NCBI RefSeq assembly: GCF_900143685.1
Contig: NZ_LT671675.1
Coordinates: forward strand, 1,605,985-1,669,984
Reading direction: 5' to 3'
Length of the DNA stretch: 64,000 nt
From: Parolsenella massiliensis
GTDB taxonomy: Bacteria > Actinomycetota > Coriobacteriia > Coriobacteriales > Atopobiaceae
Shown: piece after piece, positions 1 through 64,000 of the stretch
How the letters are laid out: every line of letters starts with the position of its first letter
How positions within the stretch are numbered: the first letter of the stretch is position 1
Program-made: the position numbers and the translations under genes
Notes under the pieces: generated by a model
Told to the model about the DNA's origin: nothing
The model's database searches: none
What the model saw: only the letters and a program-made list of their open reading frames with translations

Positions 1-449
1 CGCCACGGGCAAGGCACGCGGGCCGCGATATCCGCTCGGCAATCCGCAAGCATGCGCTCGATATGAGCGGGCGGCTCAAACACGGAGAAGTAGCCTGTCA
101 TCTCATATGCCGCAAGCGCAAGCTTTGTAACCGTCAGCTTTCTCCCCATCGTGAGCAAGGTAAGCCCCGGATTCGCCACCCGGAGGCCGAGGTCGCTCTC
201 AACAATCGAGCCAAAGGGCAGATCGCCTTGGACAAGCTGCCAATCAATACCCCTGGAACTCGATCTGGCCGCACGACTCCGAGCCAGACAAGACAGGGGC
301 AATCCAAGCACGCCGCGCACGAGAGGATGGGAATAGAGCGCCTCGCGATGGACGTCGCGCGCCTGGGAGATGGGTGGCAGCAGCCCAAGCACCTGAGGCG
401 GGACGCGATAAAAGCGAAACGCAGAGGTGCCCGCGAGGACGGGTGGCAT
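1..449 (-). CDS. Hypothetical protein, 5' part, runs off left edge
   Basis: An open frame starts at the ATG at 449-447 and stays open to the left edge (about 149 codons), so the C-terminus is missing. It is preceded by a strong ribosome binding site (AGGGGAGGG about 7 bases upstream). The product begins MPPVLAGTSAFRFYRVPP and later has NPGLTLLTMGRKLTVTKLAL followed by AAYEMTGYFSVFEPP. This looks like a folded protein rather than a frame shadow. The style recalls Coriobacteriia proteins with an N-terminal half like AbiEi-type antitoxins or DUF559-type endonuclease proteins, but that is from memory and weak. There is no visible signal peptide or membrane segment. No function can be assigned. 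Confidence 0.6.
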   Translation of the reverse strand, partial: MPPVLAGTSAFRFYRVPPQVLGLLPPISQARDVHREALYSHPLVRGVLGLPLSCLARSRAARSSSRGIDWQLVQGDLPFGSIVESDLGLRVANPGLTLLTMGRKLTVTKLALAAYEMTGYFSVFEPPAHIERMLADCRADIAARVPCPW

Positions 450-763
450 GTTGGTCCCTCCCCTTTCGCCAGACAGCGAGTCAATGCTAGGGGATGCGTG
501 CGCCCTTCAAGAGTGCGCGGTCCATCGGCACCCAACAGGAACCTGACAAAACCTGACAGCTGTTTTTTCGCATGAGAACGAACAAAGTCGCAGGTACGAG
601 CCGCGTCGATTACAGCATGGTTGTGAAGGCAGCATGAACGAGAGCGCCATAAACCACTCAGCGATTGGCCCTTGCAATTTCCTTACAGACAGACTCGTCC
701 CGCTTTGCTATCATGCCCATGTCATCGAGACGGCCACGTGCCCAGACACCGAGGAGGTGCCCC
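450..763. other. Intergenic region between divergent genes
   Basis: This stretch separates the leftward edge gene from the rightward mgtA leader. It contains two short direct copies of an ACCTGACA motif near 540-557. A possible rightward promoter lies at TTACAG (683-688) and TATCAT (709-714), but the 20-base spacing is long, so it is weak. No convincing gene was seen here; the open frames at 134-535 and 63-575 do not look like proteins. Confidence 0.35.
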
Positions 764-865
764 ATGTCCGAAGGTTCCAGTCACAGTCACAGTCGCAGAA
801 CCCAGGTCCCACAGTCCGTGGAGGAGGCGACCGCCCTCGGGATGGCGGTCGCTCGTCGCGCGTAG
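764..865 (+). CDS. Small ORF / possible leader peptide upstream of mgtA
   Basis: A 33-codon frame starts at the ATG at 764 and ends at the TAG at 863-865. A near-perfect Shine-Dalgarno sequence (GAGGAGGTG) lies just upstream, better than that of mgtA itself. The peptide starts MSEGSSHSHSRRTQVP and is Ser/His/Arg-rich with no known domain. It lies 93 bases before mgtA, and the interval holds GC-rich hairpins. Magnesium transporter genes in other bacteria are known to be preceded by regulatory leader ORFs, so a regulatory role is plausible, but this peptide resembles none that I can name. It could also be an unrelated small protein. Confidence 0.45.
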   Translation: MSEGSSHSHSRRTQVPQSVEEATALGMAVARRA

Positions 866-903
866 CCGCAGGCCGTCGCGCGGTCGCACATGATGTGCCT
901 CCA

Positions 904-928
904 GGGCCCAGGCGTCTAGCCGGGGCCC
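904..928 (+). promoter_or_regulatory. GC hairpin in the mgtA leader region
   Basis: Two GGGCCC blocks at 904-909 and 923-928 can pair across a 13-base loop, 30 bases before the mgtA start. Upstream, CGCGCG-type segments near 857-862 and 875-880 could form a competing stem that overlaps the end of the small ORF. This arrangement would suit attenuation or control of mgtA translation. There is no clear U-run after the hairpin, and I could not match a known magnesium riboswitch. Confidence 0.3.
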
Positions 929-958
929 TTCTCGTATCCCGGGATTGCGAGGTGCGCC

Positions 959-3733
959 ATGACGATGCGCAACCTCTTCGTCCGCGTGGACAAGAACAGC
1001 CAGAGCCCCGCAAGGAGGGGCAACCAGGCGGCCGGCCAACAGCAGTGGCTGCGCCACGCCGCAACTGCCGCGATGCCCGAGCTCTTCGCCGAGCTCAGCA
1101 GCTCCGAGGAGGGCCTCGCCTCCGAGCAGGTCGACGCCGCCCGTGAGTTCTATGGCGCAAACGCCGTGGCCCAGGCCACCAAGCGCCCGCTGCCGCTTCG
1201 CCTGCTCGCCGCGTTCGCGGACCCCTTCACCTACATCCTCGTATTCATCGCGGCGGTCTCGGTCCTCACGGACTGGATCTTCGCCACCGGCGCCGACCGA
1301 GACCTTTCCACCCCGCTCATCATTGGCACGATGGTGCTCGTCTCAGGCGTGCTCCGCTTCATTCAGGACGAGAAGAGCACCGTGGCCGCCGAGGCGCTGG
1401 CCGAGATGGTCGAGTCCACCGCCGAGGTCGAGCGAGACGGCGATGGCGGCAACGAGACACCCATCGACGAGATCGTCGTCGGCGACGTCGTGCACCTCTC
1501 CTCGGGCGACGTCGTCCCTGCCGACCTGCGCATTTTCTCCGCCCGCGACCTCTTCGTGAGCCAGGCCTCGCTCACCGGCGAGTCCGAGCCCGTCGAGAAG
1601 CGCGCGAGCCTGGCCGCAGACGCCAGCACCACGGCCACCGCCAGCGCCCCCGCCCTCACCGACCTCGAAAGCCTCGCGTTCATGGGCTCCACCGTCATCT
1701 CGGGAAACGCACGCGGCATCGTCGTGGCAACCGGCGCGCGCACGATGTTCGGCGAGGCCACCGGCACGCTCGCCGGCCGCAAGCGCGAGACCTCGTTCGA
1801 CGCAGGCATCAAGTCCACGAGCCACCTGCTCGTGCGCCTCATGCTCGCCATGCTGCCCGTGGTGTTCGTCGTCTCGGGCGCCACGAAGGGTGACTGGGTC
1901 TCCGCGCTGCTCTTCTCGCTGTCCGTCGCCGTGGGGCTCACCCCGGAGATGCTGCCCATGCTCGTCACCACCTGCCTGGGCAAGGGCGCCGTCGACCTCT
2001 CCCATCGCCACGTCATCGTCAAGCGGCTCGACGCCATCCAGGACCTCGGCGCCGTCGACGTCCTGTGCACCGACAAGACCGGCACGCTCACCGAGGACCG
2101 CATCGTGCTCGAGCGCCACCTCGACGTCAACGGCCGCGAGGACGCGCGCGTGCTGCGCTACGCGTTCCTCAACAGCTACTTCTCCACGGGCGTGAAGAAC
2201 CTCATCGACAACGCCATCGTCGAGCGGGCGCTTGCCGAGGGAACCGACGAGGTGAACGCCACGGTCGGCAGCACCATCACGGCCGAGGAGCTCGCGGAGC
2301 GCTACCACGGCATCGACGAGCTGCCGTTCGACTTCGAACGCAGGCGCCTGTCCGTCGTGGTGGGAGACGCCGCCGGCCGCACGCGCATGGTGACGAAGGG
2401 TGCACTCGAGGAGGTGCTCGCCGTCTGCACGAGGGTCGAGCTAGACGGCCAGGCGCTCCCGCTCACCGACGAGCTGCGCACCCAGGTCGTGCGCCGAGGC
2501 GAGGCCCTGGCCGACGAGGGCATGCGCGTGCTCGGCGTGGCGCGCAAGAACGAGCCCGCTGGTGCCGCGACGCTCACGGTCGCAGACGAGCGCGACATGG
2601 TGCTCATCGGCTACCTCGCCTTCCTCGACCCGCCCAAGGAGAGCTCGGCCGCAGCCATCCGCGCGCTCGCCGCCCACGGCGTGGCCACGAAGGTGCTTAC
2701 CGGAGACTCGCCGCGCGTGGCCGCCCACGTCTGCCGCGCCATCGGCATCGACGCCGAGCACGTGCTCACCGGCGTGGACGTCGAGGCGATGAACGATGAC
2801 GAGCTCGCCGACGCCGTGCAGCGCACGAACATCTTCGCCAAGCTTTCCCCAGCTCAGAAGGCACGTGTCGTGCGCACGCTGCGCGGCCTGGGGCACGCCG
2901 TGGCCTACATGGGAGACGGCGTGAACGACGCCGCCGCCATGCGCGAGAGCGACTGCGGCATCTCCGTTGACTCCGCCGTGGACGTGGCTCGCGAGGCCGC
3001 CGACATCATCCTGCTCGAGAAGGACCTCATGGTGCTCGAGCACGGCATCGAGTGCGGCCGTACCACCTACGCCAACATGATCAAGTACGTGAAGATGACC
3101 GTGAGCTCCAACTTCGGCAACATCTTCTCCGTGCTGGTGGCCGCGGCTCTGCTGCCGTTCCTGCCCATGACGGCCGTGCAGCTGCTGCTGCTCAACCTCA
3201 TCTACGACCTCACGTGCACCGCGGTGCCCTGGGATAACGTCGACGAGGCGTCAGTGCGCACGCCCAGACGCTGGGACACGGGCTCCGTGCGTCGATTCAT
3301 GGTGGCGTTTGGGCCGCTGAGCTCGGTCTTCGACATCCTCACGTTTGCGGCGCTGTTCTTTATCGTGTGCCCGGCCGCGGCCGGCGGAGCCTGGGGCACG
3401 CTCGACGCCGCAGGCCAGGCGGTCTTTGCGGGAACGTTCCAGGCGGGATGGTTCGTCGAGAGCATGTGGACGCAGACGCTCGTGGTGCATCTCATTCGCA
3501 CCGAGAAGGTCCCGTTCGTGGGCAGCCGCGCGAGCTTGCCGCTGTGCGCCCTGGGCGCGACGGGCATCGCCGTTGCCTGCGTGCTGCCGGCGACCCCGCT
3601 TGGCGCCGCGCTCGACTTCCGCGCGCTCCCGGCCACGTTCTGGCCGATTCTCGCCACGATGGCCACGGGTTACGCGGCGCTCGTTATGCTCGCCAAGCAC
3701 CTCTACGTCCGCCGAAACGGTAGCCTGCTCTAA
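959..3733 (+). CDS. mgtA: Magnesium-translocating P-type ATPase MgtA
   Basis: The 924-residue product is an inner-membrane P3B-type ATPase predicted to import Mg2+ using ATP. The sequence follows MgtA throughout. The actuator TGES motif (in LTGESEPVEK) is near residue 205, the phosphorylation motif DKTGTLT near residue 371, and the hinge motif GDGVND near residue 652. Hydrophobic segments occupy residues 85-130, about 280-335, and the C-terminal 200 residues. The ATG at 959 has a nearby GAGGTG binding site and gives the N-terminal extension typical of the family. The gene stands alone behind a small leader ORF. Its stop codon is the first three bases of a long inverted repeat. A calcium or other cation ATPase is less likely given the MgtA-like N-terminus and actuator region. 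Confidence 0.93.
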   Translation: MTMRNLFVRVDKNSQSPARRGNQAAGQQQWLRHAATAAMPELFAELSSSEEGLASEQVDAAREFYGANAVAQATKRPLPLRLLAAFADPFTYILVFIAAVSVLTDWIFATGADRDLSTPLIIGTMVLVSGVLRFIQDEKSTVAAEALAEMVESTAEVERDGDGGNETPIDEIVVGDVVHLSSGDVVPADLRIFSARDLFVSQASLTGESEPVEKRASLAADASTTATASAPALTDLESLAFMGSTVISGNARGIVVATGARTMFGEATGTLAGRKRETSFDAGIKSTSHLLVRLMLAMLPVVFVVSGATKGDWVSALLFSLSVAVGLTPEMLPMLVTTCLGKGAVDLSHRHVIVKRLDAIQDLGAVDVLCTDKTGTLTEDRIVLERHLDVNGREDARVLRYAFLNSYFSTGVKNLIDNAIVERALAEGTDEVNATVGSTITAEELAERYHGIDELPFDFERRRLSVVVGDAAGRTRMVTKGALEEVLAVCTRVELDGQALPLTDELRTQVVRRGEALADEGMRVLGVARKNEPAGAATLTVADERDMVLIGYLAFLDPPKESSAAAIRALAAHGVATKVLTGDSPRVAAHVCRAIGIDAEHVLTGVDVEAMNDDELADAVQRTNIFAKLSPAQKARVVRTLRGLGHAVAYMGDGVNDAAAMRESDCGISVDSAVDVAREAADIILLEKDLMVLEHGIECGRTTYANMIKYVKMTVSSNFGNIFSVLVAAALLPFLPMTAVQLLLLNLIYDLTCTAVPWDNVDEASVRTPRRWDTGSVRRFMVAFGPLSSVFDILTFAALFFIVCPAAAGGAWGTLDAAGQAVFAGTFQAGWFVESMWTQTLVVHLIRTEKVPFVGSRASLPLCALGATGIAVACVLPATPLGAALDFRALPATFWPILATMATGYAALVMLAKHLYVRRNGSLL

Positions 3734-3851
3734 GTGAGCGGGCAAACTGGCTCCCGCCAGGCATAGCCAAAAACGACAAACCGTTTACCTGCGGTTTTCT
3801 CAGCATGCGCCGGTGGTCTACTCAGGCTGCCGGCGTTTGCCCGCTCACTTA
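3731..3851. repeat. 121-bp palindromic element with 17-bp inverted ends
   Basis: A perfect 17-bp inverted repeat (TAAGTGAGCGGGCAAAC at 3731-3747 and its complement at 3835-3851) encloses three smaller hairpins. These are CTGGC/GCCAG at 3747-3760, AAACCG/CGGTTT at 3778-3797 and CGCCGG/CCGGCG at 3808-3835. The left end begins exactly on the mgtA stop codon. The whole folds as a multibranched structure. It could be a miniature mobile element, a structured RNA or an elaborate transcript end. No second copy was found in the window. Confidence 0.55.
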
Positions 3852-3978
3852 GCAAAACAAGCCCTCGCAAACCGCTCTTTTCCCACATTCCTTGTCAGGT
3901 TTTGCCTTCTCGCCCGTGTTGTAGACAAAGGGGACTCGGCGCCAGTCCCGCCAGCCCACACAGACGAGGAGCACGACA

Positions 3979-4572
3979 ATGGATACAGCCGTGGCATTGA
4001 GGGGAGGTCTCATGCAAGGTGCAAGAACCAGCGTCACCCCCGCACGCCCGAAGACGGCCGCGTTACCGCTCACGCCGGAACGCTTGGTGGAGAGCTACGC
4101 AGACACGATACTTCGCGTGAGCTACACCTACCTGCACAACCGCGCGGATGCCGAGGACATCTGCCAGGAGGTCCTCCTCAAGGCGCTCGCGCAAGAGCGG
4201 CCCTTCCGCTCAAAGGATCACGAGCGCGCCTGGGTCATCCGCGTGGCCATCAACCTGTGCAAGGACCAGCTGAGGCGGGCGGCGTCGCGGCAGCAGGTAG
4301 CCCTCGAAGACGTGCCCGAGCCCGCCGCCCCACCCGCACAGACGGAGGACGAGGCCCACGCCGCCCAGTCGCGCGTGCTCGACGCGGTCATGGCCCTGCC
4401 GCAAGACATGCGCATTGCCATCTACCTGCACTACTACGAGGGCTACCCCATCCGAGCCATCTCCGCGATTACAGGCACCAGCGAGGCCGCGATCGCAAAG
4501 CGACTCTCGCGCGCCCGAGCCCAGCTCCGAGAAACGCTGAAGGGAGACGACGATGTCTTCGACTTTGCATAG
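3979..4572 (+). CDS. ECF-type RNA polymerase sigma factor
   Basis: The 197-residue protein has the two-domain layout of sigma-70 family ECF factors. Region 2 (about residues 36-75) contains DTILRVSYTYLHNRADAEDI, and region 4 (about 130-185) contains LPQDMRIAIYLHYYEGYPIR followed by a helix-turn-helix (TGTSEAAIAKRLSRARAQL). It would direct RNA polymerase to a small regulon in response to an envelope or other signal. The ATG at 3979 has GAGGAG seven bases upstream; a second ATG at 4012 also has a GGGGAGG site and is a credible alternative. The frame overlaps the start of the DUF4179 gene by 20 bases, so the two are cotranscribed and probably form a sigma/anti-sigma pair. Confidence 0.88.
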   Translation: MDTAVALRGGLMQGARTSVTPARPKTAALPLTPERLVESYADTILRVSYTYLHNRADAEDICQEVLLKALAQERPFRSKDHERAWVIRVAINLCKDQLRRAASRQQVALEDVPEPAAPPAQTEDEAHAAQSRVLDAVMALPQDMRIAIYLHYYEGYPIRAISAITGTSEAAIAKRLSRARAQLRETLKGDDDVFDFA

Positions 4573-5740
4573 CTACACCGAGGCCCTGGACAACCTGAGC
4601 TTTTCCGAGGACGAGAAGAAGCGCCTGGTAGAGAGCCTCAAGGCCAAAACGGGCGCCCGCACCGCCACGGCCTCGGCTGAGAGGCCCGCAACGCCTGCCG
4701 AGACCGCCCAGGTCCTGCGCATGCCCAGGCATCACCGCCACCATGGCTGGGCCCGCATCGCGGCCGTCGCCGCGGCGCTCGCAATCGCCGTGGGTGGCGG
4801 CACCGTTGCCGTGGCCGCAGGCGTCCTGCCCGCACCCTCCCAGGTCTTCGCCGACGTCTTTGGCACGGCGCCCGCCCAGACCGAGATCATCGACAAGATC
4901 GGCCGTCCCATCGGGGCTTCCGCCACGAGCAACGGCGTGACCATCACGGCCCAGGCCGTCATCGGCGACGCCAACGGCTGCACCGTCGTCTTCGACATCA
5001 CCCGCGACGACGGCCAGCCCTTCGACGTCACCGGTCTCATGATGGGAAGGGTGAGCGAGAACACCGACGACAAGATCCTCGCGCTCATGTTCTCGAGCGA
5101 TGACGTGACAATCGACGGCGCAACCTCAATCGCGGGCTCGAGCTTCATCTACAACCCCGACGTCAGCTCCAACACGACGCTGCGCTACGTCAGGCAGTTC
5201 GACCACGTGGACTTTGGCAGCGCCTCGAGCCTCAACGGCCAGACCTGCCACGTTCACCTCAGCGACATCGAGAGCTTCGCCCCCGAGGAGTACCGCGCGC
5301 ACGTCAAGTCGGGAGAGAACCTCGCGTCGGGCACGTGGGACCTCACGTTCGAGCTCAACTACGAGGACGCCACGGTCAATCTCGCCGCCGGGCAGACGAC
5401 GACGTTCGCAGGCAACGACGCAACCATCGACAAGGTCCAGGTCTCCCCCATCGGCGTCACCGTTGACTACACGGTCGCCTACCAGGCAGACCTCCAGGGC
5501 TGGGAGGGCGGCGAAGAGTCACCACAGGTCTCGGCCGAGTTCGAGAAGATCTTCGGGCTCCCCATCACCGTCACGTTCGCGGACGGCACGACCGAGGACG
5601 CCACGCGCGGCGGCGCCACCTCGAGCGAGAACGCCAACGGCACCACGAGCGTCTCGAGCTCCTACACCTTCAATCAGCTGCGCGAGCCCTCCGACATCGC
5701 CTCCGTCACCGTGGGCGACGTCACCATCCCCGTCAAGTAA
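4553..5740 (+). CDS. DUF4179-type membrane protein, probable anti-sigma factor
   Basis: The 395-residue protein has a short cytoplasmic N-terminal helical region, a single membrane segment at about residues 64-88 (Ala/Val-rich, ending VAVAAGVLPAP), and a large extracytoplasmic beta-rich domain. That layout matches the DUF4179 family commonly encoded directly after ECF sigma factors. It probably sequesters the sigma factor at the membrane and senses an external cue, but this role is inferred from gene order. The ATG at 4553 overlaps the sigma gene and has GGGAG upstream. No zinc-binding anti-sigma motif is visible. A strong hairpin terminator follows at 5783-5814. Confidence 0.75.
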   Translation: MSSTLHSYTEALDNLSFSEDEKKRLVESLKAKTGARTATASAERPATPAETAQVLRMPRHHRHHGWARIAAVAAALAIAVGGGTVAVAAGVLPAPSQVFADVFGTAPAQTEIIDKIGRPIGASATSNGVTITAQAVIGDANGCTVVFDITRDDGQPFDVTGLMMGRVSENTDDKILALMFSSDDVTIDGATSIAGSSFIYNPDVSSNTTLRYVRQFDHVDFGSASSLNGQTCHVHLSDIESFAPEEYRAHVKSGENLASGTWDLTFELNYEDATVNLAAGQTTTFAGNDATIDKVQVSPIGVTVDYTVAYQADLQGWEGGEESPQVSAEFEKIFGLPITVTFADGTTEDATRGGATSSENANGTTSVSSSYTFNQLREPSDIASVTVGDVTIPVK

Positions 5741-5782
5741 GCGAACGGGCGTGAACAGGGGTACGCCCCCCGCTCACGAAAA

Positions 5783-5814
5783 GCGCCCGGCTGGCAGCGC
5801 GGCCAGCCGGGCGC
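5783..5814. terminator. Bidirectional hairpin between DUF4179 gene and leuB
   Basis: A perfect 13-bp inverted repeat (GCGCCCGGCTGGC and its complement) with a 6-base loop lies between convergent genes. There is AAAA on the left side and no strong U-run on the right, so it is best suited to ending the leftward leu transcript. Confidence 0.65.
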
Positions 5815-5829
5815 TCGCATGTGACAAAC

Positions 5830-5875
5830 GAACCCGTCCCCAATGGCATGACAGAGGAACCCGTCCCCAATGGCA
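5830..5875. repeat. REP-like repeat, two direct copies
   Basis: The 19-mer GAACCCGTCCCCAATGGCA occurs at 5830-5848 and again at 5857-5875, immediately before the leuB stop codon. Related sequences in either orientation recur at 11569, 28605, 37863 and 40369. This fits a dispersed extragenic repeat family. Confidence 0.7.
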
Positions 5876-6988
5876 CTACAGGGCGGCGACGACCTTGTCG
5901 CCCATCTCGGCGGTACCGATAACGTAATCGGCGGGCGTGGCGGCATCGGCGATGTCGCGGGTGCGCCAGCCCTCGTCGAGCACGCGGGCAACGGCACCCT
6001 CGATCCAGCCTGCCTGCTCGCCCATGTCGAACGCGTACGTGAGCATCATGGCAACCGAGAGGATCTGCGCAAGCGGGTTGGCGATGCCCTGGCCTGCGAT
6101 GTCGGGGGCGCTGCCGGCGCTCGGCTCGAACAGGCTCACGCCGTCTCCCAGCGAGGCCGAGGCAAGCATGCCAAGCGAGCCGGTGATCTGGGCCGCCTCG
6201 TCGGAGAGGATGTCACCGAACATGTTCTCCGTCACCACGATGTCGAAGTCGGCCGGGCGGTTGATGAGCTGCATGGCCGTGTTGTCCACGAGAAGGTCCT
6301 CGAGCTCAACGTCGGCGTACTCCGCGTCGTGGATGCGGTGCACGACCTCGCGCCACATGCGGCTCGTCTCGAGCACGTTGCGCTTGTCCACGCTCGTCAC
6401 CTTGCCGCGACGCTTGCGCGCGGCCTCGAACGCCTGGCGCGCGATGCGCTCGACCTCGTACTCGCGATACTCCATGACATCCACCGCACGCTGGCCGGCC
6501 GCGCCGCCCGTGCCCGCGCCGGCCTCGTCGTAGAAGCGCTCGTGGCTGCCAAAGTAGATGCCGCCCGTGAGCTCGCGGACCAGCACCATGTCTACGCCCT
6601 TGATGACCTCGGGGCGCAGCGTCGAGGCACTGGCGAGCGCGTCGTAGATCTTGACGGGGCGCAGGTTGGTGTAGAGGCCCAGCTCCTTGCGGATGCGCAG
6701 CAGCCCCTGCTCGGGGCGCGGGGCGGCAGGGTCGGTGGAGTCCCACTTGGGGCCGCCCACGCTCGCAAGCAACACCGCGTCGCTCGCACGGGCCGCATCG
6801 AGCGTCTCGGGCGGCAGCGGGTCTGCGCACGCGTCGATGGCGGCGCCGCCGATGAGGGCGTCGGTGCACTCGAACGACACGCCGGCGCGTTCTCCCACCG
6901 CAGCCAGCACCTTCTTGCCCTCGACGATGATCTCGGGGCCAATGCCATCACCGGGCAGGCAGCAGACCTTGTAGCTCTTCTCGGCCAT
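5876..6988 (-). CDS. leuB: 3-isopropylmalate dehydrogenase
   Basis: The 370-residue enzyme oxidises and decarboxylates (2R,3S)-3-isopropylmalate with NAD+ to 2-oxoisocaproate, the third step of leucine biosynthesis. The N-terminus has the family pattern CCLPGDGIGPEII. The substrate and NAD regions are recognisable in LLASVGGPKWD, LRPVKIYDAL and VRELTGGIYFG, and in the metal-binding segment TENMFGDILSDEAAQ. It is the last gene of leuA-leuC-leuD-leuB and starts three bases after the leuD stop codon. Length and motifs are normal for bacterial LeuB. Confidence 0.96.
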   Translation of the reverse strand: MAEKSYKVCCLPGDGIGPEIIVEGKKVLAAVGERAGVSFECTDALIGGAAIDACADPLPPETLDAARASDAVLLASVGGPKWDSTDPAAPRPEQGLLRIRKELGLYTNLRPVKIYDALASASTLRPEVIKGVDMVLVRELTGGIYFGSHERFYDEAGAGTGGAAGQRAVDVMEYREYEVERIARQAFEAARKRRGKVTSVDKRNVLETSRMWREVVHRIHDAEYADVELEDLLVDNTAMQLINRPADFDIVVTENMFGDILSDEAAQITGSLGMLASASLGDGVSLFEPSAGSAPDIAGQGIANPLAQILSVAMMLTYAFDMGEQAGWIEGAVARVLDEGWRTRDIADAATPADYVIGTAEMGDKVVAAL

Positions 6989-6991
6989 GCC

Positions 6992-7498
6992 CTACGCCTC
7001 CTTCTTGGCGGCAAGCACGCGCTTCGTGCGGGCCACGAGGCCGCCGTCGTTGATGATCTCCTGGATGAACGGCGGGAACGGCTGGGCGTGGAACTGCTCG
7101 CCGGTCGTCTCGTTCGTGATGGTGCCCGTGTCGGCGTCGACGCTCACGACGTCACCGTCATGGATGCCGTCGATGGCCTCGGGGCACTCGAGGATGGGCA
7201 GGCCCATGTTGATCGAGTTGCGATAGAAGATGCGCGCGAAGCTCTTGGCGATGACGCACGAAACACCTGCCGCCTTGATGCACACGGGCGCATGCTCGCG
7301 GCTGGAGCCACAGCCGAAGTTCTCATCGGCCACGACGATGTCGCCGGGCTTCACGCGCGAGACGAACGTCTTGTCGAGGTCCTCGAGGCAGTGCTTGGCG
7401 AGCTCGGCGGGGTCGGAGGTGTTGAGGTAGCGGGCCGGGATGATGACGTCGGTGTCGATGTCGCGACCATAGCGGAATACGGTTCCCTTGAACTGCAT
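6992..7498 (-). CDS. leuD: 3-isopropylmalate dehydratase small subunit
   Basis: The 168-residue protein is the swivelling small subunit of isopropylmalate isomerase, working with LeuC to convert 2- to 3-isopropylmalate. It starts [20 protein letters not shown] and carries the small-subunit loop [11 protein letters not shown]. Its length matches the short, archaeal-type LeuD class, which agrees with the short LeuC beside it. It follows leuC by 13 bases. Confidence 0.95.
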
Positions 7499-7511
7499 GT
7501 GCGTAGCTCCT

Positions 7512-8777
<1,266 letters not shown>

Positions 8778-10313
8778 TTACTTGCCCTCCTTGGAGCGGT
8801 TCGTCTGGATCATGCGGTTCACGGCGTTCACGTAGGCCTTCGCGGAGCTCACGATGATGTCGTTGTCGGCGCCGCGGCCGGTGTAGACGCGGCCGTCCTC
8901 GGCCGTGATGCGCACCGTGACCTCGCCGATGGCGTCGATGCCACGCGTGATGGCCTTGACGTTGAACTCGGACAGGTCGCCATGCACCGCCACGACCTTG
9001 TCGATGGCCTTGTACGCCGCGTCGACGGGGCCGGTGCCCGTGGAGCACACGACGTGCGTGGCGCCCACCTCGTCGGTGATGGTGGCCGTGGCGGTGGGCA
9101 CGAGCGGGTCGCCGCAGGAGACCTGCAGGGCGTCGAGGGTGTAGACGGCCTTCACCTCGCGCTGGCGCTCCTGGACCATGGCCTCGAGGTCCTCGTCGAA
9201 GACCTCCTTCTTCTGGTCGGCGATCTCCAGGAAGCGGTTGTAGACGTCGTCGAACTCCTCATCGGCGAACGTGTAGCCCAGCTCGCCCAGGCGGTGGCGC
9301 AGCGCCGCGTGGCCGGAGCGGGCCGAGAGGATGATCTCGGAGCCGGCGGCGCCCACGTCTGCCGGGTCGATGATCTCATAGGTGTCGCGGGCCTTGAGCA
9401 CGCCGTCCTGGTGGATGCCCGAGGAGTGCGCGAAGGCGTTCGCGCCCACGATGGCCTTGTTGGGCTGCACGTTGATGCCCGTGATGGAGCTCACGAGCTT
9501 GCTGGCGCGCGTGAGCTCGGGCGTCACGACGTCGGTGTGGGCGTCCAGCGCGTCCTCGTGCATGCGGATGGCCATGACGACCTCCTCGAGCGACGTGTTG
9601 CCGGCGCGCTCGCCCAGGCCGTTGATGGTGCACTCGATCTGCGTGGCGCCGTTGCGCACGCTCTCGAGCGCAAGCGCCGTGGCCATGCCCAGGTCGTTGT
9701 GCGCGTGGACCGAGATGGTGACGTCCTCGATGCCCTCGACGCGCTCGCGCAGGTCGCGGATGCGCGCGCCAAAGTCCCAGGGCATGTTGTAGCCCGTCGT
9801 GTCGGGGATGTTGACCACGGTGGCGCCGGCGCGCACGGCCGCCTGGACGATGCGCACGAGGAAGTCCTGGTCGGAGCGGCCGGCGTCCTCGGCGTAGAAC
9901 TCGACGTCGTCCACGAAGTTGCGGGCGTAGCTCACGGCATGGACGGCGCGCTCGATGGCCTGCTCCTCGGTGAGGTGGAGCTTGTCGCGCAGGTGCGAGG
10001 GCGAGACGCCCAGGCCCGTGTGGATGCGCGGGCGCTTGGCGCACTTCAGCGCCTCGGCGGCGACCTCGATGTCCTTGTCGACGGCGCGCGTGAGGCCACA
10101 GACGGTGCAGGCGTCGCCCGCGAGCTTGCCGATCTCGGCCACGCTCTTGAAGTCGCCCGGGCTCGAGATGGGGAAGCCCGCCTCGATGACGTCAACGTTC
10201 ATGCGCACGAGCTGCCGCGCGATGATGAGCTTCTCCTCGGTGTTCATGGAGGCGCCGGGCGACTGCTCGCCGTCGCGCAGGGTGGTGTCAAAAATGGCGA
10301 TCTTGCGACTCAT
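8778..10313 (-). CDS. leuA: 2-isopropylmalate synthase
   Basis: The 511-residue enzyme condenses acetyl-CoA with 2-oxoisovalerate, the committed step of leucine synthesis. The N-terminal TIM-barrel signature [16 protein letters not shown] and the metal-binding [11 protein letters not shown] are present, and a C-terminal LeuA regulatory domain covers about residues 370-505, ending before [12 protein letters not shown] chose the ATG at 10313 because AAGGAG lies seven bases upstream and [15 protein letters not shown] matches the family start; an in-frame upstream extension lacks support. It is the first structural gene of the leu operon, behind a leucine-rich leader peptide, and would be feedback-inhibited by leucine. 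Confidence 0.96.
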
Positions 10314-10372
10314 GGTGTGCTCCTTCACGTTGTGCGTTGCGCGGATGTGGTGCGGTCGCCGCCGTGGGAGCG

Positions 10373-10392
10373 CTCGGGCCCTTTGGGCCGAG
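10373..10392 (-). promoter_or_regulatory. Hairpin in leu leader, possible attenuator part
   Basis: On the minus strand CTCGGCCC pairs with GGGCCCGAG around an AAA loop, with one bulged C. It lies between the leader peptide and leuA. A T-rich run precedes rather than follows it, so it is not a textbook terminator. It may be the anti-structure, or termination may need a factor. Confidence 0.35.
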
Positions 10393-10473
10393 AAAGAAAA
10401 CACCCTACGCGGAAGACCATGCGAAAAGCGCGGGGCGCGTGGGTGCCAAAACAGACAGCTGGAAAGACTGGCC

Positions 10474-10542
10474 CTAGTGCGTACCCGCAGGTAGTAGCAC
10501 TAGGCCTAGAAGCAGTGCGTTGTTGGTGACGCTCTTGCTCAT
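10474..10542 (-). CDS. leuL: leu operon leader peptide
   Basis: A 22-codon frame starts at the ATG at 10542 behind GGAGGAG and ends at the TAG at 10474. The peptide is [20 protein letters not shown] followed by TH. Seven of its residues are Leu, five of them in positions 10-12, 14 and 16-17. Four Leu codons are CTA, a rare choice in this GC-rich genome. The codon run overlaps a stem (GGCCTAGTGC pairing with GCACTAGGGCC). This is the classic layout of a transcription attenuation leader in which ribosome stalling on leucine codons senses charged tRNA-Leu. It lies 160 bases upstream of leuA. Confidence 0.85.
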
Positions 10543-10569
10543 CTGGTCTCCTCCGTCAATAGTTGCCAC

Positions 10570-10597
10570 ACTGTAGCAGACGCGCCGTCCCGTGCAA
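10570..10597 (-). promoter_or_regulatory. Promoter of the leu operon
   Basis: On the minus strand TTGCAC (10597-10592) and TACAGT (10575-10570) are separated by 16 bases, close to the sigma-70 consensus. It sits just upstream of the leader peptide ribosome binding site. Confidence 0.6.
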
Positions 10598-10709
10598 GCG
10601 TCACTTCGGCGGACGGCCCATGCGAACAGGGGACGTCTCCCTGTTCACGCCCGCCCGCGCAAAGGCGCCGTATCATGGAGGGGACACATGACGAGGAAAG
10701 CGGTTGAGC

Positions 10710-11564
10710 ATGGGACTGACGGCAGAGCAGGTCGCGAGCAAGGCAAGGGACGTCAAGGTGTTCGGCTTCGACCTGGACGGCACGCTGCTGAGAGACGACA
10801 AGAGCATCTCGCCACGCACGAAGGCGGCGGTGCGCGCGCTCATCGAGCACGGCATCGAACCCGTCCCCACGACGGGACGCACCTGGCAGCGCCTCTGTCA
10901 GAGCGTGTTGGGCATGGACGAGTTCCACTACACCGTCTGCGCGTGCGGCTCGGTCATCCGCAACCGCACGACCGGCGAGTTCTTGCGCCACGACGTCATC
11001 GACCCCAGGACGGCCGCCGAGCTCATCCGCAGGCTCAAGCAGCCCGGCGTCGTCATCTACCTGTGCCTCGATGACCCCTACGGCACGCGCCTGGGCGACT
11101 GCATCAGCAGAGACGAGTACGTGCGCGTCCGCGGCACCGAGCGCTGGAAGGAGCCCCTCACCTGCTACGACGTGCCCGCGCTCATCGAGGCCAACCGCTG
11201 GGGCGTCGTGAAGGTGGGCGTGCGCTACGCCGCCCCCTGGACAGACGACGACTTCGTCGCCATCGGAGACGAGCTCAACCTCACGTCCAACCCCTGCGGG
11301 CCCAACAACGTCGAGTACAACGTGCCCGGCGTGAGCAAGGCGGGGGGCCTTGCCACCGTAGCGGAACGCCTGGGCTGCACGATCGACAACGTGTGCACCA
11401 TCGGCGACTCGGGCAACGATGTCGAGATGCTGCGCGCCGCGGGCCTCGGCATCGCCATGGGCAACGCCACCGCAGTTGCCCGCGAGGCAGCCGACTTCAC
11501 GCTTCCGCTCACGAACGAGCAGGACGGCCTCGCAGACTTCGTCGAGCGCTACCTTCTCGCCTAG
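10710..11564 (+). CDS. HAD-superfamily phosphatase, Cof type
   Basis: The 284-residue protein has the Cof/IIB-type HAD hydrolase layout. Motif I is FGFDLDGTLLRDD with the nucleophile Asp, the cap domain is in the middle, and the C-terminal motif IV is GDSGNDVEML followed by a Gly/Ala helix. Such enzymes dephosphorylate sugar phosphates, flavin or cofactor intermediates; the substrate cannot be read from sequence. I prefer the ATG at 10710; a TTG at 10704 in the same frame is an alternative. It is monocistronic, divergent from the leu operon and followed by a REP-like repeat. Confidence 0.85.
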   Translation: MGLTAEQVASKARDVKVFGFDLDGTLLRDDKSISPRTKAAVRALIEHGIEPVPTTGRTWQRLCQSVLGMDEFHYTVCACGSVIRNRTTGEFLRHDVIDPRTAAELIRRLKQPGVVIYLCLDDPYGTRLGDCISRDEYVRVRGTERWKEPLTCYDVPALIEANRWGVVKVGVRYAAPWTDDDFVAIGDELNLTSNPCGPNNVEYNVPGVSKAGGLATVAERLGCTIDNVCTIGDSGNDVEMLRAAGLGIAMGNATAVAREAADFTLPLTNEQDGLADFVERYLLA

Positions 11565-11568
11565 CACG

Positions 11569-11596
11569 TGTCATTGGGGACGGGTTCGTTTGTCAT
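11569..11596. repeat. REP-like repeat
   Basis: The segment contains TCATTGGGGACGGGTTCGTT, the reverse-complement form of the repeat at 5830-5875, with TGTCA/TGTCAT at its ends. It sits in the short gap between the HAD gene and tRNA-Gln. Confidence 0.65.
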
Positions 11597-11644
11597 GCCC
11601 GCCAGGCCGCGAGCTGCTACACTTATGCGCGCCAGCGTGTCGCT

Positions 11645-11716
11645 GGGGTATCGTCCAGTGGTTAGGACCCGGGATTTTGATTCCCGTTACCTAGGTTCGA
11701 ATCCTAGTACCCCAGC
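11645..11716 (+). tRNA. tRNA-Gln (anticodon UUG)
   Basis: The acceptor arms TGGGGTA (11645-11651) and TACCCCA (11709-11715) pair perfectly. The D arm is GTCC/GGAC, the anticodon stem CGGGA/TCCCG encloses the loop TTTTGAT with anticodon TTG at 11678-11680, and the T arm contains GGTTCGAATCC. The 3' CCA is not encoded. The gene is 72 bases and reads CAA glutamine codons. Confidence 0.95.
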
Positions 11717-11865
11717 GCCGCGCTGGCTTTTTTCATGTCGAGACGGACGGCCGCGGGCCGCGACGCCCGCGCCAGGCCCCAAACGCGCCCCTCCCCTTTA
11801 ATCCCCCTCCACATGCCTGCGCTATCATCGAGGCGTTGCACACCCGCACAAACGGAGGGCATCCC

Positions 11866-13275
11866 ATGGCAAACGCCACCGCCATCATCCTCGCCGCAGG
11901 CGAGGGCACCCGCATGAAGTCAAACCACGCCAAGGTCTCCCACCAGATCCTCGGCAAGCCCATGATCAGCTGGGTCGCAGACGCCGCAATCGCCGGCGGC
12001 TGCGACCGCGTCGTCATCGTCGTGGGCAGCCACGCCGACGAGGTCCGCGCCATCGTCGACGCCGCCTACGCCGGCGCAGACGCCCAGGTCGAGTGCGTCG
12101 AGCAGGCCGAGCGCCTCGGTACCGGCCACGCCGTCAAGGTCGCGCTCGAGGCCACCGGCATCTACGAGGGCCCCGTCGTCGTCCTCAACGGAGACCTGCC
12201 GCTCGTCACGGCACAGACCATCCAGGCGTTCGCCGCCTCCGTCTCCGGCGGAAACGCCGCCGCCACGGCGTTCACCATCACCCCGCCCGACCCATTCGGC
12301 TACGGCCGCATCGTGCTCGCGCAGGACGGCACCATCGAGCGCAACATCGAGCAGAAGGACTGCACGCCCGAGCAGGCGGCCACGCTTCTTGAGTGCAACG
12401 CCGGCTGCTACGCCTTCGACGGCGCGCTGCTCGCCGCCCACATCGGCGAGGTTGGCTGCGACAACGCCCAGGGCGAGTACTACCTGCCCGACATGCTCGA
12501 GATTCTCAAGGCCCACGGCCATGCCGTGCGCGCCTTCCACTGCGACGACTACCGCGAGGGCCTCGGCGTGAACTCGCGCGCCCAGCTCGCCCAGCTCACG
12601 GCAATCGCCCGCGACCGCATCAACGAGCAGCTTATGGCCCAGGGCGTCACGTTCATCGACCCCGCCCAGGCCTGGATCGGCCCGGACTGCACCATCGGCC
12701 GCGACACCGTCGTGTGGCCCCAGACCCACCTCATCGGCGAGTGCCACGTGGGCACCGACTGCCAGCTTGGCCCCAACACGCGCCTCACGAACACGAGCGC
12801 CGGAGATGGCTGCGTCATCGACGAGACGGTCGCCATCGACGCCAAGCTCGAGAACGCCGTGGACTGCGGCCCGCGCGCCTACCTGCGCCCCGGCACGCAC
12901 ATGCTCAACGGCTCCAAGGCCGGCACGCACGTGGAGATCAAGAAGTCCACGATCGGCGAGGGCAGCAAGGTGCCGCACCTCTCCTACATCGGCGACACGA
13001 CGATGGGCAGCGGCGTCAACATCGGCGCTGGTTCCATCACCTGCAACTATGACGGCGTCCACAAGCACAAGACCATCATCGGCGACGACGTGTTCGTGGG
13101 CTCCGACACCATGATGGTGGCCCCCGCAGAGGTGGGAGACGGCGCCCTCGTGGCAGCCGGTTCCGTCATCACGAAGCCCGTGCCGGCCGGCGCGCTCGCC
13201 GTGGGCCGCGCCCGCCAGACGAACATCGAGGACTGGGCGCACAAGCACTTCGAGGCGCTCCGCGCACAGAAATAA
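11866..13275 (+). CDS. glmU: Bifunctional GlcNAc-1-P uridyltransferase / GlcN-1-P acetyltransferase
   Basis: The 469-residue enzyme makes UDP-N-acetylglucosamine for peptidoglycan. The N-terminal pyrophosphorylase domain has ILAAGEGTRMKS and the nucleotide-binding VLNGDLPLVTA. The C-terminal left-handed beta-helix (about residues 255-450) has hexapeptide repeats with the acetyltransferase region SYIGDTTMGSGVNIGAGSIT. I use the ATG at 11866 because GGAGGGC lies directly upstream and MANATAIILAAGEG matches the family start. Next come a short hairpin and prs, so both genes feed nucleotide-sugar supply. Confidence 0.96.
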   Translation: MANATAIILAAGEGTRMKSNHAKVSHQILGKPMISWVADAAIAGGCDRVVIVVGSHADEVRAIVDAAYAGADAQVECVEQAERLGTGHAVKVALEATGIYEGPVVVLNGDLPLVTAQTIQAFAASVSGGNAAATAFTITPPDPFGYGRIVLAQDGTIERNIEQKDCTPEQAATLLECNAGCYAFDGALLAAHIGEVGCDNAQGEYYLPDMLEILKAHGHAVRAFHCDDYREGLGVNSRAQLAQLTAIARDRINEQLMAQGVTFIDPAQAWIGPDCTIGRDTVVWPQTHLIGECHVGTDCQLGPNTRLTNTSAGDGCVIDETVAIDAKLENAVDCGPRAYLRPGTHMLNGSKAGTHVEIKKSTIGEGSKVPHLSYIGDTTMGSGVNIGAGSITCNYDGVHKHKTIIGDDVFVGSDTMMVAPAEVGDGALVAAGSVITKPVPAGALAVGRARQTNIEDWAHKHFEALRAQK

Positions 13276-13280
13276 GCAAC

Positions 13281-13308
13281 CAGTCGCCGCGGGCACGCAC
13301 TCGCGGCG
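13281..13308 (+). terminator. Hairpin after glmU
   Basis: GTCGCCGCG (13281-13289) pairs with CGCGGCGAC (13300-13308) across a 10-base loop, followed by CTTCAT without a strong U-run. It probably acts as a partial terminator between glmU and prs. Confidence 0.5.
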
Positions 13309-13422
13309 ACCTTCATGAAGTACCATGATGAGCGTGCGACCAACCGCGACACGTCTCCCCCACTTTAGACGGCGCCGCAGCACGCAACGGCAGCAAAGGT
13401 TCACAGAAAGGGCGGCAACCTT

Positions 13423-14415
13423 ATGTTCGAAGACCTCGACCAGCTCGTACCCATCAAGAAGCGACTGAGAATCTACAGCGGCACGAGCAACCCCAAGCTT
13501 GCGGCGGACATCGCCAAGATCCTGGGCGTCGAGGTCGATGGCCTCGTGCTCGAGCAGTTCGCCAACGGCGAGATCTACGCCCGCTTTGACGAGACGGTCC
13601 GTGGCTGCGACGTGTTCTTCGTCCAGTCCATCGTTGGCAAGAACGTCAACGACCTCATGATGGAGACCCTCATCGTCGCCGACGCCGCCCACCGCGCATC
13701 GGCCCGCTCCGTCACCGCCGTCATCCCCCACTACGCCTACGCCCGCCAGGACCGCAAGGCCGGCCCCCGAGAGCCCATCACGGCCCGCCTCGTCGCTAAC
13801 CTGCTCGAGACGGCCGGCGTCGACCGCGTCATCACGCTCGACCTGCACCAGGGCCAGATCGAGGGCTTCTTCGACGTGCCCGTCAACCACCTCACGGCGC
13901 TCCCGCTGTTTGGCGAGTACTTCAAGAACAAGAACTTCGACTGGGAGAACACCGTCGTCGTGTCCCCCGACGTGGGCCGCGCCAAGGCCTGCAAGAAGCT
14001 CTCCGACATGCTCGGCTGCGACCTCGCCATCGCCCACAAGGGCCGTCCGCACCACAACCAGGCCGAGGTCATGGGCATCATCGGTGACATCAAGGGCCGT
14101 ACCTGCATCATCAACGACGACATGATCGACACCGCGGGCACCCTGTGCGCCGCCATCCGCGAGCTCAAGGCCATGGGCGCCGGCGACATCCACGTGTGCG
14201 CCACCCACGGCATCTTCTCCGGCCCGGCCGTCGAGCGCCTGAACGACGCGCCCATCGTCGAGTGCGTTGTCACCGACTCCGTGCCCCAGCCCGAGGAGAA
14301 CCTCACCGGCAAGATCAACACGATCTCCGTCGCCAACGAGATTGCCGAGTGCATCTACCACGTCTTCACCGAGACCTCCGTCTCCGGCATGGTCGGCGGC
14401 CGCTTCAACCTCTAG
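13423..14415 (+). CDS. prs: Ribose-phosphate pyrophosphokinase
   Basis: The 330-residue enzyme makes PRPP from ribose 5-phosphate and ATP for nucleotide, His and Trp synthesis. The flexible loop YARQDRKAGPREPITARL, the catalytic/Mg region ITLDLHQGQIEGFFDVPV and the PRPP-binding loop INDDMIDTAGTL are all present. Length is typical of class I Prs. The start is the only good ATG, behind an AAAGGG site. A hairpin terminator follows before pth. Confidence 0.97.
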   Translation: MFEDLDQLVPIKKRLRIYSGTSNPKLAADIAKILGVEVDGLVLEQFANGEIYARFDETVRGCDVFFVQSIVGKNVNDLMMETLIVADAAHRASARSVTAVIPHYAYARQDRKAGPREPITARLVANLLETAGVDRVITLDLHQGQIEGFFDVPVNHLTALPLFGEYFKNKNFDWENTVVVSPDVGRAKACKKLSDMLGCDLAIAHKGRPHHNQAEVMGIIGDIKGRTCIINDDMIDTAGTLCAAIRELKAMGAGDIHVCATHGIFSGPAVERLNDAPIVECVVTDSVPQPEENLTGKINTISVANEIAECIYHVFTETSVSGMVGGRFNL

Positions 14416-14438
14416 TCGAGGAGCCACGAACGATCAAA

Positions 14439-14470
14439 AAGGCCGCGTGCTTGCCCAAGCGCGCGGCCTT
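14439..14470 (+). terminator. Hairpin terminator between prs and pth
   Basis: AAGGCCGCG (14439-14447) pairs with CGCGGCCTT (14462-14470), with further inner pairing around a GCCC-type loop. It is A-rich on the 5' side and TT-ended on the 3' side. Confidence 0.6.
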
Positions 14471-14497
14471 CTCCATGGATAACGAAAGGGACGGCTC

Positions 14498-15115
14498 ATG
14501 CCAGCAGCACAGCCACGTGAGATTCGCCTCGTCGCGGGTCTCGGAAACCCGGGCGAGGAGTACGAGGACACACGCCACAACGCGGGATTTCGCGCCATCG
14601 AGGAGCTCGGGAGCCGCCTGGGTGCCGGCTATTGGAAGAGCCAGTGCGGCGCCAAGGTGGCCGTCGTCCGCGTGCGGGGCGGGGAGGGCGTGCGCGAGGT
14701 CGTTCTCGCCATGCCGCAGGATTACATGAACACGAGCGGCGGCCCCATCTCCAAGCTCTGCCGCGAGTACAAGGTGGCGCCCGAGGAGCTGCTCGTCATC
14801 CATGACGAGCTCGACCTGGACCCCGGCTGCGTCCGCGTGAAGGTCGGCGGGGGCCACGCGGGCCACAACGGACTCAAGTCCATCATCAACAAGCTCGGGA
14901 GCAGGGACTTCTCGCGTATTCGCGTGGGTATAGGCATGCCCCCGGGACGCATGCCCGTCGTAGACTGGGTGCTCAAGGAGTACCGCAGCGCCGAGATGGA
15001 GGACGTGCGCCGCGCGGCCATCGACGCGGCAGACGCGGCCGAGGAGTGCCTCGCGCACGGCGTCATCTACGCCCGCGACCACGTAAACGGCGCCGGCAAG
15101 CCCGGCAGCAGGTAG
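14498..15115 (+). CDS. pth: Peptidyl-tRNA hydrolase
   Basis: The 205-residue enzyme releases tRNA from prematurely dropped peptidyl-tRNA. The N-terminal signature VAGLGNPGEEYEDTRHNAGF includes the catalytic His. The second conserved segment QDYMNTSGGPISKL is followed by VIHDELDLDPGCVRVKVGGG and GHNGLKSI. Length is normal. It follows prs and its terminator, a housekeeping neighbourhood often seen in bacteria (glmU-prs-pth). Confidence 0.96.
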   Translation: MPAAQPREIRLVAGLGNPGEEYEDTRHNAGFRAIEELGSRLGAGYWKSQCGAKVAVVRVRGGEGVREVVLAMPQDYMNTSGGPISKLCREYKVAPEELLVIHDELDLDPGCVRVKVGGGHAGHNGLKSIINKLGSRDFSRIRVGIGMPPGRMPVVDWVLKEYRSAEMEDVRRAAIDAADAAEECLAHGVIYARDHVNGAGKPGSR

Positions 15116-15552
15116 CGGCCGCAGCATCGGCCGGCAAAAGTGCGCAGGTTTAGACTTGATTGGCCGCTTTTGGGCCCCGGTTAGTCTAAACCTGCGCATT
15201 TTGTTTCTGACCAACGACAAGGACGCCGGGCCCGCCGCTCGGAGCCCCTGCAAACGGTAGGTATTCGCCCGCGAACGGCATAGCGTCGTCCGCGGTCGTT
15301 TCTCGTCCTCGCCAGCGCGCCCAGACACCGTCGCAGCTCAACGCGTCGACCCTTTAATAGTTGACCTTCCACATATGGTCATTTGAGCAAATACCTGCAG
15401 CTCACAGGCATTATCGTCCGCACAATTCCGATATCCGAACGCCACGTGCGCGATAGAATTACTTCGTGTGTGCAAACACGCGCCAACGCACGCTGGCACG
15501 GGGCTATGGCTGGCGCCCAGGCGCAAGAAGCAAGACAGGAGAGGAGATCTGC
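15116..15552. other. Intergenic region upstream of nfnA
   Basis: Besides the hairpin at 15136-15203, this 437-base stretch has a possible promoter -10 element TAGAAT (15454-15459). An A-rich segment lies around 15358-15400. No open frame here has a convincing protein or binding site, so it probably holds the nfnAB promoter and 5' leader. Confidence 0.4.
15136..15203. repeat. Variable-stem hairpin repeat (family B-like, copy C1)
   Basis: TGCGCAGGTTTAGACT (15141-15156) is perfectly complementary to 15183-15198, flanked by AAAA and TTTT. The 26-base loop reads GGCCGCTTTTGGGCCCC in its centre. That resembles the loops of hairpins at 29701, 35371 and 47495, although the stem sequence here is different. 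Confidence 0.6.
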
Positions 15553-16392
15553 ATGTACAAGATCCTCAAAAAGACGCAGTTCTCGGAGAAGGTGTTCGAG
15601 TTCCGCGTGGAGGCGCCGCAGATGGCCAAGAAGGCCCATGCCGGCCAGTTCCTGATGGTCCGCGCGAACGAGCAGGGCGAGCGCGTCCCGTTCACCCTCG
15701 CCGGCTGGAACGCCGAGGAGGGCTGGATCGAGTTCATCTTCATGGTCATCGGCAAGACGACCGAGATGCTCTCGACCTACAACGAGGGTGACGAGCTGCA
15801 GGACGTCACCGGCCCGCTCGGCAACCCCACCGAGCTCGAGGGCGACCGCGTGGTCGTGCTCGGCGGCGGCGTTGGCCTGGCCATCGCCTATCCCGTTGCC
15901 CGCACGTTCTGCGAGCAGGGCAAGAAGGTCTCGGTCATCATGGGCGCCCGCACCAAGGACCTGCTCATCCTCACCGAGCAGTTCAAGGCGCTGCCGCTCG
16001 AGGGCCTCTACATCACCACCGACGACGGCTCCGAGGGCGAGAAGGGCGTCGTGACCGCGCCGCTCGAGCGCCTCTGCCAGGAGAAGGCCGTCGACGCCGC
16101 GTTCTGCGTTGGCCCCGTCCCCATGATGAAGTTCTCCGCCCTCACGGCCGAGAAGTACGGCCTGCCCATCGTCGCCAGCCTCAACCCCATCATGGTTGAC
16201 GGCACTGGCATGTGCGGCTGCTGCCGCGTCGAGGTCGGCGGCAAGACGAAGTTCGCCTGCGTCGACGGCCCGGACTTTGACGCCACCCAGGTCGACTGGA
16301 ACGACCTGCGCGCCCGTCAGGGTTCGTATCGCACGGAAGAGGGCCAGGCCATGGAGGCCTACAAGGAGGAGAGCTGCGCATGCCACAGGTAA
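15553..16392 (+). CDS. nfnA: Ferredoxin:NADP+ oxidoreductase, small subunit NfnA-like
   Basis: The 279-residue protein is an FAD/NAD(H)-binding reductase of the type paired with NfnB. The FAD domain contains PFTLAGWNAEEGWIEFIFMV, the nucleotide-binding domain contains VVVLGGGVGLAIAYPVARTF, and the C-terminal [2Fe-2S] cysteine cluster is in GTGMCGCCRVEV with a fourth Cys in FACVDGPDFD. In NfnAB this subunit handles NADH. The ATG at 15553 has AGGAG upstream; a longer in-frame extension lacks support. It overlaps nfnB by 13 bases. Homologues also act in sulfide dehydrogenase or with homotetrameric glutamate synthase, so the exact partner is inferred. Confidence 0.85.
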   Translation: MYKILKKTQFSEKVFEFRVEAPQMAKKAHAGQFLMVRANEQGERVPFTLAGWNAEEGWIEFIFMVIGKTTEMLSTYNEGDELQDVTGPLGNPTELEGDRVVVLGGGVGLAIAYPVARTFCEQGKKVSVIMGARTKDLLILTEQFKALPLEGLYITTDDGSEGEKGVVTAPLERLCQEKAVDAAFCVGPVPMMKFSALTAEKYGLPIVASLNPIMVDGTGMCGCCRVEVGGKTKFACVDGPDFDATQVDWNDLRARQGSYRTEEGQAMEAYKEESCACHR

Positions 16393-17789
16393 ACGGTAAG
16401 TACAGGCCCAACATGAAGGCTCCCCGCACCCCCTACGTCGAGGAGCTTCCCGAGGAGCGCGCGCAGGACTTCCGTCCCGTCGACCGTGGCTACTCCATGG
16501 CAGACGCCGTGGCCGAGGCCAACCGCTGCCTCGACTGCAAGAACCCCAAGTGCGTCCAGGGCTGCCCCGTCAGCATCAACATCCCGGGCTTCATCGAGAA
16601 GATCCGCGAGGGCAACTTCGGCGGCGGCCTCGACATCATTCGCGAGTCTAGCCTGCTTCCTTCCGTCTGCGGCCGCGTGTGCCCGCAGGAGAATCAGTGC
16701 GAGGGCAACTGCGTCCTCAACAACAAGGACCGCGCCATCGCCATCGGCCAGCTCGAGCGCTTCCTGGGCGATAACGCCACCGAGCTCGCGCATGACCCCG
16801 AGGTCAAGCCGTCCAACGGCAAGAAGGTCGCCGTCGTGGGCTCCGGCCCCTCCGGCATCGCCTGCGCCGGCGAGCTTGCCCGCAACGGCTACGAGGTCAC
16901 GGTCTTCGAGGCCTTCTTCACCGGCGGCGGCGTGCTGACCTACGGCATCCCCGAGTTCCGTCTGCCCAAGAAGATCGTCAAGCGCGAGATCGACGGCCTG
17001 GAGAAGCTCGGCGTCAAGTTCGAGTACAACAGCGTCGTGGGCCGCATCACCGACGCCAAGGAGCTCTTCGAGGAGCAGGGCTTTGACGCGATGTACCTTG
17101 CCGTGGGCGCCGGCCTGCCCAAGTTCCTGAACGTCCCGGGCGAGAACCTCCCCGGCGTCTTCTGCGCCAACGAGTACCTCACGCGCGTGAATCTCATGAA
17201 GGCCGAGAAGTTCCCCGAGTTCGACACCCCCACCAAGCACGGCAAGAACGTCGTGGTCTTCGGTGGTGGCAACGTCGCCATGGACGCGGCCCGCACCGCG
17301 CTTCGCCTTGGCGCCGACACCGTCACGCTGGCCTATCGCCGCACCGAGGAGGAGATGCCCGCTCGTAAGGCAGAGCTCCACCACGCCAAGCAGGAGGGCG
17401 TCCAGATCCTCCCGCTCGTCTCGCCCATCGAGTTCGAGGCAGACGAGAACGGCTTCGTGAGCAAGGTCAAGCTCGAGCGCATGGAGCTTGGCGAGCCCGA
17501 TGAGAGCGGCCGCCGTCGTCCGCACCCCGTCGAGGGCTCCGAGTTCGAGATTCCGTGCGACGTGGCCGTCACAGCCATTGGCACGAACGCCAACCCGTTC
17601 CCCAAGCTCGCCGCCGAGGACGTGGCCCTCAACAAGTGGGGCTACATCGAGGCCGACGAGAACGGCCGCACGTCCGACCCGCGCATCTGGGCCGGCGGTG
17701 ACATCGTGACGGGCGCCGCCACGGTCATCCTGGCAATGGGCGCCGGCAAGAAGGCCGCCCACTCGATGATGGAGGCGCTGGAGGCGTAA
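16380..17789 (+). CDS. nfnB: NADPH-dependent oxidoreductase NfnB / GltD-like subunit
   Basis: The 469-residue flavoprotein has N-terminal iron-sulfur cysteines (CLDCKNPKCVQGCPVSI and CGRVCPQENQCEGNCVL). It also has an FAD site (VVGSGPSGIACAGELA) and an NADPH site (VVFGGGNVAMDAARTALRLG). With NfnA it would catalyse electron bifurcation between NADPH, NAD+ and ferredoxin in the cytoplasm. That supplies NADPH, or reduced ferredoxin, in an anaerobe. The two genes overlap and end at a strong terminator, so they form a two-gene operon. Proteins of this family are often annotated as glutamate synthase (NADPH); no glutamate synthase large subunit is nearby, which favours Nfn. Confidence 0.87.
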   Translation: MPQVNGKYRPNMKAPRTPYVEELPEERAQDFRPVDRGYSMADAVAEANRCLDCKNPKCVQGCPVSINIPGFIEKIREGNFGGGLDIIRESSLLPSVCGRVCPQENQCEGNCVLNNKDRAIAIGQLERFLGDNATELAHDPEVKPSNGKKVAVVGSGPSGIACAGELARNGYEVTVFEAFFTGGGVLTYGIPEFRLPKKIVKREIDGLEKLGVKFEYNSVVGRITDAKELFEEQGFDAMYLAVGAGLPKFLNVPGENLPGVFCANEYLTRVNLMKAEKFPEFDTPTKHGKNVVVFGGGNVAMDAARTALRLGADTVTLAYRRTEEEMPARKAELHHAKQEGVQILPLVSPIEFEADENGFVSKVKLERMELGEPDESGRRRPHPVEGSEFEIPCDVAVTAIGTNANPFPKLAAEDVALNKWGYIEADENGRTSDPRIWAGGDIVTGAATVILAMGAGKKAAHSMMEALEA

Positions 17790-17807
17790 AGCCCCTTAGC
17801 TGCTAGT

Positions 17808-17851
17808 AAGGCCGCCCCCGGGATCCGCCGGGCTCCGGGGGCGGCCTTTTT
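17808..17851 (+). terminator. Strong intrinsic terminator of nfnAB
   Basis: AGGCCGCCCCCGG pairs with CCGGGGGCGGCC and is followed by TTTTTC at 17847-17852. It is the clearest Rho-independent terminator in the window. Confidence 0.9.
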
Positions 17852-17864
17852 CTGTGATGCGTGT

Positions 17865-17954
17865 CCGCCCGTGGGTGGGGCATGGCGTTCGCTCGGACAG
17901 ATTGCTGCGCAATCCCCCATAGCCTCGCGTCCATCACGCCCCACCCACGGGCGG
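17865..17954. repeat. Variable-stem hairpin repeat, family A copy 1
   Basis: CCGCCCGTGGGTGGGGC (17865-17881) is a perfect 17-bp complement of 17938-17954. The loop contains GCGTTCGCTCGGACAGATTG and CTGCGCAATC followed by TAGCCTCGCG. Almost the same loop occurs at 23407-23450 with a completely different stem. It lies just beyond the nfnAB terminator. Confidence 0.75.
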
Positions 17955-17968
17955 CTTACGAAGTAGAG

Positions 17969-18008
17969 GGCCACCTGCGAATTCATTGGGTCGCGGGTGG
18001 CCTTGTTG
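17969..18008. terminator. Hairpin, probable terminator
   Basis: GGCCACCTGCGA (17969-17980) pairs with TCGCGGGTGGCC (17991-18002) around a 10-base loop, followed by TTGTTG. A small CGCCTC/GGGGCG hairpin with a CGAA loop follows at 18025-18040. These probably end the leftward transcript of the DeoC-like gene as it stood before the mobile element inserted. Confidence 0.55.
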
Positions 18009-18156
18009 CGTTCTAGGGGCTTTTCGCCTCCGAAGGGGCGCCGAGCTTACTTTTAGGCTCTGTTAGACCAGGATTGACATTCCGCCCATTATCTTTTTGC
18101 GATTGCACAATGGTCGCTCCTTTGCTGAATCTGAATCCGGCAAGGGGGCGATGCGC

Positions 18157-18282
18157 TCAAGACCGGACGAGTTGCTCGCCGGGGCCCTGCCGTTTCAGGC
18201 CGAGCTCGTCCAGGATGGTCGTGGCCCCCTTCTTGACCTCCGGGTCGATGAGGTTCGTCGTGGCCGGTATGTTCGACGGCAT
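18157..18282 (-). pseudogene. RelB/DinJ-type antitoxin remnant
   Basis: A 41-codon frame starts at the ATG at 18282 behind AGGAAAGG. It contains IDPEVKKGATTILDELGL, which matches the N-terminal ribbon-helix-helix part of RelB/DinJ antitoxins. The similarity stops after about 30 residues. The tail is unrelated, and the frame ends at 18157 before reaching the IS end. No toxin gene follows. It appears to be a truncated antitoxin carried at the left end of the mobile element. Confidence 0.6.
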
Positions 18283-18412
18283 GGTTGTTACCTTTCCTCG
18301 CATATCGCGGTGCGACCATTCTGCCGCCTCTATGCGGCGGGCGCGGCCCAGTAGTCCATGTAGGGCGACTCCACGTTGGACCCATAAAAAGTAACTGTTT
18401 TACGATAAAAAA

Positions 18413-18447
18413 GTTTGATTACCAGTTAGATCGGCACTGCTCCAAAA
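18413..18447. repeat. 35-bp direct repeat, left copy
   Basis: This segment begins GTTTGATTACCAG and contains AGATCGGCACTGCTCCAAAA. It matches 20358-20392 at 34 of 35 positions in the same orientation. On the minus strand both copies encode FGAVPI and a stop codon at the end of a reading frame. The pair delimits the inner foreign segment like attachment sites or a recombination duplication. Confidence 0.75.
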
Positions 18448-18860
18448 CCTTGGGCGTGCACGTACCACACTCCGCCAACGGAGCACAGCGCCGCGACCAC
18501 GCTCACCGGCGTCCCTCCCATGATCACGCATGAGCACACCGCCGCGACGAGTATGCCGATCGCGATGCAGAACCGCGCCAGCGTAACGGTCATGCGATAT
18601 GACGACGCATATTGCACGTATGCCGCACTGACCGCGCAGATCACCGCGGACAGGAACACCACCAGTGGAATCGCGCGGGTCATCGACGGCTGCCTGATCA
18701 GGCGGACGAGCACGGGCCCCAATGCCAGCGATGCCGCCATGACGCAGGCCATCGATCCGGCATAATCCACACTGTGATGCCAGGTCAGACGTGCCAGTAC
18801 CACGGCGGAACGGCATAGCACGGCCATCAACGCCACGATGACGACGAGGACGAGCGCCAA
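18426..18860 (-). CDS. Hypothetical membrane protein (possibly a frameshifted C-terminal part)
   Basis: The 144-residue product is very hydrophobic with about four membrane segments, for example ALVLVVIVALMAVL near the N-terminus and LVAAVCSCVIMG further on. It ends in FGAVPI within the left 35-bp repeat. The only available start is TTG at 18860, and the frame stays open upstream, so it may be the rest of the gene at 18904-19056 after a frameshift. I do not recognise the family. It is less GC-rich than the chromosome around it and belongs to the inserted segment. Confidence 0.5.
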   Translation of the reverse strand: MALVLVVIVALMAVLCRSAVVLARLTWHHSVDYAGSMACVMAASLALGPVLVRLIRQPSMTRAIPLVVFLSAVICAVSAAYVQYASSYRMTVTLARFCIAIGILVAAVCSCVIMGGTPVSVVAALCSVGGVWYVHAQGFGAVPI

Positions 18861-18903
18861 AATCAGCGGGTACTGGGTTGCCGGGAAAGGAGAAGCCCGT
18901 GGA

Positions 18904-19056
18904 TTAAGAACGGGCGGACGACAATGGTGATTCCGAAGGCCATGCGAGGGAGACGAATCCCAGCGCCGCGAGCGCCACGCAGCTTGCGCCCGCGCAACCC
19001 CATGCCACGGGCTCGCTGATGCGGCCGCGATTGTGGGGGTCCGCTGGCACCGTCAT
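18904..19056 (-). CDS. Small hydrophobic ORF, possible N-terminal part of a split gene
   Basis: A 50-codon frame starts at the ATG at 19056 just after GGGAAGGG. It encodes a short polar start, MTVPADPHNRGRISEP, followed by one membrane segment (CVALAALGFVSLAWP). It stops at 18904, while a second frame continues with more membrane segments. This suggests one membrane protein broken by a frameshift, or two small membrane proteins. No family is recognised. Confidence 0.4.
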   Translation of the reverse strand: MTVPADPHNRGRISEPVAWGCAGASCVALAALGFVSLAWPSESPLSSARS

Positions 19057-19159
19057 TCACCCTTCCCTGTCAGTCTCTTGCCACCCACGATACTCGGTGA
19101 CACGAAACATGCACCACATGGTCATATTGGCCGGATGCCGTGCAGGAACCGCGCGCACC

Positions 19160-19990
19160 TCACGCGAGGATGTAGTTCGCGCGGCGCGGGTCGCCCGGCA
19201 GCGGGAAACGCGGGTCGCACTGGTCCGGCCATGTCACCGCGCCCGCGTACGGTGCCGGAACCTCACGACGCAGCTGGTCATAGTAAGCCTTGTACGCGCG
19301 GAACAGCTCCAGCTCCTCGACGGCGGAGACAGCGCCGACCGTATGACGGAAATCCAGGTCACGGCTCTCCCGCATCCAGTACAGGATGTTCACCCACACG
19401 TGCAGATACCCTCCCCACACGATGTAGCCCGGTTTCATGCGGAAGGAATTCATCAGACTCACCATCGTCTCGGACGGGCGCCCATTGTACGGCGGCATGA
19501 ACGCCGGGTCGTCCACATGGCCCAACGAGCACGTCGAAAACGCCGTGAAAACCTTGTCAGTGGTCAGCGGGAACGGGGCACGCAGCACATGCAACACGGC
19601 ATCACGCCTATTGGGAAGCTTGCGCACGGGACGGTAGTACGTCATATATCGGGAGGAGCTGTCGTTATTGATGGAGCTCATGTCGTCAAGAATAATCCAT
19701 CCGTCACGCCAGCAAAAGGAGACGGGCCAATAACTTGCCGCCCACGGGATTCTCGGCTTAAGTAGCGTACCGCCGAGGTCACGCCGCGCAGGAGCATCCA
19801 GACCTGATACCGCAGTCCAGAACAAAGCCAACGGAAGATCGAACTCCGCGCGGGGATGCGTACCGGAACCCTTACGAACCATCCCCGGAATTATGCTGAA
19901 CCTGCTGTCCGACCAACCCCGATTCGCCCAATGCAAAGGATTGGACGCGGGATCGTTCATCCGACGAGCCTCACGCAAACCCTCGAACAC
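19160..19990 (-). CDS. Hypothetical protein in the inserted segment
   Basis: The 276-residue protein is Trp/Tyr/Arg-rich and soluble-looking, with segments such as NPLHWANRGWSDSRFSIIPG and PWAASYWPVSFCWRDGW. The frame is long, has a GTG start at 19990 behind AGGAGG, and continues the leftward gene order of the inserted segment. I recognise no domain, catalytic motif or signal peptide. Its base composition is lower in GC than the flanking chromosome, in keeping with transfer from another host. Role unknown. Confidence 0.6.
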   Translation of the reverse strand: MFEGLREARRMNDPASNPLHWANRGWSDSRFSIIPGMVRKGSGTHPRAEFDLPLALFWTAVSGLDAPARRDLGGTLLKPRIPWAASYWPVSFCWRDGWIILDDMSSINNDSSSRYMTYYRPVRKLPNRRDAVLHVLRAPFPLTTDKVFTAFSTCSLGHVDDPAFMPPYNGRPSETMVSLMNSFRMKPGYIVWGGYLHVWVNILYWMRESRDLDFRHTVGAVSAVEELELFRAYKAYYDQLRREVPAPYAGAVTWPDQCDPRFPLPGDPRRANYILA

Positions 19991-20014
19991 CGCGAGAAAC
20001 CTCCTGCCACCGCG

Positions 20015-20357
20015 TCACCGATCTTCGTTAATCCGCTCGTTGAGTTCATCCATCTTGCGAAGCTCCGCTCCCAACACGCTGTTGTCGTCATGTCGGGCTT
20101 CTTCCATGGCCTGTTTCAGCTTCCTCATGGTCTTCACCATTCCGGCGCGAACCTCACGAGCCTCAGGCGATTTATCTATTCCTGAGATGATATCGTTTTC
20201 GGTGGTTTGGCGCATGTCGATCCACTGCTGCAGAATCTGCCAAGCCTTGCCGGATTCACCTTTGCGACGGCGTTCCTCCAATTGTGATGAAATGCGAGCG
20301 TTCTCTTTATCCGTCTCCTTTTTTATTTCCGCTACTTCAGCACGAGCCTTGGCTCGT
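20015..20357 (-). pseudogene. 5'-truncated coiled-coil gene
   Basis: The frame ends at 20015 and is open up to the right 35-bp repeat but has no ATG. The first usable codon is TTG at 20281, preceded in frame by Lys/Glu-rich sequence such as AEVAEIKKETDKENARISSQ. The product is a highly charged helix or coiled coil with LQQWIDMRQTTENDIISGID in the middle. The upstream part was probably lost at the junction at 20358. It precedes the 276-residue gene by 24 bases, so both came in together. Confidence 0.5.
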
Positions 20358-20392
20358 TTGATTACCAGTCAGATCGGCACTGCTCCAAAATC
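20358..20392. repeat. 35-bp direct repeat, right copy
   Basis: This is the partner of 18413-18447 with one mismatch. On the minus strand it encodes SDFGAVPI and a TGA stop. It marks the junction between the transposase-bearing right part of the IS and the inserted segment. Confidence 0.75.
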
Positions 20393-20453
20393 AGACTGTT
20401 GTCTCACCACGCCTCCAGCTCCAGCGGATTCCCAAAGCCAGAAAACACCAATC

Positions 20454-20867
20454 TCATAGAATAAGTAGCCCTTCTAACGAGGGCGAAAATGCGGAAAGGC
20501 ACTCGATGAGGCGGTGGCGCATGGCGTAGGCGGTCTTTAGGCAGACACGGCAGCGCCTCGCGCATTCACGCAGGGGAAGCATGAGCACGAAGCACTCGGC
20601 GTAGGCCATCCAGGTCTCCCTCGGGAGCTTGCTCGTCCCCAGGATGCGCTCGCTGCCCATGCCGGAGGTCCTGCCGCGGCCACGGTAGAGGTAGCGCTAC
20701 TTGCTGTTCTTTGATTTGCCCTTCTTCGCGACCGCGACGGACCCGCAGTGCGGGCAGCATTCGACTTCGTAGGCAGAGCCGGCCGCCTCCTCGAACGCCG
20801 CCGCGCGGATCACGTCCCCGACGGATTCGATCGCGCGACGGCGCTCCGCCCTGCTCAGCTCCTCCAT
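20454..20867 (-). pseudogene. Transposase remnant with zinc ribbon
   Basis: Read leftwards from the ATG at 20867, the frame encodes MEELSRAERRRAIESVGD and a zinc-ribbon start CCPHCGSVAVAKKGKSK. It then hits an in-frame TAG at 20697-20699, where a Gln codon would be expected. The same frame continues with TSKLPRETWMAYAECFVLML and AYAMRHRLIECL before ending at 20454, far short of a full transposase. The DDE catalytic core is missing. The style resembles IS1595-type transposases. It lies 98 bases inside the right inverted repeat and is certainly inactive. Confidence 0.7.
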
Positions 20868-20994
20868 GTTCCGCTTGAAGGTGATTACCAGGTCTTCGGC
20901 GTTCGTTCTGCCCCATCGTCGTGCGTCTCCAGGGCTAACGATATGGCACCGTGGGGACACGTGTATGTCAATCCTGGTCCAACAGAGCCTACTT

Positions 20995-21621
20995 TTAAGC
21001 AGCAAGCTTCTCGCCGTTGAAAGACATGGCCGGGATGCGGATGGTGGAGGCGCCCAGGGAGAGGAGACGGGTGGGGTCCTCGTTGGGGTTGAAGACCTGG
21101 ATGGGGAGGTTGCCGCGGGCCTCGCCGACGGCGGCGGCGAGCTGGATGGCGCTCGCGTCTACGAGGACGAGGGCATTGACGCTCGTGCGCATGACGGCGC
21201 GCACAGTCTGGCGGACGTCCTTCTCGGCCATGCCGGAGGCATCCACGACGACGTTGGCGAGGGCGCCGTGGGCGTGGCAGAGCTGGGTCACGCGGCGCAG
21301 CTGGCCTGCGAGCCAGGCCTCGTCGCCGAGAAGGGAATGCTCAACGGGAATGTCGAGCTCGTCGGCGCCCGTTTCGGACAGCATAAGGCCCGCGTGCATG
21401 AGCAGCGAGTTGTCCGGCCAGCCGAGCACCTGGCTGCACGAGACGGCAACGTGGCAGCGCCCCTGCGCAGCCGTGCGGGCCGCAGGCGCAAGGCTGGAAG
21501 CCACGTGCACGCAGCGGCATCCCTCGCCCATCGCGGCGCGCAGCACCTCGGCGGCGTCCACCGGCGCCGTCTCCTCGGAAATCATGACGTCCACATGCTC
21601 GGAAAGCTCGTTTGCACCCAT
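20995..21621 (-). CDS. DeoC-like aldolase-fold protein lacking catalytic lysines
   Basis: The 208-residue protein follows the deoxyribose-phosphate aldolase fold. RCVHVASSLAPAARTAAQGR matches the second strand-helix, and ETGADELDIP corresponds to the GADE-D segment with its Asp. However, the strand that should carry the Schiff-base Lys reads NALVLVDASA, and the later Lys region reads PIQVFNPNEDP. Both active-site lysines of DeoC therefore appear absent. It may be a regulator-associated binding protein or have other chemistry. The ATG at 21621 has AAGGAG upstream. It diverges from two GntR genes and has a palindromic operator in its promoter. A mobile element sits just after its stop codon. 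Confidence 0.65.
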   Translation of the reverse strand: MGANELSEHVDVMISEETAPVDAAEVLRAAMGEGCRCVHVASSLAPAARTAAQGRCHVAVSCSQVLGWPDNSLLMHAGLMLSETGADELDIPVEHSLLGDEAWLAGQLRRVTQLCHAHGALANVVVDASGMAEKDVRQTVRAVMRTSVNALVLVDASAIQLAAAVGEARGNLPIQVFNPNEDPTRLLSLGASTIRIPAMSFNGEKLAA

Positions 21622-21641
21622 GTCTGCTCCTTCTCGCGATT

Positions 21642-21660
21642 TGTATGATTCGCTCATACA
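21642..21660. promoter_or_regulatory. Palindromic operator, probable GntR site
   Basis: TGTATGATTCGCTCATACA has perfect 7-bp arms around a 5-base spacer. It sits 21 bases upstream of the DeoC-like start. Half-site-like sequences (GTATGATACAAAG near 21733 and GCATACAAAGG near 21757) lie before the first GntR gene. This suits control of both directions by one or both GntR proteins. Confidence 0.6.
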
Positions 21661-21780
21661 TTTCTCTTGCACACCGTCAGATTAGGGCGGGCCGTTGGCT
21701 GAATGGGCGCATTTGGCTCAAATGTACTTGCCGTATGATACAAAGCAGACATTTAGGCATACAAAGGGATGGGGAGCACC

Positions 21781-22572
21781 ATGGACGTCCTTGCCGCCAT
21801 ATCGGCAGAGCCGCTCGACCATTCGTCGGCAACACCCCTCTACCGCCAGCTCAAGCACCGGTTCCTGCAGCTCATCGCCACCGGCACGCTCGACGAGCAC
21901 ACGCCCCTGCCCACCGAGCACGCCCTATGCGCAGCGTTTGGCCTCTCGCGCTCCACGGTCCGCCACTGCCTCAAGGACCTCGCGGACGAGGGCTACGTTA
22001 ACCGCCACCGTGGCCAGGGAACGTACGTCTCGGAGCCCGAGAGCCGCGGGGGCCTCGATAGGCTGTACATGAGAGCAAGTACCTCGAGCAACTTCGAACG
22101 CAAGGGAGCCGCGGCAAGCTCTCGCTACCTCGGGCTCCGCAAGGTCGCGGCGAACGGCGCCACGGCGCGTAGCCTCGAGGTCGAGGAGGGCGAGCCACTC
22201 TGGGAGATCAACCGCCTACGCCTCGCGGACGGCAAGGTCATCGTGCACGAGCTTGCGTTCGTGCCCGTAAGCGCACTGCCCGAGCTCTCGGCCGGGGACC
22301 TCGAGGGAACGTCCATCTACGTCCGCATCGCGGAGAGCTCGATGGCACTGCCCGAGCGCACGGAGGAGAAGATCGAGGGGATCGCGCTCGACAAGCATGA
22401 GGCCAAGCTGCTCGAGACCAGGCCCGGGGCCCCAGGCCTGCGCATCATCGCACGCTCCATCGACACGCAGGGCCATCCCTTCGAGGCAAGCGTGGGCATT
22501 GCGCGCGCAGACCGCTACCACCTCGAGGTCACCTACACCACCCGCGGCATCGACTTCGCCAAGACCATCTAG
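21781..22572 (+). CDS. GntR-family regulator with UTRA domain, first of a tandem pair
   Basis: The 263-residue protein has an N-terminal winged helix of the GntR/HutC type (PLYRQLKHRFLQLI, then LSRSTVRHCLKDLADEGYV and RHRGQGTYV). It also has a C-terminal UTRA effector domain (EGEPLWEINRLRLADG onward). It would repress nearby genes and release DNA on binding a sugar phosphate or related ligand. The ATG at 21781 has GGGGAG upstream. It diverges from the DeoC-like gene, with an operator between, and is followed nine bases later by a close paralogue. Confidence 0.9.
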   Translation: MDVLAAISAEPLDHSSATPLYRQLKHRFLQLIATGTLDEHTPLPTEHALCAAFGLSRSTVRHCLKDLADEGYVNRHRGQGTYVSEPESRGGLDRLYMRASTSSNFERKGAAASSRYLGLRKVAANGATARSLEVEEGEPLWEINRLRLADGKVIVHELAFVPVSALPELSAGDLEGTSIYVRIAESSMALPERTEEKIEGIALDKHEAKLLETRPGAPGLRIIARSIDTQGHPFEASVGIARADRYHLEVTYTTRGIDFAKTI

Positions 22573-22581
22573 GAGACCAGC

Positions 22582-23373
22582 ATGGACGTTCTCGAGACGC
22601 TCTCCGCAAGCCCCCTTAACCATGATTCCGCCACGCCGCTGTATCGCCAGCTCAAGCACCGCATCCTGCAACTCATCGCCACCGGTGCTCTGGACAAGGC
22701 CACGCCCCTGCCAACCGAGACGCAGCTGTGCGAGGCGCTGGGGCTCTCCCGCGCCACGGTACGCCGCTGCTTCAAGGACCTCGTCAACGAGGGGTACGTG
22801 CGGCGCCGGCGCGGCCAGGGCACGTTCGTGAACGCCGGCGAGCGCAGCGTGGGGCTGGGCACGCTCTACCTCAGGGCCAGCACGTCGGGCAACCTCAAGC
22901 GCAGCGGCGCCGACGTGACCTCGAGGTTCCTCGGGCTGAGAAGGACCGAGGCCACCGCCGTCACGGCACGCAGCCTTGAGGTCGAGGAGGGCGAGCCGCT
23001 CTGGGAGGTCAACCGCCTGAGGCTCGCGAACGGCCGGGCAGTCATCCACGAGCTCGCGTTCTGCCCGGTGGGCGCACTTCCCCACCTCGAGGAGGAAGAC
23101 CTGCTCCACACGTCCATCTACACGCGCATCGCGGAGAGCACCAACTCCCTGCCCGAGCGCACCGAGGAGCGCATCGAGGCCATCATGCTCGACCGCCACG
23201 AGGCGCGCCTTCTCGAGACGGACGCAGGAACCCCCGGCGTTCGCGTGTTCACCCGTGCGCTCGACATCACCGGCAAGCCGCTGCTCGCAAGCATTGGCGT
23301 CGCGCGGGCCGACCGCTTTCATCTCGAAGTCGCCTACACGAGCAACGGAATCGACTTCTCAAAGACGATCTGA
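22582..23373 (+). CDS. GntR-family regulator with UTRA domain, second of a tandem pair
   Basis: This is the same length (263 residues) as the preceding gene and similar from end to end. Both begin MDVL, share ATPLYRQLKHR and LEVEEGEPLWE, and both end GIDF-KTI. It is a clear tandem duplication that has diverged. Differences in the recognition helix (RHCLKDLADEGYVNRHRGQG against RRCFKDLVNEGYVRRRRGQG) are small, so the operators may overlap while effectors differ. A family A hairpin repeat and the lactate dehydrogenase operon lie immediately downstream in the opposite direction. Confidence 0.9.
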   Translation: MDVLETLSASPLNHDSATPLYRQLKHRILQLIATGALDKATPLPTETQLCEALGLSRATVRRCFKDLVNEGYVRRRRGQGTFVNAGERSVGLGTLYLRASTSGNLKRSGADVTSRFLGLRRTEATAVTARSLEVEEGEPLWEVNRLRLANGRAVIHELAFCPVGALPHLEEEDLLHTSIYTRIAESTNSLPERTEERIEAIMLDRHEARLLETDAGTPGVRVFTRALDITGKPLLASIGVARADRFHLEVAYTSNGIDFSKTI

Positions 23374-23388
23374 GGGCCTCACGGAGAT

Positions 23389-23468
23389 GGCGCCGGGGAT
23401 AAGGCGTTCGCTCGGACATATCGCTGCGCAATCTCCCTTAGCCTCGCTCGCGCCTTATCCCCGGCGCC
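23389..23468. repeat. Variable-stem hairpin repeat, family A copy 2
   Basis: GGCGCCGGGGATAAGGCG (23389-23406) is a perfect 18-bp complement of 23451-23468. The 44-base loop (TTCGCTCGGACATATCGC, then TGCGCAATCTCCCTTAGCC) is nearly the same as at 17885-17930, but the stem is unrelated in sequence. It sits between convergent gntR and etfA and may end both transcripts. Confidence 0.75.
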
Positions 23469-23504
23469 CTTGCGGAACTCGATACTAGCCGGAGGATCTA
23501 ATCC

Positions 23505-24707
23505 CTAGCTTTCCAGTCGGTCGATGAGCTCGTCGACCACGGTCATGCAATCGCCCACCACCTTGTAGTTGGCGGCGCCAAAGATGGGGGCGTCGGGGTC
23601 CTCGTTCACGGCGACGATGGTCTCGGCGCCGGAGATGCCCGCGAGGTGCTGAATGGCACCGGACACGCCCAGGCTCACGAGCAGGCGCGGCGCCACCGAG
23701 ACGCCCGTCTGGCCCACCTGGTGCGAGTAGTCGAGCCATCCCGCCTCCACGATGGGCCTCGTGCAGCCAATCTCGCACGAGCAGCCCAGGCGCTGGCCGA
23801 GAAGCTCTGCCAGCCGCTCCACGCGCGCAAGCGCCTTCTTGCCGCCGATGCCGCGACCCACCACCACGAGGGCCTCCGCGTCCGTGATCGAGGCGCCATC
23901 GCCTGCCTTCTCGCGAGAGAGCACGTGGACGCGCCCGTAGACCGCCGCGTCAAGCAGCACGTCGGTCACGGGAAGCTCGCCCACCTCGCGAGGCTCAGGC
24001 GCCGGGAAGATTCCCGGGCGCACGGTGGCCATCTGGGGACGGTTGTTCGGGCACACGATCGTGGCCATGAGGTTGCCGCCAAAGGCCGGGCGCGTCTGCT
24101 GGAGCAGGCCCGTCTCGCGGTCCATCTCGAGAATCGTGCAGTCGGCCGTGAGGCCCGTCTGCAGCGTCACGGCGACGCGCGGCGCGAGCTCGCGGCCAAA
24201 GTTCGTGGCGCCGTAGAGGATGACCTCGGGCTTTCGCTCAAGCGCAAGGGCGCACAGCCAGGCGGCGAAGCACTCGACGTCCGTGTGCGCCAGGCGGTCG
24301 TCGCACGTGCGCAGCACTTCGTCGGCACCGGCGGCCACGAGGGCACGCGCGTTAACGTCGTCCGCATCGGAGTGTTCACCCAAAAGGGCCACGAGCCTGC
24401 AGCCGCGCGCGTCCGCCAGCTCGCGCGCCTTGCCCACGAGCTCAAGGGCCACGCCCAGCACGGCTCCGTCGGACCCCACCTGCGAGAACACCCAGACGTC
24501 GTGGTAGCCCGACGTATCGGCGCCAGGCTCGTCGCGCTCGATGGCGAGCGCCCCCACCGGGCACGCGTCCACGCACATGCCGCAGCTCACGCAGCCGTCC
24601 AGCACACGGGCGCGACGGTCAACCACCTCGATGCCGCCACTTGCGCACACGCGCTCGCAGCGACGGCATCCCACGCACTTCTCGGCGTCGACAACAAGTC
24701 CGCTCAT
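23505..24707 (-). CDS. etfA: Electron transfer flavoprotein alpha subunit with N-terminal ferredoxin domain (LctC-like)
   Basis: The 400-residue protein has two [4Fe-4S] motifs at residues 11-60 (CVGCRRCERVCASGG and CVSCGMCVDACPVGAL). These are followed by an EtfA body with the C-terminal FAD domain (SVAPRLLVSLGVSGAIQHLA and VNEDPDAPIFGAANY). An EtfA with a fused ferredoxin domain is the hallmark of bifurcating complexes such as LctC of Acetobacterium woodii. It overlaps etfB by four bases (ATGA) and closes the operon lctD-etfB-etfA. Predicted role: shuttle electrons between NADH, ferredoxin and the FAD dehydrogenase. Confidence 0.9.
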   Translation of the reverse strand: MSGLVVDAEKCVGCRRCERVCASGGIEVVDRRARVLDGCVSCGMCVDACPVGALAIERDEPGADTSGYHDVWVFSQVGSDGAVLGVALELVGKARELADARGCRLVALLGEHSDADDVNARALVAAGADEVLRTCDDRLAHTDVECFAAWLCALALERKPEVILYGATNFGRELAPRVAVTLQTGLTADCTILEMDRETGLLQQTRPAFGGNLMATIVCPNNRPQMATVRPGIFPAPEPREVGELPVTDVLLDAAVYGRVHVLSREKAGDGASITDAEALVVVGRGIGGKKALARVERLAELLGQRLGCSCEIGCTRPIVEAGWLDYSHQVGQTGVSVAPRLLVSLGVSGAIQHLAGISGAETIVAVNEDPDAPIFGAANYKVVGDCMTVVDELIDRLES

Positions 24708-25486
24708 CGCGCGACCTCCTCAAACAGCCCAAGCAGCGCCGCGGCCTGCTCGGCCGGCGTGCCCGAAATCGTCACGGCCTCGCTGCTCCGCTCGGGAACG
24801 AACGAGCGCACCACCTGCGTGGGCGAGCCGGCAAGCCCGCAGCATGCGGGGTCGGCCCCGAGCTTGGCCGCGTCGATCACGCGCACCTCGGCGTCGGCCG
24901 CCGCGCGCACGCCCGCGATGCTCGGCATCCGCAGCGTCGCCACGTCCTTCGTCACGGTGAGCACGGCCGGGAGCGGCACCTCGACCACCTCGGAGCCCTC
25001 GTCGGTGTCGTGGCGAACCACAACGCGGTGGTCGCTCGCCTCGAGCACCTCGGACACGCTCGTGACGCACGGGACGCCGAGAATGCCACCGAGCTCGGGG
25101 CCAATCTGGGCGGTGTCGCCGTCAACGGCCATCTTGCCGCACAGCACGAGGTCGGCGTCTCCCAGCTCGTCGAGGCCCATGGAGAGCGCGTAGGACGTCG
25201 CGAGGGTGTCCGCGCCGGCAAACGCGCGGTCGGAGAGCAGAAGTGCGTCGTCGGCCCCACGCGCGATGGCGTCGCGGAGCAGCCGGCACGTGTCCGGGAT
25301 GCCCATGGACAGCACGGAAACGCGCCCGGCGAGCTCGTCCTTTAGGGCGAGCGCCACCTCGAGCGCCGCCGTGTCGAACGGGTTGGCGACGGACTGCCTG
25401 CCGTCGCGCACGATCGTGTTGGTCTTGGGGTCCATGCGGACCTCGGTGGTGGAGGGAACCGCCTTCATGCAGACGATGGTCCTCAT
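24704..25486 (-). CDS. etfB: Electron transfer flavoprotein beta subunit (LctB-like)
   Basis: The 260-residue protein begins MRTIVCMKAVPSTTEVRMDP and has the conserved EtfB segments NPFDTAALEVALALKDE, LLLSDRAFAGADTLATSYAL and LVLCGKMAVDGDTAQIGPEL. In bifurcating ETFs this subunit binds the flavin that splits electrons and the NAD. It shares ATGA overlaps with lctD upstream and etfA downstream, indicating coupled translation and equal stoichiometry. Confidence 0.92.
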   Translation of the reverse strand: MRTIVCMKAVPSTTEVRMDPKTNTIVRDGRQSVANPFDTAALEVALALKDELAGRVSVLSMGIPDTCRLLRDAIARGADDALLLSDRAFAGADTLATSYALSMGLDELGDADLVLCGKMAVDGDTAQIGPELGGILGVPCVTSVSEVLEASDHRVVVRHDTDEGSEVVEVPLPAVLTVTKDVATLRMPSIAGVRAAADAEVRVIDAAKLGADPACCGLAGSPTQVVRSFVPERSSEAVTISGTPAEQAAALLGLFEEVAR

Positions 25487-27114
25487 GCGCGCTCACCGCC
25501 CTTCTCGCCCACGCCGGGCTCCGCGGACAGGCCCGCCATGGCGTCGAGCAGCTCCTCGCCAAACAGGTTGCCGCGGTCCAGCTGGCCTGCCGGATCGAGC
25601 TCGAGCTTGAGGCGCGCCATCTCGCGGATGTGCTCGGGCCCGTACATGGTCTCCAGAAAACCGCGCTTGATCTTGCCCACGCCATGCTCGGCAGACACCG
25701 CGCCGCCCATGCACGTGACCTCGCCCGCCCAGCGCGAGAACAGCTCCTTGCCCGCAGCAAAGTCCGCGCTATCCCTGGGCAGGACGTTCACGTGCAGGTG
25801 GTTGTTGCCGATGTGGCCCCACGCGGCGCTCTCTAGGCCCGCCTCGGCGAGCGTGGAGCGGTAGAGGTCGATGACGTCATGCAGGCGCTCGTCGGGCACG
25901 GACATGTCGCTGCCGAGCTTCGTGATCGCCGGGTCGGTGCGGCGGCGCTCGTCGATGAGCATGTTCACGCTCTCGGGCACCGCATGGCGGAAGAAGCGCT
26001 GGCACTCGCGGTCGACGTCCGTGCGCGCCACCCACGTGTCCGACTCACTGGCACCGGCCGCCGCCATGGCGTCACCAATGGCGAAGAGCTCGGCGACCGC
26101 CTCATCCTCGTCTGCGCAGTCGAGCTCCACGTAGACGCAGCAGGCAAAGCGCTCGTCCACGGCCGGCAGGCTCGCGAACGCAGCGCTGTTCTTGCGCTGC
26201 GTGCGCAGGATCGAGAGCGCCCCGGCGTCGAAGTACTCGATGGCCGCGGCGTGGCCAAGCGCCGGCCGCACGGCCACCGTGAAGTCCAGTGCGGCCTTCT
26301 CGGACTCGAAGAAGCAGCTCACGCCCCACACCACGGCGGGAGCTGCCATGAGCGCGAGCTCGACCTCGGTGACGACGCCCAGCGTGCCGTCGCTTCCCAC
26401 GAACAGGTCGAGGGCATCCATGTCGTCTGCCACGTAGTAGCCCGACGCGTTCTTGGTGGCGGGCATGGCGTACGTGGGCAGGTCCAGGGACAGCTCGCGG
26501 CCGCCCTCCGTGGAAAGCCGCAGCGTGCGACCACAGGCATGCACCTGGCCACGGCGCAGCGCCACGATGTCGCCGTCTGCCAGCACCACGCGCAGGGCGC
26601 TCACGTGCGGACGCACGGGGCCATAGCCGTAGCTGCGGGCGCCGGAGGCGTTGCAGGCCACCATGCCGCCGATGCAGGCGCTCGTCTCGGTGGGATCCGT
26701 GGGGAAGAACTGCTCGGGCCCGGCGTACATCTCGTCCAGGACGCGCAGGTCCTCATCGGCCCAGCCGGCCGTGGGAACGGCCTTGTTGGCGAGCGCCTTG
26801 CGCAGGTTTGCCAGCACGACGCCCGGCTGCACGCGCAGGCAATACGTCCCGTCCTCGTCGCGGCGCAGCCCCAAGACCTTGTCCATGCGGCTCAGGTTGA
26901 GCACGTGCCCGCCGTGGGGCACGGCTCCGGCGGCAAGGCCGGTGCGCGCGCCCTGCACCGTCACGAGCACGGACGCCGCGTGGAGGCCGCGCAGCACGTC
27001 TCGGACTTCATCCTCGCTGGTGGGAAAAGAGATGGTCTCGGCCTCGCCCACCGTGCGTGACTCGTCGCGCACGTACTCCTCGAGCTCGGGGCCAAGCGGC
27101 TTGATAAGCGTCAT
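25483..27114 (-). CDS. lctD: FAD-linked oxidase, predicted lactate dehydrogenase subunit LctD
   Basis: The 543-residue protein is a GlcD/LctD-type flavoenzyme. The FAD-binding PCMH domain includes VTVQGARTGLAAGAVPHGGH and FFPTDPTETSACIGGMVACN, and the C-terminal domain has WGHIGNNHLHVNVLP and AVSAEHGVGKIKRGFL. Linked to EtfB and a ferredoxin-type EtfA, it most likely oxidises D- or L-lactate to pyruvate in an electron-confurcating complex. A glycolate or 2-hydroxyglutarate dehydrogenase remains possible. I use the ATG at 27114 (MTLIKPLGPELEEYV) with GGAGAGG upstream; a longer frame reaching 27297 runs over the promoter region. Confidence 0.85.
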   Translation of the reverse strand: MTLIKPLGPELEEYVRDESRTVGEAETISFPTSEDEVRDVLRGLHAASVLVTVQGARTGLAAGAVPHGGHVLNLSRMDKVLGLRRDEDGTYCLRVQPGVVLANLRKALANKAVPTAGWADEDLRVLDEMYAGPEQFFPTDPTETSACIGGMVACNASGARSYGYGPVRPHVSALRVVLADGDIVALRRGQVHACGRTLRLSTEGGRELSLDLPTYAMPATKNASGYYVADDMDALDLFVGSDGTLGVVTEVELALMAAPAVVWGVSCFFESEKAALDFTVAVRPALGHAAAIEYFDAGALSILRTQRKNSAAFASLPAVDERFACCVYVELDCADEDEAVAELFAIGDAMAAAGASESDTWVARTDVDRECQRFFRHAVPESVNMLIDERRRTDPAITKLGSDMSVPDERLHDVIDLYRSTLAEAGLESAAWGHIGNNHLHVNVLPRDSADFAAGKELFSRWAGEVTCMGGAVSAEHGVGKIKRGFLETMYGPEHIREMARLKLELDPAGQLDRGNLFGEELLDAMAGLSAEPGVGEKGGERA

Positions 27115-27370
27115 ACGCAGTACCTCTCCGTGAACGGGGCGCTTCCGGCCCCGGCGCGTCGAGACGGACTCGGGCGCGGTTCGCCCCGCCCCATCTGGTT
27201 GTGCATCAAAGATAAACGGGGCGTATTGCCGCGGCGTTTCCAGAAGAAGACCGTTAGATGCAAGAAGCTCGCACGCATTCGCCCCAAAAGGCGGCATAAT
27301 GGTTCGAAAACCTCATGGGCGGCGGACGGGGTTGCCGCGCGCCCACAACGACGTCAGGAGGAACCGCCGC

Positions 27371-27949
27371 ATGAAGGAGCTCGAGGACCGCATTCGTCAG
27401 GACGGCATCGTTCGCGAGGGCAACGTCCTGAAGGTGGACAGCTTCCTCAACCACAAGTGCGACGTCTCCCTGTACAACAAGATGGGCGCCGAGTGGGCCA
27501 GCCTGTTCGCCGGCAAGCACGTCGACAAGATCTTGACCATCGAGTCCTCCGGCATCGGCATCGCCTGCGTCGCCGCCACCCACTTTGGCAACGTCCCGGT
27601 GGTGTTCGCCCGCAAGACCGAGTCCAAGAACCTCGACGGCGAGCAGTACCGCACGCAGATCAAGAGCTACACGAAGGGCCGCACCTACGAGGTCATCGTG
27701 GCCAAGCGCTTCCTCGAGCGTGGCGAGCACGTCATCATCCTCGACGACTTCCTGGCCATGGGCTGCGCGCTCAGGGGCCTGCTTGAGATCTGCGAGGAGG
27801 CCGGCGTCATCGTCGAGGGCATCGGCATCGCCATCGAGAAGGGCTTCCAGCCGGGCGGCAAGACGCTGCGCGAGGAGGGCTACCAGGTGGAGAGCCTCGC
27901 CATCGTGAAGTCCATGAACGCCGAGACGGGCGAGATCGAGTTCGAGTAG
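27371..27949 (+). CDS. xpt: Xanthine phosphoribosyltransferase
   Basis: The 192-residue enzyme salvages xanthine to XMP with PRPP. It follows Xpt closely: [20 protein letters not shown] at the start, [11 protein letters not shown], and the PRPP loop [20 protein letters not shown]. The ATG at 27371 has AGGAGG upstream. A possible -10 element CATAAT lies at 27295-27300. I looked for a purine riboswitch in the 5' leader and did not see one; a GC hairpin (GGGCGGC... paired with GCGCGCCC) is present instead. Confidence 0.95.
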
Positions 27950-27961
27950 GGCTAGGGCCTG

Positions 27962-28609
27962 TTGGGCAACGAGAGCTACACGCTGTACGTGAGATGCGGG
28001 GACGACGCCTCTAGCGCCGTCCCCGTTTGCGTGACGCGCAAGCGCGTGAGAAACCTCAACCTGCGCGTCCATGGCGACGGCAGCGTCGTGGCGAGCGTCC
28101 CGTGGCACACGTCACGCGAGCGGGCGCAGCAGTTCCTCGACGCGCACGCGGCATGGATCTTCTCGCGTGTCTCGAACAAGGCGGAACGGCAGGACAGGCG
28201 CGAGAACGACTCGCCCGCCTATGCCCTGTGGGGCCGCGAGCTGCGCACGGAAGACGGGCACACACCAAGCGCAGAGGAGCTCGACACCCTGTGGCGACGT
28301 GAGGTCGAGCGGGCGCTGCCCGGGGTCATCGCGCGCATGGAGCCGCTCGTTGAGGCCCATGCCACGTCGTGGCAGCTGCGGGCCATGAGCAGCAGGTGGG
28401 GCTCGTGCACACCCGCCCGCGGCAGCATCCGCATCAACGTACGCCTGGCCGCCTGGCCGCCCGAGTGCCTGGACTACGTGGTTGCCCACGAGCTCGCGCA
28501 CCTTCTCGAGCCCTCGCACAACGCGCGCTTCCACGCCATCGTGGCTCGCGCCATCCCAGGCGAGCGCGCCATCCGCGCTCGCCTTCGCCAGCCACCCGCA
28601 TCACGGTGA
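27962..28609 (+). CDS. YgjP/SprT-like zinc metallopeptidase domain protein
   Basis: The 215-residue protein carries the zinc signature VVAHELAHLLEPSHNARFH near residues 177-195. Upstream is the family block MSSRWGSCTPARGSIRINVR. Together these mark the YgjP-like (DUF45) metal-dependent hydrolase family. The N-terminal part (TRKRVRNLNLRVHGDGSVVA) is also typical. Biological substrate unknown. The start is a TTG at 27962, 12 bases after the xpt stop codon, so it is probably cotranscribed with xpt. A REP-like repeat follows. Confidence 0.85.
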   Translation: MGNESYTLYVRCGDDASSAVPVCVTRKRVRNLNLRVHGDGSVVASVPWHTSRERAQQFLDAHAAWIFSRVSNKAERQDRRENDSPAYALWGRELRTEDGHTPSAEELDTLWRREVERALPGVIARMEPLVEAHATSWQLRAMSSRWGSCTPARGSIRINVRLAAWPPECLDYVVAHELAHLLEPSHNARFHAIVARAIPGERAIRARLRQPPASR

Positions 28610-28671
28610 CAGTTTGACCCCGTCCCCAAGTGTCACGGCGACAGGTGGGGACGGGGTCGCTTTGTCACCGC
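28605..28671. repeat. REPIN-like pair of inverted REP sequences
   Basis: GACCCCGTCCCC (28616-28627) and GGGGACGGGGTC (28647-28658) are perfect complements with a 19-base loop. GTGACAG and CTTTGTCAC flank them. This is the doublet form of the repeat seen singly elsewhere in the window. Confidence 0.7.
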
Positions 28672-28743
28672 CGTCGCCGCTGTCACTTGAACCCGCAGGT
28701 GAGATGCATCATTGTGGGGAGCAGTCAACCGAGAGGAGCCGCC

Positions 28744-29214
28744 ATGCCAGGCAAGCGCACGGACGTTATCAGCTGGGACGAGTTCTTCATGCGTGTCGCC
28801 ATCGCCGCGAGCATGCGCAGCAAGGACCCAAACACGCAGGTGGGAGCCTGTATCGCAGACGCCAACCACCGCATCCTGTCCGTGGGCTACAACGGCACAC
28901 CCTCCGCGCTCAACGACGACGAGTTCCCCTGGGAGACCACGGATGACCCTCTGCTCGACAAGCACAGCTACGTGATTCACGCCGAGGCCAACGCCATCCT
29001 CAACTACCGCGGCTCCAACAAGGACCTGCAGGGGGCCACGGTCTACGTCACGCTCTTCCCCTGCCACGAATGCGCCAAGACCCTCGTGCAGGCGGGCATC
29101 GGCGAGGTCGTCTACCTGGGCGACAAGTACGAGGGCACGCAGGACAACCTCATCTCCAAGCGCATCCTCGACACCTGCGGCGTCACGTATCGCCAGGTCT
29201 CGATCGGCGACTAG
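28744..29214 (+). CDS. Deoxycytidylate (dCMP) deaminase
   Basis: The 156-residue protein has the zinc deaminase motifs VIHAEANAILNY and TLFPCHECAKTL, and a start (ISWDEFFMRVAIAASMRSKD) typical of ComEB/dCMP deaminases. It converts dCMP to dUMP for thymidylate synthesis. The ATG at 28744 has GAGAGGAG upstream. It is followed by a short gap and an ArsR gene. Confidence 0.93.
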   Translation: MPGKRTDVISWDEFFMRVAIAASMRSKDPNTQVGACIADANHRILSVGYNGTPSALNDDEFPWETTDDPLLDKHSYVIHAEANAILNYRGSNKDLQGATVYVTLFPCHECAKTLVQAGIGEVVYLGDKYEGTQDNLISKRILDTCGVTYRQVSIGD

Positions 29215-29268
29215 CACGCGGGGCAGACGAGCCCTCCTCATACCACCCAAGATTAGCGAGGTCACAGC

Positions 29269-29637
29269 ATGGCAGAGACAGACGAGCACACCCACGACCA
29301 CGCCTGCGAGGCGGGCGGCTGCCACATCCCCGTGGGCGAGGCGCCCGAGAACATCCCCGAGGAGGAGCTGCTCTATGACCTCGCGGACCTGTTCAAGGTC
29401 TTCTCGGACACCACGCGCATCAAGATCCTGTTCACGCTCATGGGTCGCGAGCTGTGCGTGGCAGACATCGCCGACGAGACGGGCACCACGCAGAGCGCCG
29501 TCTCCCACCAGCTGCGCACGCTCAAGCAGGCGCACCTCGTGAAGTTCGAGCGAGACGGCCGCAACATCGTCTACTCGCTCGCCGACGACCACGTCTACAC
29601 CATGCTCAACGTGGGTCTCAGCCACATCTGCGAGTAG
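29269..29637 (+). CDS. ArsR/SmtB-family metal-responsive repressor
   Basis: The 122-residue protein has a winged helix typical of SmtB/CzrA repressors (LADLFKVFSDTTRIKILFTL, then ELCVADIADETGTTQSAVSH and LKQAHLVKFERDGRNIVYSL). An N-terminal tail with HTHDHACEAGGCH could bind Zn, Cd or Ni. It probably senses a transition metal and represses efflux genes. The operators before the HMA chaperone and metal ATPase about 6 kb downstream are of the type such proteins bind, making that locus a likely target. The link is inferred. Confidence 0.9.
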   Translation: MAETDEHTHDHACEAGGCHIPVGEAPENIPEEELLYDLADLFKVFSDTTRIKILFTLMGRELCVADIADETGTTQSAVSHQLRTLKQAHLVKFERDGRNIVYSLADDHVYTMLNVGLSHICE

Positions 29638-29689
29638 CGACGACCGGCGGCCGCGCCGGCAACGCCACGCCGCCGAGGTCTGCAACCTC

Positions 29690-29783
29690 CATCTTCCACC
29701 GAGCGCTGCAAATCAGACACTTACGAGCCCTTCGAGGCCGCTAACTGTCTGATTTGCGGCGCTCGCGGATCCGTGGCGCCATC
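29690..29783. repeat. Variable-stem hairpin repeat, family B copy 1
   Basis: GAGCGCTGCAAATCAGACA (29701-29719) pairs with 29746-29764 over 19 positions with one wobble. The 26-base loop ends CGCTAAC. The right side continues GGATCCGTGGCGCCATC, a flank shared with the copy at 35371. It lies in the 296-base gap between arsR and the PRD regulator gene. Confidence 0.7.
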
Positions 29784-29933
29784 GCAAACGACTGGAAATG
29801 GATTGGCCACGAAGGCCAAATCGTCCTGACGCCAACTATAAATGTTCAGTTATTTGTCGATATTGGTTGACACCGCTCGGCATGGAACGTCGGAAGCTCT
29901 CTCCCTAGGATGGTTATTAGAGGGAGGGGACGG

Positions 29934-31973
29934 ATGGCTGCTGAGACGCACATAACGGACGTAGTTGGCTACGTCGAGACGCATAGCCGTTGCACCCTCG
30001 CGGCGATTGCGAACCATCTCGACATCAAGGAGCGCACCGCACGCTCCTACATCCAGCGCGCCAACAACATGCTCCAGGGATTTGCCGCCATCGAATATGT
30101 TGCGGCCGAGCGTGGCTATGAGCTCAGGGTCCGAGACACTGCCGCCTATTCCCGTTGGAAGGAGCATGCGCTGGGCTCAGCGCGTCCGCCCCTCCCCTCC
30201 ACTCCGGAGGGCCGCGTCGGCTACCTTCTCATGGACCTGCTCTTCCGCACCGACTGGGTGACCCTCGACGACCTTGCGAACATCCTGTTCGTCTCGCGGG
30301 CCTCCATCTCCTCAGACCTCAAGCGGGTCGACGACGAGCTCGGCCGCTTTGACCTATCGCTCGAGCGCAAGCCGCACTATGGCATTCGCGTGGTGGGAAG
30401 CGAGATGAACCGGAGGCTCTGCATCGCCGGAATCGTCGCAAGCTCCGAGGGGCCGGGGTCGGCGGGCGTCGACTCCGCGCAGGGAGCGCCCATCGAGGAG
30501 CTCTTCTCGTCGCTCGGCGCCGCCTCGGACCCTGCAACCGAGAAGACACGCCTCCATGCCGCCGCCTCGTGCGTAGACGATGCGGCGGCGGAGGCCGACT
30601 TCACCGTCAACTCGGCTGCATACCAGAACCTCATCGTCCACATCGCCGTAGCCATGATGCGGATAGAGGAGGGTTGCTACGTTCCCCTGGACGAGCGGCA
30701 CGTCAGCTCCATCAGTGACTCCGAGTCATTCGCCGTCGCCTCACGCACTGCCGAGCTTATCAAGCAGCGCCTGGGTCTCGAGCTGCCGCGTGAGGAGATC
30801 GCCTACATGGCGATTCACCTCGCCGGCAAGCAGACGTTGAACAAGATGGCGCCAGCCGAAGACAACCTCGTCATCGATTCTGGCGTCTGGGACGTCGTCA
30901 CGAGCATGCTCAACGACGTCTGGGGGACGTTCCGCTTCGACTTCAGGCATGACCTCGAGCTGCGCATGAACCTCGCGCGCCACATCGTGCCGCTCTCCGT
31001 GCGCATGCGCTACCACATGGAGCTCAAGAACCCCCTGCTCGACAGCATCAAGACCAGGTACCCGCTCGCATGGTCGATGGCGCTCGAGACCGCCCCCATC
31101 CTCGAGAAGGAGTACGGCTCGCGCCTCTCCGAGGACGAGCGCGGCTACATCGCCCTCGCCTTCGCGCTGGCACTGGAGCGCGACGCCACGAACCGTCCCA
31201 AGAAGCGTCTGCTCGTCGTGTGCGCGAGCGGGGCCGGAACGTCTCGCCTCCTCGAATATCGCTGCCGCAAGGAGTTCAGCGACTGGATCGGCGACATCGA
31301 GACGTGCGACGCCTTCCATCTCGACAACGTCGACTTCAGCCAGATCGACTACGTCTTCACGACGGTGCACATCGACCAGAAGCTGCCTGCACCCATCTGC
31401 GAGCTTCACAACTTCCTCGACGCGGCTGAGGCCGAGCAGCTTCGCGACGTTCTTCGAAAGGGTCATTGCGACGCACCCGCGCAGAGCGTCTCGTTTTTCT
31501 CGAAAGACCTCTTCTTCACGCATGCCAAGCTCTCCACAAAGGACGAGGTGCTCGAGTTTCTGCTCGGGCAGGCCCGGGAGAAGAGGGGCATGGACGAGAG
31601 GTTCTGCGAGGCCGTACGCAACCGTGAGACCGTCGTGGCGACCTCGCTGGGCAACGACGTGGCCATGCCACATCCCGTCGAGGCCACGAGCGCGCAAACC
31701 TTTGGAATCGTTGCGCTTCTTGACGAGCCGGTTGCGTGGGACGACCTTGGGCACACGGTGCGCGCCGTCTTCCTCATGTCTTTCTCGCGCTCTGGCGGCA
31801 GACAGGTGCAGGCGCTCATCTCGACGCTTGCCGAGCTCATGAGCAGCCCGAGCGCCATGGCCACGCTCGTCAAGCACCAGGAATGGGAAACCTTCTGCGC
31901 CCTTCTGGGCGCCATTGAGTCTGACGAATCCGCTGCGGAGTCTCGCGGCACGCTACACGCATCGGGGAGGTGA
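29934..31973 (+). CDS. BglG-type PRD regulator with PTS IIB-like and IIA domains
   Basis: The 679-residue protein has two N-terminal helix-turn-helix parts (AAIANHLDIKERTARSYIQR and LDDLANILFVSRASISSDLK). Two PRD domains follow (about residues 190-410), then a IIB-like domain (KKRLLVVCASGAGTSRLLEY) and a C-terminal PTS IIA domain of the fructose/mannitol type (about 520-665). This is the MtlR/LicR activator layout, controlled by phosphorylation through HPr and the cognate IIB. It opens the PTS-mupG operon and would activate it when the sugar is transported. The ATG at 29934 follows AGGGAGGGGA. Confidence 0.9.
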   Translation: MAAETHITDVVGYVETHSRCTLAAIANHLDIKERTARSYIQRANNMLQGFAAIEYVAAERGYELRVRDTAAYSRWKEHALGSARPPLPSTPEGRVGYLLMDLLFRTDWVTLDDLANILFVSRASISSDLKRVDDELGRFDLSLERKPHYGIRVVGSEMNRRLCIAGIVASSEGPGSAGVDSAQGAPIEELFSSLGAASDPATEKTRLHAAASCVDDAAAEADFTVNSAAYQNLIVHIAVAMMRIEEGCYVPLDERHVSSISDSESFAVASRTAELIKQRLGLELPREEIAYMAIHLAGKQTLNKMAPAEDNLVIDSGVWDVVTSMLNDVWGTFRFDFRHDLELRMNLARHIVPLSVRMRYHMELKNPLLDSIKTRYPLAWSMALETAPILEKEYGSRLSEDERGYIALAFALALERDATNRPKKRLLVVCASGAGTSRLLEYRCRKEFSDWIGDIETCDAFHLDNVDFSQIDYVFTTVHIDQKLPAPICELHNFLDAAEAEQLRDVLRKGHCDAPAQSVSFFSKDLFFTHAKLSTKDEVLEFLLGQAREKRGMDERFCEAVRNRETVVATSLGNDVAMPHPVEATSAQTFGIVALLDEPVAWDDLGHTVRAVFLMSFSRSGGRQVQALISTLAELMSSPSAMATLVKHQEWETFCALLGAIESDESAAESRGTLHASGR

Positions 31974-31978
31974 CACAC

Positions 31979-32329
31979 ATGGCAGAAATCACCCAGGAGA
32001 AGCAGGCCGAGGCCTTTGACAACGAGACGTTCTCGTTTGGCCTCATCGGAGACGCCGGAATGGCCCGCAGCCTCGCCTTCGAGGCCCTCAAGGCGGCCAA
32101 GAAGGGAGACTTCGCGCACGCCGACGAGCTCATGGAGCAGTCCAAGCAGGCCGGCCTCGAGGCCCATCACAAGCAGACGAGCCTGCTCGTTCGCGAGGCT
32201 GGCGGAGACCACGTCCCCGTCGACGTGATGCTCGTCCACGCGCAGGACCACCTCATGACCTCGATGCTCGCCCAGGAGCTCATCGAGGAGATCATCGAGC
32301 TGCGCCGCGAGCTTGCCGAGCGCAAGTAG
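31979..32329 (+). CDS. PTS lactose/cellobiose-type IIA component
   Basis: The 116-residue protein is all-helical and matches the PTS-LacF/CelC IIA family. It contains FGLIGDAGMARSLAFEALKA, the central helix HADELMEQSKQAGLEAHHKQ, and VMLVHAQDHLMTSMLAQELI with the His expected to carry the phosphate. It relays phosphate from HPr to IIB. The ATG at 31979 lies eight bases after GGGGAGG; GTG at 31970 is an alternative. It comes five bases after the regulator gene. Confidence 0.92.
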   Translation: MAEITQEKQAEAFDNETFSFGLIGDAGMARSLAFEALKAAKKGDFAHADELMEQSKQAGLEAHHKQTSLLVREAGGDHVPVDVMLVHAQDHLMTSMLAQELIEEIIELRRELAERK

Positions 32330-32397
32330 GCATCTCGCGCCAATAGCCGCCATGCGGCTCTGCACCATCTGACGACAACGGAAAAAACAACTCGCAA

Positions 32398-32420
32398 CCG
32401 ATAGCCCAAAGGGCCATCGG
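32398..32420 (+). terminator. Intercistronic hairpin between IIA and IIB genes
   Basis: CCGATAGCCC and GGGCCATCGG pair around an AAA loop with one mismatch, 13 bases before the IIB start. No U-run follows, so it is more likely an mRNA stability or processing element than a full terminator. Confidence 0.4.
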
Positions 32421-32433
32421 AAAGGGGATTGCT

Positions 32434-32727
32434 ATGAAAGTACTGCTTGTTTGCGCCGCCGGCATGTCCACCTCGATCCTCATGAAGAAGATGGAGAAGT
32501 ACGCCGCCGAGCAGGGCATCGACCTCACGATCGAGGCCCACGGCTTCTCCGAGGCCCCCGAGTACGCCTCTGACTTCGAGTGCATCCTCGTTGGCCCGCA
32601 GGTGGGCTACCGCAAGGACGAGCTGGCCGAGACCTGTGGCCTGCCCACGGCGGTCATCCCACCGGCCGACTACGGCATGGGCAACTGCGCCAACATCTTC
32701 AAGCTCATCCACAGCCTGATTGGCTAA
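32434..32727 (+). CDS. PTS lactose/cellobiose-type IIB component
   Basis: The 97-residue protein has the phosphorylated Cys in the P-loop KVLLVCAAGMSTSILMKKM (Cys7) and the fold of cellobiose IIB. The sugar specificity cannot be read from it, but the partner IIC and the MupG-like enzyme suggest a disaccharide. It sits between IIA and IIC. Confidence 0.93.
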   Translation: MKVLLVCAAGMSTSILMKKMEKYAAEQGIDLTIEAHGFSEAPEYASDFECILVGPQVGYRKDELAETCGLPTAVIPPADYGMGNCANIFKLIHSLIG

Positions 32728-32749
32728 ATCTCACATAAGGAGGACCAGC

Positions 32750-34051
32750 ATGGCCCTTGAAAACATGTTCGAGAGCCCCATCATCCAGAAGCTCCAGGCT
32801 CTCGGCGCCAAGTCCCAGTCAAGTCCAACTCTCTCGACCATATCCTCGGGCATGATGACCACGCTCTCCATCATCATGGCGGGCGCCGTGTTCACCATCG
32901 TCTCGAGCATCCTCAACATCACGGGGCTCATCGGCACCGACAGCGCACTGTACCAGTGGCTGCAGTTGCCCTACAACATGACGATTGGCGTCATGAGCCT
33001 CATCATCGCCTTCGCGCTCGGATATCAGTACACCAAGGCCCTCAAGATGAAGGGCGAGCTTGCCAACGGCATCGTCACGCTTGTGCTGTTCATGATGGTG
33101 TGCTCTCCCATCAAGAGCGTCACGCTGCAGGACGGCACCACGGCCTCCGTGCTTGACTCAACCTACCTGGGCGGGTCGGGCATGTTCACGGCAATCATCG
33201 TCTCGCTCATCGCCGTGCGCATCATCAAGCTTTGCCAGGACAAGCACATCGTCCTCACGATGCCTGACTCCGTACCGCAGTACCTCGCCGACTCGTTCAG
33301 CGCCGTCATCCCGCTCGTCATCAACATCGTGCTCTGGACCGGCCTCAACACCCTGTGCGAGACCTTCATGGGCGCCGCGCTCCCCGGCGTCATCATGGGC
33401 ATCCTCGCCATGCCGCTCGCCGGCCTCAACTCCGTTCCCGGCATGTTCATTGTGGCCCTCGTTGGCCTGCTCTGCTGGTGCCTCGGCATCCACGGCACGG
33501 GCGTCATCATGATTGTCCTCATGCCTGTTTTCATGCAGTACTACGCAGACAACGCGGCCGCCCACGCCGCCGGTGTCGCAATGACCCTGCAGCCCGTTGC
33601 CCTCTACTTCCTCGCACAGTGTGGCGGAGGCTCGGGCAACATGTTCCCGCTTGCCGCGCTCTGCTGCCGCGCCAAGTCCGAGCAGCTCAAGGCCATCGGC
33701 AAGGTTGGCCTCGTACCGTCCATCTTCAACATCTCCGAGCCCATGATCTTCGGCGTGCCCGTGATGTACAACCCGCTCATCGCCATCCCGTTCATTCTCA
33801 ACACGCTCATCAGCATGCTTGTCATCTACCTGCTGTACGTCGTGGGCTTCTTCCAGCCGCAGTACATCATGATCATGTCCTCCCTGCCGATCTTCATGGC
33901 CGACTACCTCACCAGCATGGCTTGGCAGAACCTCTTCATCCCCGTAATCTGCATTGTCGTGGGCTTCATCACCTACCTGCCGTTCGTGAAGCTCTATGAC
34001 AAGCAGCTCTGCGAGCAGGAGGCCGCCAACTCAGCTGCCGAGCAGGCCTAG
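32750..34051 (+). CDS. PTS lactose/cellobiose-type IIC permease
   Basis: The 433-residue membrane protein has about ten membrane segments and IIC-Lac/Cel features such as GVPVMYNPLIAIPFILNTLI near residue 340 and LCWCLGIHGTGVIMIVLMPV. It imports the sugar, which IIB phosphorylates. The ATG at 32750 has AAGGAGG upstream. It is followed by the MupG-like glycosidase gene, so the transported disaccharide 6-phosphate is probably that enzyme's substrate. Confidence 0.93.
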   Translation: MALENMFESPIIQKLQALGAKSQSSPTLSTISSGMMTTLSIIMAGAVFTIVSSILNITGLIGTDSALYQWLQLPYNMTIGVMSLIIAFALGYQYTKALKMKGELANGIVTLVLFMMVCSPIKSVTLQDGTTASVLDSTYLGGSGMFTAIIVSLIAVRIIKLCQDKHIVLTMPDSVPQYLADSFSAVIPLVINIVLWTGLNTLCETFMGAALPGVIMGILAMPLAGLNSVPGMFIVALVGLLCWCLGIHGTGVIMIVLMPVFMQYYADNAAAHAAGVAMTLQPVALYFLAQCGGGSGNMFPLAALCCRAKSEQLKAIGKVGLVPSIFNISEPMIFGVPVMYNPLIAIPFILNTLISMLVIYLLYVVGFFQPQYIMIMSSLPIFMADYLTSMAWQNLFIPVICIVVGFITYLPFVKLYDKQLCEQEAANSAAEQA

Positions 34052-34129
34052 TGCGTGGACCCTACCCCACTCGCCCACCCCAAGCGCGGGCGCATGTCTT
34101 GTGTCCGCACCTCCAGAAAGGAAGTACCC

Positions 34130-35242
34130 ATGCAGAAGAAGCGTCTTGGCATCTCGCTCTATCCCGAGTTTGCCTCCCAGGAGGAGAACTTCGCCTATCT
34201 CGAGCGCGCTGCGGCGCAAGGCTTTGACCTGCTGTTCATTGCTCTGCTCGGCGTCCAGGACGGCCCCGATGCCGTCAAGGAGCGCTACCTGCCCTACATG
34301 GAGCGTGCCAAGGAGCTCGGCTTCGAGATCGAGTCGGACGTTAACCCGATGGTCTTCGGTCGTCTCGGCGTCAAGGCGAGCCTGTTCGCCGGCGGCCCCG
34401 ACCTCTCGTTCTTCAAGGATCTCCACATCGACATCCTGCGCCTCGACCTCGGCATGACGGAGCTCGAGGAGGCCGCCCTCACCAAGAACCCCGAGGGCAT
34501 CAAGATCTGCATCAACGGCGCCACGACCTCCGACCACGTGGGCGCCCTGCTCGACGCCGGCGCGGACCGCGACATGCTCGTGGGCTGCCACAACTATTAC
34601 CCGCACCGCTACACGGGCGTCTCGCTCGACTTCTTCAACCAGGGCAGCGAGAACTGGACGCGCCGCGGCCTGCGCCTGCAGTCGTTCATCTCCTCGAACG
34701 CTCCTGGCGCCTTTGGCCCCTGGCCCGTCACGGAGGGCCTGCCCACCCTCGAGATGCACCGCGACCTGCCCATCTCCGTGCAGGCAAAGCACTACATGAT
34801 GATGGAGGGCGTCACCGACATCCTCATCTCAAACTGCTTCGCCACCGACGAGGAGCTCGCCGCCGTGGCCGCCGCCAACACCGACCGCGTCACGTTCACG
34901 GCAACGCCGGTCGAGGGCCTGCCCGCAGACCAGCGCGAGCGCGCCCTCATGAACCTCTCCGTTCGCGGCGACTCCCTCGGTGGCGGCTATCTGGTTCGCA
35001 CCTTCGAGAGCCGCATGAACCCCGCCGTCGTCGAGCCGTTCAACACCGTTGACATCAAGCGCGGCGATGTGCTCATCGACAACAAGCTCTACGGCCAGTA
35101 CGCCGGCGAGGTGCAGATTGCCCAGGCCGACATGAAGAACAGCGGCAAGACCAACGTCGTGGGCCACATCGTGCCCGAGGAGCACGTCCTGCTCGACTAC
35201 CTCGGCACCGGTCAGCCCTTCACCTTCGACTTCACCGAGTAG
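34130..35242 (+). CDS. mupG: DUF871 / MupG-type 6-phospho-glycosidase (GH170)
   Basis: The 370-residue protein belongs to the DUF871 family, whose characterised member MupG of Staphylococcus aureus is a 6-phospho-N-acetylmuramidase. Recognisable parts are RLGISLYPEFASQEENFAYL, the barrel strand FEIESDVNPMVFG, HNYYPHRYTGVSLDFFN and GPWPVTEGLPTLEMHR. It would hydrolyse an incoming phosphorylated disaccharide such as MurNAc-6P-GlcNAc in the cytoplasm. The PTS genes upstream are of the Lac/Cel class rather than the MurP class, so the true sugar is uncertain. A good terminator follows. Confidence 0.8.
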   Translation: MQKKRLGISLYPEFASQEENFAYLERAAAQGFDLLFIALLGVQDGPDAVKERYLPYMERAKELGFEIESDVNPMVFGRLGVKASLFAGGPDLSFFKDLHIDILRLDLGMTELEEAALTKNPEGIKICINGATTSDHVGALLDAGADRDMLVGCHNYYPHRYTGVSLDFFNQGSENWTRRGLRLQSFISSNAPGAFGPWPVTEGLPTLEMHRDLPISVQAKHYMMMEGVTDILISNCFATDEELAAVAAANTDRVTFTATPVEGLPADQRERALMNLSVRGDSLGGGYLVRTFESRMNPAVVEPFNTVDIKRGDVLIDNKLYGQYAGEVQIAQADMKNSGKTNVVGHIVPEEHVLLDYLGTGQPFTFDFTE

Positions 35243-35286
35243 ACAACGAGCGGACTCCTCCCCCTTCGACTCCGCTCGAGTTGTCC

Positions 35287-35318
35287 GAGCCGCCGGCCCA
35301 AGCGTCGGCGGCTCTTTT
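35287..35318 (+). terminator. Intrinsic terminator of the PTS-mupG operon
   Basis: GAGCCGCCGG (35287-35296) pairs with CGGCGGCTC (35306-35314) and is followed by TTTT. Confidence 0.85.
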
Positions 35319-35370
35319 CGTCTCGGTCGGCATCGCAGCGCTCGCGGGTCTGCGTCGCCCACGCTCCATC

Positions 35371-35457
35371 GCGAGTGTAGATATCTAGACAGATAGGCCT
35401 CGTTTTGCCGTCTAACTGTCTGATTATCTACACTCGCGGATCCGTGGCGCCATCCCA
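35371..35457. repeat. Variable-stem hairpin repeat, family B copy 2
   Basis: GCGAGTGTAGATA (35371-35383) pairs with TATCTACACTCGC at its right arm (35425-35437); inner parts pair imperfectly. The loop ends GTCTAAC, and the right flank GGATCCGTGGCGCCATC is identical to that of the copy at 29701-29783. The stem sequence differs strongly from that copy. It fills the gap between mupG and the metal operon. Confidence 0.7.
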
Positions 35458-35472
35458 GCGATTCTCGTTGAC

Positions 35473-35529
35473 ATATGAACGCGCACTCATATAATCAATG
35501 CCATCAGATATATGAACGGTTGCTCAGAT
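35473..35529. promoter_or_regulatory. Two ArsR/SmtB-type operator sites before the HMA gene
   Basis: Site 1 at 35473-35492 has perfect ATATGA/TCATAT arms with an 8-base spacer. Site 2 at 35510-35529 reads ATATGAACGGTTGCTCAGAT. Both lie within 95 bases upstream of the metal-binding protein gene. They resemble the imperfect ATATGAA...TTCATAT-type palindromes bound by metal-sensing ArsR repressors. Confidence 0.7.
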
Positions 35530-35566
35530 GTTCGAACGGGCAACACAACGCCAGGGAGGCCCGACC

Positions 35567-35785
35567 ATGAAGAAGGCATTCAAGCTCGACGAGATCGACT
35601 GCGCCAACTGCGCCCGCGAGCTGCAGGACGAGCTCGCCAAGCTCGACGGCGTCACGTCCGTCTCGGTGAACTTCATGACCCAGAAGCTCACCCTCGAGGC
35701 CGACGACGACCGCTTCGACGAGGTCCTGCAGAGCGTCGTCGACTACACGGCCGACGCCGAGCCCGACTGCGAGATCATCCTCTAG
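35567..35785 (+). CDS. HMA-domain metal-binding protein (metallochaperone)
   Basis: The 72-residue protein is a single heavy-metal-associated domain. Its metal motif is CANC (in LDEIDCANCARELQDEL), followed by VTSVSVNFMTQKLTLEAD. The acidic residues before the CxxC and the shape DCANC, rather than MxCxxC, favour Zn2+/Cd2+ over Cu+. It probably delivers metal to the P-type ATPase encoded 105 bases downstream, which lacks its own HMA domain. It starts at the ATG at 35567 behind AGGGAGG and is preceded by two metal-repressor operators. Confidence 0.88.
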   Translation: MKKAFKLDEIDCANCARELQDELAKLDGVTSVSVNFMTQKLTLEADDDRFDEVLQSVVDYTADAEPDCEIIL

Positions 35786-35843
35786 CATCCCCTCCCCTGC
35801 CGCCTGGCCCCGCGCCGGCAGCAGGGGCTTTCTCTATGCTAAT

Positions 35844-35863
35844 ATATGAACGGTTGCTCATAC
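35844..35863. promoter_or_regulatory. Third ArsR/SmtB-type operator, before the metal ATPase
   Basis: ATATGAACGGTTGCTCATAC matches site 2 (35510-35529) at 17 of 20 positions and lies 28 bases before the ATPase start. It suggests the ATPase has its own metal-controlled promoter. Confidence 0.7.
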
Positions 35864-35890
35864 GTTCGTCAAAAAGACTGGGAGCGCACA

Positions 35891-37840
35891 ATGGCCAGCA
35901 GCACCGCAAAGCCCAAGAAGAAGCGCCGCAAGAAGGAGTCGATGCAGCACAAGCGCAACCGCATCCTTCTCGCCCTGGCGATCTTCGCCGTCGTCTACGC
36001 CGCAGACGAGCTCGGGGCGCTCGCCTCCATCTTTGGCGAGCCCGGCGCGCTCTATGCGAGCTTCGTCCTGTTCCTCGTCCCCTTCGTCATCGCGGGCCAC
36101 GACGTGCTCGAGAAGGCCTGGAACAACATCCGCAAGGGCAAGGCCTTCGACGAGAGTTTCCTCATGGCCGTCGCCACGATCGGCGCGTTTGCCATGATCT
36201 TGTTCCCCAACGCAGACCCGCACATGGCCGAGGGCGCGGCCGTCATGCTGTTCTACCAGGTAGGCGAGCTGTTCCAGGCCTACGCCGTGGGCAAGAGCCG
36301 CAAGTCCATCTCTGACATGATGGACATAGCCCCCGACTTCGCCAACGTCGAGAACGACGCCGGCGAGCTCGAGCAGGTCGACCCCGACGAGGTGGCCGTG
36401 GGCACCGTCATCGTCATCAAGCCCGGCGAGCGCGTTCCCATCGACGGCACGATCGTCGACGGCAGCTCCCAGCTCGACACTGCCGCCCTCACTGGCGAGT
36501 CCATGCCGCGCCACGTCGACGCCGGCGACGACGTCATCTCCGGCTGCATCAACATGACGGGCCTTCTGCGCGTGCGCACCACCAAGCCCTTCGGCGAGTC
36601 CACGGTGAGCCGCATCCTCGAGCTCGTGGAGAACGCGAGCGAGAAGAAGGCCCGCACCGAGAACTTCATCACCCGCTTCGCCCGCGTCTACACGCCCGCC
36701 GTCACGGGAGCCGCCGTGGCGCTCGCCCTCATCGGCGGCCTCGTCACGGGCGCCTGGGCAGACTGGATCTTGCGCGGCCTCACGTTCCTCGTCGTCTCGT
36801 GCCCGTGCGCGCTCGTCATCTCCGTGCCCCTGTCGTTCTTTGGCGGCATCGGTGGCGCGTCGAAGATCGGCGTGCTCGTGAAGGGCTCCAACTACCTCGA
36901 GGCGCTCTCCGAGGTCGACACCGTGGTGTTCGACAAGACCGGCACGCTCACGAAGGGCGAGTTCAAGGTCGTGGCGACCCATCCCGAGTCCGGCTTCACC
37001 GAGGAGGACCTCCTCGAGCTCGCCGCGCACGCCGAGGCCTTCTCGGACCACCCCATCGCCGTGAGCGTGCGCGAGGCGTACTCCGGCACGCTCGACCCCA
37101 AGCGCGTGAGCGAGTCGGGCAACGAGGCGGGCCACGGCGTCACGGCCACGATCGACGGCCACCGCGTCCTCGTGGGCAACGAGAAGCTCATGGCCAAGGT
37201 GGGCGTGGACGCCCCCAGCTGCGAGGTCGTGGGCACGATTTTGCACGTGACGGTCGACGGCGCCTACGCCGGCCACATCGTGATCGCCGACGTCGTGAAG
37301 GACGACGCCGCCCAGACCATCGCCGACCTGCACTCGGTGGGAATCCGCCGCTGCGTCATGCTCACGGGAGACCGCAAGGAGGTCGCCGCCGACGTTGCCG
37401 AGAGGCTCGGCCTGGACGAGTTCCACGCGCAGCTGCTCCCCGCCGACAAGGTCGAGCAGGTCGAGCGCCTTCTCGCCTCCGAGGGTGACAAGTGCAAGCT
37501 CGCGTTCGTGGGAGACGGCATCAACGACGCGCCCGTGCTCACGCGCGCCGACGTGGGCATCGCCATGGGCGCCATGGGCTCGGACGCCGCCATCGAGGCC
37601 GCCGACGTCGTCCTCATGGACGACAAGCCCTCCAACATCGCGCGCGCCATCCGCGTGGCCCGCAAGACCATGCGCATCGTGTGGCAGAACATCGTGTTCG
37701 CCTTGGCCGTGAAGCTTCTCATCCTCGTGCTTGCGGCCCTGGGCATCGCGAACATGTGGCTCGCCGTGTTCGGCGACGTGGGCGTGGCCATCATCGCCAT
37801 CCTGAACGCCATGCGCGCCATGAACGTCAAAGACGCGTAG
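35891..37840 (+). CDS. Heavy-metal P1B-type ATPase (Zn/Cd-type exporter)
   Basis: The 649-residue membrane ATPase has a Lys/Arg-rich N-terminus (KPKKKRRKKESMQHKR). The transport motif CPC lies near residue 305 in VVSCPCALVISVPLSFFGGI, the phosphorylation motif DKTGTLTKGE near 348 and GDGINDAPVL near 541. The metal-site motif and overall form are those of ZntA/CadA-type Zn2+/Cd2+/Pb2+ exporters. There is no N-terminal CxxC domain; the separate HMA protein upstream appears to supply it. An ATG at 35846 lies within the operator, so the ATG at 35891 (GGGAG upstream) is preferred. Confidence 0.9.
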   Translation: MASSTAKPKKKRRKKESMQHKRNRILLALAIFAVVYAADELGALASIFGEPGALYASFVLFLVPFVIAGHDVLEKAWNNIRKGKAFDESFLMAVATIGAFAMILFPNADPHMAEGAAVMLFYQVGELFQAYAVGKSRKSISDMMDIAPDFANVENDAGELEQVDPDEVAVGTVIVIKPGERVPIDGTIVDGSSQLDTAALTGESMPRHVDAGDDVISGCINMTGLLRVRTTKPFGESTVSRILELVENASEKKARTENFITRFARVYTPAVTGAAVALALIGGLVTGAWADWILRGLTFLVVSCPCALVISVPLSFFGGIGGASKIGVLVKGSNYLEALSEVDTVVFDKTGTLTKGEFKVVATHPESGFTEEDLLELAAHAEAFSDHPIAVSVREAYSGTLDPKRVSESGNEAGHGVTATIDGHRVLVGNEKLMAKVGVDAPSCEVVGTILHVTVDGAYAGHIVIADVVKDDAAQTIADLHSVGIRRCVMLTGDRKEVAADVAERLGLDEFHAQLLPADKVEQVERLLASEGDKCKLAFVGDGINDAPVLTRADVGIAMGAMGSDAAIEAADVVLMDDKPSNIARAIRVARKTMRIVWQNIVFALAVKLLILVLAALGIANMWLAVFGDVGVAIIAILNAMRAMNVKDA

Positions 37841-37862
37841 ACGCTCCTCGCCGCCCGCCAAA

Positions 37863-37916
37863 GGGGACGGGTTCCACTGGCAGGTTCCGGCAGACCTGCC
37901 AACAGGACCCGTCCCC
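37863..37916. repeat. REP-like inverted pair after the metal ATPase
   Basis: GGGGACGGGT (37863-37872) pairs with ACCCGTCCCC (37907-37916), and inside it TGGCAGGT (37878-37885) pairs with ACCTGCCA (37894-37901). AATGGCA follows on the right. The core is the same as the other REP-like repeats in the window. Confidence 0.7.
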
Positions 37917-37946
37917 AATGGCAGGTTGCGATGCCGAGCAAGATCA

Positions 37947-37985
37947 AAAAAGCCTCCCGCGAGTCGCTGCGGGAGGCTTTTCTTT
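37947..37985. terminator. Bidirectional intrinsic terminator
   Basis: AAAAGCCTCCCGC pairs with GCGGGAGGCTTTT and continues TCTTTT. With A-runs on the left and T-runs on the right, it can end transcription from both sides. The remaining 174 bases to the FKBP gene stop codon contain no recognisable gene. Confidence 0.88.
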
Positions 37986-38159
37986 TGGGGATGCTCCCCC
38001 GTGTGGGGCCACGGGAGAGCGAAAGGAAGGAAGGTACTGACTTCATACCCTCCCAAAGGCCCTCAAACGGGCGGCACGGCGACTTCACGTCACCGCCATG
38101 CATCCGTCACGCCAGCGCCACATTCCGCGCACAGGCGCTCCACACACGGACGGCCAGGG

Positions 38160-38588
38160 CTAGTCCTCGACCGCCACGAGCTCGATCTCGAAGTTGAGCG
38201 GCTTGCCGGCGAGCTCGTGGTTCGCATCGACGACGAGCTTGCTCGGCGTCACCTCAACGATACGGGCGGGCACGAGCTGGCCGCCCGGGCCGTGCAGGCC
38301 CACCTGGTCGCCCACGGCCGCGCGCTCCATGCCCTGGGTCTGCTCGCGACGGATCGTGAAGACGAGGTTGTCGTCGTGCTCGCCATAGGCCTCGCTCGGG
38401 GCGAGATGGACGGTCTTCTTCTCGCCCACCCGCATGTCGGCCACGGCAAAGTCGAAGCCGGGGATCATCTGGTGCGCGCCGCAGGTGAAGTCGAGCGTCT
38501 CGCCGCGATCGTAGCTGCTGTCGAACTGGGTGCCGTCGTCGAGCGTGCCGCGGTAGTTGACCTTGACCTTCTTGCCGATGTTGGACAT
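38160..38588 (-). CDS. FKBP-type peptidyl-prolyl isomerase, SlyD-like
   Basis: The 142-residue protein has the two-part FKBP of SlyD type. The FKBP part starts KKVKVNYRGTLDDGTQFDSS and includes MIPGFDFAVADMRVGEKKTV. An insert-in-flap region covers about residues 70-125, and the protein ends NHELAGKPLNFEIELVAVED, matching the family's N-P/A-LAGK-L-F pattern. It assists protein folding in the cytoplasm. Unlike E. coli SlyD, it has no His-rich tail, so a nickel role is not indicated. Confidence 0.92.
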   Translation of the reverse strand: MSNIGKKVKVNYRGTLDDGTQFDSSYDRGETLDFTCGAHQMIPGFDFAVADMRVGEKKTVHLAPSEAYGEHDDNLVFTIRREQTQGMERAAVGDQVGLHGPGGQLVPARIVEVTPSKLVVDANHELAGKPLNFEIELVAVED

Positions 38589-38729
38589 GCGTCCCTCTCA
38601 ATCTGTGCCATCCGGCGGCTCGCATGACGCGCCGCCGGGAGAAAACAACCGTGCAAGCATAGCACCCCGCGCGAGGCAAACGCCCAGTTGGGTATAGTTG
38701 TGAGGTCATTCGAAACGAAAGGTTCGCCC

Positions 38730-39137
38730 ATGTCCTCATCCCAGAAGACCGTGAAGCTCGTCAGCTTCGCCCTGTTCATCCTCGCCGTGCTCTACTACGT
38801 CGTTGGCGGCATCGCGTTCGCCGGCGCAGGCTCGCTCGACGACACGGCCCGCAGCGTCGCCTTCGCCCTCACCATGGTGCTGTTCTTCGAGGGCCTCATC
38901 TACATCGTCTTTGCCGTGCTCGGCATCCGCGGCGCCAACAGCCCCCGCAAGATCGGTCCCTTCCGCGTGCTGTGCGTCTTTGCCATCGCCCTTGACGCCA
39001 TCAACATCGTCTCCAGCGTCATGAGCGACCCCTCGGCGCTGGCCCAGCCGGCGAGTCTGCTCGTGTACGCCTCGCTCGTCCTGTCGCTCGTGGGCTTCGT
39101 GGCCTCCGGCAAGGTCGTCAAGGAGCTCGAGAAGTAG
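38730..39137 (+). CDS. Small membrane protein, unknown
   Basis: The 135-residue protein has four predicted membrane segments (such as LVSFALFILAVLYYVVGGIA and FALTMVLFFEGLIYIVFAVL) and a short charged tail, GKVVKELEK. I do not recognise a functional family. The ATG at 38730 follows GAAAGG. It is monocistronic, with its own terminator. Confidence 0.75.
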   Translation: MSSSQKTVKLVSFALFILAVLYYVVGGIAFAGAGSLDDTARSVAFALTMVLFFEGLIYIVFAVLGIRGANSPRKIGPFRVLCVFAIALDAINIVSSVMSDPSALAQPASLLVYASLVLSLVGFVASGKVVKELEK

Positions 39138-39219
39138 CATCGGCAGCCGTCAGGCGTCTCGCTTGGCACTCTCGGCAGACGCGCGGGTGTCCCTCTCATC
39201 AAACTTCACATAAGATGGA

Positions 39220-39255
39220 CGGGTCGTGACCTGGGGAGTGGTCACGGCCCGTTTT
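39220..39255 (+). terminator. Intrinsic terminator
   Basis: CGGGTCGTGACC (39220-39231) pairs with GGTCACGGCCCG (39240-39251), followed by TTTT. It ends the transcript of the small membrane protein gene. Confidence 0.85.
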
Positions 39256-39315
39256 GTATGCGCCGCGTAAGCCCGCCTCCGCGGACCGGGCGCGGCACGA
39301 GAGAGGGAGGAAACG

Positions 39316-40329
39316 ATGCTCTTCGACGTCTATGGCACAAACGCACCGTTCCAGTGGCTTGGCTGGGCCCTCGTGTTCGTGGGCCTCATCCTGGCCAACG
39401 AGTTCGCGCGCCGCTCGCGCGTTGGCGGGCTCATCATGTTTGGCGCCCTGCCCGTCGCGATGACCATCTACTGCGTGGCCATTGGCATCGGCGTGGCGCA
39501 GGGGGCCGAGTGGGCGCTCAACAACCCCACGCATGTCTACCAGAACAGCTGGTTCCACTATGCGAAGGTCTATGCGGCGCTCGCCGGCTGCGTGGGCTTC
39601 ATGATCATCAAGTACAAGTGGGGCAAGCTCGGGCGCGCGCACTGGTTCCGTGCCTGGCCGTTCGTCATCGTGGCCATCAACATCATGATCGCCGTGTGCT
39701 CGGACTTCGAGAGCGCCTACCACTTCTTCGCGCTTGGCGAGACCACCTGGGTCACCTCCGAGGGCGCCACGCAGCTCGCCGGCTGGAACAACGTGTTCAA
39801 TGGCATCGCCGGCATCATCAACATCTTCTGCATGACGGGCTGGTGGAGCGTCTACGCCTCCAAGGACGAGGCCGACATGCTCTGGCCCGACATGACGTGG
39901 GTCTACATCATCGCCTACGACATCTGGAACTTCTGCTACACGTACAACTGCCTGCCGCACCACGCCTGGTACTGCGGCCTGGCGCTGCTGCTGGCCCCCA
40001 CGGTGGCGAACTTCTTCTGGAACAAGGGCGGCTGGATTCAGAACCGCGCCTACACGCTGGCCATCTGGTGCATGTTCGCCCAGGTGTTCCCGGCGTTCCA
40101 GGAGAACAGCGTGTTCGTGACGCACTCCACGCTCAACCCCGCCACGGCCACGGCCGTCTCCGTCGTGGCGCTCGTGGCCAACGTCGCCGCGATCTGCTAC
40201 ATCGTCTACCGCGCCAAGAAGCTCGGCGTGAACCCCTACAAGACCGATGTCTTCAAGGGCACGCGTGACTGGGAGCAGGCCACGGCCCGCCGCGAGCCCG
40301 CCGAGAACGACCCCGCGCTCACGGCCTAA
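39316..40329 (+). CDS. DUF5692-family multi-pass membrane protein
   Basis: The 337-residue protein has eight or nine membrane segments and many aromatic residues, for example NAPFQWLGWALVFVGLILAN, YDIWNFCYTYNCLPHHAWYC and WCMFAQVFPAFQENSVF. This pattern matches what I recall of the DUF5692 family in anaerobic gut bacteria. No function is established, and no transporter motif is visible. The ATG at 39316 has GGGAGG upstream. No partner gene is apparent. A REP-like repeat follows. Confidence 0.7.
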   Translation: MLFDVYGTNAPFQWLGWALVFVGLILANEFARRSRVGGLIMFGALPVAMTIYCVAIGIGVAQGAEWALNNPTHVYQNSWFHYAKVYAALAGCVGFMIIKYKWGKLGRAHWFRAWPFVIVAINIMIAVCSDFESAYHFFALGETTWVTSEGATQLAGWNNVFNGIAGIINIFCMTGWWSVYASKDEADMLWPDMTWVYIIAYDIWNFCYTYNCLPHHAWYCGLALLLAPTVANFFWNKGGWIQNRAYTLAIWCMFAQVFPAFQENSVFVTHSTLNPATATAVSVVALVANVAAICYIVYRAKKLGVNPYKTDVFKGTRDWEQATARREPAENDPALTA

Positions 40330-40368
40330 TCACGCGGACACCTGAGAATCGTCAGCGACCCCGCCTCC

Positions 40369-40443
40369 CGGTGACACCTGGGGACGGGGTCGTTTTGTCA
40401 CCGCGCCAACGGCGACAGTTTAGCCCCTTTCCCAACTGTCACC
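40369..40443. repeat. REP-like repeat, one intact and one decayed half
   Basis: GGTGACA and TGTCACC flank GGGGACGGGGTCGTTT, the repeat core. A decayed second half (GACAGTT...AACTGTC around TAGCCCCTTTCCC) follows. The right end overlaps the stop codon of the leftward ABC gene. Confidence 0.65.
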
Positions 40444-41056
40444 GCAGCTCCACGCGCCTCGTGGCCACGCGGCCGAGAAGCGCCGGCGAGTGCGAGACCA
40501 TCACGAGCCCCCACCCATCGCGCCGCTGCAGCTCGAGAAGAACGTGCCACAGCTCGGCCTGGGTCACGGCGTCGAGCATGGCGGTTGCCTCGTCCGCAAT
40601 GAGGTAGCGGGGGCCCGTGGCCAGCGCGCGAACCATGGCAAGGCGCATGAGCTCGCCGCCGGAAAGCTCATGCGGCAGGCGCGAGAGCCACTCGTCACGC
40701 ACGCCAAACAGCTGGCGCAGCGCCGCCGCGTCTGCCGTGACGCGTGCCTCGCCCAGGCTCTTGCCCAGGCGAAGGCGCGGGTCAAACGCCTGCTCGGGGT
40801 GCTGGAGCAGCAGCTGCACCGGGCCCGCCTGTCCACGCAGCCGCCTCACGGGCACAAGCGGCTTGCCGTCCACGGTCACCTGGCCACAGGACGGCTCAAG
40901 GTATCCCGCCAGAATCCGGCACAGCGTCGTCTTCCCACGGCCCGACGGGGCCACAAGCGCCACGCGCTCCCCCGGTTCCACGGAGAGGCTCAGCCCCTGG
41001 TACAGCTCGCGCCCACATGGGTAGCGAAACCCAATCCCCCGCGCCTCAAGGCTCAT
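40439..41056 (-). CDS. ABC transporter ATPase, NikE/DppF-like
   Basis: The 205-residue ATPase has Walker A VALVAPSGRGKTTLCRIL, the signature LPHELSGGELMRLAMVRALA and Walker B RYLIADEATAML. It is short for the family and is the second ATPase of an oligopeptide/nickel importer. The ATG at 41056 overlaps the stop of the first ATPase gene (ATGA), so I reject the longer frame reaching 41125. It is the last gene of a five-gene leftward operon. Confidence 0.88.
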   Translation of the reverse strand: MSLEARGIGFRYPCGRELYQGLSLSVEPGERVALVAPSGRGKTTLCRILAGYLEPSCGQVTVDGKPLVPVRRLRGQAGPVQLLLQHPEQAFDPRLRLGKSLGEARVTADAAALRQLFGVRDEWLSRLPHELSGGELMRLAMVRALATGPRYLIADEATAMLDAVTQAELWHVLLELQRRDGWGLVMVSHSPALLGRVATRRVELR

Positions 41057-42012
41057 CTGAGCTCCCCCTCGTCTACGTCCACGGTCTCGAACGTCGCAAA
41101 GTCGTGGCCCGGCAGGGCATGCCACAGGGCCCGCGAGAACGGATGCCTCAGCAGCTCCGGCGACGAGAAGCTCTCGACGCTCGTCTCCTCCACGACCGTC
41201 CCGTCGCGAAACACCGCCACGCGGTCTGCCGCGCGCAGCGCCAGCTCGATGTCATGCGTAATGAGCAGCACACCGCCACCACGGGAGGCAAACGCCCGCA
41301 GGTCGTCGAGGGCACGCACGGCCAGGTCGAGGTCGAGGCCGGGCGTGGGCTCGTCGGCAATGATGAGCCGCGGGGCCTCCATGAGCGCGCACATGAGCAG
41401 CACGCGCCGAGCCATGCCGCCGGAGAGCTGGTGCGGGTAGAGCCGCTCGACCTCCTCGCCCAGCCCATACGAGCAGAACAGCTCGCGCTGGCGAGACAGG
41501 CGCGCCGCCGCGTCAGCGCGACGCTCCGCCCTCGTGGCCCCGCGAGCCACGCCCCTCACCTGCTCGCCCACGCGCATAAGCGGGTCCAGGCTCGTGACAC
41601 CCTGGGGCACGAGCGATATCCCGTGCCCGCGCAGCCGCGCGAGCGAGGCCGCGTCCTGTCGCACGCCATCGAACCAGATGGAGCCTGTGACCTCGGCGTT
41701 GTTCTCACACTGGCCCAGAAGGGCGTCTGCGAGCACCGTCTTGCCCGAGCCGCTTGCCCCCACGACGGCAAGCACCTCGCCCACGTGCACGGACAGGCAC
41801 AGGTCGCGCAGCACGCGGGTGCGCACGCGCCCCGCACTGAAGTAGGGGGCCGAGGAGTCGTACAGGTCAAACGCCACGCTCAGGTCCTCGACGGACAGCA
41901 GGTGGTGCCCGCCCACGTGCCGCGAGTGCCCACCATGCGAGTGATGGTGGTGCAGCTCGCCGTCTAGGTGCGAGCGCGCATGCGGCCCGCCAGCACACTC
42001 AACCATGCGCAT
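41053..42012 (-). CDS. ABC transporter ATPase with His-rich N-terminus, NikD/DppD-like
   Basis: The 319-residue ATPase has Walker A VVGASGSGKTVLADALL, the signature YPHQLSGGMARRVLLMCAL and Walker B RLIIADEPTPGLDLDLAV. Before the ATPase fold is an unusual stretch, LHHHHSHGGHSRHVGGHHLL (residues 20-39), likely to bind Ni2+ or Zn2+. This supports nickel as the substrate. Start may be the ATG at 42012 or 42006. It overlaps the second ATPase gene and lies three bases after the permease gene. Confidence 0.9.
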   Translation of the reverse strand: MRMVECAGGPHARSHLDGELHHHHSHGGHSRHVGGHHLLSVEDLSVAFDLYDSSAPYFSAGRVRTRVLRDLCLSVHVGEVLAVVGASGSGKTVLADALLGQCENNAEVTGSIWFDGVRQDAASLARLRGHGISLVPQGVTSLDPLMRVGEQVRGVARGATRAERRADAAARLSRQRELFCSYGLGEEVERLYPHQLSGGMARRVLLMCALMEAPRLIIADEPTPGLDLDLAVRALDDLRAFASRGGGVLLITHDIELALRAADRVAVFRDGTVVEETSVESFSSPELLRHPFSRALWHALPGHDFATFETVDVDEGELR

Positions 42013-42015
42013 CCC

Positions 42016-42930
42016 CTATTCCTGAACGGTCCGCGCCGAGAAGAGGCGCCTGACAAGCGACCCAACGTGGGAAAACGCCAGCACCACGACAACGAGCGCC
42101 ACGCCCGGCAGCACAGCGAGCCACCAATAACCCGCCGAGAGGTACTGCATGGACTCGGAGAGGATCACGCCGATCGCCGGCTCGTCGGCAGACAGCCCAA
42201 AGCCCAGAAACGTGATGGACGCCTCGTGCAGAATCGCGTGGGGAAACGTGAGCGTGGCGCCCACGAGCAGCTGCGGGAGCACGGCAGGCAGCACGTGGCC
42301 CAAAACGACCGAGCGCCGGCTCGCCCCCGCGGCACGCGACGCGGCCAGGAAGGGCTGCTCGCGCAGCTGCACAATCTCTGCCCGCAGCACGCGCGCAAGG
42401 CTCGGCCAGTGGGTGAGCGCCACGCCAATCGTGACGCCCCAGAAGCCCCGCCCAAGCGCGTAGCTCACGAGGATGAGCAGCACAATGTGCGGAATGCCCA
42501 TGACCAGGTCGATGAGCCACGAGACCACGGCGTCGGCCGCACGTCCGCCGAGCGCCGCCACGCACGCGAGCGCAAGCGCGATGACACTCGAGCAGCTCGC
42601 CGCAAGCAGCCCCACGAACACCGAGGTGGAGAGGCCCGCGAGCGTGCGGGCCAGCATGTCTCGGCCCATCCAGTCGGTGCCAAAGGGATGCGCCGCACAA
42701 GGCGCGAGGTTCTTTGCCGAGAAGTCGCACGTCACGGCCACGCCGGCCACCCCGTGCCCCACCACGAGCACGAGCGCGAGAAAGGCCATGCAACCCACGA
42801 GGCCCACGAGCATGCGCCGCCTGTTGCCCCGGCGCGCAGCGCGGCTCGCATGGAGGACCGGCGTCGCCTGAGCCGAAGCCGCCTCACGCCCTGCGGCAGG
42901 AGCCCGCCGCACCGTCCAACCCTCAGCCAT
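42016..42930 (-). CDS. ABC transporter permease, NikC/DppC-like
   Basis: The 304-residue inner-membrane permease has about six membrane segments. It shows the DppC/NikC features CAAHPFGTDWMGRDMLARTL near the first loop and the EAA-type loop EQPFLAASRAAGASRRSVVL before the last segments. The ATG at 42930 overlaps the previous permease gene by eight bases; the longer frame to 43062 is not supported. It pairs with the NikB-like permease to form the channel. Confidence 0.9.
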   Translation of the reverse strand: MAEGWTVRRAPAAGREAASAQATPVLHASRAARRGNRRRMLVGLVGCMAFLALVLVVGHGVAGVAVTCDFSAKNLAPCAAHPFGTDWMGRDMLARTLAGLSTSVFVGLLAASCSSVIALALACVAALGGRAADAVVSWLIDLVMGIPHIVLLILVSYALGRGFWGVTIGVALTHWPSLARVLRAEIVQLREQPFLAASRAAGASRRSVVLGHVLPAVLPQLLVGATLTFPHAILHEASITFLGFGLSADEPAIGVILSESMQYLSAGYWWLAVLPGVALVVVVLAFSHVGSLVRRLFSARTVQE

Positions 42931-43936
42931 GGCGCACCTGCCTCCCCTCGCGCACGCGTGGGTCAACGATGCCGTACAGCACGTCAGCGCACGCGTTTCC
43001 CACAAACACGACGAGTGCCGAGGCGAGCGCGATGGCCACGAGCAGCGGCGCGTCGCCACCAAGCCCGGCCGTCACGGCGGCCTGGCCCAGACCGGGGTAC
43101 GAGAACACCTGCTCGACGAGCACCGATCCGCCGAACACCTCGGAGACGGACGCCATCTCAATCGTGAGCGCGGGCAGCACGAGGTTGCGCAGCCCATGGC
43201 GGCACAGCAGCGCCCAGCCGCCCTCCCCGCGGCTCCTCGCGAAGCGCACGTAGTCGCTCGAGAGAACGTCGACGGTCTTCTCGCGCGTGTGAAGCGCCAC
43301 GCCCGGCATGTTCGCCACGGCAAGCACGAGCGCGGGCAGCACGAGGTGACGCAGCTTGTCGGCCCAGCCCACCTGCGCGGCGTCAACGCCCACGGGAACG
43401 GAGAATCCCAGCGGGAACCACCCGAGCCACACGGAGAACACCATGAGCGCCACGAGTCCCAGCCAAAACGCCGGGGTGGACGAGAGCAGAAGGCACGCGC
43501 CCCGGGCCACGCGATCAAACGCGCCACCCCGGCGCGCCCCCATGGCAACGCCGAGTGCCAGGCCGCCCGCCCCCGCGAGCAGCCACGCGGCGAGCATGAG
43601 CGCGGCGGAGTTCGCGAACCGCTCGCCCACGACCTGCGTCACGGGCGCGTCGAAGCGCAGGCTCTCGCCTAGGTCGCCGCGAAGCACGCCAGCCGCCCAA
43701 TGGGCGTAGCGCTGCCAGATGGGCGTGGTGGAGTCCCAGTACTGCTCGAGCCCGGCGCGTTGCTCGGCACTCATGTGCGCATAGGACGCCTGGCCCACGT
43801 TTGCCTTCACGGGGTCCACGGGCGAGGCCCCCACAAGCGCAAACGTCACGACGCTCGTGGCCAGAAGCAGCGCCGCGAGCCTCAGCAGAAGCACCAGCGG
43901 CCGAGGCAGGCGAGGCACACCACGCCTCTCTCGCAT
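42923..43936 (-). CDS. ABC transporter permease, NikB/DppB-like
   Basis: The 337-residue permease has an N-terminal membrane segment (RLAALLLATSVVTFALVGAS), five further segments, and the EAA loop SSDYVRFARSRGEGGWALLC followed by RHGLRNLVLPALTIE. These are standard for the DppB/NikB family. I use the ATG at 43936 (GGAAGGAC upstream). A GTG at 43954 is an alternative; the longer frame reaching 44146 overlaps the binding-protein gene. Confidence 0.9.
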   Translation of the reverse strand: MRERRGVPRLPRPLVLLLRLAALLLATSVVTFALVGASPVDPVKANVGQASYAHMSAEQRAGLEQYWDSTTPIWQRYAHWAAGVLRGDLGESLRFDAPVTQVVGERFANSAALMLAAWLLAGAGGLALGVAMGARRGGAFDRVARGACLLLSSTPAFWLGLVALMVFSVWLGWFPLGFSVPVGVDAAQVGWADKLRHLVLPALVLAVANMPGVALHTREKTVDVLSSDYVRFARSRGEGGWALLCRHGLRNLVLPALTIEMASVSEVFGGSVLVEQVFSYPGLGQAAVTAGLGGDAPLLVAIALASALVVFVGNACADVLYGIVDPRVREGRQVRHG

Positions 43937-43956
43937 GTCCTTCCCGAACGCCACGG

Positions 43957-45597
43957 CTACTGCCAGCTCCAGCGGTCCACGTTGTTGAGCACGGACCAGC
44001 CGTGGCCGTGCGGCTGCAGCTTCTGCCGCGCCACGGAAAGGCCGTCTCTCCTCCAGTACAGGTGGCTCACGTTGGCGAGCCACACCCACGTGGCGTCCGC
44101 CGCTGGCGCGATGCCGCCCACGCCGTCCCACTCGGACTGCTGCCACAGCGGGTAGGACGCCTCGACGTCGTCGGCGGCGAGCGCCTCGTCGAGGTAGGCG
44201 TCCACCGTGGCGTCCGAGTAGCAGGCGTAGTTCATGGTTCCCTGGCTGTGGCTAAGCTCGTAGACGTCTGCGGGCGAGTTGGAGCCCCAGCCCCACATGA
44301 TGGGGTCGCTGAACTCGTGGGGATACAAGTCGTCCCAGTTGCCGCCATGCGTCTTGACCTCGATGCCCACCTCGGCCATCTGGCTCGCGAACTCGTTGGC
44401 CATGGCCTGGCGCACGGAGTCGTCGGCAGGGTAGTACAGGTCAAGCGAGCAGCGAAGGTCGCCGCGCGCGTAGACGCCGTCATCGCCGCGCTGCCAGCCC
44501 GCCTGCTCGAGAAGCCCACAGGCCGCCTGCGGGTCGTGCTCGCAGCGCATGCCGTCGCTTGCCCACGGCATGCCGTCGCCGATGCTGTAGGCAACCTTGC
44601 CGTGGCCGCCTAGCACGTCGTCGACGATCGCCTGGCGGTCGGTCGCGAGGTTGATGGCGCGACGCACCTCCACGTTGCACGTCACATCGTTGCCGGCCGG
44701 GTAGGTTGCCTCGCCGTCCGCGCGCTCGGAGCCCGAGGCGATGGTCGGCAGCTGGATGCCGCGCGAGTCCACGGAGTCATACGAGTCGAGCGTGTAGCCG
44801 TCGATGCTCTGGTCCGCGAGCGTGGCCGAGGTGTAGGCCATGTCCACCCGCCCGGCGCGCACCGCGGCAAGCGCGGCGTCCTCGCCCATGAACACGATGA
44901 CGACGCGCTGCATCTGCGGGGCGTCACCGTAGTAGTCGGGGTTCGCCTCGAGAATGACCTGCTGGCCACGGTCCCACTGCACGAGCTTGTAGCGGCCCGA
45001 GCCGATGGGGTTCTGGCCGTAGTCGTCGCCATAGGCGTGCTCGGGCACGATGCCCACGTTCGCCAGCGTGTACAGCAGCGTGTTGCAGGGCTTGGCGAGC
45101 GAGATGGTCACCGTCGCGTCGTCCGTGGCCTCGGCGGCCGTGACCATCGAGAGGTCTGCCTGGGCGTTTCTCGCCGTGCGAATCGTGTTGATCGTGAACG
45201 CAACGTCGGCGGCCGTGAGGGGCACGCCGTCCGTGAACGCGGCGTCACCGCGGATCGCGAACGTCCACGTGAGCTTGTCGTCCGAGCAGGAATAGCCCGT
45301 GGCAAGGTCGTTCACGAAGTTCATGTCCTCGTCGGTGACGATGAGCGTGGACTGGATGAGCGGCTCGTGCACGTGCTCGCCGCAGCCCCAGTCAACGCAG
45401 GGGTTGAAGCCGGCGGCCGGCTCGTTCTCCGTGCTCATCGCAATCGTGACCTGGCGGCTCGCGTCGACGTCGGTTGAGGCCGTGGCGGCGGCGGGTTGCT
45501 CGCTGGCGCCCCCACAGCCCGCGAGCACGCCGGCGGCGGCAAGCGTCCCGGCGCCTGCCAGAAGCGCTCTTCTCGTGATGCAGCGGCCCCGTGCCAT
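43957..45597 (-). CDS. Extracytoplasmic solute-binding lipoprotein, family 5 (nickel/peptide)
   Basis: The 546-residue protein has a Tat-like/lipoprotein leader (CITRRALLAGAGTLAAAGVL then AGCGG), with the Cys near residue 29. The body is a family 5 binding protein (NPIGSGRYKLVQWDRGQQVI and LTWTFAIRGDAAFTDGVPLT). The end reads LQPHGHGWSVLNNVDRWSW, a pattern I associate with NikA-like proteins. It captures the substrate outside the cell for the two permeases and two ATPases. Context favours nickel: the operon diverges from larE-larB-larC, whose product cofactor contains nickel. The ATG at 45597 has GGGGG upstream. Confidence 0.85.
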   Translation of the reverse strand: MARGRCITRRALLAGAGTLAAAGVLAGCGGASEQPAAATASTDVDASRQVTIAMSTENEPAAGFNPCVDWGCGEHVHEPLIQSTLIVTDEDMNFVNDLATGYSCSDDKLTWTFAIRGDAAFTDGVPLTAADVAFTINTIRTARNAQADLSMVTAAEATDDATVTISLAKPCNTLLYTLANVGIVPEHAYGDDYGQNPIGSGRYKLVQWDRGQQVILEANPDYYGDAPQMQRVVIVFMGEDAALAAVRAGRVDMAYTSATLADQSIDGYTLDSYDSVDSRGIQLPTIASGSERADGEATYPAGNDVTCNVEVRRAINLATDRQAIVDDVLGGHGKVAYSIGDGMPWASDGMRCEHDPQAACGLLEQAGWQRGDDGVYARGDLRCSLDLYYPADDSVRQAMANEFASQMAEVGIEVKTHGGNWDDLYPHEFSDPIMWGWGSNSPADVYELSHSQGTMNYACYSDATVDAYLDEALAADDVEASYPLWQQSEWDGVGGIAPAADATWVWLANVSHLYWRRDGLSVARQKLQPHGHGWSVLNNVDRWSWQ

Positions 45598-45683
45598 ATC
45601 GTCCCCCAAACGGCCCGAGCGCCCGTTCGCCTCTCTCGGCGCACGGTGCCCGGCACATGCTGTCTCTTAACTTTCCAGGCTCA

Positions 45684-45745
45684 ACTATAGAACGAAAGAG
45701 TACTATCGTTCGATAGTATCCGAACAAATTGAACGAATTGTTCCG
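45684..45745. promoter_or_regulatory. Divergent control region between the ABC operon and larE
   Basis: TACTATCGTTCGATAGTA (45701-45718) is a perfect 8-bp inverted repeat with a 2-base spacer. A second inverted repeat, GAACAA (45722-45727) and TTGTTC (45738-45743), lies beside it. On the minus strand TATAGT (45689-45684) could be the -10 of the ABC operon. A regulator binding here could control nickel uptake and the lar genes together. Confidence 0.6.
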
Positions 45746-45769
45746 AAACGTGCTTCTAGGAGGCATGCC

Positions 45770-46435
45770 ATGCAGTTCGATCTCGACAAGAGCGTGCGCT
45801 ACGGCCTCGCCTACTCCGGCGGCGTCGACTCGTGCTACCTGCTTGCGGAGCTGCTCCGCCAGGGCTACGACGTCAAGGCCTACACCATCCTCGACGACCT
45901 GCAGATCACGCGCGACACGGACGACTCCGTGACGATCGCCAAGATGCTCGGCGCCGAGCAGGAGATCATCCCCATCAACATCTGGGACGGCCACGAGGAC
46001 CTGCGCGCCAACCCGTGGGACCGCTGCTACCATTGCAAGTCCATGGTGTTCGGGACCATCCTCGAGCACATGCGCGCAGATGGCCGCACCGTGCTTCTCG
46101 ACGGCACGAACGCCAGCGACCGCGAGGACCGCCGACCGGGCTTCCGCGCCATCCACGAGCTGGGCATCGTCTCGCCGCTGCGCGCCGCCGGCCTCACGAA
46201 GGACCAGGTGCGCGAGAACTCCGCCAAGCTGGGCCTGCCCACGGCCAACAAGCCGAGCTACGCCTGCTACGGTGCCTATTTTGGCAAGAACGAGGCCATC
46301 ACGCCCGAGTCTCTGAGAAAGACGGTCGACGCGTTCATGGCCTCCCACCCAGACGCGGCAGACCGCGTGCGCACCGACGGCAACATCGACCCGAGTCCGG
46401 CCGAGGCCGCCGCGCTCGCCCGAGAGAAGGCGTAG
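45770..46435 (+). CDS. larE: ATP-dependent sulfur transferase LarE
   Basis: The 221-residue protein is of the LarE/NAD-synthase-like PP-loop family. The ATP-binding motif is [18 protein letters not shown], and later come [18 protein letters not shown] and the segment [14 protein letters not shown]. The latter holds a Cys in the position of the sacrificial Cys of Lactiplantibacillus LarE. LarE inserts sulfur into the nickel-pincer nucleotide precursor made by LarB. It is somewhat shorter than typical LarE (about 270). It starts at the ATG at 45770 behind AGGAGG and leads the larE-larB-larC operon. Confidence 0.9.
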
Positions 46436-46437
46436 CG

Positions 46438-47175
46438 GTGGTGACGAAGGTGCCGGGATCAACTGTCACCGAGGGAGACGTGGCCAACATCGGCTTCGCC
46501 GAGCTCGACCTCTCGCGCGGCGCCAGGTGCGGCGCGGGCGAAGTCGTCTACGGCGAGGGCAAGACGGCCGAGCAGATTGCCGGCATCGTCGACGCGCTTG
46601 TGGCGGCAGGCCAGGCCCACGTGCTCGTCACGCGCCTCTCCGCCGAGAAGTTCTCGCGCGCACGCGAGCTGCTCACCTGCGGCGTCGAGCTCGAGTATCG
46701 CGCCGACGCCCGCCTCGCTATCGCGGGCGGCATGCCCAAGGCAGACGGAAACGGCACCATCGTCGTGGCCTGCGCGGGCACGAGCGACCTTCCCGTGGCA
46801 GAGGAGGCCGCCCTCACGGCGGAGTTCCTCGGAAACCGCGTCGAGCGCGTATGGGACGTGGGCGTCGCCGGGCTCCACCGGCTGCTGGCACACACCGACC
46901 AGCTCGCGAGGGCGCAGGTCGTCATAGCCGTCGCCGGCATGGAGGGGGCGCTCGCAAGCGTCATCGGCGGGCTCGTGAGCTGCCCTGTCATCGCGGTGCC
47001 CACGAGCATCGGCTACGGCGCGAACCTCGGCGGGCTGTCGGCCCTACTCTCCATGCTCAACTCGTGCGCAAGCGGCGTGAGCGTCGTGAACATCGACAAC
47101 GGCTTTGGCGCCGGCTACCAGGCAAGCCTCATCAACCACCTGCCGGGGCGCACCTCGGCGGGTGCCCAGCGATAG
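46438..47175 (+). CDS. larB: Nickel pincer cofactor biosynthesis protein LarB
   Basis: The 245-residue protein is the nicotinate adenine dinucleotide carboxylase/hydrolase LarB. The AIR-carboxylase-like core is visible in [40 protein letters not shown] and [20 protein letters not shown]. The N-terminal [16 protein letters not shown] is also typical. It starts at GTG 46438 (or GTG 46441), two bases after the larE stop codon, and is followed by larC after seven bases. Confidence 0.92.
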
Positions 47176-47182
47176 GAGCACC

Positions 47183-48613
47183 ATGGGCACTACCCTCTAC
47201 CTCGACTGCAGCTCCGGCATCAGCGGAGACATGACCGTCGCGGCCCTTCTCGACCTTGGCGCGAGCGAGCAGCGCCTGCGCGAGACGCTCGCCACGCTGC
47301 CGGCGCACGGCTACACCGTGGCCGTCTCGCGCGTGAAGAAGAGCGGCCTGGACGCCTGCGACTTCGACGTCATTCTCGACCACGAGCACGAGAACCACGA
47401 CCACGACATGGCCTGGCTCTACGGCACGACCGACCACGACCACGTCCACGGACACGATCACGAGCACCACCACGCCCACGCCCACGACCACCGCGAGTGT
47501 TGCAAATCAGACACTAACGGCCACGTTTCGGCCCCCAATGTGACCGATTTGCAGCACTCAGCAAGCTGTGAGGGCCACTGCCACGAGCACCATCACCACC
47601 ACGAGCACCGCTCGCTCGCCGACGTCACGGCCATCATCGACGCCTCATCCATGACCGAGCGCGCCAAGCAGCTTGCCCACGCCGTGTTCGCCAAGCTCGC
47701 CGAGGCGGAGGCCAAGGCGCACGGGGCCACGCCCGACACCGTGATGTTTCACGAGGTAGGCGCCGTCGACTCCATCGTCGACATCTGCTCGGTGGCCATC
47801 TGCCTCGACGACCTCGACGTCGCGCAGGTCATCGTGCCCTCGCTCTCAGAGGGCCACGGCACCATCCGCTGCGCGCATGGGATCATGCCCGTGCCCGTGC
47901 CCGCCGTCGTGAACCTGTGCGAGACCGCCCGCATCACGCTTGCGCCCGCACCCGTCGCAGGCGAGCTCGTGACGCCCACGGGCGCCGCCATTGTCGCCGC
48001 GCTGCGCACGGCAACGGCGCTTCCCGCCAGCTACGTCATCAGGAAAAGCGGCTACGGCGCCGGCAAGCGCACCTACGAGAACTGCTCGGGCGTGCTGCGT
48101 GCCGCCCTCATCGCCCCAGACGTCCCAGACGCGGGCGACGGCGACCGGGGCATCGTCACGAAGCTCGAGTGCGACCTCGACGACTGCACGGGCGAGGCGC
48201 TCGGCCGCGTCATCGAGCTGCTCATGGCCGCCGGCGCGCGCGAGGCACACGTCGTGCCGCTCGTGATGAAGAAGGGGCGGCCGGGCCACCAACTCGAGGC
48301 CGTCTGCGACGAGGAGCTCGCGCCCGCCCTCGAGCGCATCATCTTCGAAAACACCACGACCATCGGCATCCGCTCCATGGACATGCGGCGCCACGCACTG
48401 CCGCGAACGCCCGGCGGCGTCGAGACCCCCTTTGGCCACGTCGCCACGAAGCTCGTCGTGATGCCGGACGGGAGCGTGCGCGCCCACCCCGAGTACTCCT
48501 CGGTCGTCAAGGCAAGCGATCGCACGGGGGCGTCGTTCCAGGACGTCTTCCGCGCCACGCAGGCAGCCGCAGACGGCGCGGTCCCCGGCGCCAATGACGC
48601 GAGCGAGGCATAG
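47183..48613 (+). CDS. larC: Nickel insertion protein LarC (single frame)
   Basis: The 476-residue protein inserts nickel into the pincer nucleotide using CTP. The N-terminal part has LYLDCSSGISGDMTVAALLD. A His-rich region (about residues 65-150, for example HDHVHGHDHEHHHAHAHDH) could hold nickel. The middle has VMFHEVGAVDSIVDICSVAI, and the C-terminal part has KLECDLDDCTGEALGRVIEL. In some bacteria LarC is made by frameshifting between larC1 and larC2; here it is one frame. The segment at 47495-47558 inside the His-rich region is a copy of the intergenic hairpin repeat, adding about 20 residues with two Cys. The ATG at 47183 has TAGGAG upstream. Confidence 0.93.
   Translation: MGTTLYLDCSSGISGDMTVAALLDLGASEQRLRETLATLPAHGYTVAVSRVKKSGLDACDFDVILDHEHENHDHDMAWLYGTTDHDHVHGHDHEHHHAHAHDHRECCKSDTNGHVSAPNVTDLQHSASCEGHCHEHHHHHEHRSLADVTAIIDASSMTERAKQLAHAVFAKLAEAEAKAHGATPDTVMFHEVGAVDSIVDICSVAICLDDLDVAQVIVPSLSEGHGTIRCAHGIMPVPVPAVVNLCETARITLAPAPVAGELVTPTGAAIVAALRTATALPASYVIRKSGYGAGKRTYENCSGVLRAALIAPDVPDAGDGDRGIVTKLECDLDDCTGEALGRVIELLMAAGAREAHVVPLVMKKGRPGHQLEAVCDEELAPALERIIFENTTTIGIRSMDMRRHALPRTPGGVETPFGHVATKLVVMPDGSVRAHPEYSSVVKASDRTGASFQDVFRATQAAADGAVPGANDASEA
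47495..47558. repeat. Variable-stem hairpin repeat, family B copy 3, inside larC
   Basis: GAGTGTTGCAAATC (47495-47508) pairs with GATTTGCAGCACTC (47545-47558) with one wobble. The arm GTTGCAAATCAGACAC is almost the same as in the copy at 29701, and the loop has GGCCACGTTTCGGCCCCC. It is in frame within larC and codes for CCKSDTNGHVSAPNVTDLQH in the His-rich linker. Confidence 0.75.
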
Positions 48614-48615
48614 GC

Positions 48616-49173
48616 ATGGACAAGAGACGCCAGCGCACGCGCGACGCCATCCAGACGGCCTTCCTCGAGCTTCTCGACGAGCGAGGCTACGCAAGCATCA
48701 CGGTCCAGGACATCCTCGAGCGCTCCGGCGTGGGACGCGCCACGTTCTACGCGCAGTTCCACGGCAAGGACGACCTGCTCGAGGCCCAGGTCTGCGCCCT
48801 GTGCGACCACGCGCTCGACATGGGCGCGAGCGCACCCGACACGCCCCTCGCGCAGACGCAGCGCGCACTGGAGAACCTCCTCGAACGCGGGGGCAGCCTG
48901 CACGCCCTCATCGTGGGCGACGGGTCGGAGCACTTCGCGGACTGCCTGCGCCACGCCATCGTGCGGCGCGCGGATGCGACCGTCCCGGCGTGCCCCAAGG
49001 GGCCGGCCGCCCGCATGAACCGATCGTTTCTGCTGCACCACATCGCCACGAGCTTCGTGGGGATGGTGCGTTGGTGGGCGTGGAACGACTTCTCGGCCAC
49101 GCCGGCAGACCTCGCCCGCGACTACCTGCGCGCCATCATGCCGCTGTTTGGTGAGGATGCGCCAACGGAGTAA
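48616..49173 (+). CDS. TetR/AcrR-family transcriptional regulator
   Basis: The 185-residue protein has the TetR DNA-binding domain (RTRDAIQTAFLELLDERGYA, then ITVQDILERSGVGRATFYAQ). Its C-terminal domain contains MVRWWAWNDFSATPADLARD, typical of the TetR_C7/DUF-type helical domain. The ligand is unknown. It starts two bases after larC, so it is probably in the lar operon and may regulate it or the divergent nickel importer. Confidence 0.9.
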   Translation: MDKRRQRTRDAIQTAFLELLDERGYASITVQDILERSGVGRATFYAQFHGKDDLLEAQVCALCDHALDMGASAPDTPLAQTQRALENLLERGGSLHALIVGDGSEHFADCLRHAIVRRADATVPACPKGPAARMNRSFLLHHIATSFVGMVRWWAWNDFSATPADLARDYLRAIMPLFGEDAPTE

Positions 49174-49243
49174 AACGGAAGAACGCAATCGGAGCCCAAG
49201 CCCATGCACGCCGCGCAGGCACCCCGAGACAAGGAGCGAACCC

Positions 49244-50272
49244 ATGAGCTATCCCGTACTCGACATGCACTGCGACACGGCAGACCGCCTGGCCTGGCAG
49301 TTTCTCCCCGAGGACGTCAAGCGCACGACCGGCATGGACTTCTACGGCCCCGGTGACGCCGAGGACCCTGCCGCCTGCCGCAACCTCGCGGCCAGCCACT
49401 GCCACATCTCGCTCGACAAGATCGGCGCCACGCCGTGGGCGCAGTGCTTCGCCTGCTACGTGCCCGACGCCCTCTCGCCCAAGCAGGCCGTGAGCTTCCA
49501 CGAGGACGTCATGGCCCATCTCGCGAGCGAGGTTTCGCGCAACGAGGGCCGCGTCGCCCCCGTGACGTCGGCCTCCCAGCTGCGCGAGGTGCTCGAGGGC
49601 GCAAGCGACCCCCACGTGGCCGCCATCCACACGATCGAGAACGCCCGCATGTTCGCTGCCGACCTCGGGCTCGTCGAGCGCTACGCCCACGAGGGGCTGC
49701 TCATGGCCTCCATCAGCTGGAACTCCGCGGGCCCGCTCGCGAGCGGCCACGACACGCACGAGCACGTGAGCGAGCTGGGCGCCCAGGCCATCGCGGAGAT
49801 GGAGCGCAACCGCATCGTCCTGGACGTGTCCCACCTCAACGACGAGTGCTTCGATGACGTCTGCCGTCTGAGCAGCCGTCCCTTCGTGGCGAGCCACTCG
49901 AACTCCCGCGCCGTCTGCGGCCACAAGCGCAACCTCACCGACCGCCAGTTCGCCGAGATTCGCGAGCGCGGCGGCGTCGTGGGCCTCAACTACTGCGACA
50001 AGTTCCTCTCGAACGAGGTGTTCGAGGGTCGCGCCACCGACGTGAGCTTTGACGAGATTGCGGCCCACATCGAGTACTGGCTCGACCTCGGTGGCGAGGA
50101 CATCGTGGCGCTCGGCGGCGACCTGGACGGCGCGGACGTGCCCACGCTTCTCGACGGCGCGGACAAGATGCCCGCGTTCCAGGAGCTTCTCGGGCACCGC
50201 TTTGGCGCCACCATCACCAAGAAGCTCTGCTACGCCAACGCCCTCGCCTTCTTCGAGCGCGAGGGCCGCTAG
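49244..50272 (+). CDS. Membrane dipeptidase family (peptidase M19)
   Basis: The 342-residue enzyme begins with the zinc motif VLDMHCDTADRLAW (the HxD of family M19). It also has MASISWNSAGPLASGHDTHE, VLDVSHLNDECFDDV, FVASHSNSRAVCGHKRNLTD and VALGGDLDGADVP. These enzymes hydrolyse dipeptides, often with D-residues. No signal peptide is seen, so it is cytoplasmic. The ATG at 49244 has AAGGAG upstream; the longer frame starting at 49148 overlaps the TetR gene. Its stop codon overlaps that of the convergent HAD gene. Confidence 0.92.
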   Translation: MSYPVLDMHCDTADRLAWQFLPEDVKRTTGMDFYGPGDAEDPAACRNLAASHCHISLDKIGATPWAQCFACYVPDALSPKQAVSFHEDVMAHLASEVSRNEGRVAPVTSASQLREVLEGASDPHVAAIHTIENARMFAADLGLVERYAHEGLLMASISWNSAGPLASGHDTHEHVSELGAQAIAEMERNRIVLDVSHLNDECFDDVCRLSSRPFVASHSNSRAVCGHKRNLTDRQFAEIRERGGVVGLNYCDKFLSNEVFEGRATDVSFDEIAAHIEYWLDLGGEDIVALGGDLDGADVPTLLDGADKMPAFQELLGHRFGATITKKLCYANALAFFEREGR

Positions 50273-51072
50273 CCGAGCAGGCGCTTGAGCTCGCCTTCGA
50301 CCGAGGTGACGCGCGCGCAGCGTGGCGCCAGGTCGAGCATGGAGTCGAAGCACGGGTCCATGAGGTAGGGGTGGCCCACGCACTCGAGCATCTGGCGGTC
50401 GTTCTCGGCGTCGCCGAAGGCGGCCATGTCGGCCACGGGGATGTCGAGAACCTCGCCGAGCTCGCGGATGGCCGTGCCCTTGTTCACGCCGCGCATGATG
50501 ACGTCGACCCACTCGGCGCCCGACGTCACGACCTCGCACTGCTCGCCAAAGCAACCCTCGAACATGGAGCGCGTCTCTTCGTTTCTCGATGGCTTCACCG
50601 TGAAGCTCACCTTGATGATGGGCTCGTTGGCGTCCTCGGGGCGGTCGACGGCACGGATGTCGTAGCCCTTGTCGTTGCGCATGTGCTCGATGAGCGCCAT
50701 GTTACGAGACGAACCGTAGCTGTGGCGCTCGCCCGACAGGATGTAGCCGGCGCCGGGCGTCTGCTCCACGAGGTGGCAGATGTCCATGGCGAGCTCGCGC
50801 GGCATGATGTGGCGCACGAGCGTCTCGCCCTGCCAGATGACCTCGCCACCGTTCTCGCACAGATAACCGATGCGATCGGCCACGGGCTCGAAGAGGTGAC
50901 GCAGGCTCGCGTACTGCCGGCCGCTCGCGGCCAGGAACAGCACGCCGGCGTCGCAGACGCGCTCGATGACGGGAAACGCCTCCGGCCGCGGCAGATTCCT
51001 GCCGCCGATGAGCAGCGTGCCATCGAGGTCCGTCGCCACGAGGCGGATGTTGCTCTCAAGTCCTGTTGCCAT
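50269..51072 (-). CDS. HAD-superfamily phosphatase, Cof type
   Basis: The 267-residue protein has motif I VATDLDGTLLIGGRNLPRPE, a Cof-type cap and motif IV AFGDAENDRQMLECVGHPYL. It is in the same family as the protein at 10710-11564 but not a close paralogue. Substrate unknown. The stop codon TAG at 50271-50269 shares two bases with the stop of the convergent dipeptidase gene. It diverges from the MFS gene. Confidence 0.88.
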   Translation of the reverse strand: MATGLESNIRLVATDLDGTLLIGGRNLPRPEAFPVIERVCDAGVLFLAASGRQYASLRHLFEPVADRIGYLCENGGEVIWQGETLVRHIMPRELAMDICHLVEQTPGAGYILSGERHSYGSSRNMALIEHMRNDKGYDIRAVDRPEDANEPIIKVSFTVKPSRNEETRSMFEGCFGEQCEVVTSGAEWVDVIMRGVNKGTAIRELGEVLDIPVADMAAFGDAENDRQMLECVGHPYLMDPCFDSMLDLAPRCARVTSVEGELKRLLG

Positions 51073-51150
51073 GTCGTTACCCCTCTTAACGCAATTACCA
51101 GCAGGGGATTATATTCGGTAGGCCCGAGAAACGCCGCGGAAAGGCCACCC

Positions 51151-52341
51151 ATGCACTCAGGCTCCATGCCGCGCGAGGCGCTCGCCGCCGTCGGCGGCCT
51201 CACATGCGCCGCCTTCATCTTCAACAGCTCCGAGTTCATGCCCATCGGCCTTCTCACCGACATCGCCTCCTCGTTCTCCATCTCGGAGGCCACCTGCGGC
51301 ATCATGATCTCCGTCTACGCCTGGGCCGTGATGCTGCTCTCCCTGCCCCTCATGCTCGCGGCCTGCCGCGTGCCGCCAAGGCGCCTCATCCTGGGCGTGG
51401 CGGCGCTGTTCGGCACGGGGCAGCTCTGCTCGTCCGTGGCGCCCACGTTCGCGCTGCTCGTGGGCGCGCGCCTCATCGTTGCCTGCGCGCACGCGGTGTT
51501 CTGGTCCGTCGCAACCCCCTTCGCCGTGCGCGTCGCCGGAGAGCCGCATGGCCCGGCAGCCATCGGCACGGTGGCGGCGGGCTCGTGCGTGGCGATGGTG
51601 TTCGGCATGCCACTCGGTCGCATGGTGGGGCTCGCGGTGGGCTGGCGCATGACGTTTGCCCTCATGGCGGCCCTCGCGGCACTCGTCATGGCCCTGCTCG
51701 CCCGGGCCTTTCCCAAGCTCGAGGCGGGCGAGGCGTTCTCGCTCTCGCAGCTCCCGAGCCTTGCGAGGAATCGTGCCCTCGTGGGCATCTACCTGCTCAC
51801 GGCGCTCGTCGCCACCGGCTACTACACCGGCTACAGCTACATCGAGCCGTTCCTGGGGCAGGTCGTGGGCATGGGCTCCTCGCTCGTGACGCTTGCGCTC
51901 ATGGCGTTCGGCGCCGCCGGGCTCCTTGGCAGCCAGCTCTTCAGCCGGCTCTACGAGCGCAGGCGCGGGCTGTTCCTCTCGCTCACGGTGGTGGGCATCC
52001 CCGTCGCGCTGCTGCTCATGCTGCCCCTCTCCGGCAGCGCAGCCTGCATGTTTGTCGTCTGCCTCCTGTGGGGCGTCTCCTCGACGGCCTTCAACGTGGC
52101 GTGCCAGGCCGAGGTCATACGCACGACCTCCCAGGAGGCGGGCGCCGTGGCCATGTCGATCTTCTCGGGCATCTTCAACCTGGGAATCGGCTGCGGCTCC
52201 TTCATTGGCGGCCACGTGGTTGACGCTCTCGGCGTGGGCCTCGTGGGCGTCGCGGGCGGTGCCATCGCCCTGGCGGGCCTCGCGTGGTGCGCGGTCGGGC
52301 TCCTGCCGCAGCTGCGGGCAAACGTGCCAACGCGCTCGTAG
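51151..52341 (+). CDS. MFS exporter, SotB/AraJ-like
   Basis: The 396-residue protein has twelve predicted membrane segments. The start EALAAVGGLTCAAFIFNSSE is followed by FMPIGLLTDIASSFSISEAT, a pattern typical of the SotB/AraJ/YdhP sugar or drug efflux group. The motif A-like loop MVFGMPLGRMVGLAVGWRMT follows. It probably exports a sugar or drug by proton exchange. The ATG at 51151 has GGAAAGG upstream; the long upstream frame on this strand is antisense to the HAD gene and not real. Confidence 0.88.
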   Translation: MHSGSMPREALAAVGGLTCAAFIFNSSEFMPIGLLTDIASSFSISEATCGIMISVYAWAVMLLSLPLMLAACRVPPRRLILGVAALFGTGQLCSSVAPTFALLVGARLIVACAHAVFWSVATPFAVRVAGEPHGPAAIGTVAAGSCVAMVFGMPLGRMVGLAVGWRMTFALMAALAALVMALLARAFPKLEAGEAFSLSQLPSLARNRALVGIYLLTALVATGYYTGYSYIEPFLGQVVGMGSSLVTLALMAFGAAGLLGSQLFSRLYERRRGLFLSLTVVGIPVALLLMLPLSGSAACMFVVCLLWGVSSTAFNVACQAEVIRTTSQEAGAVAMSIFSGIFNLGIGCGSFIGGHVVDALGVGLVGVAGGAIALAGLAWCAVGLLPQLRANVPTRS

Positions 52342-52425
52342 CTGCTATCATCTTCTCTCGGATTTCATACGGCCGGACCACGGGCGCGGGCAGCCCGCAT
52401 CGGCCGCTCGCAAAAGGGAGAAGCA

Positions 52426-53865
52426 ATGGAACGCACCAAGATCGTCGAGCTGTATCGCCGCGCCGAGGAGCTCGGCGGGCAGACCGTCACCGTCGCCGGC
52501 TGGACCAAGTCCGTCCGCGACATGAAGAACTTCGGCTTCGTCACGCTCAACGACGGCAGCTGCTTCAAGGACCTGCAGGTCGTCATGAACCGTGAGTCAC
52601 TCGCCAACTACGACGAGATCTCTCACCTCTCCGGCTACAACGCGCTCGTCTGCACGGGCACGCTCAAGCTCACGCCCGATGCCCAGCAGCCCTTCGAGCT
52701 CACCGCCCAGACCATCACGGTTGAGGGCACGTGCGCCGCGGACTACCCGCTGCAGAAGAAGCGCGCCACGGTGGAGTTCCTGCGCACCCAGCAGCACCTG
52801 CGCCCGCGCACGAACCTGTTCCGCGCCGTGTTCCGCATCCGCTCCGTGGCCGCCGCCGCCATCCACAGCTTCTTCCAGGAGCGCGACTTCGTCTACGTCA
52901 ACACGCCGCTCATCACCACGAGCGACTGCGAGGGCGCCGGCGAGATGTTCCGCGTCACCACGCTTGACCCCAAGAATCCGCCGCTCGTGAGCGAGGAGGC
53001 GGCCGAGAAGAGCAACGGCGCCCTCACCGCCGGCGACGTCGACTGGAGCCAGGACTTCTTTGGCAAGCACGCGAGCCTCACGGTCTCTGGCCAGCTCAAC
53101 GCCGAGAACTTCGCCATGGCGTTCGGCGACGTCTACACGTTTGGCCCCACCTTCCGTGCCGAGAACTCCAACACGACGCGCCACGCCGCCGAGTTCTGGA
53201 TGATCGAGCCCGAGATGGCCTTCGCCGACCTCAACGACTACATGGACAACGCCGAGGCCATGCTCAAGTACGTCCTCACCACGGTGATGGAGAAGTGCCC
53301 CGACGAGCTGGCCATGCTCAACAAGTTCGTGGACAAGGGCCTGCTCGAGCGCCTCAACCACGTTGCCACGAGCGACTTCGCCCGCGTCTCCTACACCGAG
53401 GCCGTCGAGATCCTCGAGAAGGCCGTGGCAGACGGCCACAAGTTCGACTACCCCGTGAGCTGGGGCATTGACCTGCAGACCGAGCACGAGCGCTTCCTCA
53501 CCGAGGAGCACTTCAAGCGCCCGACGTTCGTCACGGACTACCCGGCCGAGATCAAGGCCTTCTACATGCGCATGAACGACGACGGCAAGACCGTTGCCGC
53601 CGCGGACTGCCTCGTGCCGGGCATCGGCGAGATCATCGGCGGCTCGCAGCGCGAGGAGCGCCTCGACGTGCTCGAGCGCCGCATCCACGAGCTGGGCATG
53701 AACCCCGAGCAGTACAAGTACTACCTGGACCTTCGTCGCTATGGCTCCTGCAAGCACGCGGGCTACGGCCTGGGCTTCGAGCGCCTCGTCATGTACCTCA
53801 CGGGCGTGGGCAACATCCGCGACGTCCTGCCGCACCCCCGCACCGTGGGCAACGCCGACTTCTAG
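52426..53865 (+). CDS. asnS: Asparaginyl-tRNA synthetase
   Basis: The 479-residue class II synthetase has an N-terminal OB-fold ([20 protein letters not shown]). The catalytic core includes [20 protein letters not shown] (motif 1 region), [20 protein letters not shown] with motif 2, and [20 protein letters not shown] (motif 3). The [15 protein letters not shown] segment is characteristic of AsnRS rather than AspRS. It charges tRNA-Asn in the cytoplasm. A possible -10 TATCAT lies about 80 bases upstream, and a strong terminator follows. Confidence 0.96.
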
Positions 53866-53891
53866 AGCGCGCACGGCAGCTACGCAAGCGA

Positions 53892-53926
53892 GACGGGTGT
53901 CCGCCACACGGCGGGCACCCGTTTTT
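53892..53926 (+). terminator. Intrinsic terminator of asnS
   Basis: ACGGGTGTCCGCC pairs with GGCGGGCACCCGT (one bulge) and is followed by TTTTT. Confidence 0.9.
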
Positions 53927-53932
53927 ACAGCC

Positions 53933-53964
53933 AAAACGCCCGCGCAAGGGAGGATGCGCGGGCG
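53933..53964 (-). terminator. Intrinsic terminator for the leftward IIB-like gene
   Basis: CGCCCGCGC (53937-53945) pairs with GCGCGGGCG (53956-53964), with AAAA at 53933-53936 giving a U-run on the leftward transcript. Confidence 0.8.
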
Positions 53965-54041
53965 CCAAGGGAGGACTGGCGGGGCCCGGGGCGGATCAAG
54001 GAAGGGGGGATTCCGCCTCAGACCCCAGATTAGAGGGGCAG

Positions 54042-54341
54042 TTAGCCCGCAAGGGCCTCGAGGCCCTGGTCCAGAATGCGCGCGGCATACTGGCTCTGGT
54101 AGTCATCGGCCGAGATGACGACGACCTTGCGCGCGCCCGCCTCCTCGAAACCGGCCTTGGCATAGCCAACCATGGGACCGAGCATGATGACGTCCGCCTC
54201 ATCGAGGTGCTCGATGGCGGTCTTTACCGGTGCGGACGAGATCTCGACGTCAAGGCCACGCTCCTTGATGACGGAGCGGATCTTCTCGACGAGGAGACTC
54301 GAGGTGACGCTGAGGTTGCAGCACACGAGAATCTTCTTCAT
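54042..54341 (-). CDS. PTS IIB-like small protein, orphan
   Basis: The 99-residue protein resembles lactose/cellobiose-type IIB in length and fold. It starts MKKILVCCNLSVTSSLLVEK, where the usual phosphocysteine loop CxxGMSTSLL is altered to CCNLSVTSSLL. Later DEADVIMLGPMVGYAKAG matches the family. No IIA or IIC gene is adjacent; it follows the mglC gene of an ABC importer, after a hairpin. It may be a regulatory or cross-talk IIB, or belong to a PTS elsewhere. Start ATG at 54341 with GATGAGG upstream. Confidence 0.75.
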   Translation of the reverse strand: MKKILVCCNLSVTSSLLVEKIRSVIKERGLDVEISSAPVKTAIEHLDEADVIMLGPMVGYAKAGFEEAGARKVVVISADDYQSQYAARILDQGLEALAG

Positions 54342-54418
54342 CAGGCCTCATCTCTCACAACGGGTGCCCCGCGGCGCCGCGCGAGCCAGCCGGCGACGCC
54401 GCGGGAAGGGGTAGGAAC

Positions 54419-54449
54419 GTCCTCGCCCGCGAGCCTTGCGGGCGAGGAC
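54419..54449 (-). terminator. Hairpin terminator after mglC
   Basis: GTCCTCGCCCGC (54419-54430) pairs perfectly with GCGGGCGAGGAC (54438-54449) around a 7-base loop. There is no U-run, so readthrough into the IIB-like gene is possible. Confidence 0.65.
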
Positions 54450-54465
54450 AGGGGTGGCGGAGACG

Positions 54466-56121
54466 CTACTTCTTCTGGACGTACTTGAGGCAGTCGAGCG
54501 TCACGGCAGTGAGGATGATGATGCCGGAGAACACGAACTGCAGGTTGGTGTCGATGCCCAGAATGGTGAGCGAGTAGGTGAGCGCCGTGAAGATGAGCAC
54601 GCCCACGGTGACGCCAGAGATCTTGCCAATGCCGCCGGTGAAGGAGACGCCGCCAACCACGCAGGCAGCGATGGCGTCCATGTCCCAGCCCTGGCCATAC
54701 GCCGCGGAGCCGGAGCCAACCATGCGCATGCACTCGAGCCAGTCACCGAAGCCATAGAGGATGCCGGCGAGCACGAAGGCGCCCACGGTCACGGCGAACA
54801 CGGAGATGCCGGAGACCGCCGCTGCCTCGGGGTTGCCGCCCACAGCGTAGAGGTCCTTGCCAAACGTCGTCTTGTTCCAGATGAACCACACGATGGCAAT
54901 GGCAACGACGGCCCACAGCACGATCGTGGGGAACGAGCCGATCTTGGGGATGAAGATGTTGGGAATGGCCGGCTCGATGGCGCCGAACGAGACACCCTTG
55001 GTGGCATAGGTCACGAGGCCAAAGATGATGAGCATGTTGGCCATCGTGGAGATGAACGGGTGCATCTTGAACTTGGCCGTGAAGAAGCCGGCGATGGTCG
55101 TGAACAGCGTCGTGAGGCAGATGCAGACGACAAGCGCGAGAATGGCGCGAGCCACAATGGGCATCGTGGTGAAGTCGAAGACGATGCCGAAGACCGAACC
55201 GGTGTTGACGCCCTGGTGCATGATGATCGTCGCCGCGGTCATGCCCATGCCGACCATTCGGCCAATCGACAGGTCGGTGCCCGTGAGCAGGATCAGGCCG
55301 GCGACACCGAGGGCGTAGAACATGCGCGGCGACGCCTGCTGCAGGATATTGAGGACGTTCTGGTAGGTGAGCAGCTGCGTGCCCTTGACGATGGGCGCCA
55401 CGGCGCACAGGGCGATGAACACGAGCAGGATGACGATGTACAGGCCGTTCTTGAGCAGGAAGTTGCGCGTGTTGAACGTGTAGAGGTAGCTCTCGCGCTT
55501 CTGCGCCTGCTTCTCGCCAAACGTGAACCTGCCCATGCGCAGCAGGTCTATGAGGTGGTAGCGATAGCTGAACGCCTCGTGCTGGCGGTCCTTGATCTGC
55601 TGCATCTCGGTCTGGAACGTCACCTTGGCGTCAAAGCGGCGGTTCTTGTAGATGTAGTTCTCCTCCTTGACCTCCTTGGAGTCGGAGAGCGAGGAGAGCG
55701 TCTGCTTGTGCTCCGCCTCAAGGCTGGCGAGGGCCTTCTCGTACTTGCCCTTGGCCTTGACCCTCTGGGCGGCGCAGCTGGCCTTCACCTGGTCAAGGTA
55801 GTCATGGTCAAAGTGCTCCTTGAGATAGGACTCCGCGTCGGCAATGAGTCCATCGACCTGGGCCTTGTGACTTGCCTCGACCTTCTTGGCCTTCTCCATC
55901 TGGGCCCTATAGTCCGCGATCGCCTCGTCGCGCTCCGCCTTGGTGAGCACGCGGTCGCCCTTCGTGACGTCGATGCTCGTCTGAAGCTCGCCGATGCGAG
56001 ACGTGCCGTCGGCCCGCAGCTCGTCGATCTTGTGCTGGATGTTGCTGACGTACTCGTCAATCGGCTGGAGCAGCGCGGTCTCCTCGTCGACCGAGAGTAT
56101 TTTTCCGCTTGGTGCGGCCAT
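54466..56121 (-). CDS. mglC: Galactose/methylgalactoside ABC permease MglC with long N-terminal coiled coil
   Basis: The 551-residue protein is about 200 residues longer than E. coli MglC. Residues 1 to about 215 are charged and helical, for example VEASHKAQVDGLIADAESYL and KYEKALASLEAEHKQTLSSL, and probably form a cytoplasmic coiled coil. From about residue 225 it is a normal sugar permease with about ten membrane segments, including GLILLTGTDLSIGRMVGMGM and GKDLYAVGGNPEAAAVSGI. It is the membrane channel of the mglBAC importer. It starts 18 bases after mglA. The extension might bind the ATPase, mRNA or a regulatory protein; its role is unknown. Confidence 0.9.
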   Translation of the reverse strand: MAAPSGKILSVDEETALLQPIDEYVSNIQHKIDELRADGTSRIGELQTSIDVTKGDRVLTKAERDEAIADYRAQMEKAKKVEASHKAQVDGLIADAESYLKEHFDHDYLDQVKASCAAQRVKAKGKYEKALASLEAEHKQTLSSLSDSKEVKEENYIYKNRRFDAKVTFQTEMQQIKDRQHEAFSYRYHLIDLLRMGRFTFGEKQAQKRESYLYTFNTRNFLLKNGLYIVILLVFIALCAVAPIVKGTQLLTYQNVLNILQQASPRMFYALGVAGLILLTGTDLSIGRMVGMGMTAATIIMHQGVNTGSVFGIVFDFTTMPIVARAILALVVCICLTTLFTTIAGFFTAKFKMHPFISTMANMLIIFGLVTYATKGVSFGAIEPAIPNIFIPKIGSFPTIVLWAVVAIAIVWFIWNKTTFGKDLYAVGGNPEAAAVSGISVFAVTVGAFVLAGILYGFGDWLECMRMVGSGSAAYGQGWDMDAIAACVVGGVSFTGGIGKISGVTVGVLIFTALTYSLTILGIDTNLQFVFSGIIILTAVTLDCLKYVQKK

Positions 56122-56139
56122 GTGATCAGTCCCCTTCCG

Positions 56140-57648
56140 TTACAGATACTTGGCGCTCAGTCGCAGGAGCTCTTCCTGGCTGGTCTCCGCCGTGTTGACG
56201 ATGCCCGACAGCCTGCCGTTCGACATGACGCCAATGCGGTTCGTGATACCCAGAATCTCGGGCATCTCCGAGGAGACGACGATGATCGTCTTGCCCTGCT
56301 TAGCCATCTTGATGATGAGCTCGTAGATCTCGTACTTGGCACCAACGTCGATACCGCGCGTGGGCTCGTCCATCATGAAGACCTGCGGGCCGCGCTCGAG
56401 CCACTTGCCAAAGATGACCTTCTGCTGGTTGCCGCCGGACAGCGACGAGATGAGGTCGTCGGGTCCCATGCACTTGGTGTTCATGGTCTTGATCTCGCCG
56501 GCCGTGGCGCGCACCATCTTGTCGGTGGAAAGCGCCGGCCCGCTCTTGTACTGGCCGAGGTTGGCAATCGTGGTGTTGAACGTCAGGTCGCCCTTGAGGA
56601 ACAGGCCGTTTGCCTTGCGTTCCTCGGTGATGAGGGCAAAGCCGTGGTCCATGGCATCGCGAGCGCTCGAGAAGTTCATGAGCCGGCCGCGGAAGTAGAC
56701 GCGTCCGGCCGCGCGCGTGCGCACGCCAAAGATGGTCTCGAGCAGCTCGGTTCGTCCGGCACCCACAAGTCCGTACAGCCCGAAGATCTCGCCGCGACGG
56801 ACATCGAACGTGATGTCCTGCAGATGCGGGGCGTACTTGGTGGATAGGTGCTGGATGGAGAGGATCGGCTCGCCCGGCTCGTTGTCCACCGGAGGGAAGC
56901 GGTTGTCGAGCGAGCGGCCGACCATGGCAGAGATTAGCTCGTTCATGTTCGTGTCGCTGGCGTGCTTCGTCATGACGAGGTTGCCGTCGCGAAGCACCGA
57001 CACGTCGTCGCAAATCTCGAAGATCTCGTCCATCTTGTGCGAGATGTAGACAAGCGCGATGCCCTGGCTCTTGAGCATGCGCATCATCTGGAAGAGCTTG
57101 TCGACCTCCTGGGCCATGAGCGACGAGGTGGGCTCGTCGAGCACGATGACCTTTGCGTTGTAGGAGATGGCCTTCGCGATCTCGCACATCTGGCGCTGCG
57201 AGACGCTCATGTACTTCATCGGCTGCGTGAGGTTCACCGTCATGCCAAGCCTGCGGAACAGTTCCGAGGCCTCCTTCTTCATGCGTGCCTCGTCGATGAC
57301 GCCCATGCTGTTGGTGGGATAACGGCCCAGGAACAGGTTGTCGACGACGTTGCGCTCCAGGCACTGGTTGAGCTCCTGGTGCACCATGGCCACGCCGTTC
57401 TCCAGCGCGTCCTTGGGGCCCGAGAAGCTCACCTCCTTGCCGTCGAGGATAATCTCGCCCTCGTCCTTCTGATAGGTGCCGAACAGGCACTTCATCATGG
57501 TGGACTTGCCTGCGCCGTTCTCTCCCATGAGTCCCATCACGGTGCCACGGCGCACGTTGAGGTCGATGTGGTCGAGAACCCTGTTCCGCCCGAACGACTT
57601 GCTCATCCCGCGAATCTGCAGCACGAAGTCCTCTTGCTCATCCGCCAT
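56140..57648 (-). CDS. mglA: Galactose/methylgalactoside ABC importer ATPase MglA
   Basis: The 502-residue protein has two fused ABC domains. The first has Walker A MGENGAGKSTMMKCLFG, the signature YMSVSQRQMCEIAKAI and Walker B KVIVLDEPTSSL. The second has a degenerate Walker A (GLYGLVGAGRTELLETIFG), the signature SLSGGNQQKVIFGKWLERG and MMDEPTRGIDVGAKYEIYEL. This is the MglA/RbsA layout. It energises import of galactose or methylgalactosides. A LacI-type operator lies 30-40 bases upstream of its start, in the mglB-mglA gap. Confidence 0.95.
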   Translation of the reverse strand: MADEQEDFVLQIRGMSKSFGRNRVLDHIDLNVRRGTVMGLMGENGAGKSTMMKCLFGTYQKDEGEIILDGKEVSFSGPKDALENGVAMVHQELNQCLERNVVDNLFLGRYPTNSMGVIDEARMKKEASELFRRLGMTVNLTQPMKYMSVSQRQMCEIAKAISYNAKVIVLDEPTSSLMAQEVDKLFQMMRMLKSQGIALVYISHKMDEIFEICDDVSVLRDGNLVMTKHASDTNMNELISAMVGRSLDNRFPPVDNEPGEPILSIQHLSTKYAPHLQDITFDVRRGEIFGLYGLVGAGRTELLETIFGVRTRAAGRVYFRGRLMNFSSARDAMDHGFALITEERKANGLFLKGDLTFNTTIANLGQYKSGPALSTDKMVRATAGEIKTMNTKCMGPDDLISSLSGGNQQKVIFGKWLERGPQVFMMDEPTRGIDVGAKYEIYELIIKMAKQGKTIIVVSSEMPEILGITNRIGVMSNGRLSGIVNTAETSQEELLRLSAKYL

Positions 57649-57677
57649 ATGCTCACCCCTCTTTACCCCTTCGAGAT

Positions 57678-57688
57678 TGTTAACGTAC
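57678..57688. promoter_or_regulatory. LacI-type operator before mglA
   Basis: TGTTAACGTAC is the reverse complement of the motif GTACGTTAACA found at 59162 and 61620. It lies 30 bases upstream of the mglA start and suggests a second regulated promoter inside the mgl operon, or a roadblock site. Confidence 0.65.
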
Positions 57689-57706
57689 TCACACCCTGCT
57701 GCACAG

Positions 57707-57740
57707 AGGGGCCGGGAAGCTGGCTGTCTCCCCGGCCCCT
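57707..57740 (-). terminator. Hairpin between mglB and mglA
   Basis: AGGGGCCGGG (57707-57716) pairs with CCCGGCCCCT (57731-57740). Such a stem behind a binding-protein gene would stabilise the mglB mRNA and lower mglAC expression. Confidence 0.65.
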
Positions 57741-57756
57741 TGGCTTGCGATATCGA

Positions 57757-59046
57757 CTAGGCCAGCAGCGAGGTGTAGGACGAGCCGTTGTCGGTCTTCA
57801 CCATGTTGATGGCGAAGGCGTCGTACTCGCCCGGGTTGCCCAGGCGGTTCGTGATGTTGGACTCCGTCTGGCCGTCGCCGCCGATGTACTCGACCTGCAG
57901 GTTGAGCAGCTTGTCGTACTTCTGCAGCAGCGGCTGGTAGGTCGAGGACAGGAAGTTGTCCGCCGCGTTGTAGATGTCGAGCCAGACCTTCTTCGAGGGG
58001 CTCTTGGAGGAGTCGAGCTGCGACTGCGCCGTCTCGTAGAGCTTCGTGGAGTCGGCAAAGTCGGCGGCGTTGTCGGCCGTGACCTCGAGGTTCATGGCGT
58101 AGTAGGAGCGATCCTCCTCGCTGTACTTGTAGTCGGACTCGGCGAGCACGTTGCCGGCGTCATCGGCCGTCGAGATGCCCGTGTTGATGTCGACGCCGTC
58201 AAGGGAGTTGCGCAGCAGGCGCAGCGTAAGGTAGGCCTGGACGGCCGGGTTCTGGGAGATGGTGCCCGCATAGCCGTCGGCGATGGCGGCAACGGCGTCG
58301 GAGTTGGCGTCATAGCCAAACGTCGGGACCTTGTTGTCCTTGGACCAGGCGTTGAACATGGCCATGCCCATGCCGTCGTTGTTGGAGACGATGAGGTCGA
58401 TCTGGTCGCCGAACGAGGAGGCCCAGGAGCTCAGGGCGTTTCCGGCCGTAGCGGCATCCCACGTGGCGCCGGCGGAGTTCTTCATCTCCTGCGAGGCAAG
58501 CTCGCGGATGATGTACTTCTTGCCGTTGACCTCGAGCTCGCCGTCCTTGACGATCGAGGAGGAGCCATCGGTGTTGGTGCCGGCGGCCTCGGAGATGATG
58601 GCGCCATCCTTCTCGACGCCCGTGCCAAGGACCTTGCGGCAGCCGCGCGTGCGGGCGATCGAGTCGTTGTGGCCCACGTCACCGATGGCGAGAACGTAGC
58701 CGATGATGCCGTCACCGTTGCGGTCGATGGTGTCGATGTTCTTCTGGATGTACTCGAGCACCATCTGGCCCTCGAGCTCGCCACCCTGGTTGGCGTCAAA
58801 GCCCACGTAGTAGGTCTTGTCATTCCACTTGAGGGTGTTCATGTCGAGATCACCGGTGGAACTGTTGGAGGGCTGGCGGTTGAAGAAGACCACCGGCTTG
58901 TCCTTGTTGGCAACCGAGCCATCGGCAGCCGCGGCACCGGTGGAGGCACCGGTATCCGAGCCACCGCAGCCGGCGAGGGCACCAGCGGCAACGGTGGTCA
59001 GACCCAGGCCGCAGACCTGGAGGAACTTGCGACGCGACATAGACAT
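57757..59046 (-). CDS. mglB: Galactose/glucose-binding lipoprotein MglB
   Basis: The 429-residue protein starts MSMSRRKFLQVCGLGL, a Tat-type RRKFL leader ending at the lipobox LAGCGG (Cys near residue 28). The rest is a periplasmic-binding-protein type 1 fold. Recognisable parts are VVFFNRQPSNSS near the N-terminus, DLIVSNNDGMGMAMFNAWSK and VPTFGYDANSDAVAAIADGY, close to MglB. It presents galactose to MglC/MglA at the cell surface. I use the ATG at 59046 (GGGAG six bases upstream). An operator of the nearby LacI type lies 116 bases upstream. Confidence 0.92.
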   Translation of the reverse strand: MSMSRRKFLQVCGLGLTTVAAGALAGCGGSDTGASTGAAAADGSVANKDKPVVFFNRQPSNSSTGDLDMNTLKWNDKTYYVGFDANQGGELEGQMVLEYIQKNIDTIDRNGDGIIGYVLAIGDVGHNDSIARTRGCRKVLGTGVEKDGAIISEAAGTNTDGSSSIVKDGELEVNGKKYIIRELASQEMKNSAGATWDAATAGNALSSWASSFGDQIDLIVSNNDGMGMAMFNAWSKDNKVPTFGYDANSDAVAAIADGYAGTISQNPAVQAYLTLRLLRNSLDGVDINTGISTADDAGNVLAESDYKYSEEDRSYYAMNLEVTADNAADFADSTKLYETAQSQLDSSKSPSKKVWLDIYNAADNFLSSTYQPLLQKYDKLLNLQVEYIGGDGQTESNITNRLGNPGEYDAFAINMVKTDNGSSYTSLLA

Positions 59047-59161
59047 AACGAGCTCCCTTTCCTCTTTTTCTCCCCGCGCAACCAGCACGAGAAAACAACT
59101 CTTCCGGACCCGTCAACGAGGTGGCCAAGTTGACCACTCTTTTGGGGTCGTTTCCGATTGC

Positions 59162-59172
59162 GTACGTTAACA
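59162..59172. promoter_or_regulatory. LacI-type operator before mglB
   Basis: GTACGTTAACA, in the context GATTGC-GTACGTTAACA-TCGAT, lies in the 272-base gap between mglB and the aldo/keto reductase gene. It matches the sites at 57678 (inverted) and 61620. It probably overlaps the mgl promoter. Confidence 0.7.
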
Positions 59173-59318
59173 TCGATACACGATAGGTTCCTTAAAGTCC
59201 GTTAAAGTTGGCCCCGAGCGGTCGACTTCCGTTCGTAAGCGGTAGCAAGCCGTGAGTACGTACGCATCGGGAAGGGTCACCCCGGAAGCGGAGAGGGTCT
59301 TCGCACGCCGCACGGTGA

Positions 59319-60329
59319 CTAGGACAGGCACGCCTCGTCGATGGCCGCGAGCTCGTCGGCCGAGAAGGCGCGGTTCTCGAGCGCATGGATGTTGTCGAGC
59401 ACCTGCTCGGGACGAGAGGCGCCGATGAGTACGCTCGTGATGGCAGGGTCACGCAGCTGCCAGGCTAGTGCCATCTCGGCAAGCGTCTGGGAACGGGCCT
59501 GGGCAATCTCGTTCAGACGCACGAGCCTGTCGTGGACCTCGCCCGTGAGCGCGCTCCTCTTGAGGTAGCGCGGGTCATGCGCCATGCGCGAGTCCGCAGG
59601 CACGCCGTCCAGGTAGCGATCCGTAAGCAAGCCCTGTGCAAGCGGCGAGAACGTGATGATGCCGCGTCCGAGCTCGGCGGATGCCGCCTTCGTTCCATCC
59701 CGCTCGATGGAGCGGTCAAGCAGGTTGTAGCGATACTGGTTGATCACGTAGGGAACGTGGCGCTCCTCGAGAATCGCCGTTGCGCGCCGCAGCGTTGGCT
59801 CGTCATAGCGCGAGAGGCCCACATACAGGGCCTTGCCCTGCTCGACGGCGCTCGCGAGCGCCCCCATGGTCTCCTCGAGCGGGGTCTCCGGATCCATGCG
59901 ATGGTGGTAGAAGATGTCCACGTAGTCGAGCCCCATGCGCTCGAGGCTCTGGTCAAGCGAGGCAAGCAGGTACTTGCGACTGCCGTGGTCCCCGTAGGGG
60001 CCCGGCCACATGTCATAGCCGGCCTTGGTGGAGATGATCAGCTCGTCGCGGTAGGGACGCAGGTAGTCATGGAGCAGCCGCCCCATGCTCCGCTCGGCCT
60101 CGCCGTACTCCGGGCCGTAGTTGTTCGCGAGGTCAAAGTGGGTGATGCCGTTGTCGAACGCCGTGAGCGCAATCGAGCGCATCTGCTCGTAGGGCGTGAG
60201 CTTGCCGAAGTTGTGCCACATGCCCAGGCTCACGGCACTCAGCTTGAGGCCGGAGGCACCGCAGCGGCGGTACTCCATGTTTGCATAGCGCGTGGGCGCG
60301 GCAACGTATTGCTTTCGAAAGTCTGGCAT
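59319..60329 (-). CDS. Aldo/keto reductase, YghZ-like
   Basis: The 336-residue enzyme has the AKR barrel with catalytic Asp and Tyr (THFDLANNYGP), Lys (LIISTKAGYD) and His (VDIFYHHRMDPETPLEET). The nucleotide-binding end SVLIGASRPEQVLDNI is also visible. It resembles YghZ-type AKR14 enzymes that reduce L-glyceraldehyde 3-phosphate, or K-channel beta-like AKRs. In this locus it may reduce a sugar-derived aldehyde. It lies between lacI-type and mglB genes on the same strand. Confidence 0.9.
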   Translation of the reverse strand: MPDFRKQYVAAPTRYANMEYRRCGASGLKLSAVSLGMWHNFGKLTPYEQMRSIALTAFDNGITHFDLANNYGPEYGEAERSMGRLLHDYLRPYRDELIISTKAGYDMWPGPYGDHGSRKYLLASLDQSLERMGLDYVDIFYHHRMDPETPLEETMGALASAVEQGKALYVGLSRYDEPTLRRATAILEERHVPYVINQYRYNLLDRSIERDGTKAASAELGRGIITFSPLAQGLLTDRYLDGVPADSRMAHDPRYLKRSALTGEVHDRLVRLNEIAQARSQTLAEMALAWQLRDPAITSVLIGASRPEQVLDNIHALENRAFSADELAAIDEACLS

Positions 60330-60405
60330 GAGAGCTCACTCCCCCATCGGCGTCGCCGGCCATGGCCCCGCAGGGGTGGGCGACGAGCACGACGGCGGGG
60401 GCGAG

Positions 60406-61410
60406 CTAGTCGCGGGCTTGTGCCACGCTGCTGCGCTCGATGAGCGTCCCGGGGATCCTGATTGCCTCGGTGGGGCCTCCCGGCTGCTCCGGCACAGCAT
60501 AGTCGAACGCGATGCGTCCGCGCTCGCTCATGTCAAACCTCACGGTCGTGAGCTCGCTTCTCGGAACGTAGTTCGCCAGGGAGTCGTCGACGCCCACGAC
60601 GCTCACGTCCTCGGGAACGCGCAGGCCCCGATCGCGCAGGGCGCACATGACGCCGTTTGCCATCTGGTCGTTTGCGGCATAGATGGCCGTGAACTCGTCG
60701 TCGCGGTCAAGCATCTGGCAGGCAATCTCGTAGCCGCTGTTCGCCGTCCAGTCGCCACGCAGGGGCTCCACGGGCTCCACCCCGACGCTTGCGAGCTCGT
60801 CTCGCCACCCCGCTTGGCGGAAGTTCTCGTCCACCGAGAACTCGGGGCCGGCCACGTAGCGAATCTGCCTGTGCCCGCGCGAGAACAGGTAGGACATGAG
60901 CGTGACCGAGCACTGGTACTGGTCCGAGTCGACCGTGGTACAGCGCGGGTGGGCGTACATCGAGACGATGACGCAGGGAAGCCCCGGTAGGGGCGAGAAC
61001 TGCTCGAAGTCCGTCGCAAGGCGGCTCATGCCGAGGATGACGCCATCCACCGGCAGGGCGGACATCGACCGCACCGCCTCGGTAAGCGACCAGTTCTCGC
61101 CCTTGCTCACCTCCATGAGCGTCACAGCATAGCCGCGCCCGCGGGCGGCGGCCGCGATGCCATCGAGCATCGTGAGGTTGCCGACCTCGGTGACATCGTT
61201 CACGCACAGGCCCACGGAGCGGTACTTGCCCCCACGAAGCGACCTTCCGGCGTAACTCGGGCGAAAGCCAAGCTCGTCCATGGCCGCCTTCACGTGCTCG
61301 CGGGTCTTCTCGCTCACGTTGGGCATGTTGTTGACCACGCGGGAGACGGTTTGCTGGGAGACGCCGGCGACTCGGGCGACGTCTGCCATGCAAACGGCGC
61401 GCTGGGGCAC
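60406..61410 (-). CDS. LacI-family transcriptional regulator of galactose genes
   Basis: The 334-residue regulator has the LacI helix-turn-helix MADVARVAGVSQQTVSRVVN and hinge helix, and a periplasmic-binding-like effector domain (FTAIYAANDQMANGVMCALR and VSVVGVDDSLANYVPRSELT). I choose the GTG at 61410 because GGGGAGG lies five bases upstream and the HTH then starts near residue 8, as usual; a GTG at 61461 gives a longer form. It sits between mgl and gal genes and probably binds the GTACGTTAAC motif found before mglB, mglA and galM, with a galactose-like inducer. Binding is inferred. Confidence 0.9.
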   Translation of the reverse strand: MPQRAVCMADVARVAGVSQQTVSRVVNNMPNVSEKTREHVKAAMDELGFRPSYAGRSLRGGKYRSVGLCVNDVTEVGNLTMLDGIAAAARGRGYAVTLMEVSKGENWSLTEAVRSMSALPVDGVILGMSRLATDFEQFSPLPGLPCVIVSMYAHPRCTTVDSDQYQCSVTLMSYLFSRGHRQIRYVAGPEFSVDENFRQAGWRDELASVGVEPVEPLRGDWTANSGYEIACQMLDRDDEFTAIYAANDQMANGVMCALRDRGLRVPEDVSVVGVDDSLANYVPRSELTTVRFDMSERGRIAFDYAVPEQPGGPTEAIRIPGTLIERSSVAQARD

Positions 61411-61604
61411 AAGGCCCTCCCCTTCCCCGGCATTCTGCACACCCGCCATCGCAACAGCCACCAGCCTTCATCAACTCGTTAACTTTTGCCATCATAACCA
61501 AACGGCCACGCACGAAAAGTGAGAGACATCCCTGACGCCGCCTTGGGGCTCCGGCTGCCGCTCGCGGCCGTTTTTCATCCGACCGCAGGAATTGAGCCGC
61601 CGAG

Positions 61605-61642
61605 CCCATTCGGCAATGAGTACGTTAACATTACCGAATGGG
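61605..61642. promoter_or_regulatory. 38-bp palindromic operator before galM
   Basis: CCCATTCGG (61605-61613) and CCGAATGGG (61634-61642) are perfect inverted arms, with AATG/CATT pairing inside. GTACGTTAACA at 61620-61630 lies at the centre. It stands between the divergent lacI-type gene and galM, where it can control both. Confidence 0.75.
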
Positions 61643-61696
61643 AGCGTTCGCGAGAGACCGGCGAACGCGCACGTAAATAGCGCTGTCAGGAGTGAC

Positions 61697-62767
61697 ATGG
61701 TTAGCAAGCATTCGTTTGGCACCACGACGGACGGCACGCCCGTCACGGTCTTCGACCTTGCAAGCGGCTCTGCGAGCGTCCGCGTCATGGACTTTGGCGC
61801 CACGCTCCTGGGCGTCACCGTGCCCGACCGCGCGGGCCGGCTCGCCGACGTGGTCCTCGGGTTCGGCTCGCTCGACGGCTACCTGGACAACCCCGCCTGC
61901 TACGGCGCCACGATAGGGCCGTCGGCCAATCGCACGGACCTGGGCCAGGTCACCATTGGCGGCTCCACCTACCAGCTGCCGCAAAACGACGGGCCCGAGC
62001 AACGCAACAACCTACACACGGACCTCGCGCACGGCTTGCACAAGCGCGTGTGGCACGCGGAGCCCTCCCCCACCTCTGAGGCCGTGACGCTCACGACCAC
62101 GCTCGCGGATGGCGAGCTGGGGCTTCCCGGCAGCCGGACCTTCTCGGCCACCTACGCGCTCGCAACGGCGGGCGACGCCGCCGAGCTCACCATCCGCTAC
62201 GCCTGCGAGACGGACGCACCCACCTTCGTGAACATGACGAACCACACCTACTTCAACCTCGCCGGTCACGACGCGGGCTCGGCCCTGGGCTCGCTCGTTG
62301 CCATCGACGCCACGGACTACCTGCCGCTTCGCGCCGACAACGTCTCATCCGGCGAGGTGCGGCCGGTCGCCGGCACGCCGTTTGACTTCCGAGCGCCCAA
62401 GTCGCTTGGCCAAGACATCGACGCGCAAGACGAGCAGCTCGCCATCGCCCGCGGCTACGACCACTGCTTCTGCGTCAACGACTATACGCCCGGCGCTGTC
62501 CCACGCCACGCGCTGCGTGCCGAGGACCCCGCGAGCGGGCGCGTGCTCGACGTCCTCATCACCACACCCGGCGCCCACCTCTACACGGGCAACTGGCTTG
62601 GGGACGAGAACGCCAAGGACGGCGCCTCCTACACACCGTGCAGCGGCTTTGCCTTCGAGCCGGAGTACTGGCCCGACAACATGCACCACGCCGAGTGGAA
62701 TCACCCCGTCTGCGAACCCGGTCATCTCTATGAGCAGACCATCGTCTATCGCTTCTCGACGCGCTGA
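61697..62767 (+). CDS. galM: Aldose 1-epimerase (galactose mutarotase)
   Basis: The 356-residue enzyme interconverts alpha and beta galactose before phosphorylation. GalM features are FGATLLGVTVPDRAGRLADV near the start, GPSANRTDLGQVTIGG, TNHTYFNLAGHDAGSALGSL with the catalytic His, and FAFEPEYWPDNMHHAEWNHP near the end. The ATG at 61697 has AGGAG upstream. It is 28 bases from galK and probably cotranscribed under the palindromic operator. Confidence 0.93.
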   Translation: MVSKHSFGTTTDGTPVTVFDLASGSASVRVMDFGATLLGVTVPDRAGRLADVVLGFGSLDGYLDNPACYGATIGPSANRTDLGQVTIGGSTYQLPQNDGPEQRNNLHTDLAHGLHKRVWHAEPSPTSEAVTLTTTLADGELGLPGSRTFSATYALATAGDAAELTIRYACETDAPTFVNMTNHTYFNLAGHDAGSALGSLVAIDATDYLPLRADNVSSGEVRPVAGTPFDFRAPKSLGQDIDAQDEQLAIARGYDHCFCVNDYTPGAVPRHALRAEDPASGRVLDVLITTPGAHLYTGNWLGDENAKDGASYTPCSGFAFEPEYWPDNMHHAEWNHPVCEPGHLYEQTIVYRFSTR

Positions 62768-62795
62768 GGCGTGCCCACAGCAGAAAGGAACCACC

Positions 62796-64000
62796 ATGGC
62801 AGCTAACGTCGCGCCAGAGCTTCTCGGCCACATCACGGAGCTCTTCGAGGACGCCTTTGGCCCGCTGGGCAGCGAGGCCCTCTACGTTCACGCCCCGGGA
62901 CGCTCCGAGATCGCCGGCAACCACACGGACCACGAGGGCGGCCACGTCATCGCGGCGGCGCTCGACGTCTCCGTGGACGGCCTCGCGCGCGCCAACGGCA
63001 CCAGCACCGTGCGCGTGGCCTCCGAGGGCTACCCCGCCTTCGAGCTTGAGCTCGACACGCTCGAGGCGCGTCCCGAGGAGCGCGGCACCACGGCATCTCT
63101 CGTGCGAGGCATGGCCCATGAGGTTGCCGCACGCGGTGGCAAGCCTGCCGGCTTTGACCTGGCCATAACCTGCACCGTGCCCTCCGGCGGCGGCCTGTCG
63201 AGCTCGGCGGCCATCGAGGCGGCCCTCGGGCGCACGATGGAGGCGCTCTGGGGCGCCGAGCCCGCCGAGCCCGTGGCGCTCGCCCAGGCCTCCCAGCGCA
63301 CGGAGAACAACTACTACGGCAAGCCCTGCGGCCTCATGGACCAGGCGGCCGTGTGCCTTGGCGGCCTGGCGTTCATGGACTTTGAGAACGCCGCCGAGCC
63401 CCAGACCAAGAAGCTCGAGCTCTCCTTCGACGACTTTGGCTACGCCCTGTGCCTCGTGAAGGTGGGGGCCGACCACGCCGCCTCCACTGACGACTACGCC
63501 GCCGTCCCCGGCGAGATGCAGGCCGTGGCGGCACGCCTTGGCCACGCACGCCTGTGCGAGGTCGACCGCGAGGCGTTCGACGCCCAGCTGCCGGCTCTAC
63601 GCGAGGAGTTCGGCGACCGCGCAGTCCTGCGCTGCATCCACTACTGGCACGAGAACGCCCTGGTGGACGAGCGCTGGCGCCAACTCAACATCGGCGACAT
63701 GCAGGCGTTCCTTGAGCTCACGCGGCAGAGCGGCGCCAGCTCGGCGATGTTTCTCCAAAACGTCGTGGCCTCGCTCGGACGCGAGCAGCCCGCGATGTAT
63801 GCCCTGGGACTGGCCGAGCACGTGCTGCGCGGCCGCGGCGCCGCGCGCATCCACGGCGGCGGCTTTGGCGGCACCATCCAAGCGTTTGTGCCGCTCGAGC
63901 TCGCCGACGAGTTCCAGGCCAAGATGGACGCGTGGCTCGGCGAGGACGCGTGCCGTCGCTACCGCGTCACCGACGAGGGGGCGTACGCCGCATGGCTGTA
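62796..64000 (+). CDS. galK: Galactokinase, cut at or just before its stop codon by the right edge
   Basis: The visible 401 codons encode a GHMP kinase. The galactokinase signature is APGRSEIAGNHTDHEGGHV, the ATP loop TVPSGGGLSSSAAIEAALG, and the C-terminal GHMP motif HGGGFGGTIQAFVP. It phosphorylates galactose to galactose 1-phosphate. Compared with the family, GRSEIAGNHTDHE replaces the usual GRVNLIGEHTDYN; the key catalytic Asp region DQAAVCLGG is intact. The last two bases, TA, could be the start of a stop codon. The ATG at 62796 has AGAAAGG upstream. Confidence 0.93.
   Translation, partial: MAANVAPELLGHITELFEDAFGPLGSEALYVHAPGRSEIAGNHTDHEGGHVIAAALDVSVDGLARANGTSTVRVASEGYPAFELELDTLEARPEERGTTASLVRGMAHEVAARGGKPAGFDLAITCTVPSGGGLSSSAAIEAALGRTMEALWGAEPAEPVALAQASQRTENNYYGKPCGLMDQAAVCLGGLAFMDFENAAEPQTKKLELSFDDFGYALCLVKVGADHAASTDDYAAVPGEMQAVAARLGHARLCEVDREAFDAQLPALREEFGDRAVLRCIHYWHENALVDERWRQLNIGDMQAFLELTRQSGASSAMFLQNVVASLGREQPAMYALGLAEHVLRGRGAARIHGGGFGGTIQAFVPLELADEFQAKMDAWLGEDACRRYRVTDEGAYAAWL

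Follow-up and report, generated by a model that had tools for sequence, protein, structure and literature searches.

A REP/MITE-like palindrome within the coding sequence of larC in Parolsenella massiliensis: a probable tolerated in-frame insertion

Dispersed palindromic repeats that lie in frame within conserved protein genes have been described as Rickettsia palindromic elements (RPEs) (PMC10969869, PMC3733652). These elements, about 150 bp long, code for conserved peptides; of the ones first reported, almost half lie within ORFs (PMC10969869). The REPs and REPINs of RAYT transposases are short palindromes that lie outside genes, close to gene 3′ ends; they show compensatory stem change and serve as targets of IS elements (PMC2817692, PMC1525189). 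MITE-type elements are short, have inverted-repeat ends and no gene, are present in some species and absent from others, and occasionally produce in-frame fusions (PMC10969869).

The window analyzed here (64,000 nucleotides of the P. massiliensis genome) contains the gene order larE-larB-larC, with larC as the third gene of the operon (Table 1). The larC product scored above the cut-offs of TIGR00299 and NF052512, and its assignment to LarC is given by PF01969/TIGR00299 together with a LarC2 domain and the adjacent larE and larB. The gene is intact, and its reading frame is open through the whole of a hairpin-forming repeat, as the first-pass annotation had stated.

Table 1. Genes of the lar operon and copies of the palindrome family, in window coordinates (R2, second covariance model).
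Feature	Position	Strand	Evidence and remarks
larE, sacrificial sulfur transferase	45770-46435	+	TIGR00268, E 7e-45
larB, start approximate	46435-47175	+	NF033503, E 1e-84
larC, nickel-pincer cofactor biosynthesis / nickel insertion protein, 476 aa	47183-48613	+	PF01969, E 3.8e-127
70-nt palindromic repeat in larC	47493-47562	+	R2 69.1 bits, E 4.4e-15; congener larC without repeat
Arms of the larC hairpin	47493-47515 and 47539-47561
Loop of the larC hairpin	47516-47538
24 inserted codons RECCKSDTNGHVSAPNVTDLQHSA, residues 104-127	47492-47563	+	DNA alignment with congener, codon table
Intergenic copy of the family	29699-29767	+	R2 70.2 bits, E 2.4e-15
Third window copy, divergent stem subfamily (GCGAGTGTAGATATC...)	35371-35438	+	R2 57.7 bits, E 3e-12

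In larC, 24 codons stand where the congener has about one, a net gain of 69 nt or 23 codons; the ends of the insert are uncertain by a few bases, and the flanking His codons are repetitive. The hairpin, which carries the arm GTTGCAAATCAGACAC at 47499-47514, has a folding energy of −33.7 kcal/mol (z −6.4), and none of 200 shuffles folded as well. The element encodes the Cys106-Cys107 pair (in E-C-C-K), and the insert also brings two His residues; the C-E-G-H-C residues neighboring the Cys pair lie outside the element, and the insert is poorer in His than the surrounding linker. No Rfam match was obtained across 47000-48000 at E values up to 1. The repeat had initially been described as 64 bases (47495-47558) adding about 20 residues, including the Cys pair. 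The repeat is real and the Cys pair is encoded by it, but its extent is 70 nt and the net gain relative to the closest relative is 23 residues. The proposed match to an intergenic repeat at about 29701 was borne out, both copies belonging to one hairpin family (E values of 4.4e-15 and 2.4e-15, from R2 scores that lean upward, since the three window copies are among the model's 30 training sequences).

The intergenic copy has the arm GCTGCAAATCAGACAC at about 29705-29720 and, near 29705, folds at −47.7 kcal/mol (z −8.7; 0 of 200 shuffles fold as well). The third copy was missing from the first-pass listing. The core pattern alone, without the covariance model, already recovers all three. The two hairpins outside larC bracket a gene cluster of ∼5.6 kb (29699-35438), of which the first ORF is BglG/PTS-regulator-like (named by eye), and GATCCGTGGCGCCATC follows both of them. 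At the orthologous place in the congener, the cluster is missing and a single hairpin is present.

The 13-base core is rare, with four exact matches in the 2.0-Mb genome, and when two mismatches are allowed many inward-facing pairs appear, ∼40-55 bases apart. Aligned copies give a 70-nt palindrome whose consensus begins GCGAGCGCTGCAAATC... and reads roughly GCGAG(C/T)G(C/T)(T/A)GC-AAATC-(A/G)G(A/T)CACT, followed by a loop of ∼25 nt and then the reverse complement; the 23-bp arms are its inverted-repeat ends. Across 30 copies, the stem is paired in 89% of cells, and changes on both stem sides occupy 60 cells compared with 25 ± 4 in shuffles. The covariation score is 0.29, compared with 0.15 in shuffles, and pairing falls to 28-40% when the partner is offset by 1-3 bases. 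The family keeps its structure, not sequence alone. No reading frame is consistently open across the copies, so that no conserved peptide is encoded, and 43% of six-frame readings are open.

With the second covariance model, 18 intact copies were found in the P. massiliensis genome and 16 in the congener, the one further species of the genus in the sample; one additional P. massiliensis copy is split by an IS3 element. Among the remaining genomes of the 140-genome family sample, the first covariance model gave isolated weak matches at best, and 396 genomes of the class gave weaker matches (best E about 1e-9). Palindromes of equal length and layout, whose stems are specific to each lineage (for example GAGCGTGGATAATCTCCCACTTT...AAAGTGGGAGATTATCCACGCTC), are present in other genera of the Coriobacteriales (L184-L201), and common descent of these class-wide palindromes with the larC hairpin family is plausible. 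The arm pattern was unmatched in viral contigs.

When gene overlap was judged by reading frame and a third-position GC test, 33 of the 34 intact copies in both species were found to lie outside genes, the larC copy being the only intragenic one; since copies in orthologous spacers are interdependent, the effective number is nearer 22 than 34. Each of the 33 extragenic copies borders the 3′ end of one gene or more, and under the same gene calling none lies in a divergent spacer. ORF overlaps of two copies in other genera (L135 and L200) were set aside as probable spurious start extensions. A terminator role is not favored: the palindromes lack a T-run, and one copy (L203) stands beside a separate terminator-like hairpin that has one (by eye).

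The congener LarC, which is 83% identical, aligns on both sides of the insert and lacks this block alone. Nor did the covariance model detect the family hairpin in any of the 32 further LarC loci searched, which include the nearest outgroups at 66-70% identity. Because the congener and these loci are without the hairpin, it was most likely gained in the P. massiliensis lineage after the split from the congener, P. massiliensis being represented by one genome. A short GAGCGCTCGGCG at the insertion site in the congener larC resembles the element ends and could be chance or a scar. Eleven hairpin positions are common to both species, and several further positions hold a hairpin in one species while the orthologous spacer of its congener is empty, which points to mobility of the family. 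No target-site duplication was discernible in the filled/empty pairs, the spacers being too diverged and the larC His codons repetitive. Some of the shared positions carry different stem subfamilies in the two species (L122 versus L175; the L202 pair versus the L171 pair). This swap at orthologous spacers means that copies within a genome can be more alike than orthologues, and it suggests replacement or gene conversion among copies, that is, concerted replacement of a dispersed repeat.

Two Y1_Tnp (RAYT-like) genes are present in P. massiliensis, at contig positions 37386 (L162) and 1374509 (L164). Neither is flanked by the larC hairpin family, and no transposase was tied to the family. The repeats flanking the RAYTs are other palindromes, TGACAAAGGGACAG... 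and GGGGACGGG..., and mobilization by RAYT was rejected because both genes have these own, different repeats. The GGGGACGGG repeat of the second RAYT was also observed in the window at 5822-5876, 11566-11603, 28604-28670, 37889-37926, and 40366-40403. No parental transposon with shared ends was found either, the sole candidate being an IS3-family element that sits in a hairpin loop and has its own, different ends; the copy split by it is the only long-spaced arm pair in P. massiliensis. This element lies at contig positions 1522262-1523632 (L115, L183), and a second copy, 82% identical, is found at 202692-203918 (L212), flanked by imperfect inverted repeats. This placement recalls IS elements that target REPs. 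Another IS3-family element is present in five near-identical copies (L213-L217), with a GGCCC-like sequence ∼10-15 bases downstream of each (by eye).

In the AlphaFold model, LarC residues 76-136 have pLDDT values below 50 except residue 118, with confident domains on either side; low pLDDT in the linker is also expected from a gappy alignment and is supporting rather than independent evidence. Sampled LarC linkers range from 30 to 144 residues (median 56), that of P. massiliensis being 76 by the same measure, and in relatives, whose LarC has no such insert, the linker is already rich in His and contains some Cys. A random coding insertion would be open and in frame in about 14% of cases, or around one in seven, because the one-third chance of keeping the frame is multiplied by the 43% of readings that are open (1/3 × 0.43). 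The insert is best read, with a probability of roughly 0.8, as a REP/MITE-like element that entered the gene in frame by accident after the split from the congener and was tolerated. A non-autonomous palindrome of ∼70 bp would have been copied or moved into the His-rich larC linker after the species diverged. Its survival would be explained by a net length that is a multiple of three, an open frame, and a disordered, length-tolerant linker, and LarC may now carry about 23 additional residues of little consequence. The suggestion that a mobile hairpin entered a tolerant linker of this nickel-handling protein is supported: the repeat belongs to the dispersed family, is present in larC in one lineage among those sampled, and lies in a linker that is disordered and variable in length.

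The sole intragenic copy might instead have been retained for a reason. The first-pass annotation went further and proposed domestication. On such a reading, the added Cys-Cys and His residues would have been selected because they help LarC to capture nickel, or the strong hairpin would adjust translation of the larC mRNA. The segment does lie within a linker of metal-binding type, to which it brings Cys106-Cys107 and two His, and the −33.7 kcal/mol hairpin is retained in larC mRNA. However, relatives' linkers already have His and some Cys, the insert is His-poor against its surroundings, and one sequence represents the species, so that a selected new function is unsupported and, judged from the sequences compared, would be unlikely. 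If true, the recruited hairpin would join the few intragenic palindromes that have been domesticated outside Rickettsiales.

Still less probable is a selfish, RPE-like element with a peptide adapted to survive within proteins; the palindrome is in frame within a conserved gene, as in the RPE review (PMC10969869), but only one copy in 34 is intragenic and the copies share no consistently open frame that could conserve a peptide. The REP-like distribution at 3′ ends also argues against such a specialized element. An equally slim prospect is that the hairpin is ancestral in larC and was lost almost precisely in the congener, a history with which the GAGCGCTCGGCG stretch would fit, but none of the 32 other LarC loci, nearest outgroups included, matches the family. 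That ordinary coding sequence resembles the repeat by chance can be given almost no weight: no supporting point was found, and the E value of 4.4e-15 in the window, the common paired arms, and the block missing in the relative stand against it. The refuting condition named in the first-pass annotation, the same residues on unrelated DNA in relatives, was checked and did not overturn the insertion reading, the residues themselves being missing there.

The preferred reading, a tolerated insertion, makes larC a clean case, with a filled site, an empty sister site, and sampled outgroups without the hairpin, of a non-coding palindrome turned into protein sequence outside Rickettsiales. One copy in 34 is a measured denominator for the rarity of such an insertion. 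The analysis also uncovers a Coriobacteriales palindrome family with members kept at shared spacers of two species even as one stem sequence is replaced by another. In the literature searched, no earlier description of this family or of its in-frame insertion was found.

The closest precedent is provided by RPEs, which share with the larC hairpin a palindrome in frame within a conserved protein gene. The larC family differs in its length of 70 bp, in having no conserved frame and hence no conserved peptide, and in its 1/34 intragenic frequency, RPEs being in genes far more often. It resembles REP/REPIN sequences in its extragenic position near gene 3′ ends, its compensatory stem change, and its use as an IS target, but it has no GTAG- or GTGG-type head beside a 20-40-nt palindrome, is 70 nt long, numbers fewer than 20 copies, and flanks no RAYT. 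With regard to MITE-type elements, no parental IS with matching ends was found and no target-site duplication was discernible between the diverged spacers. The larC family is like these elements in being short (∼70 nt), with inverted-repeat ends (23-bp arms) and no ORF of its own, in its presence and absence between species, and in the in-frame fusion. The larC insertion is a new example of a known in-frame palindromic-repeat accident rather than proof of new function.
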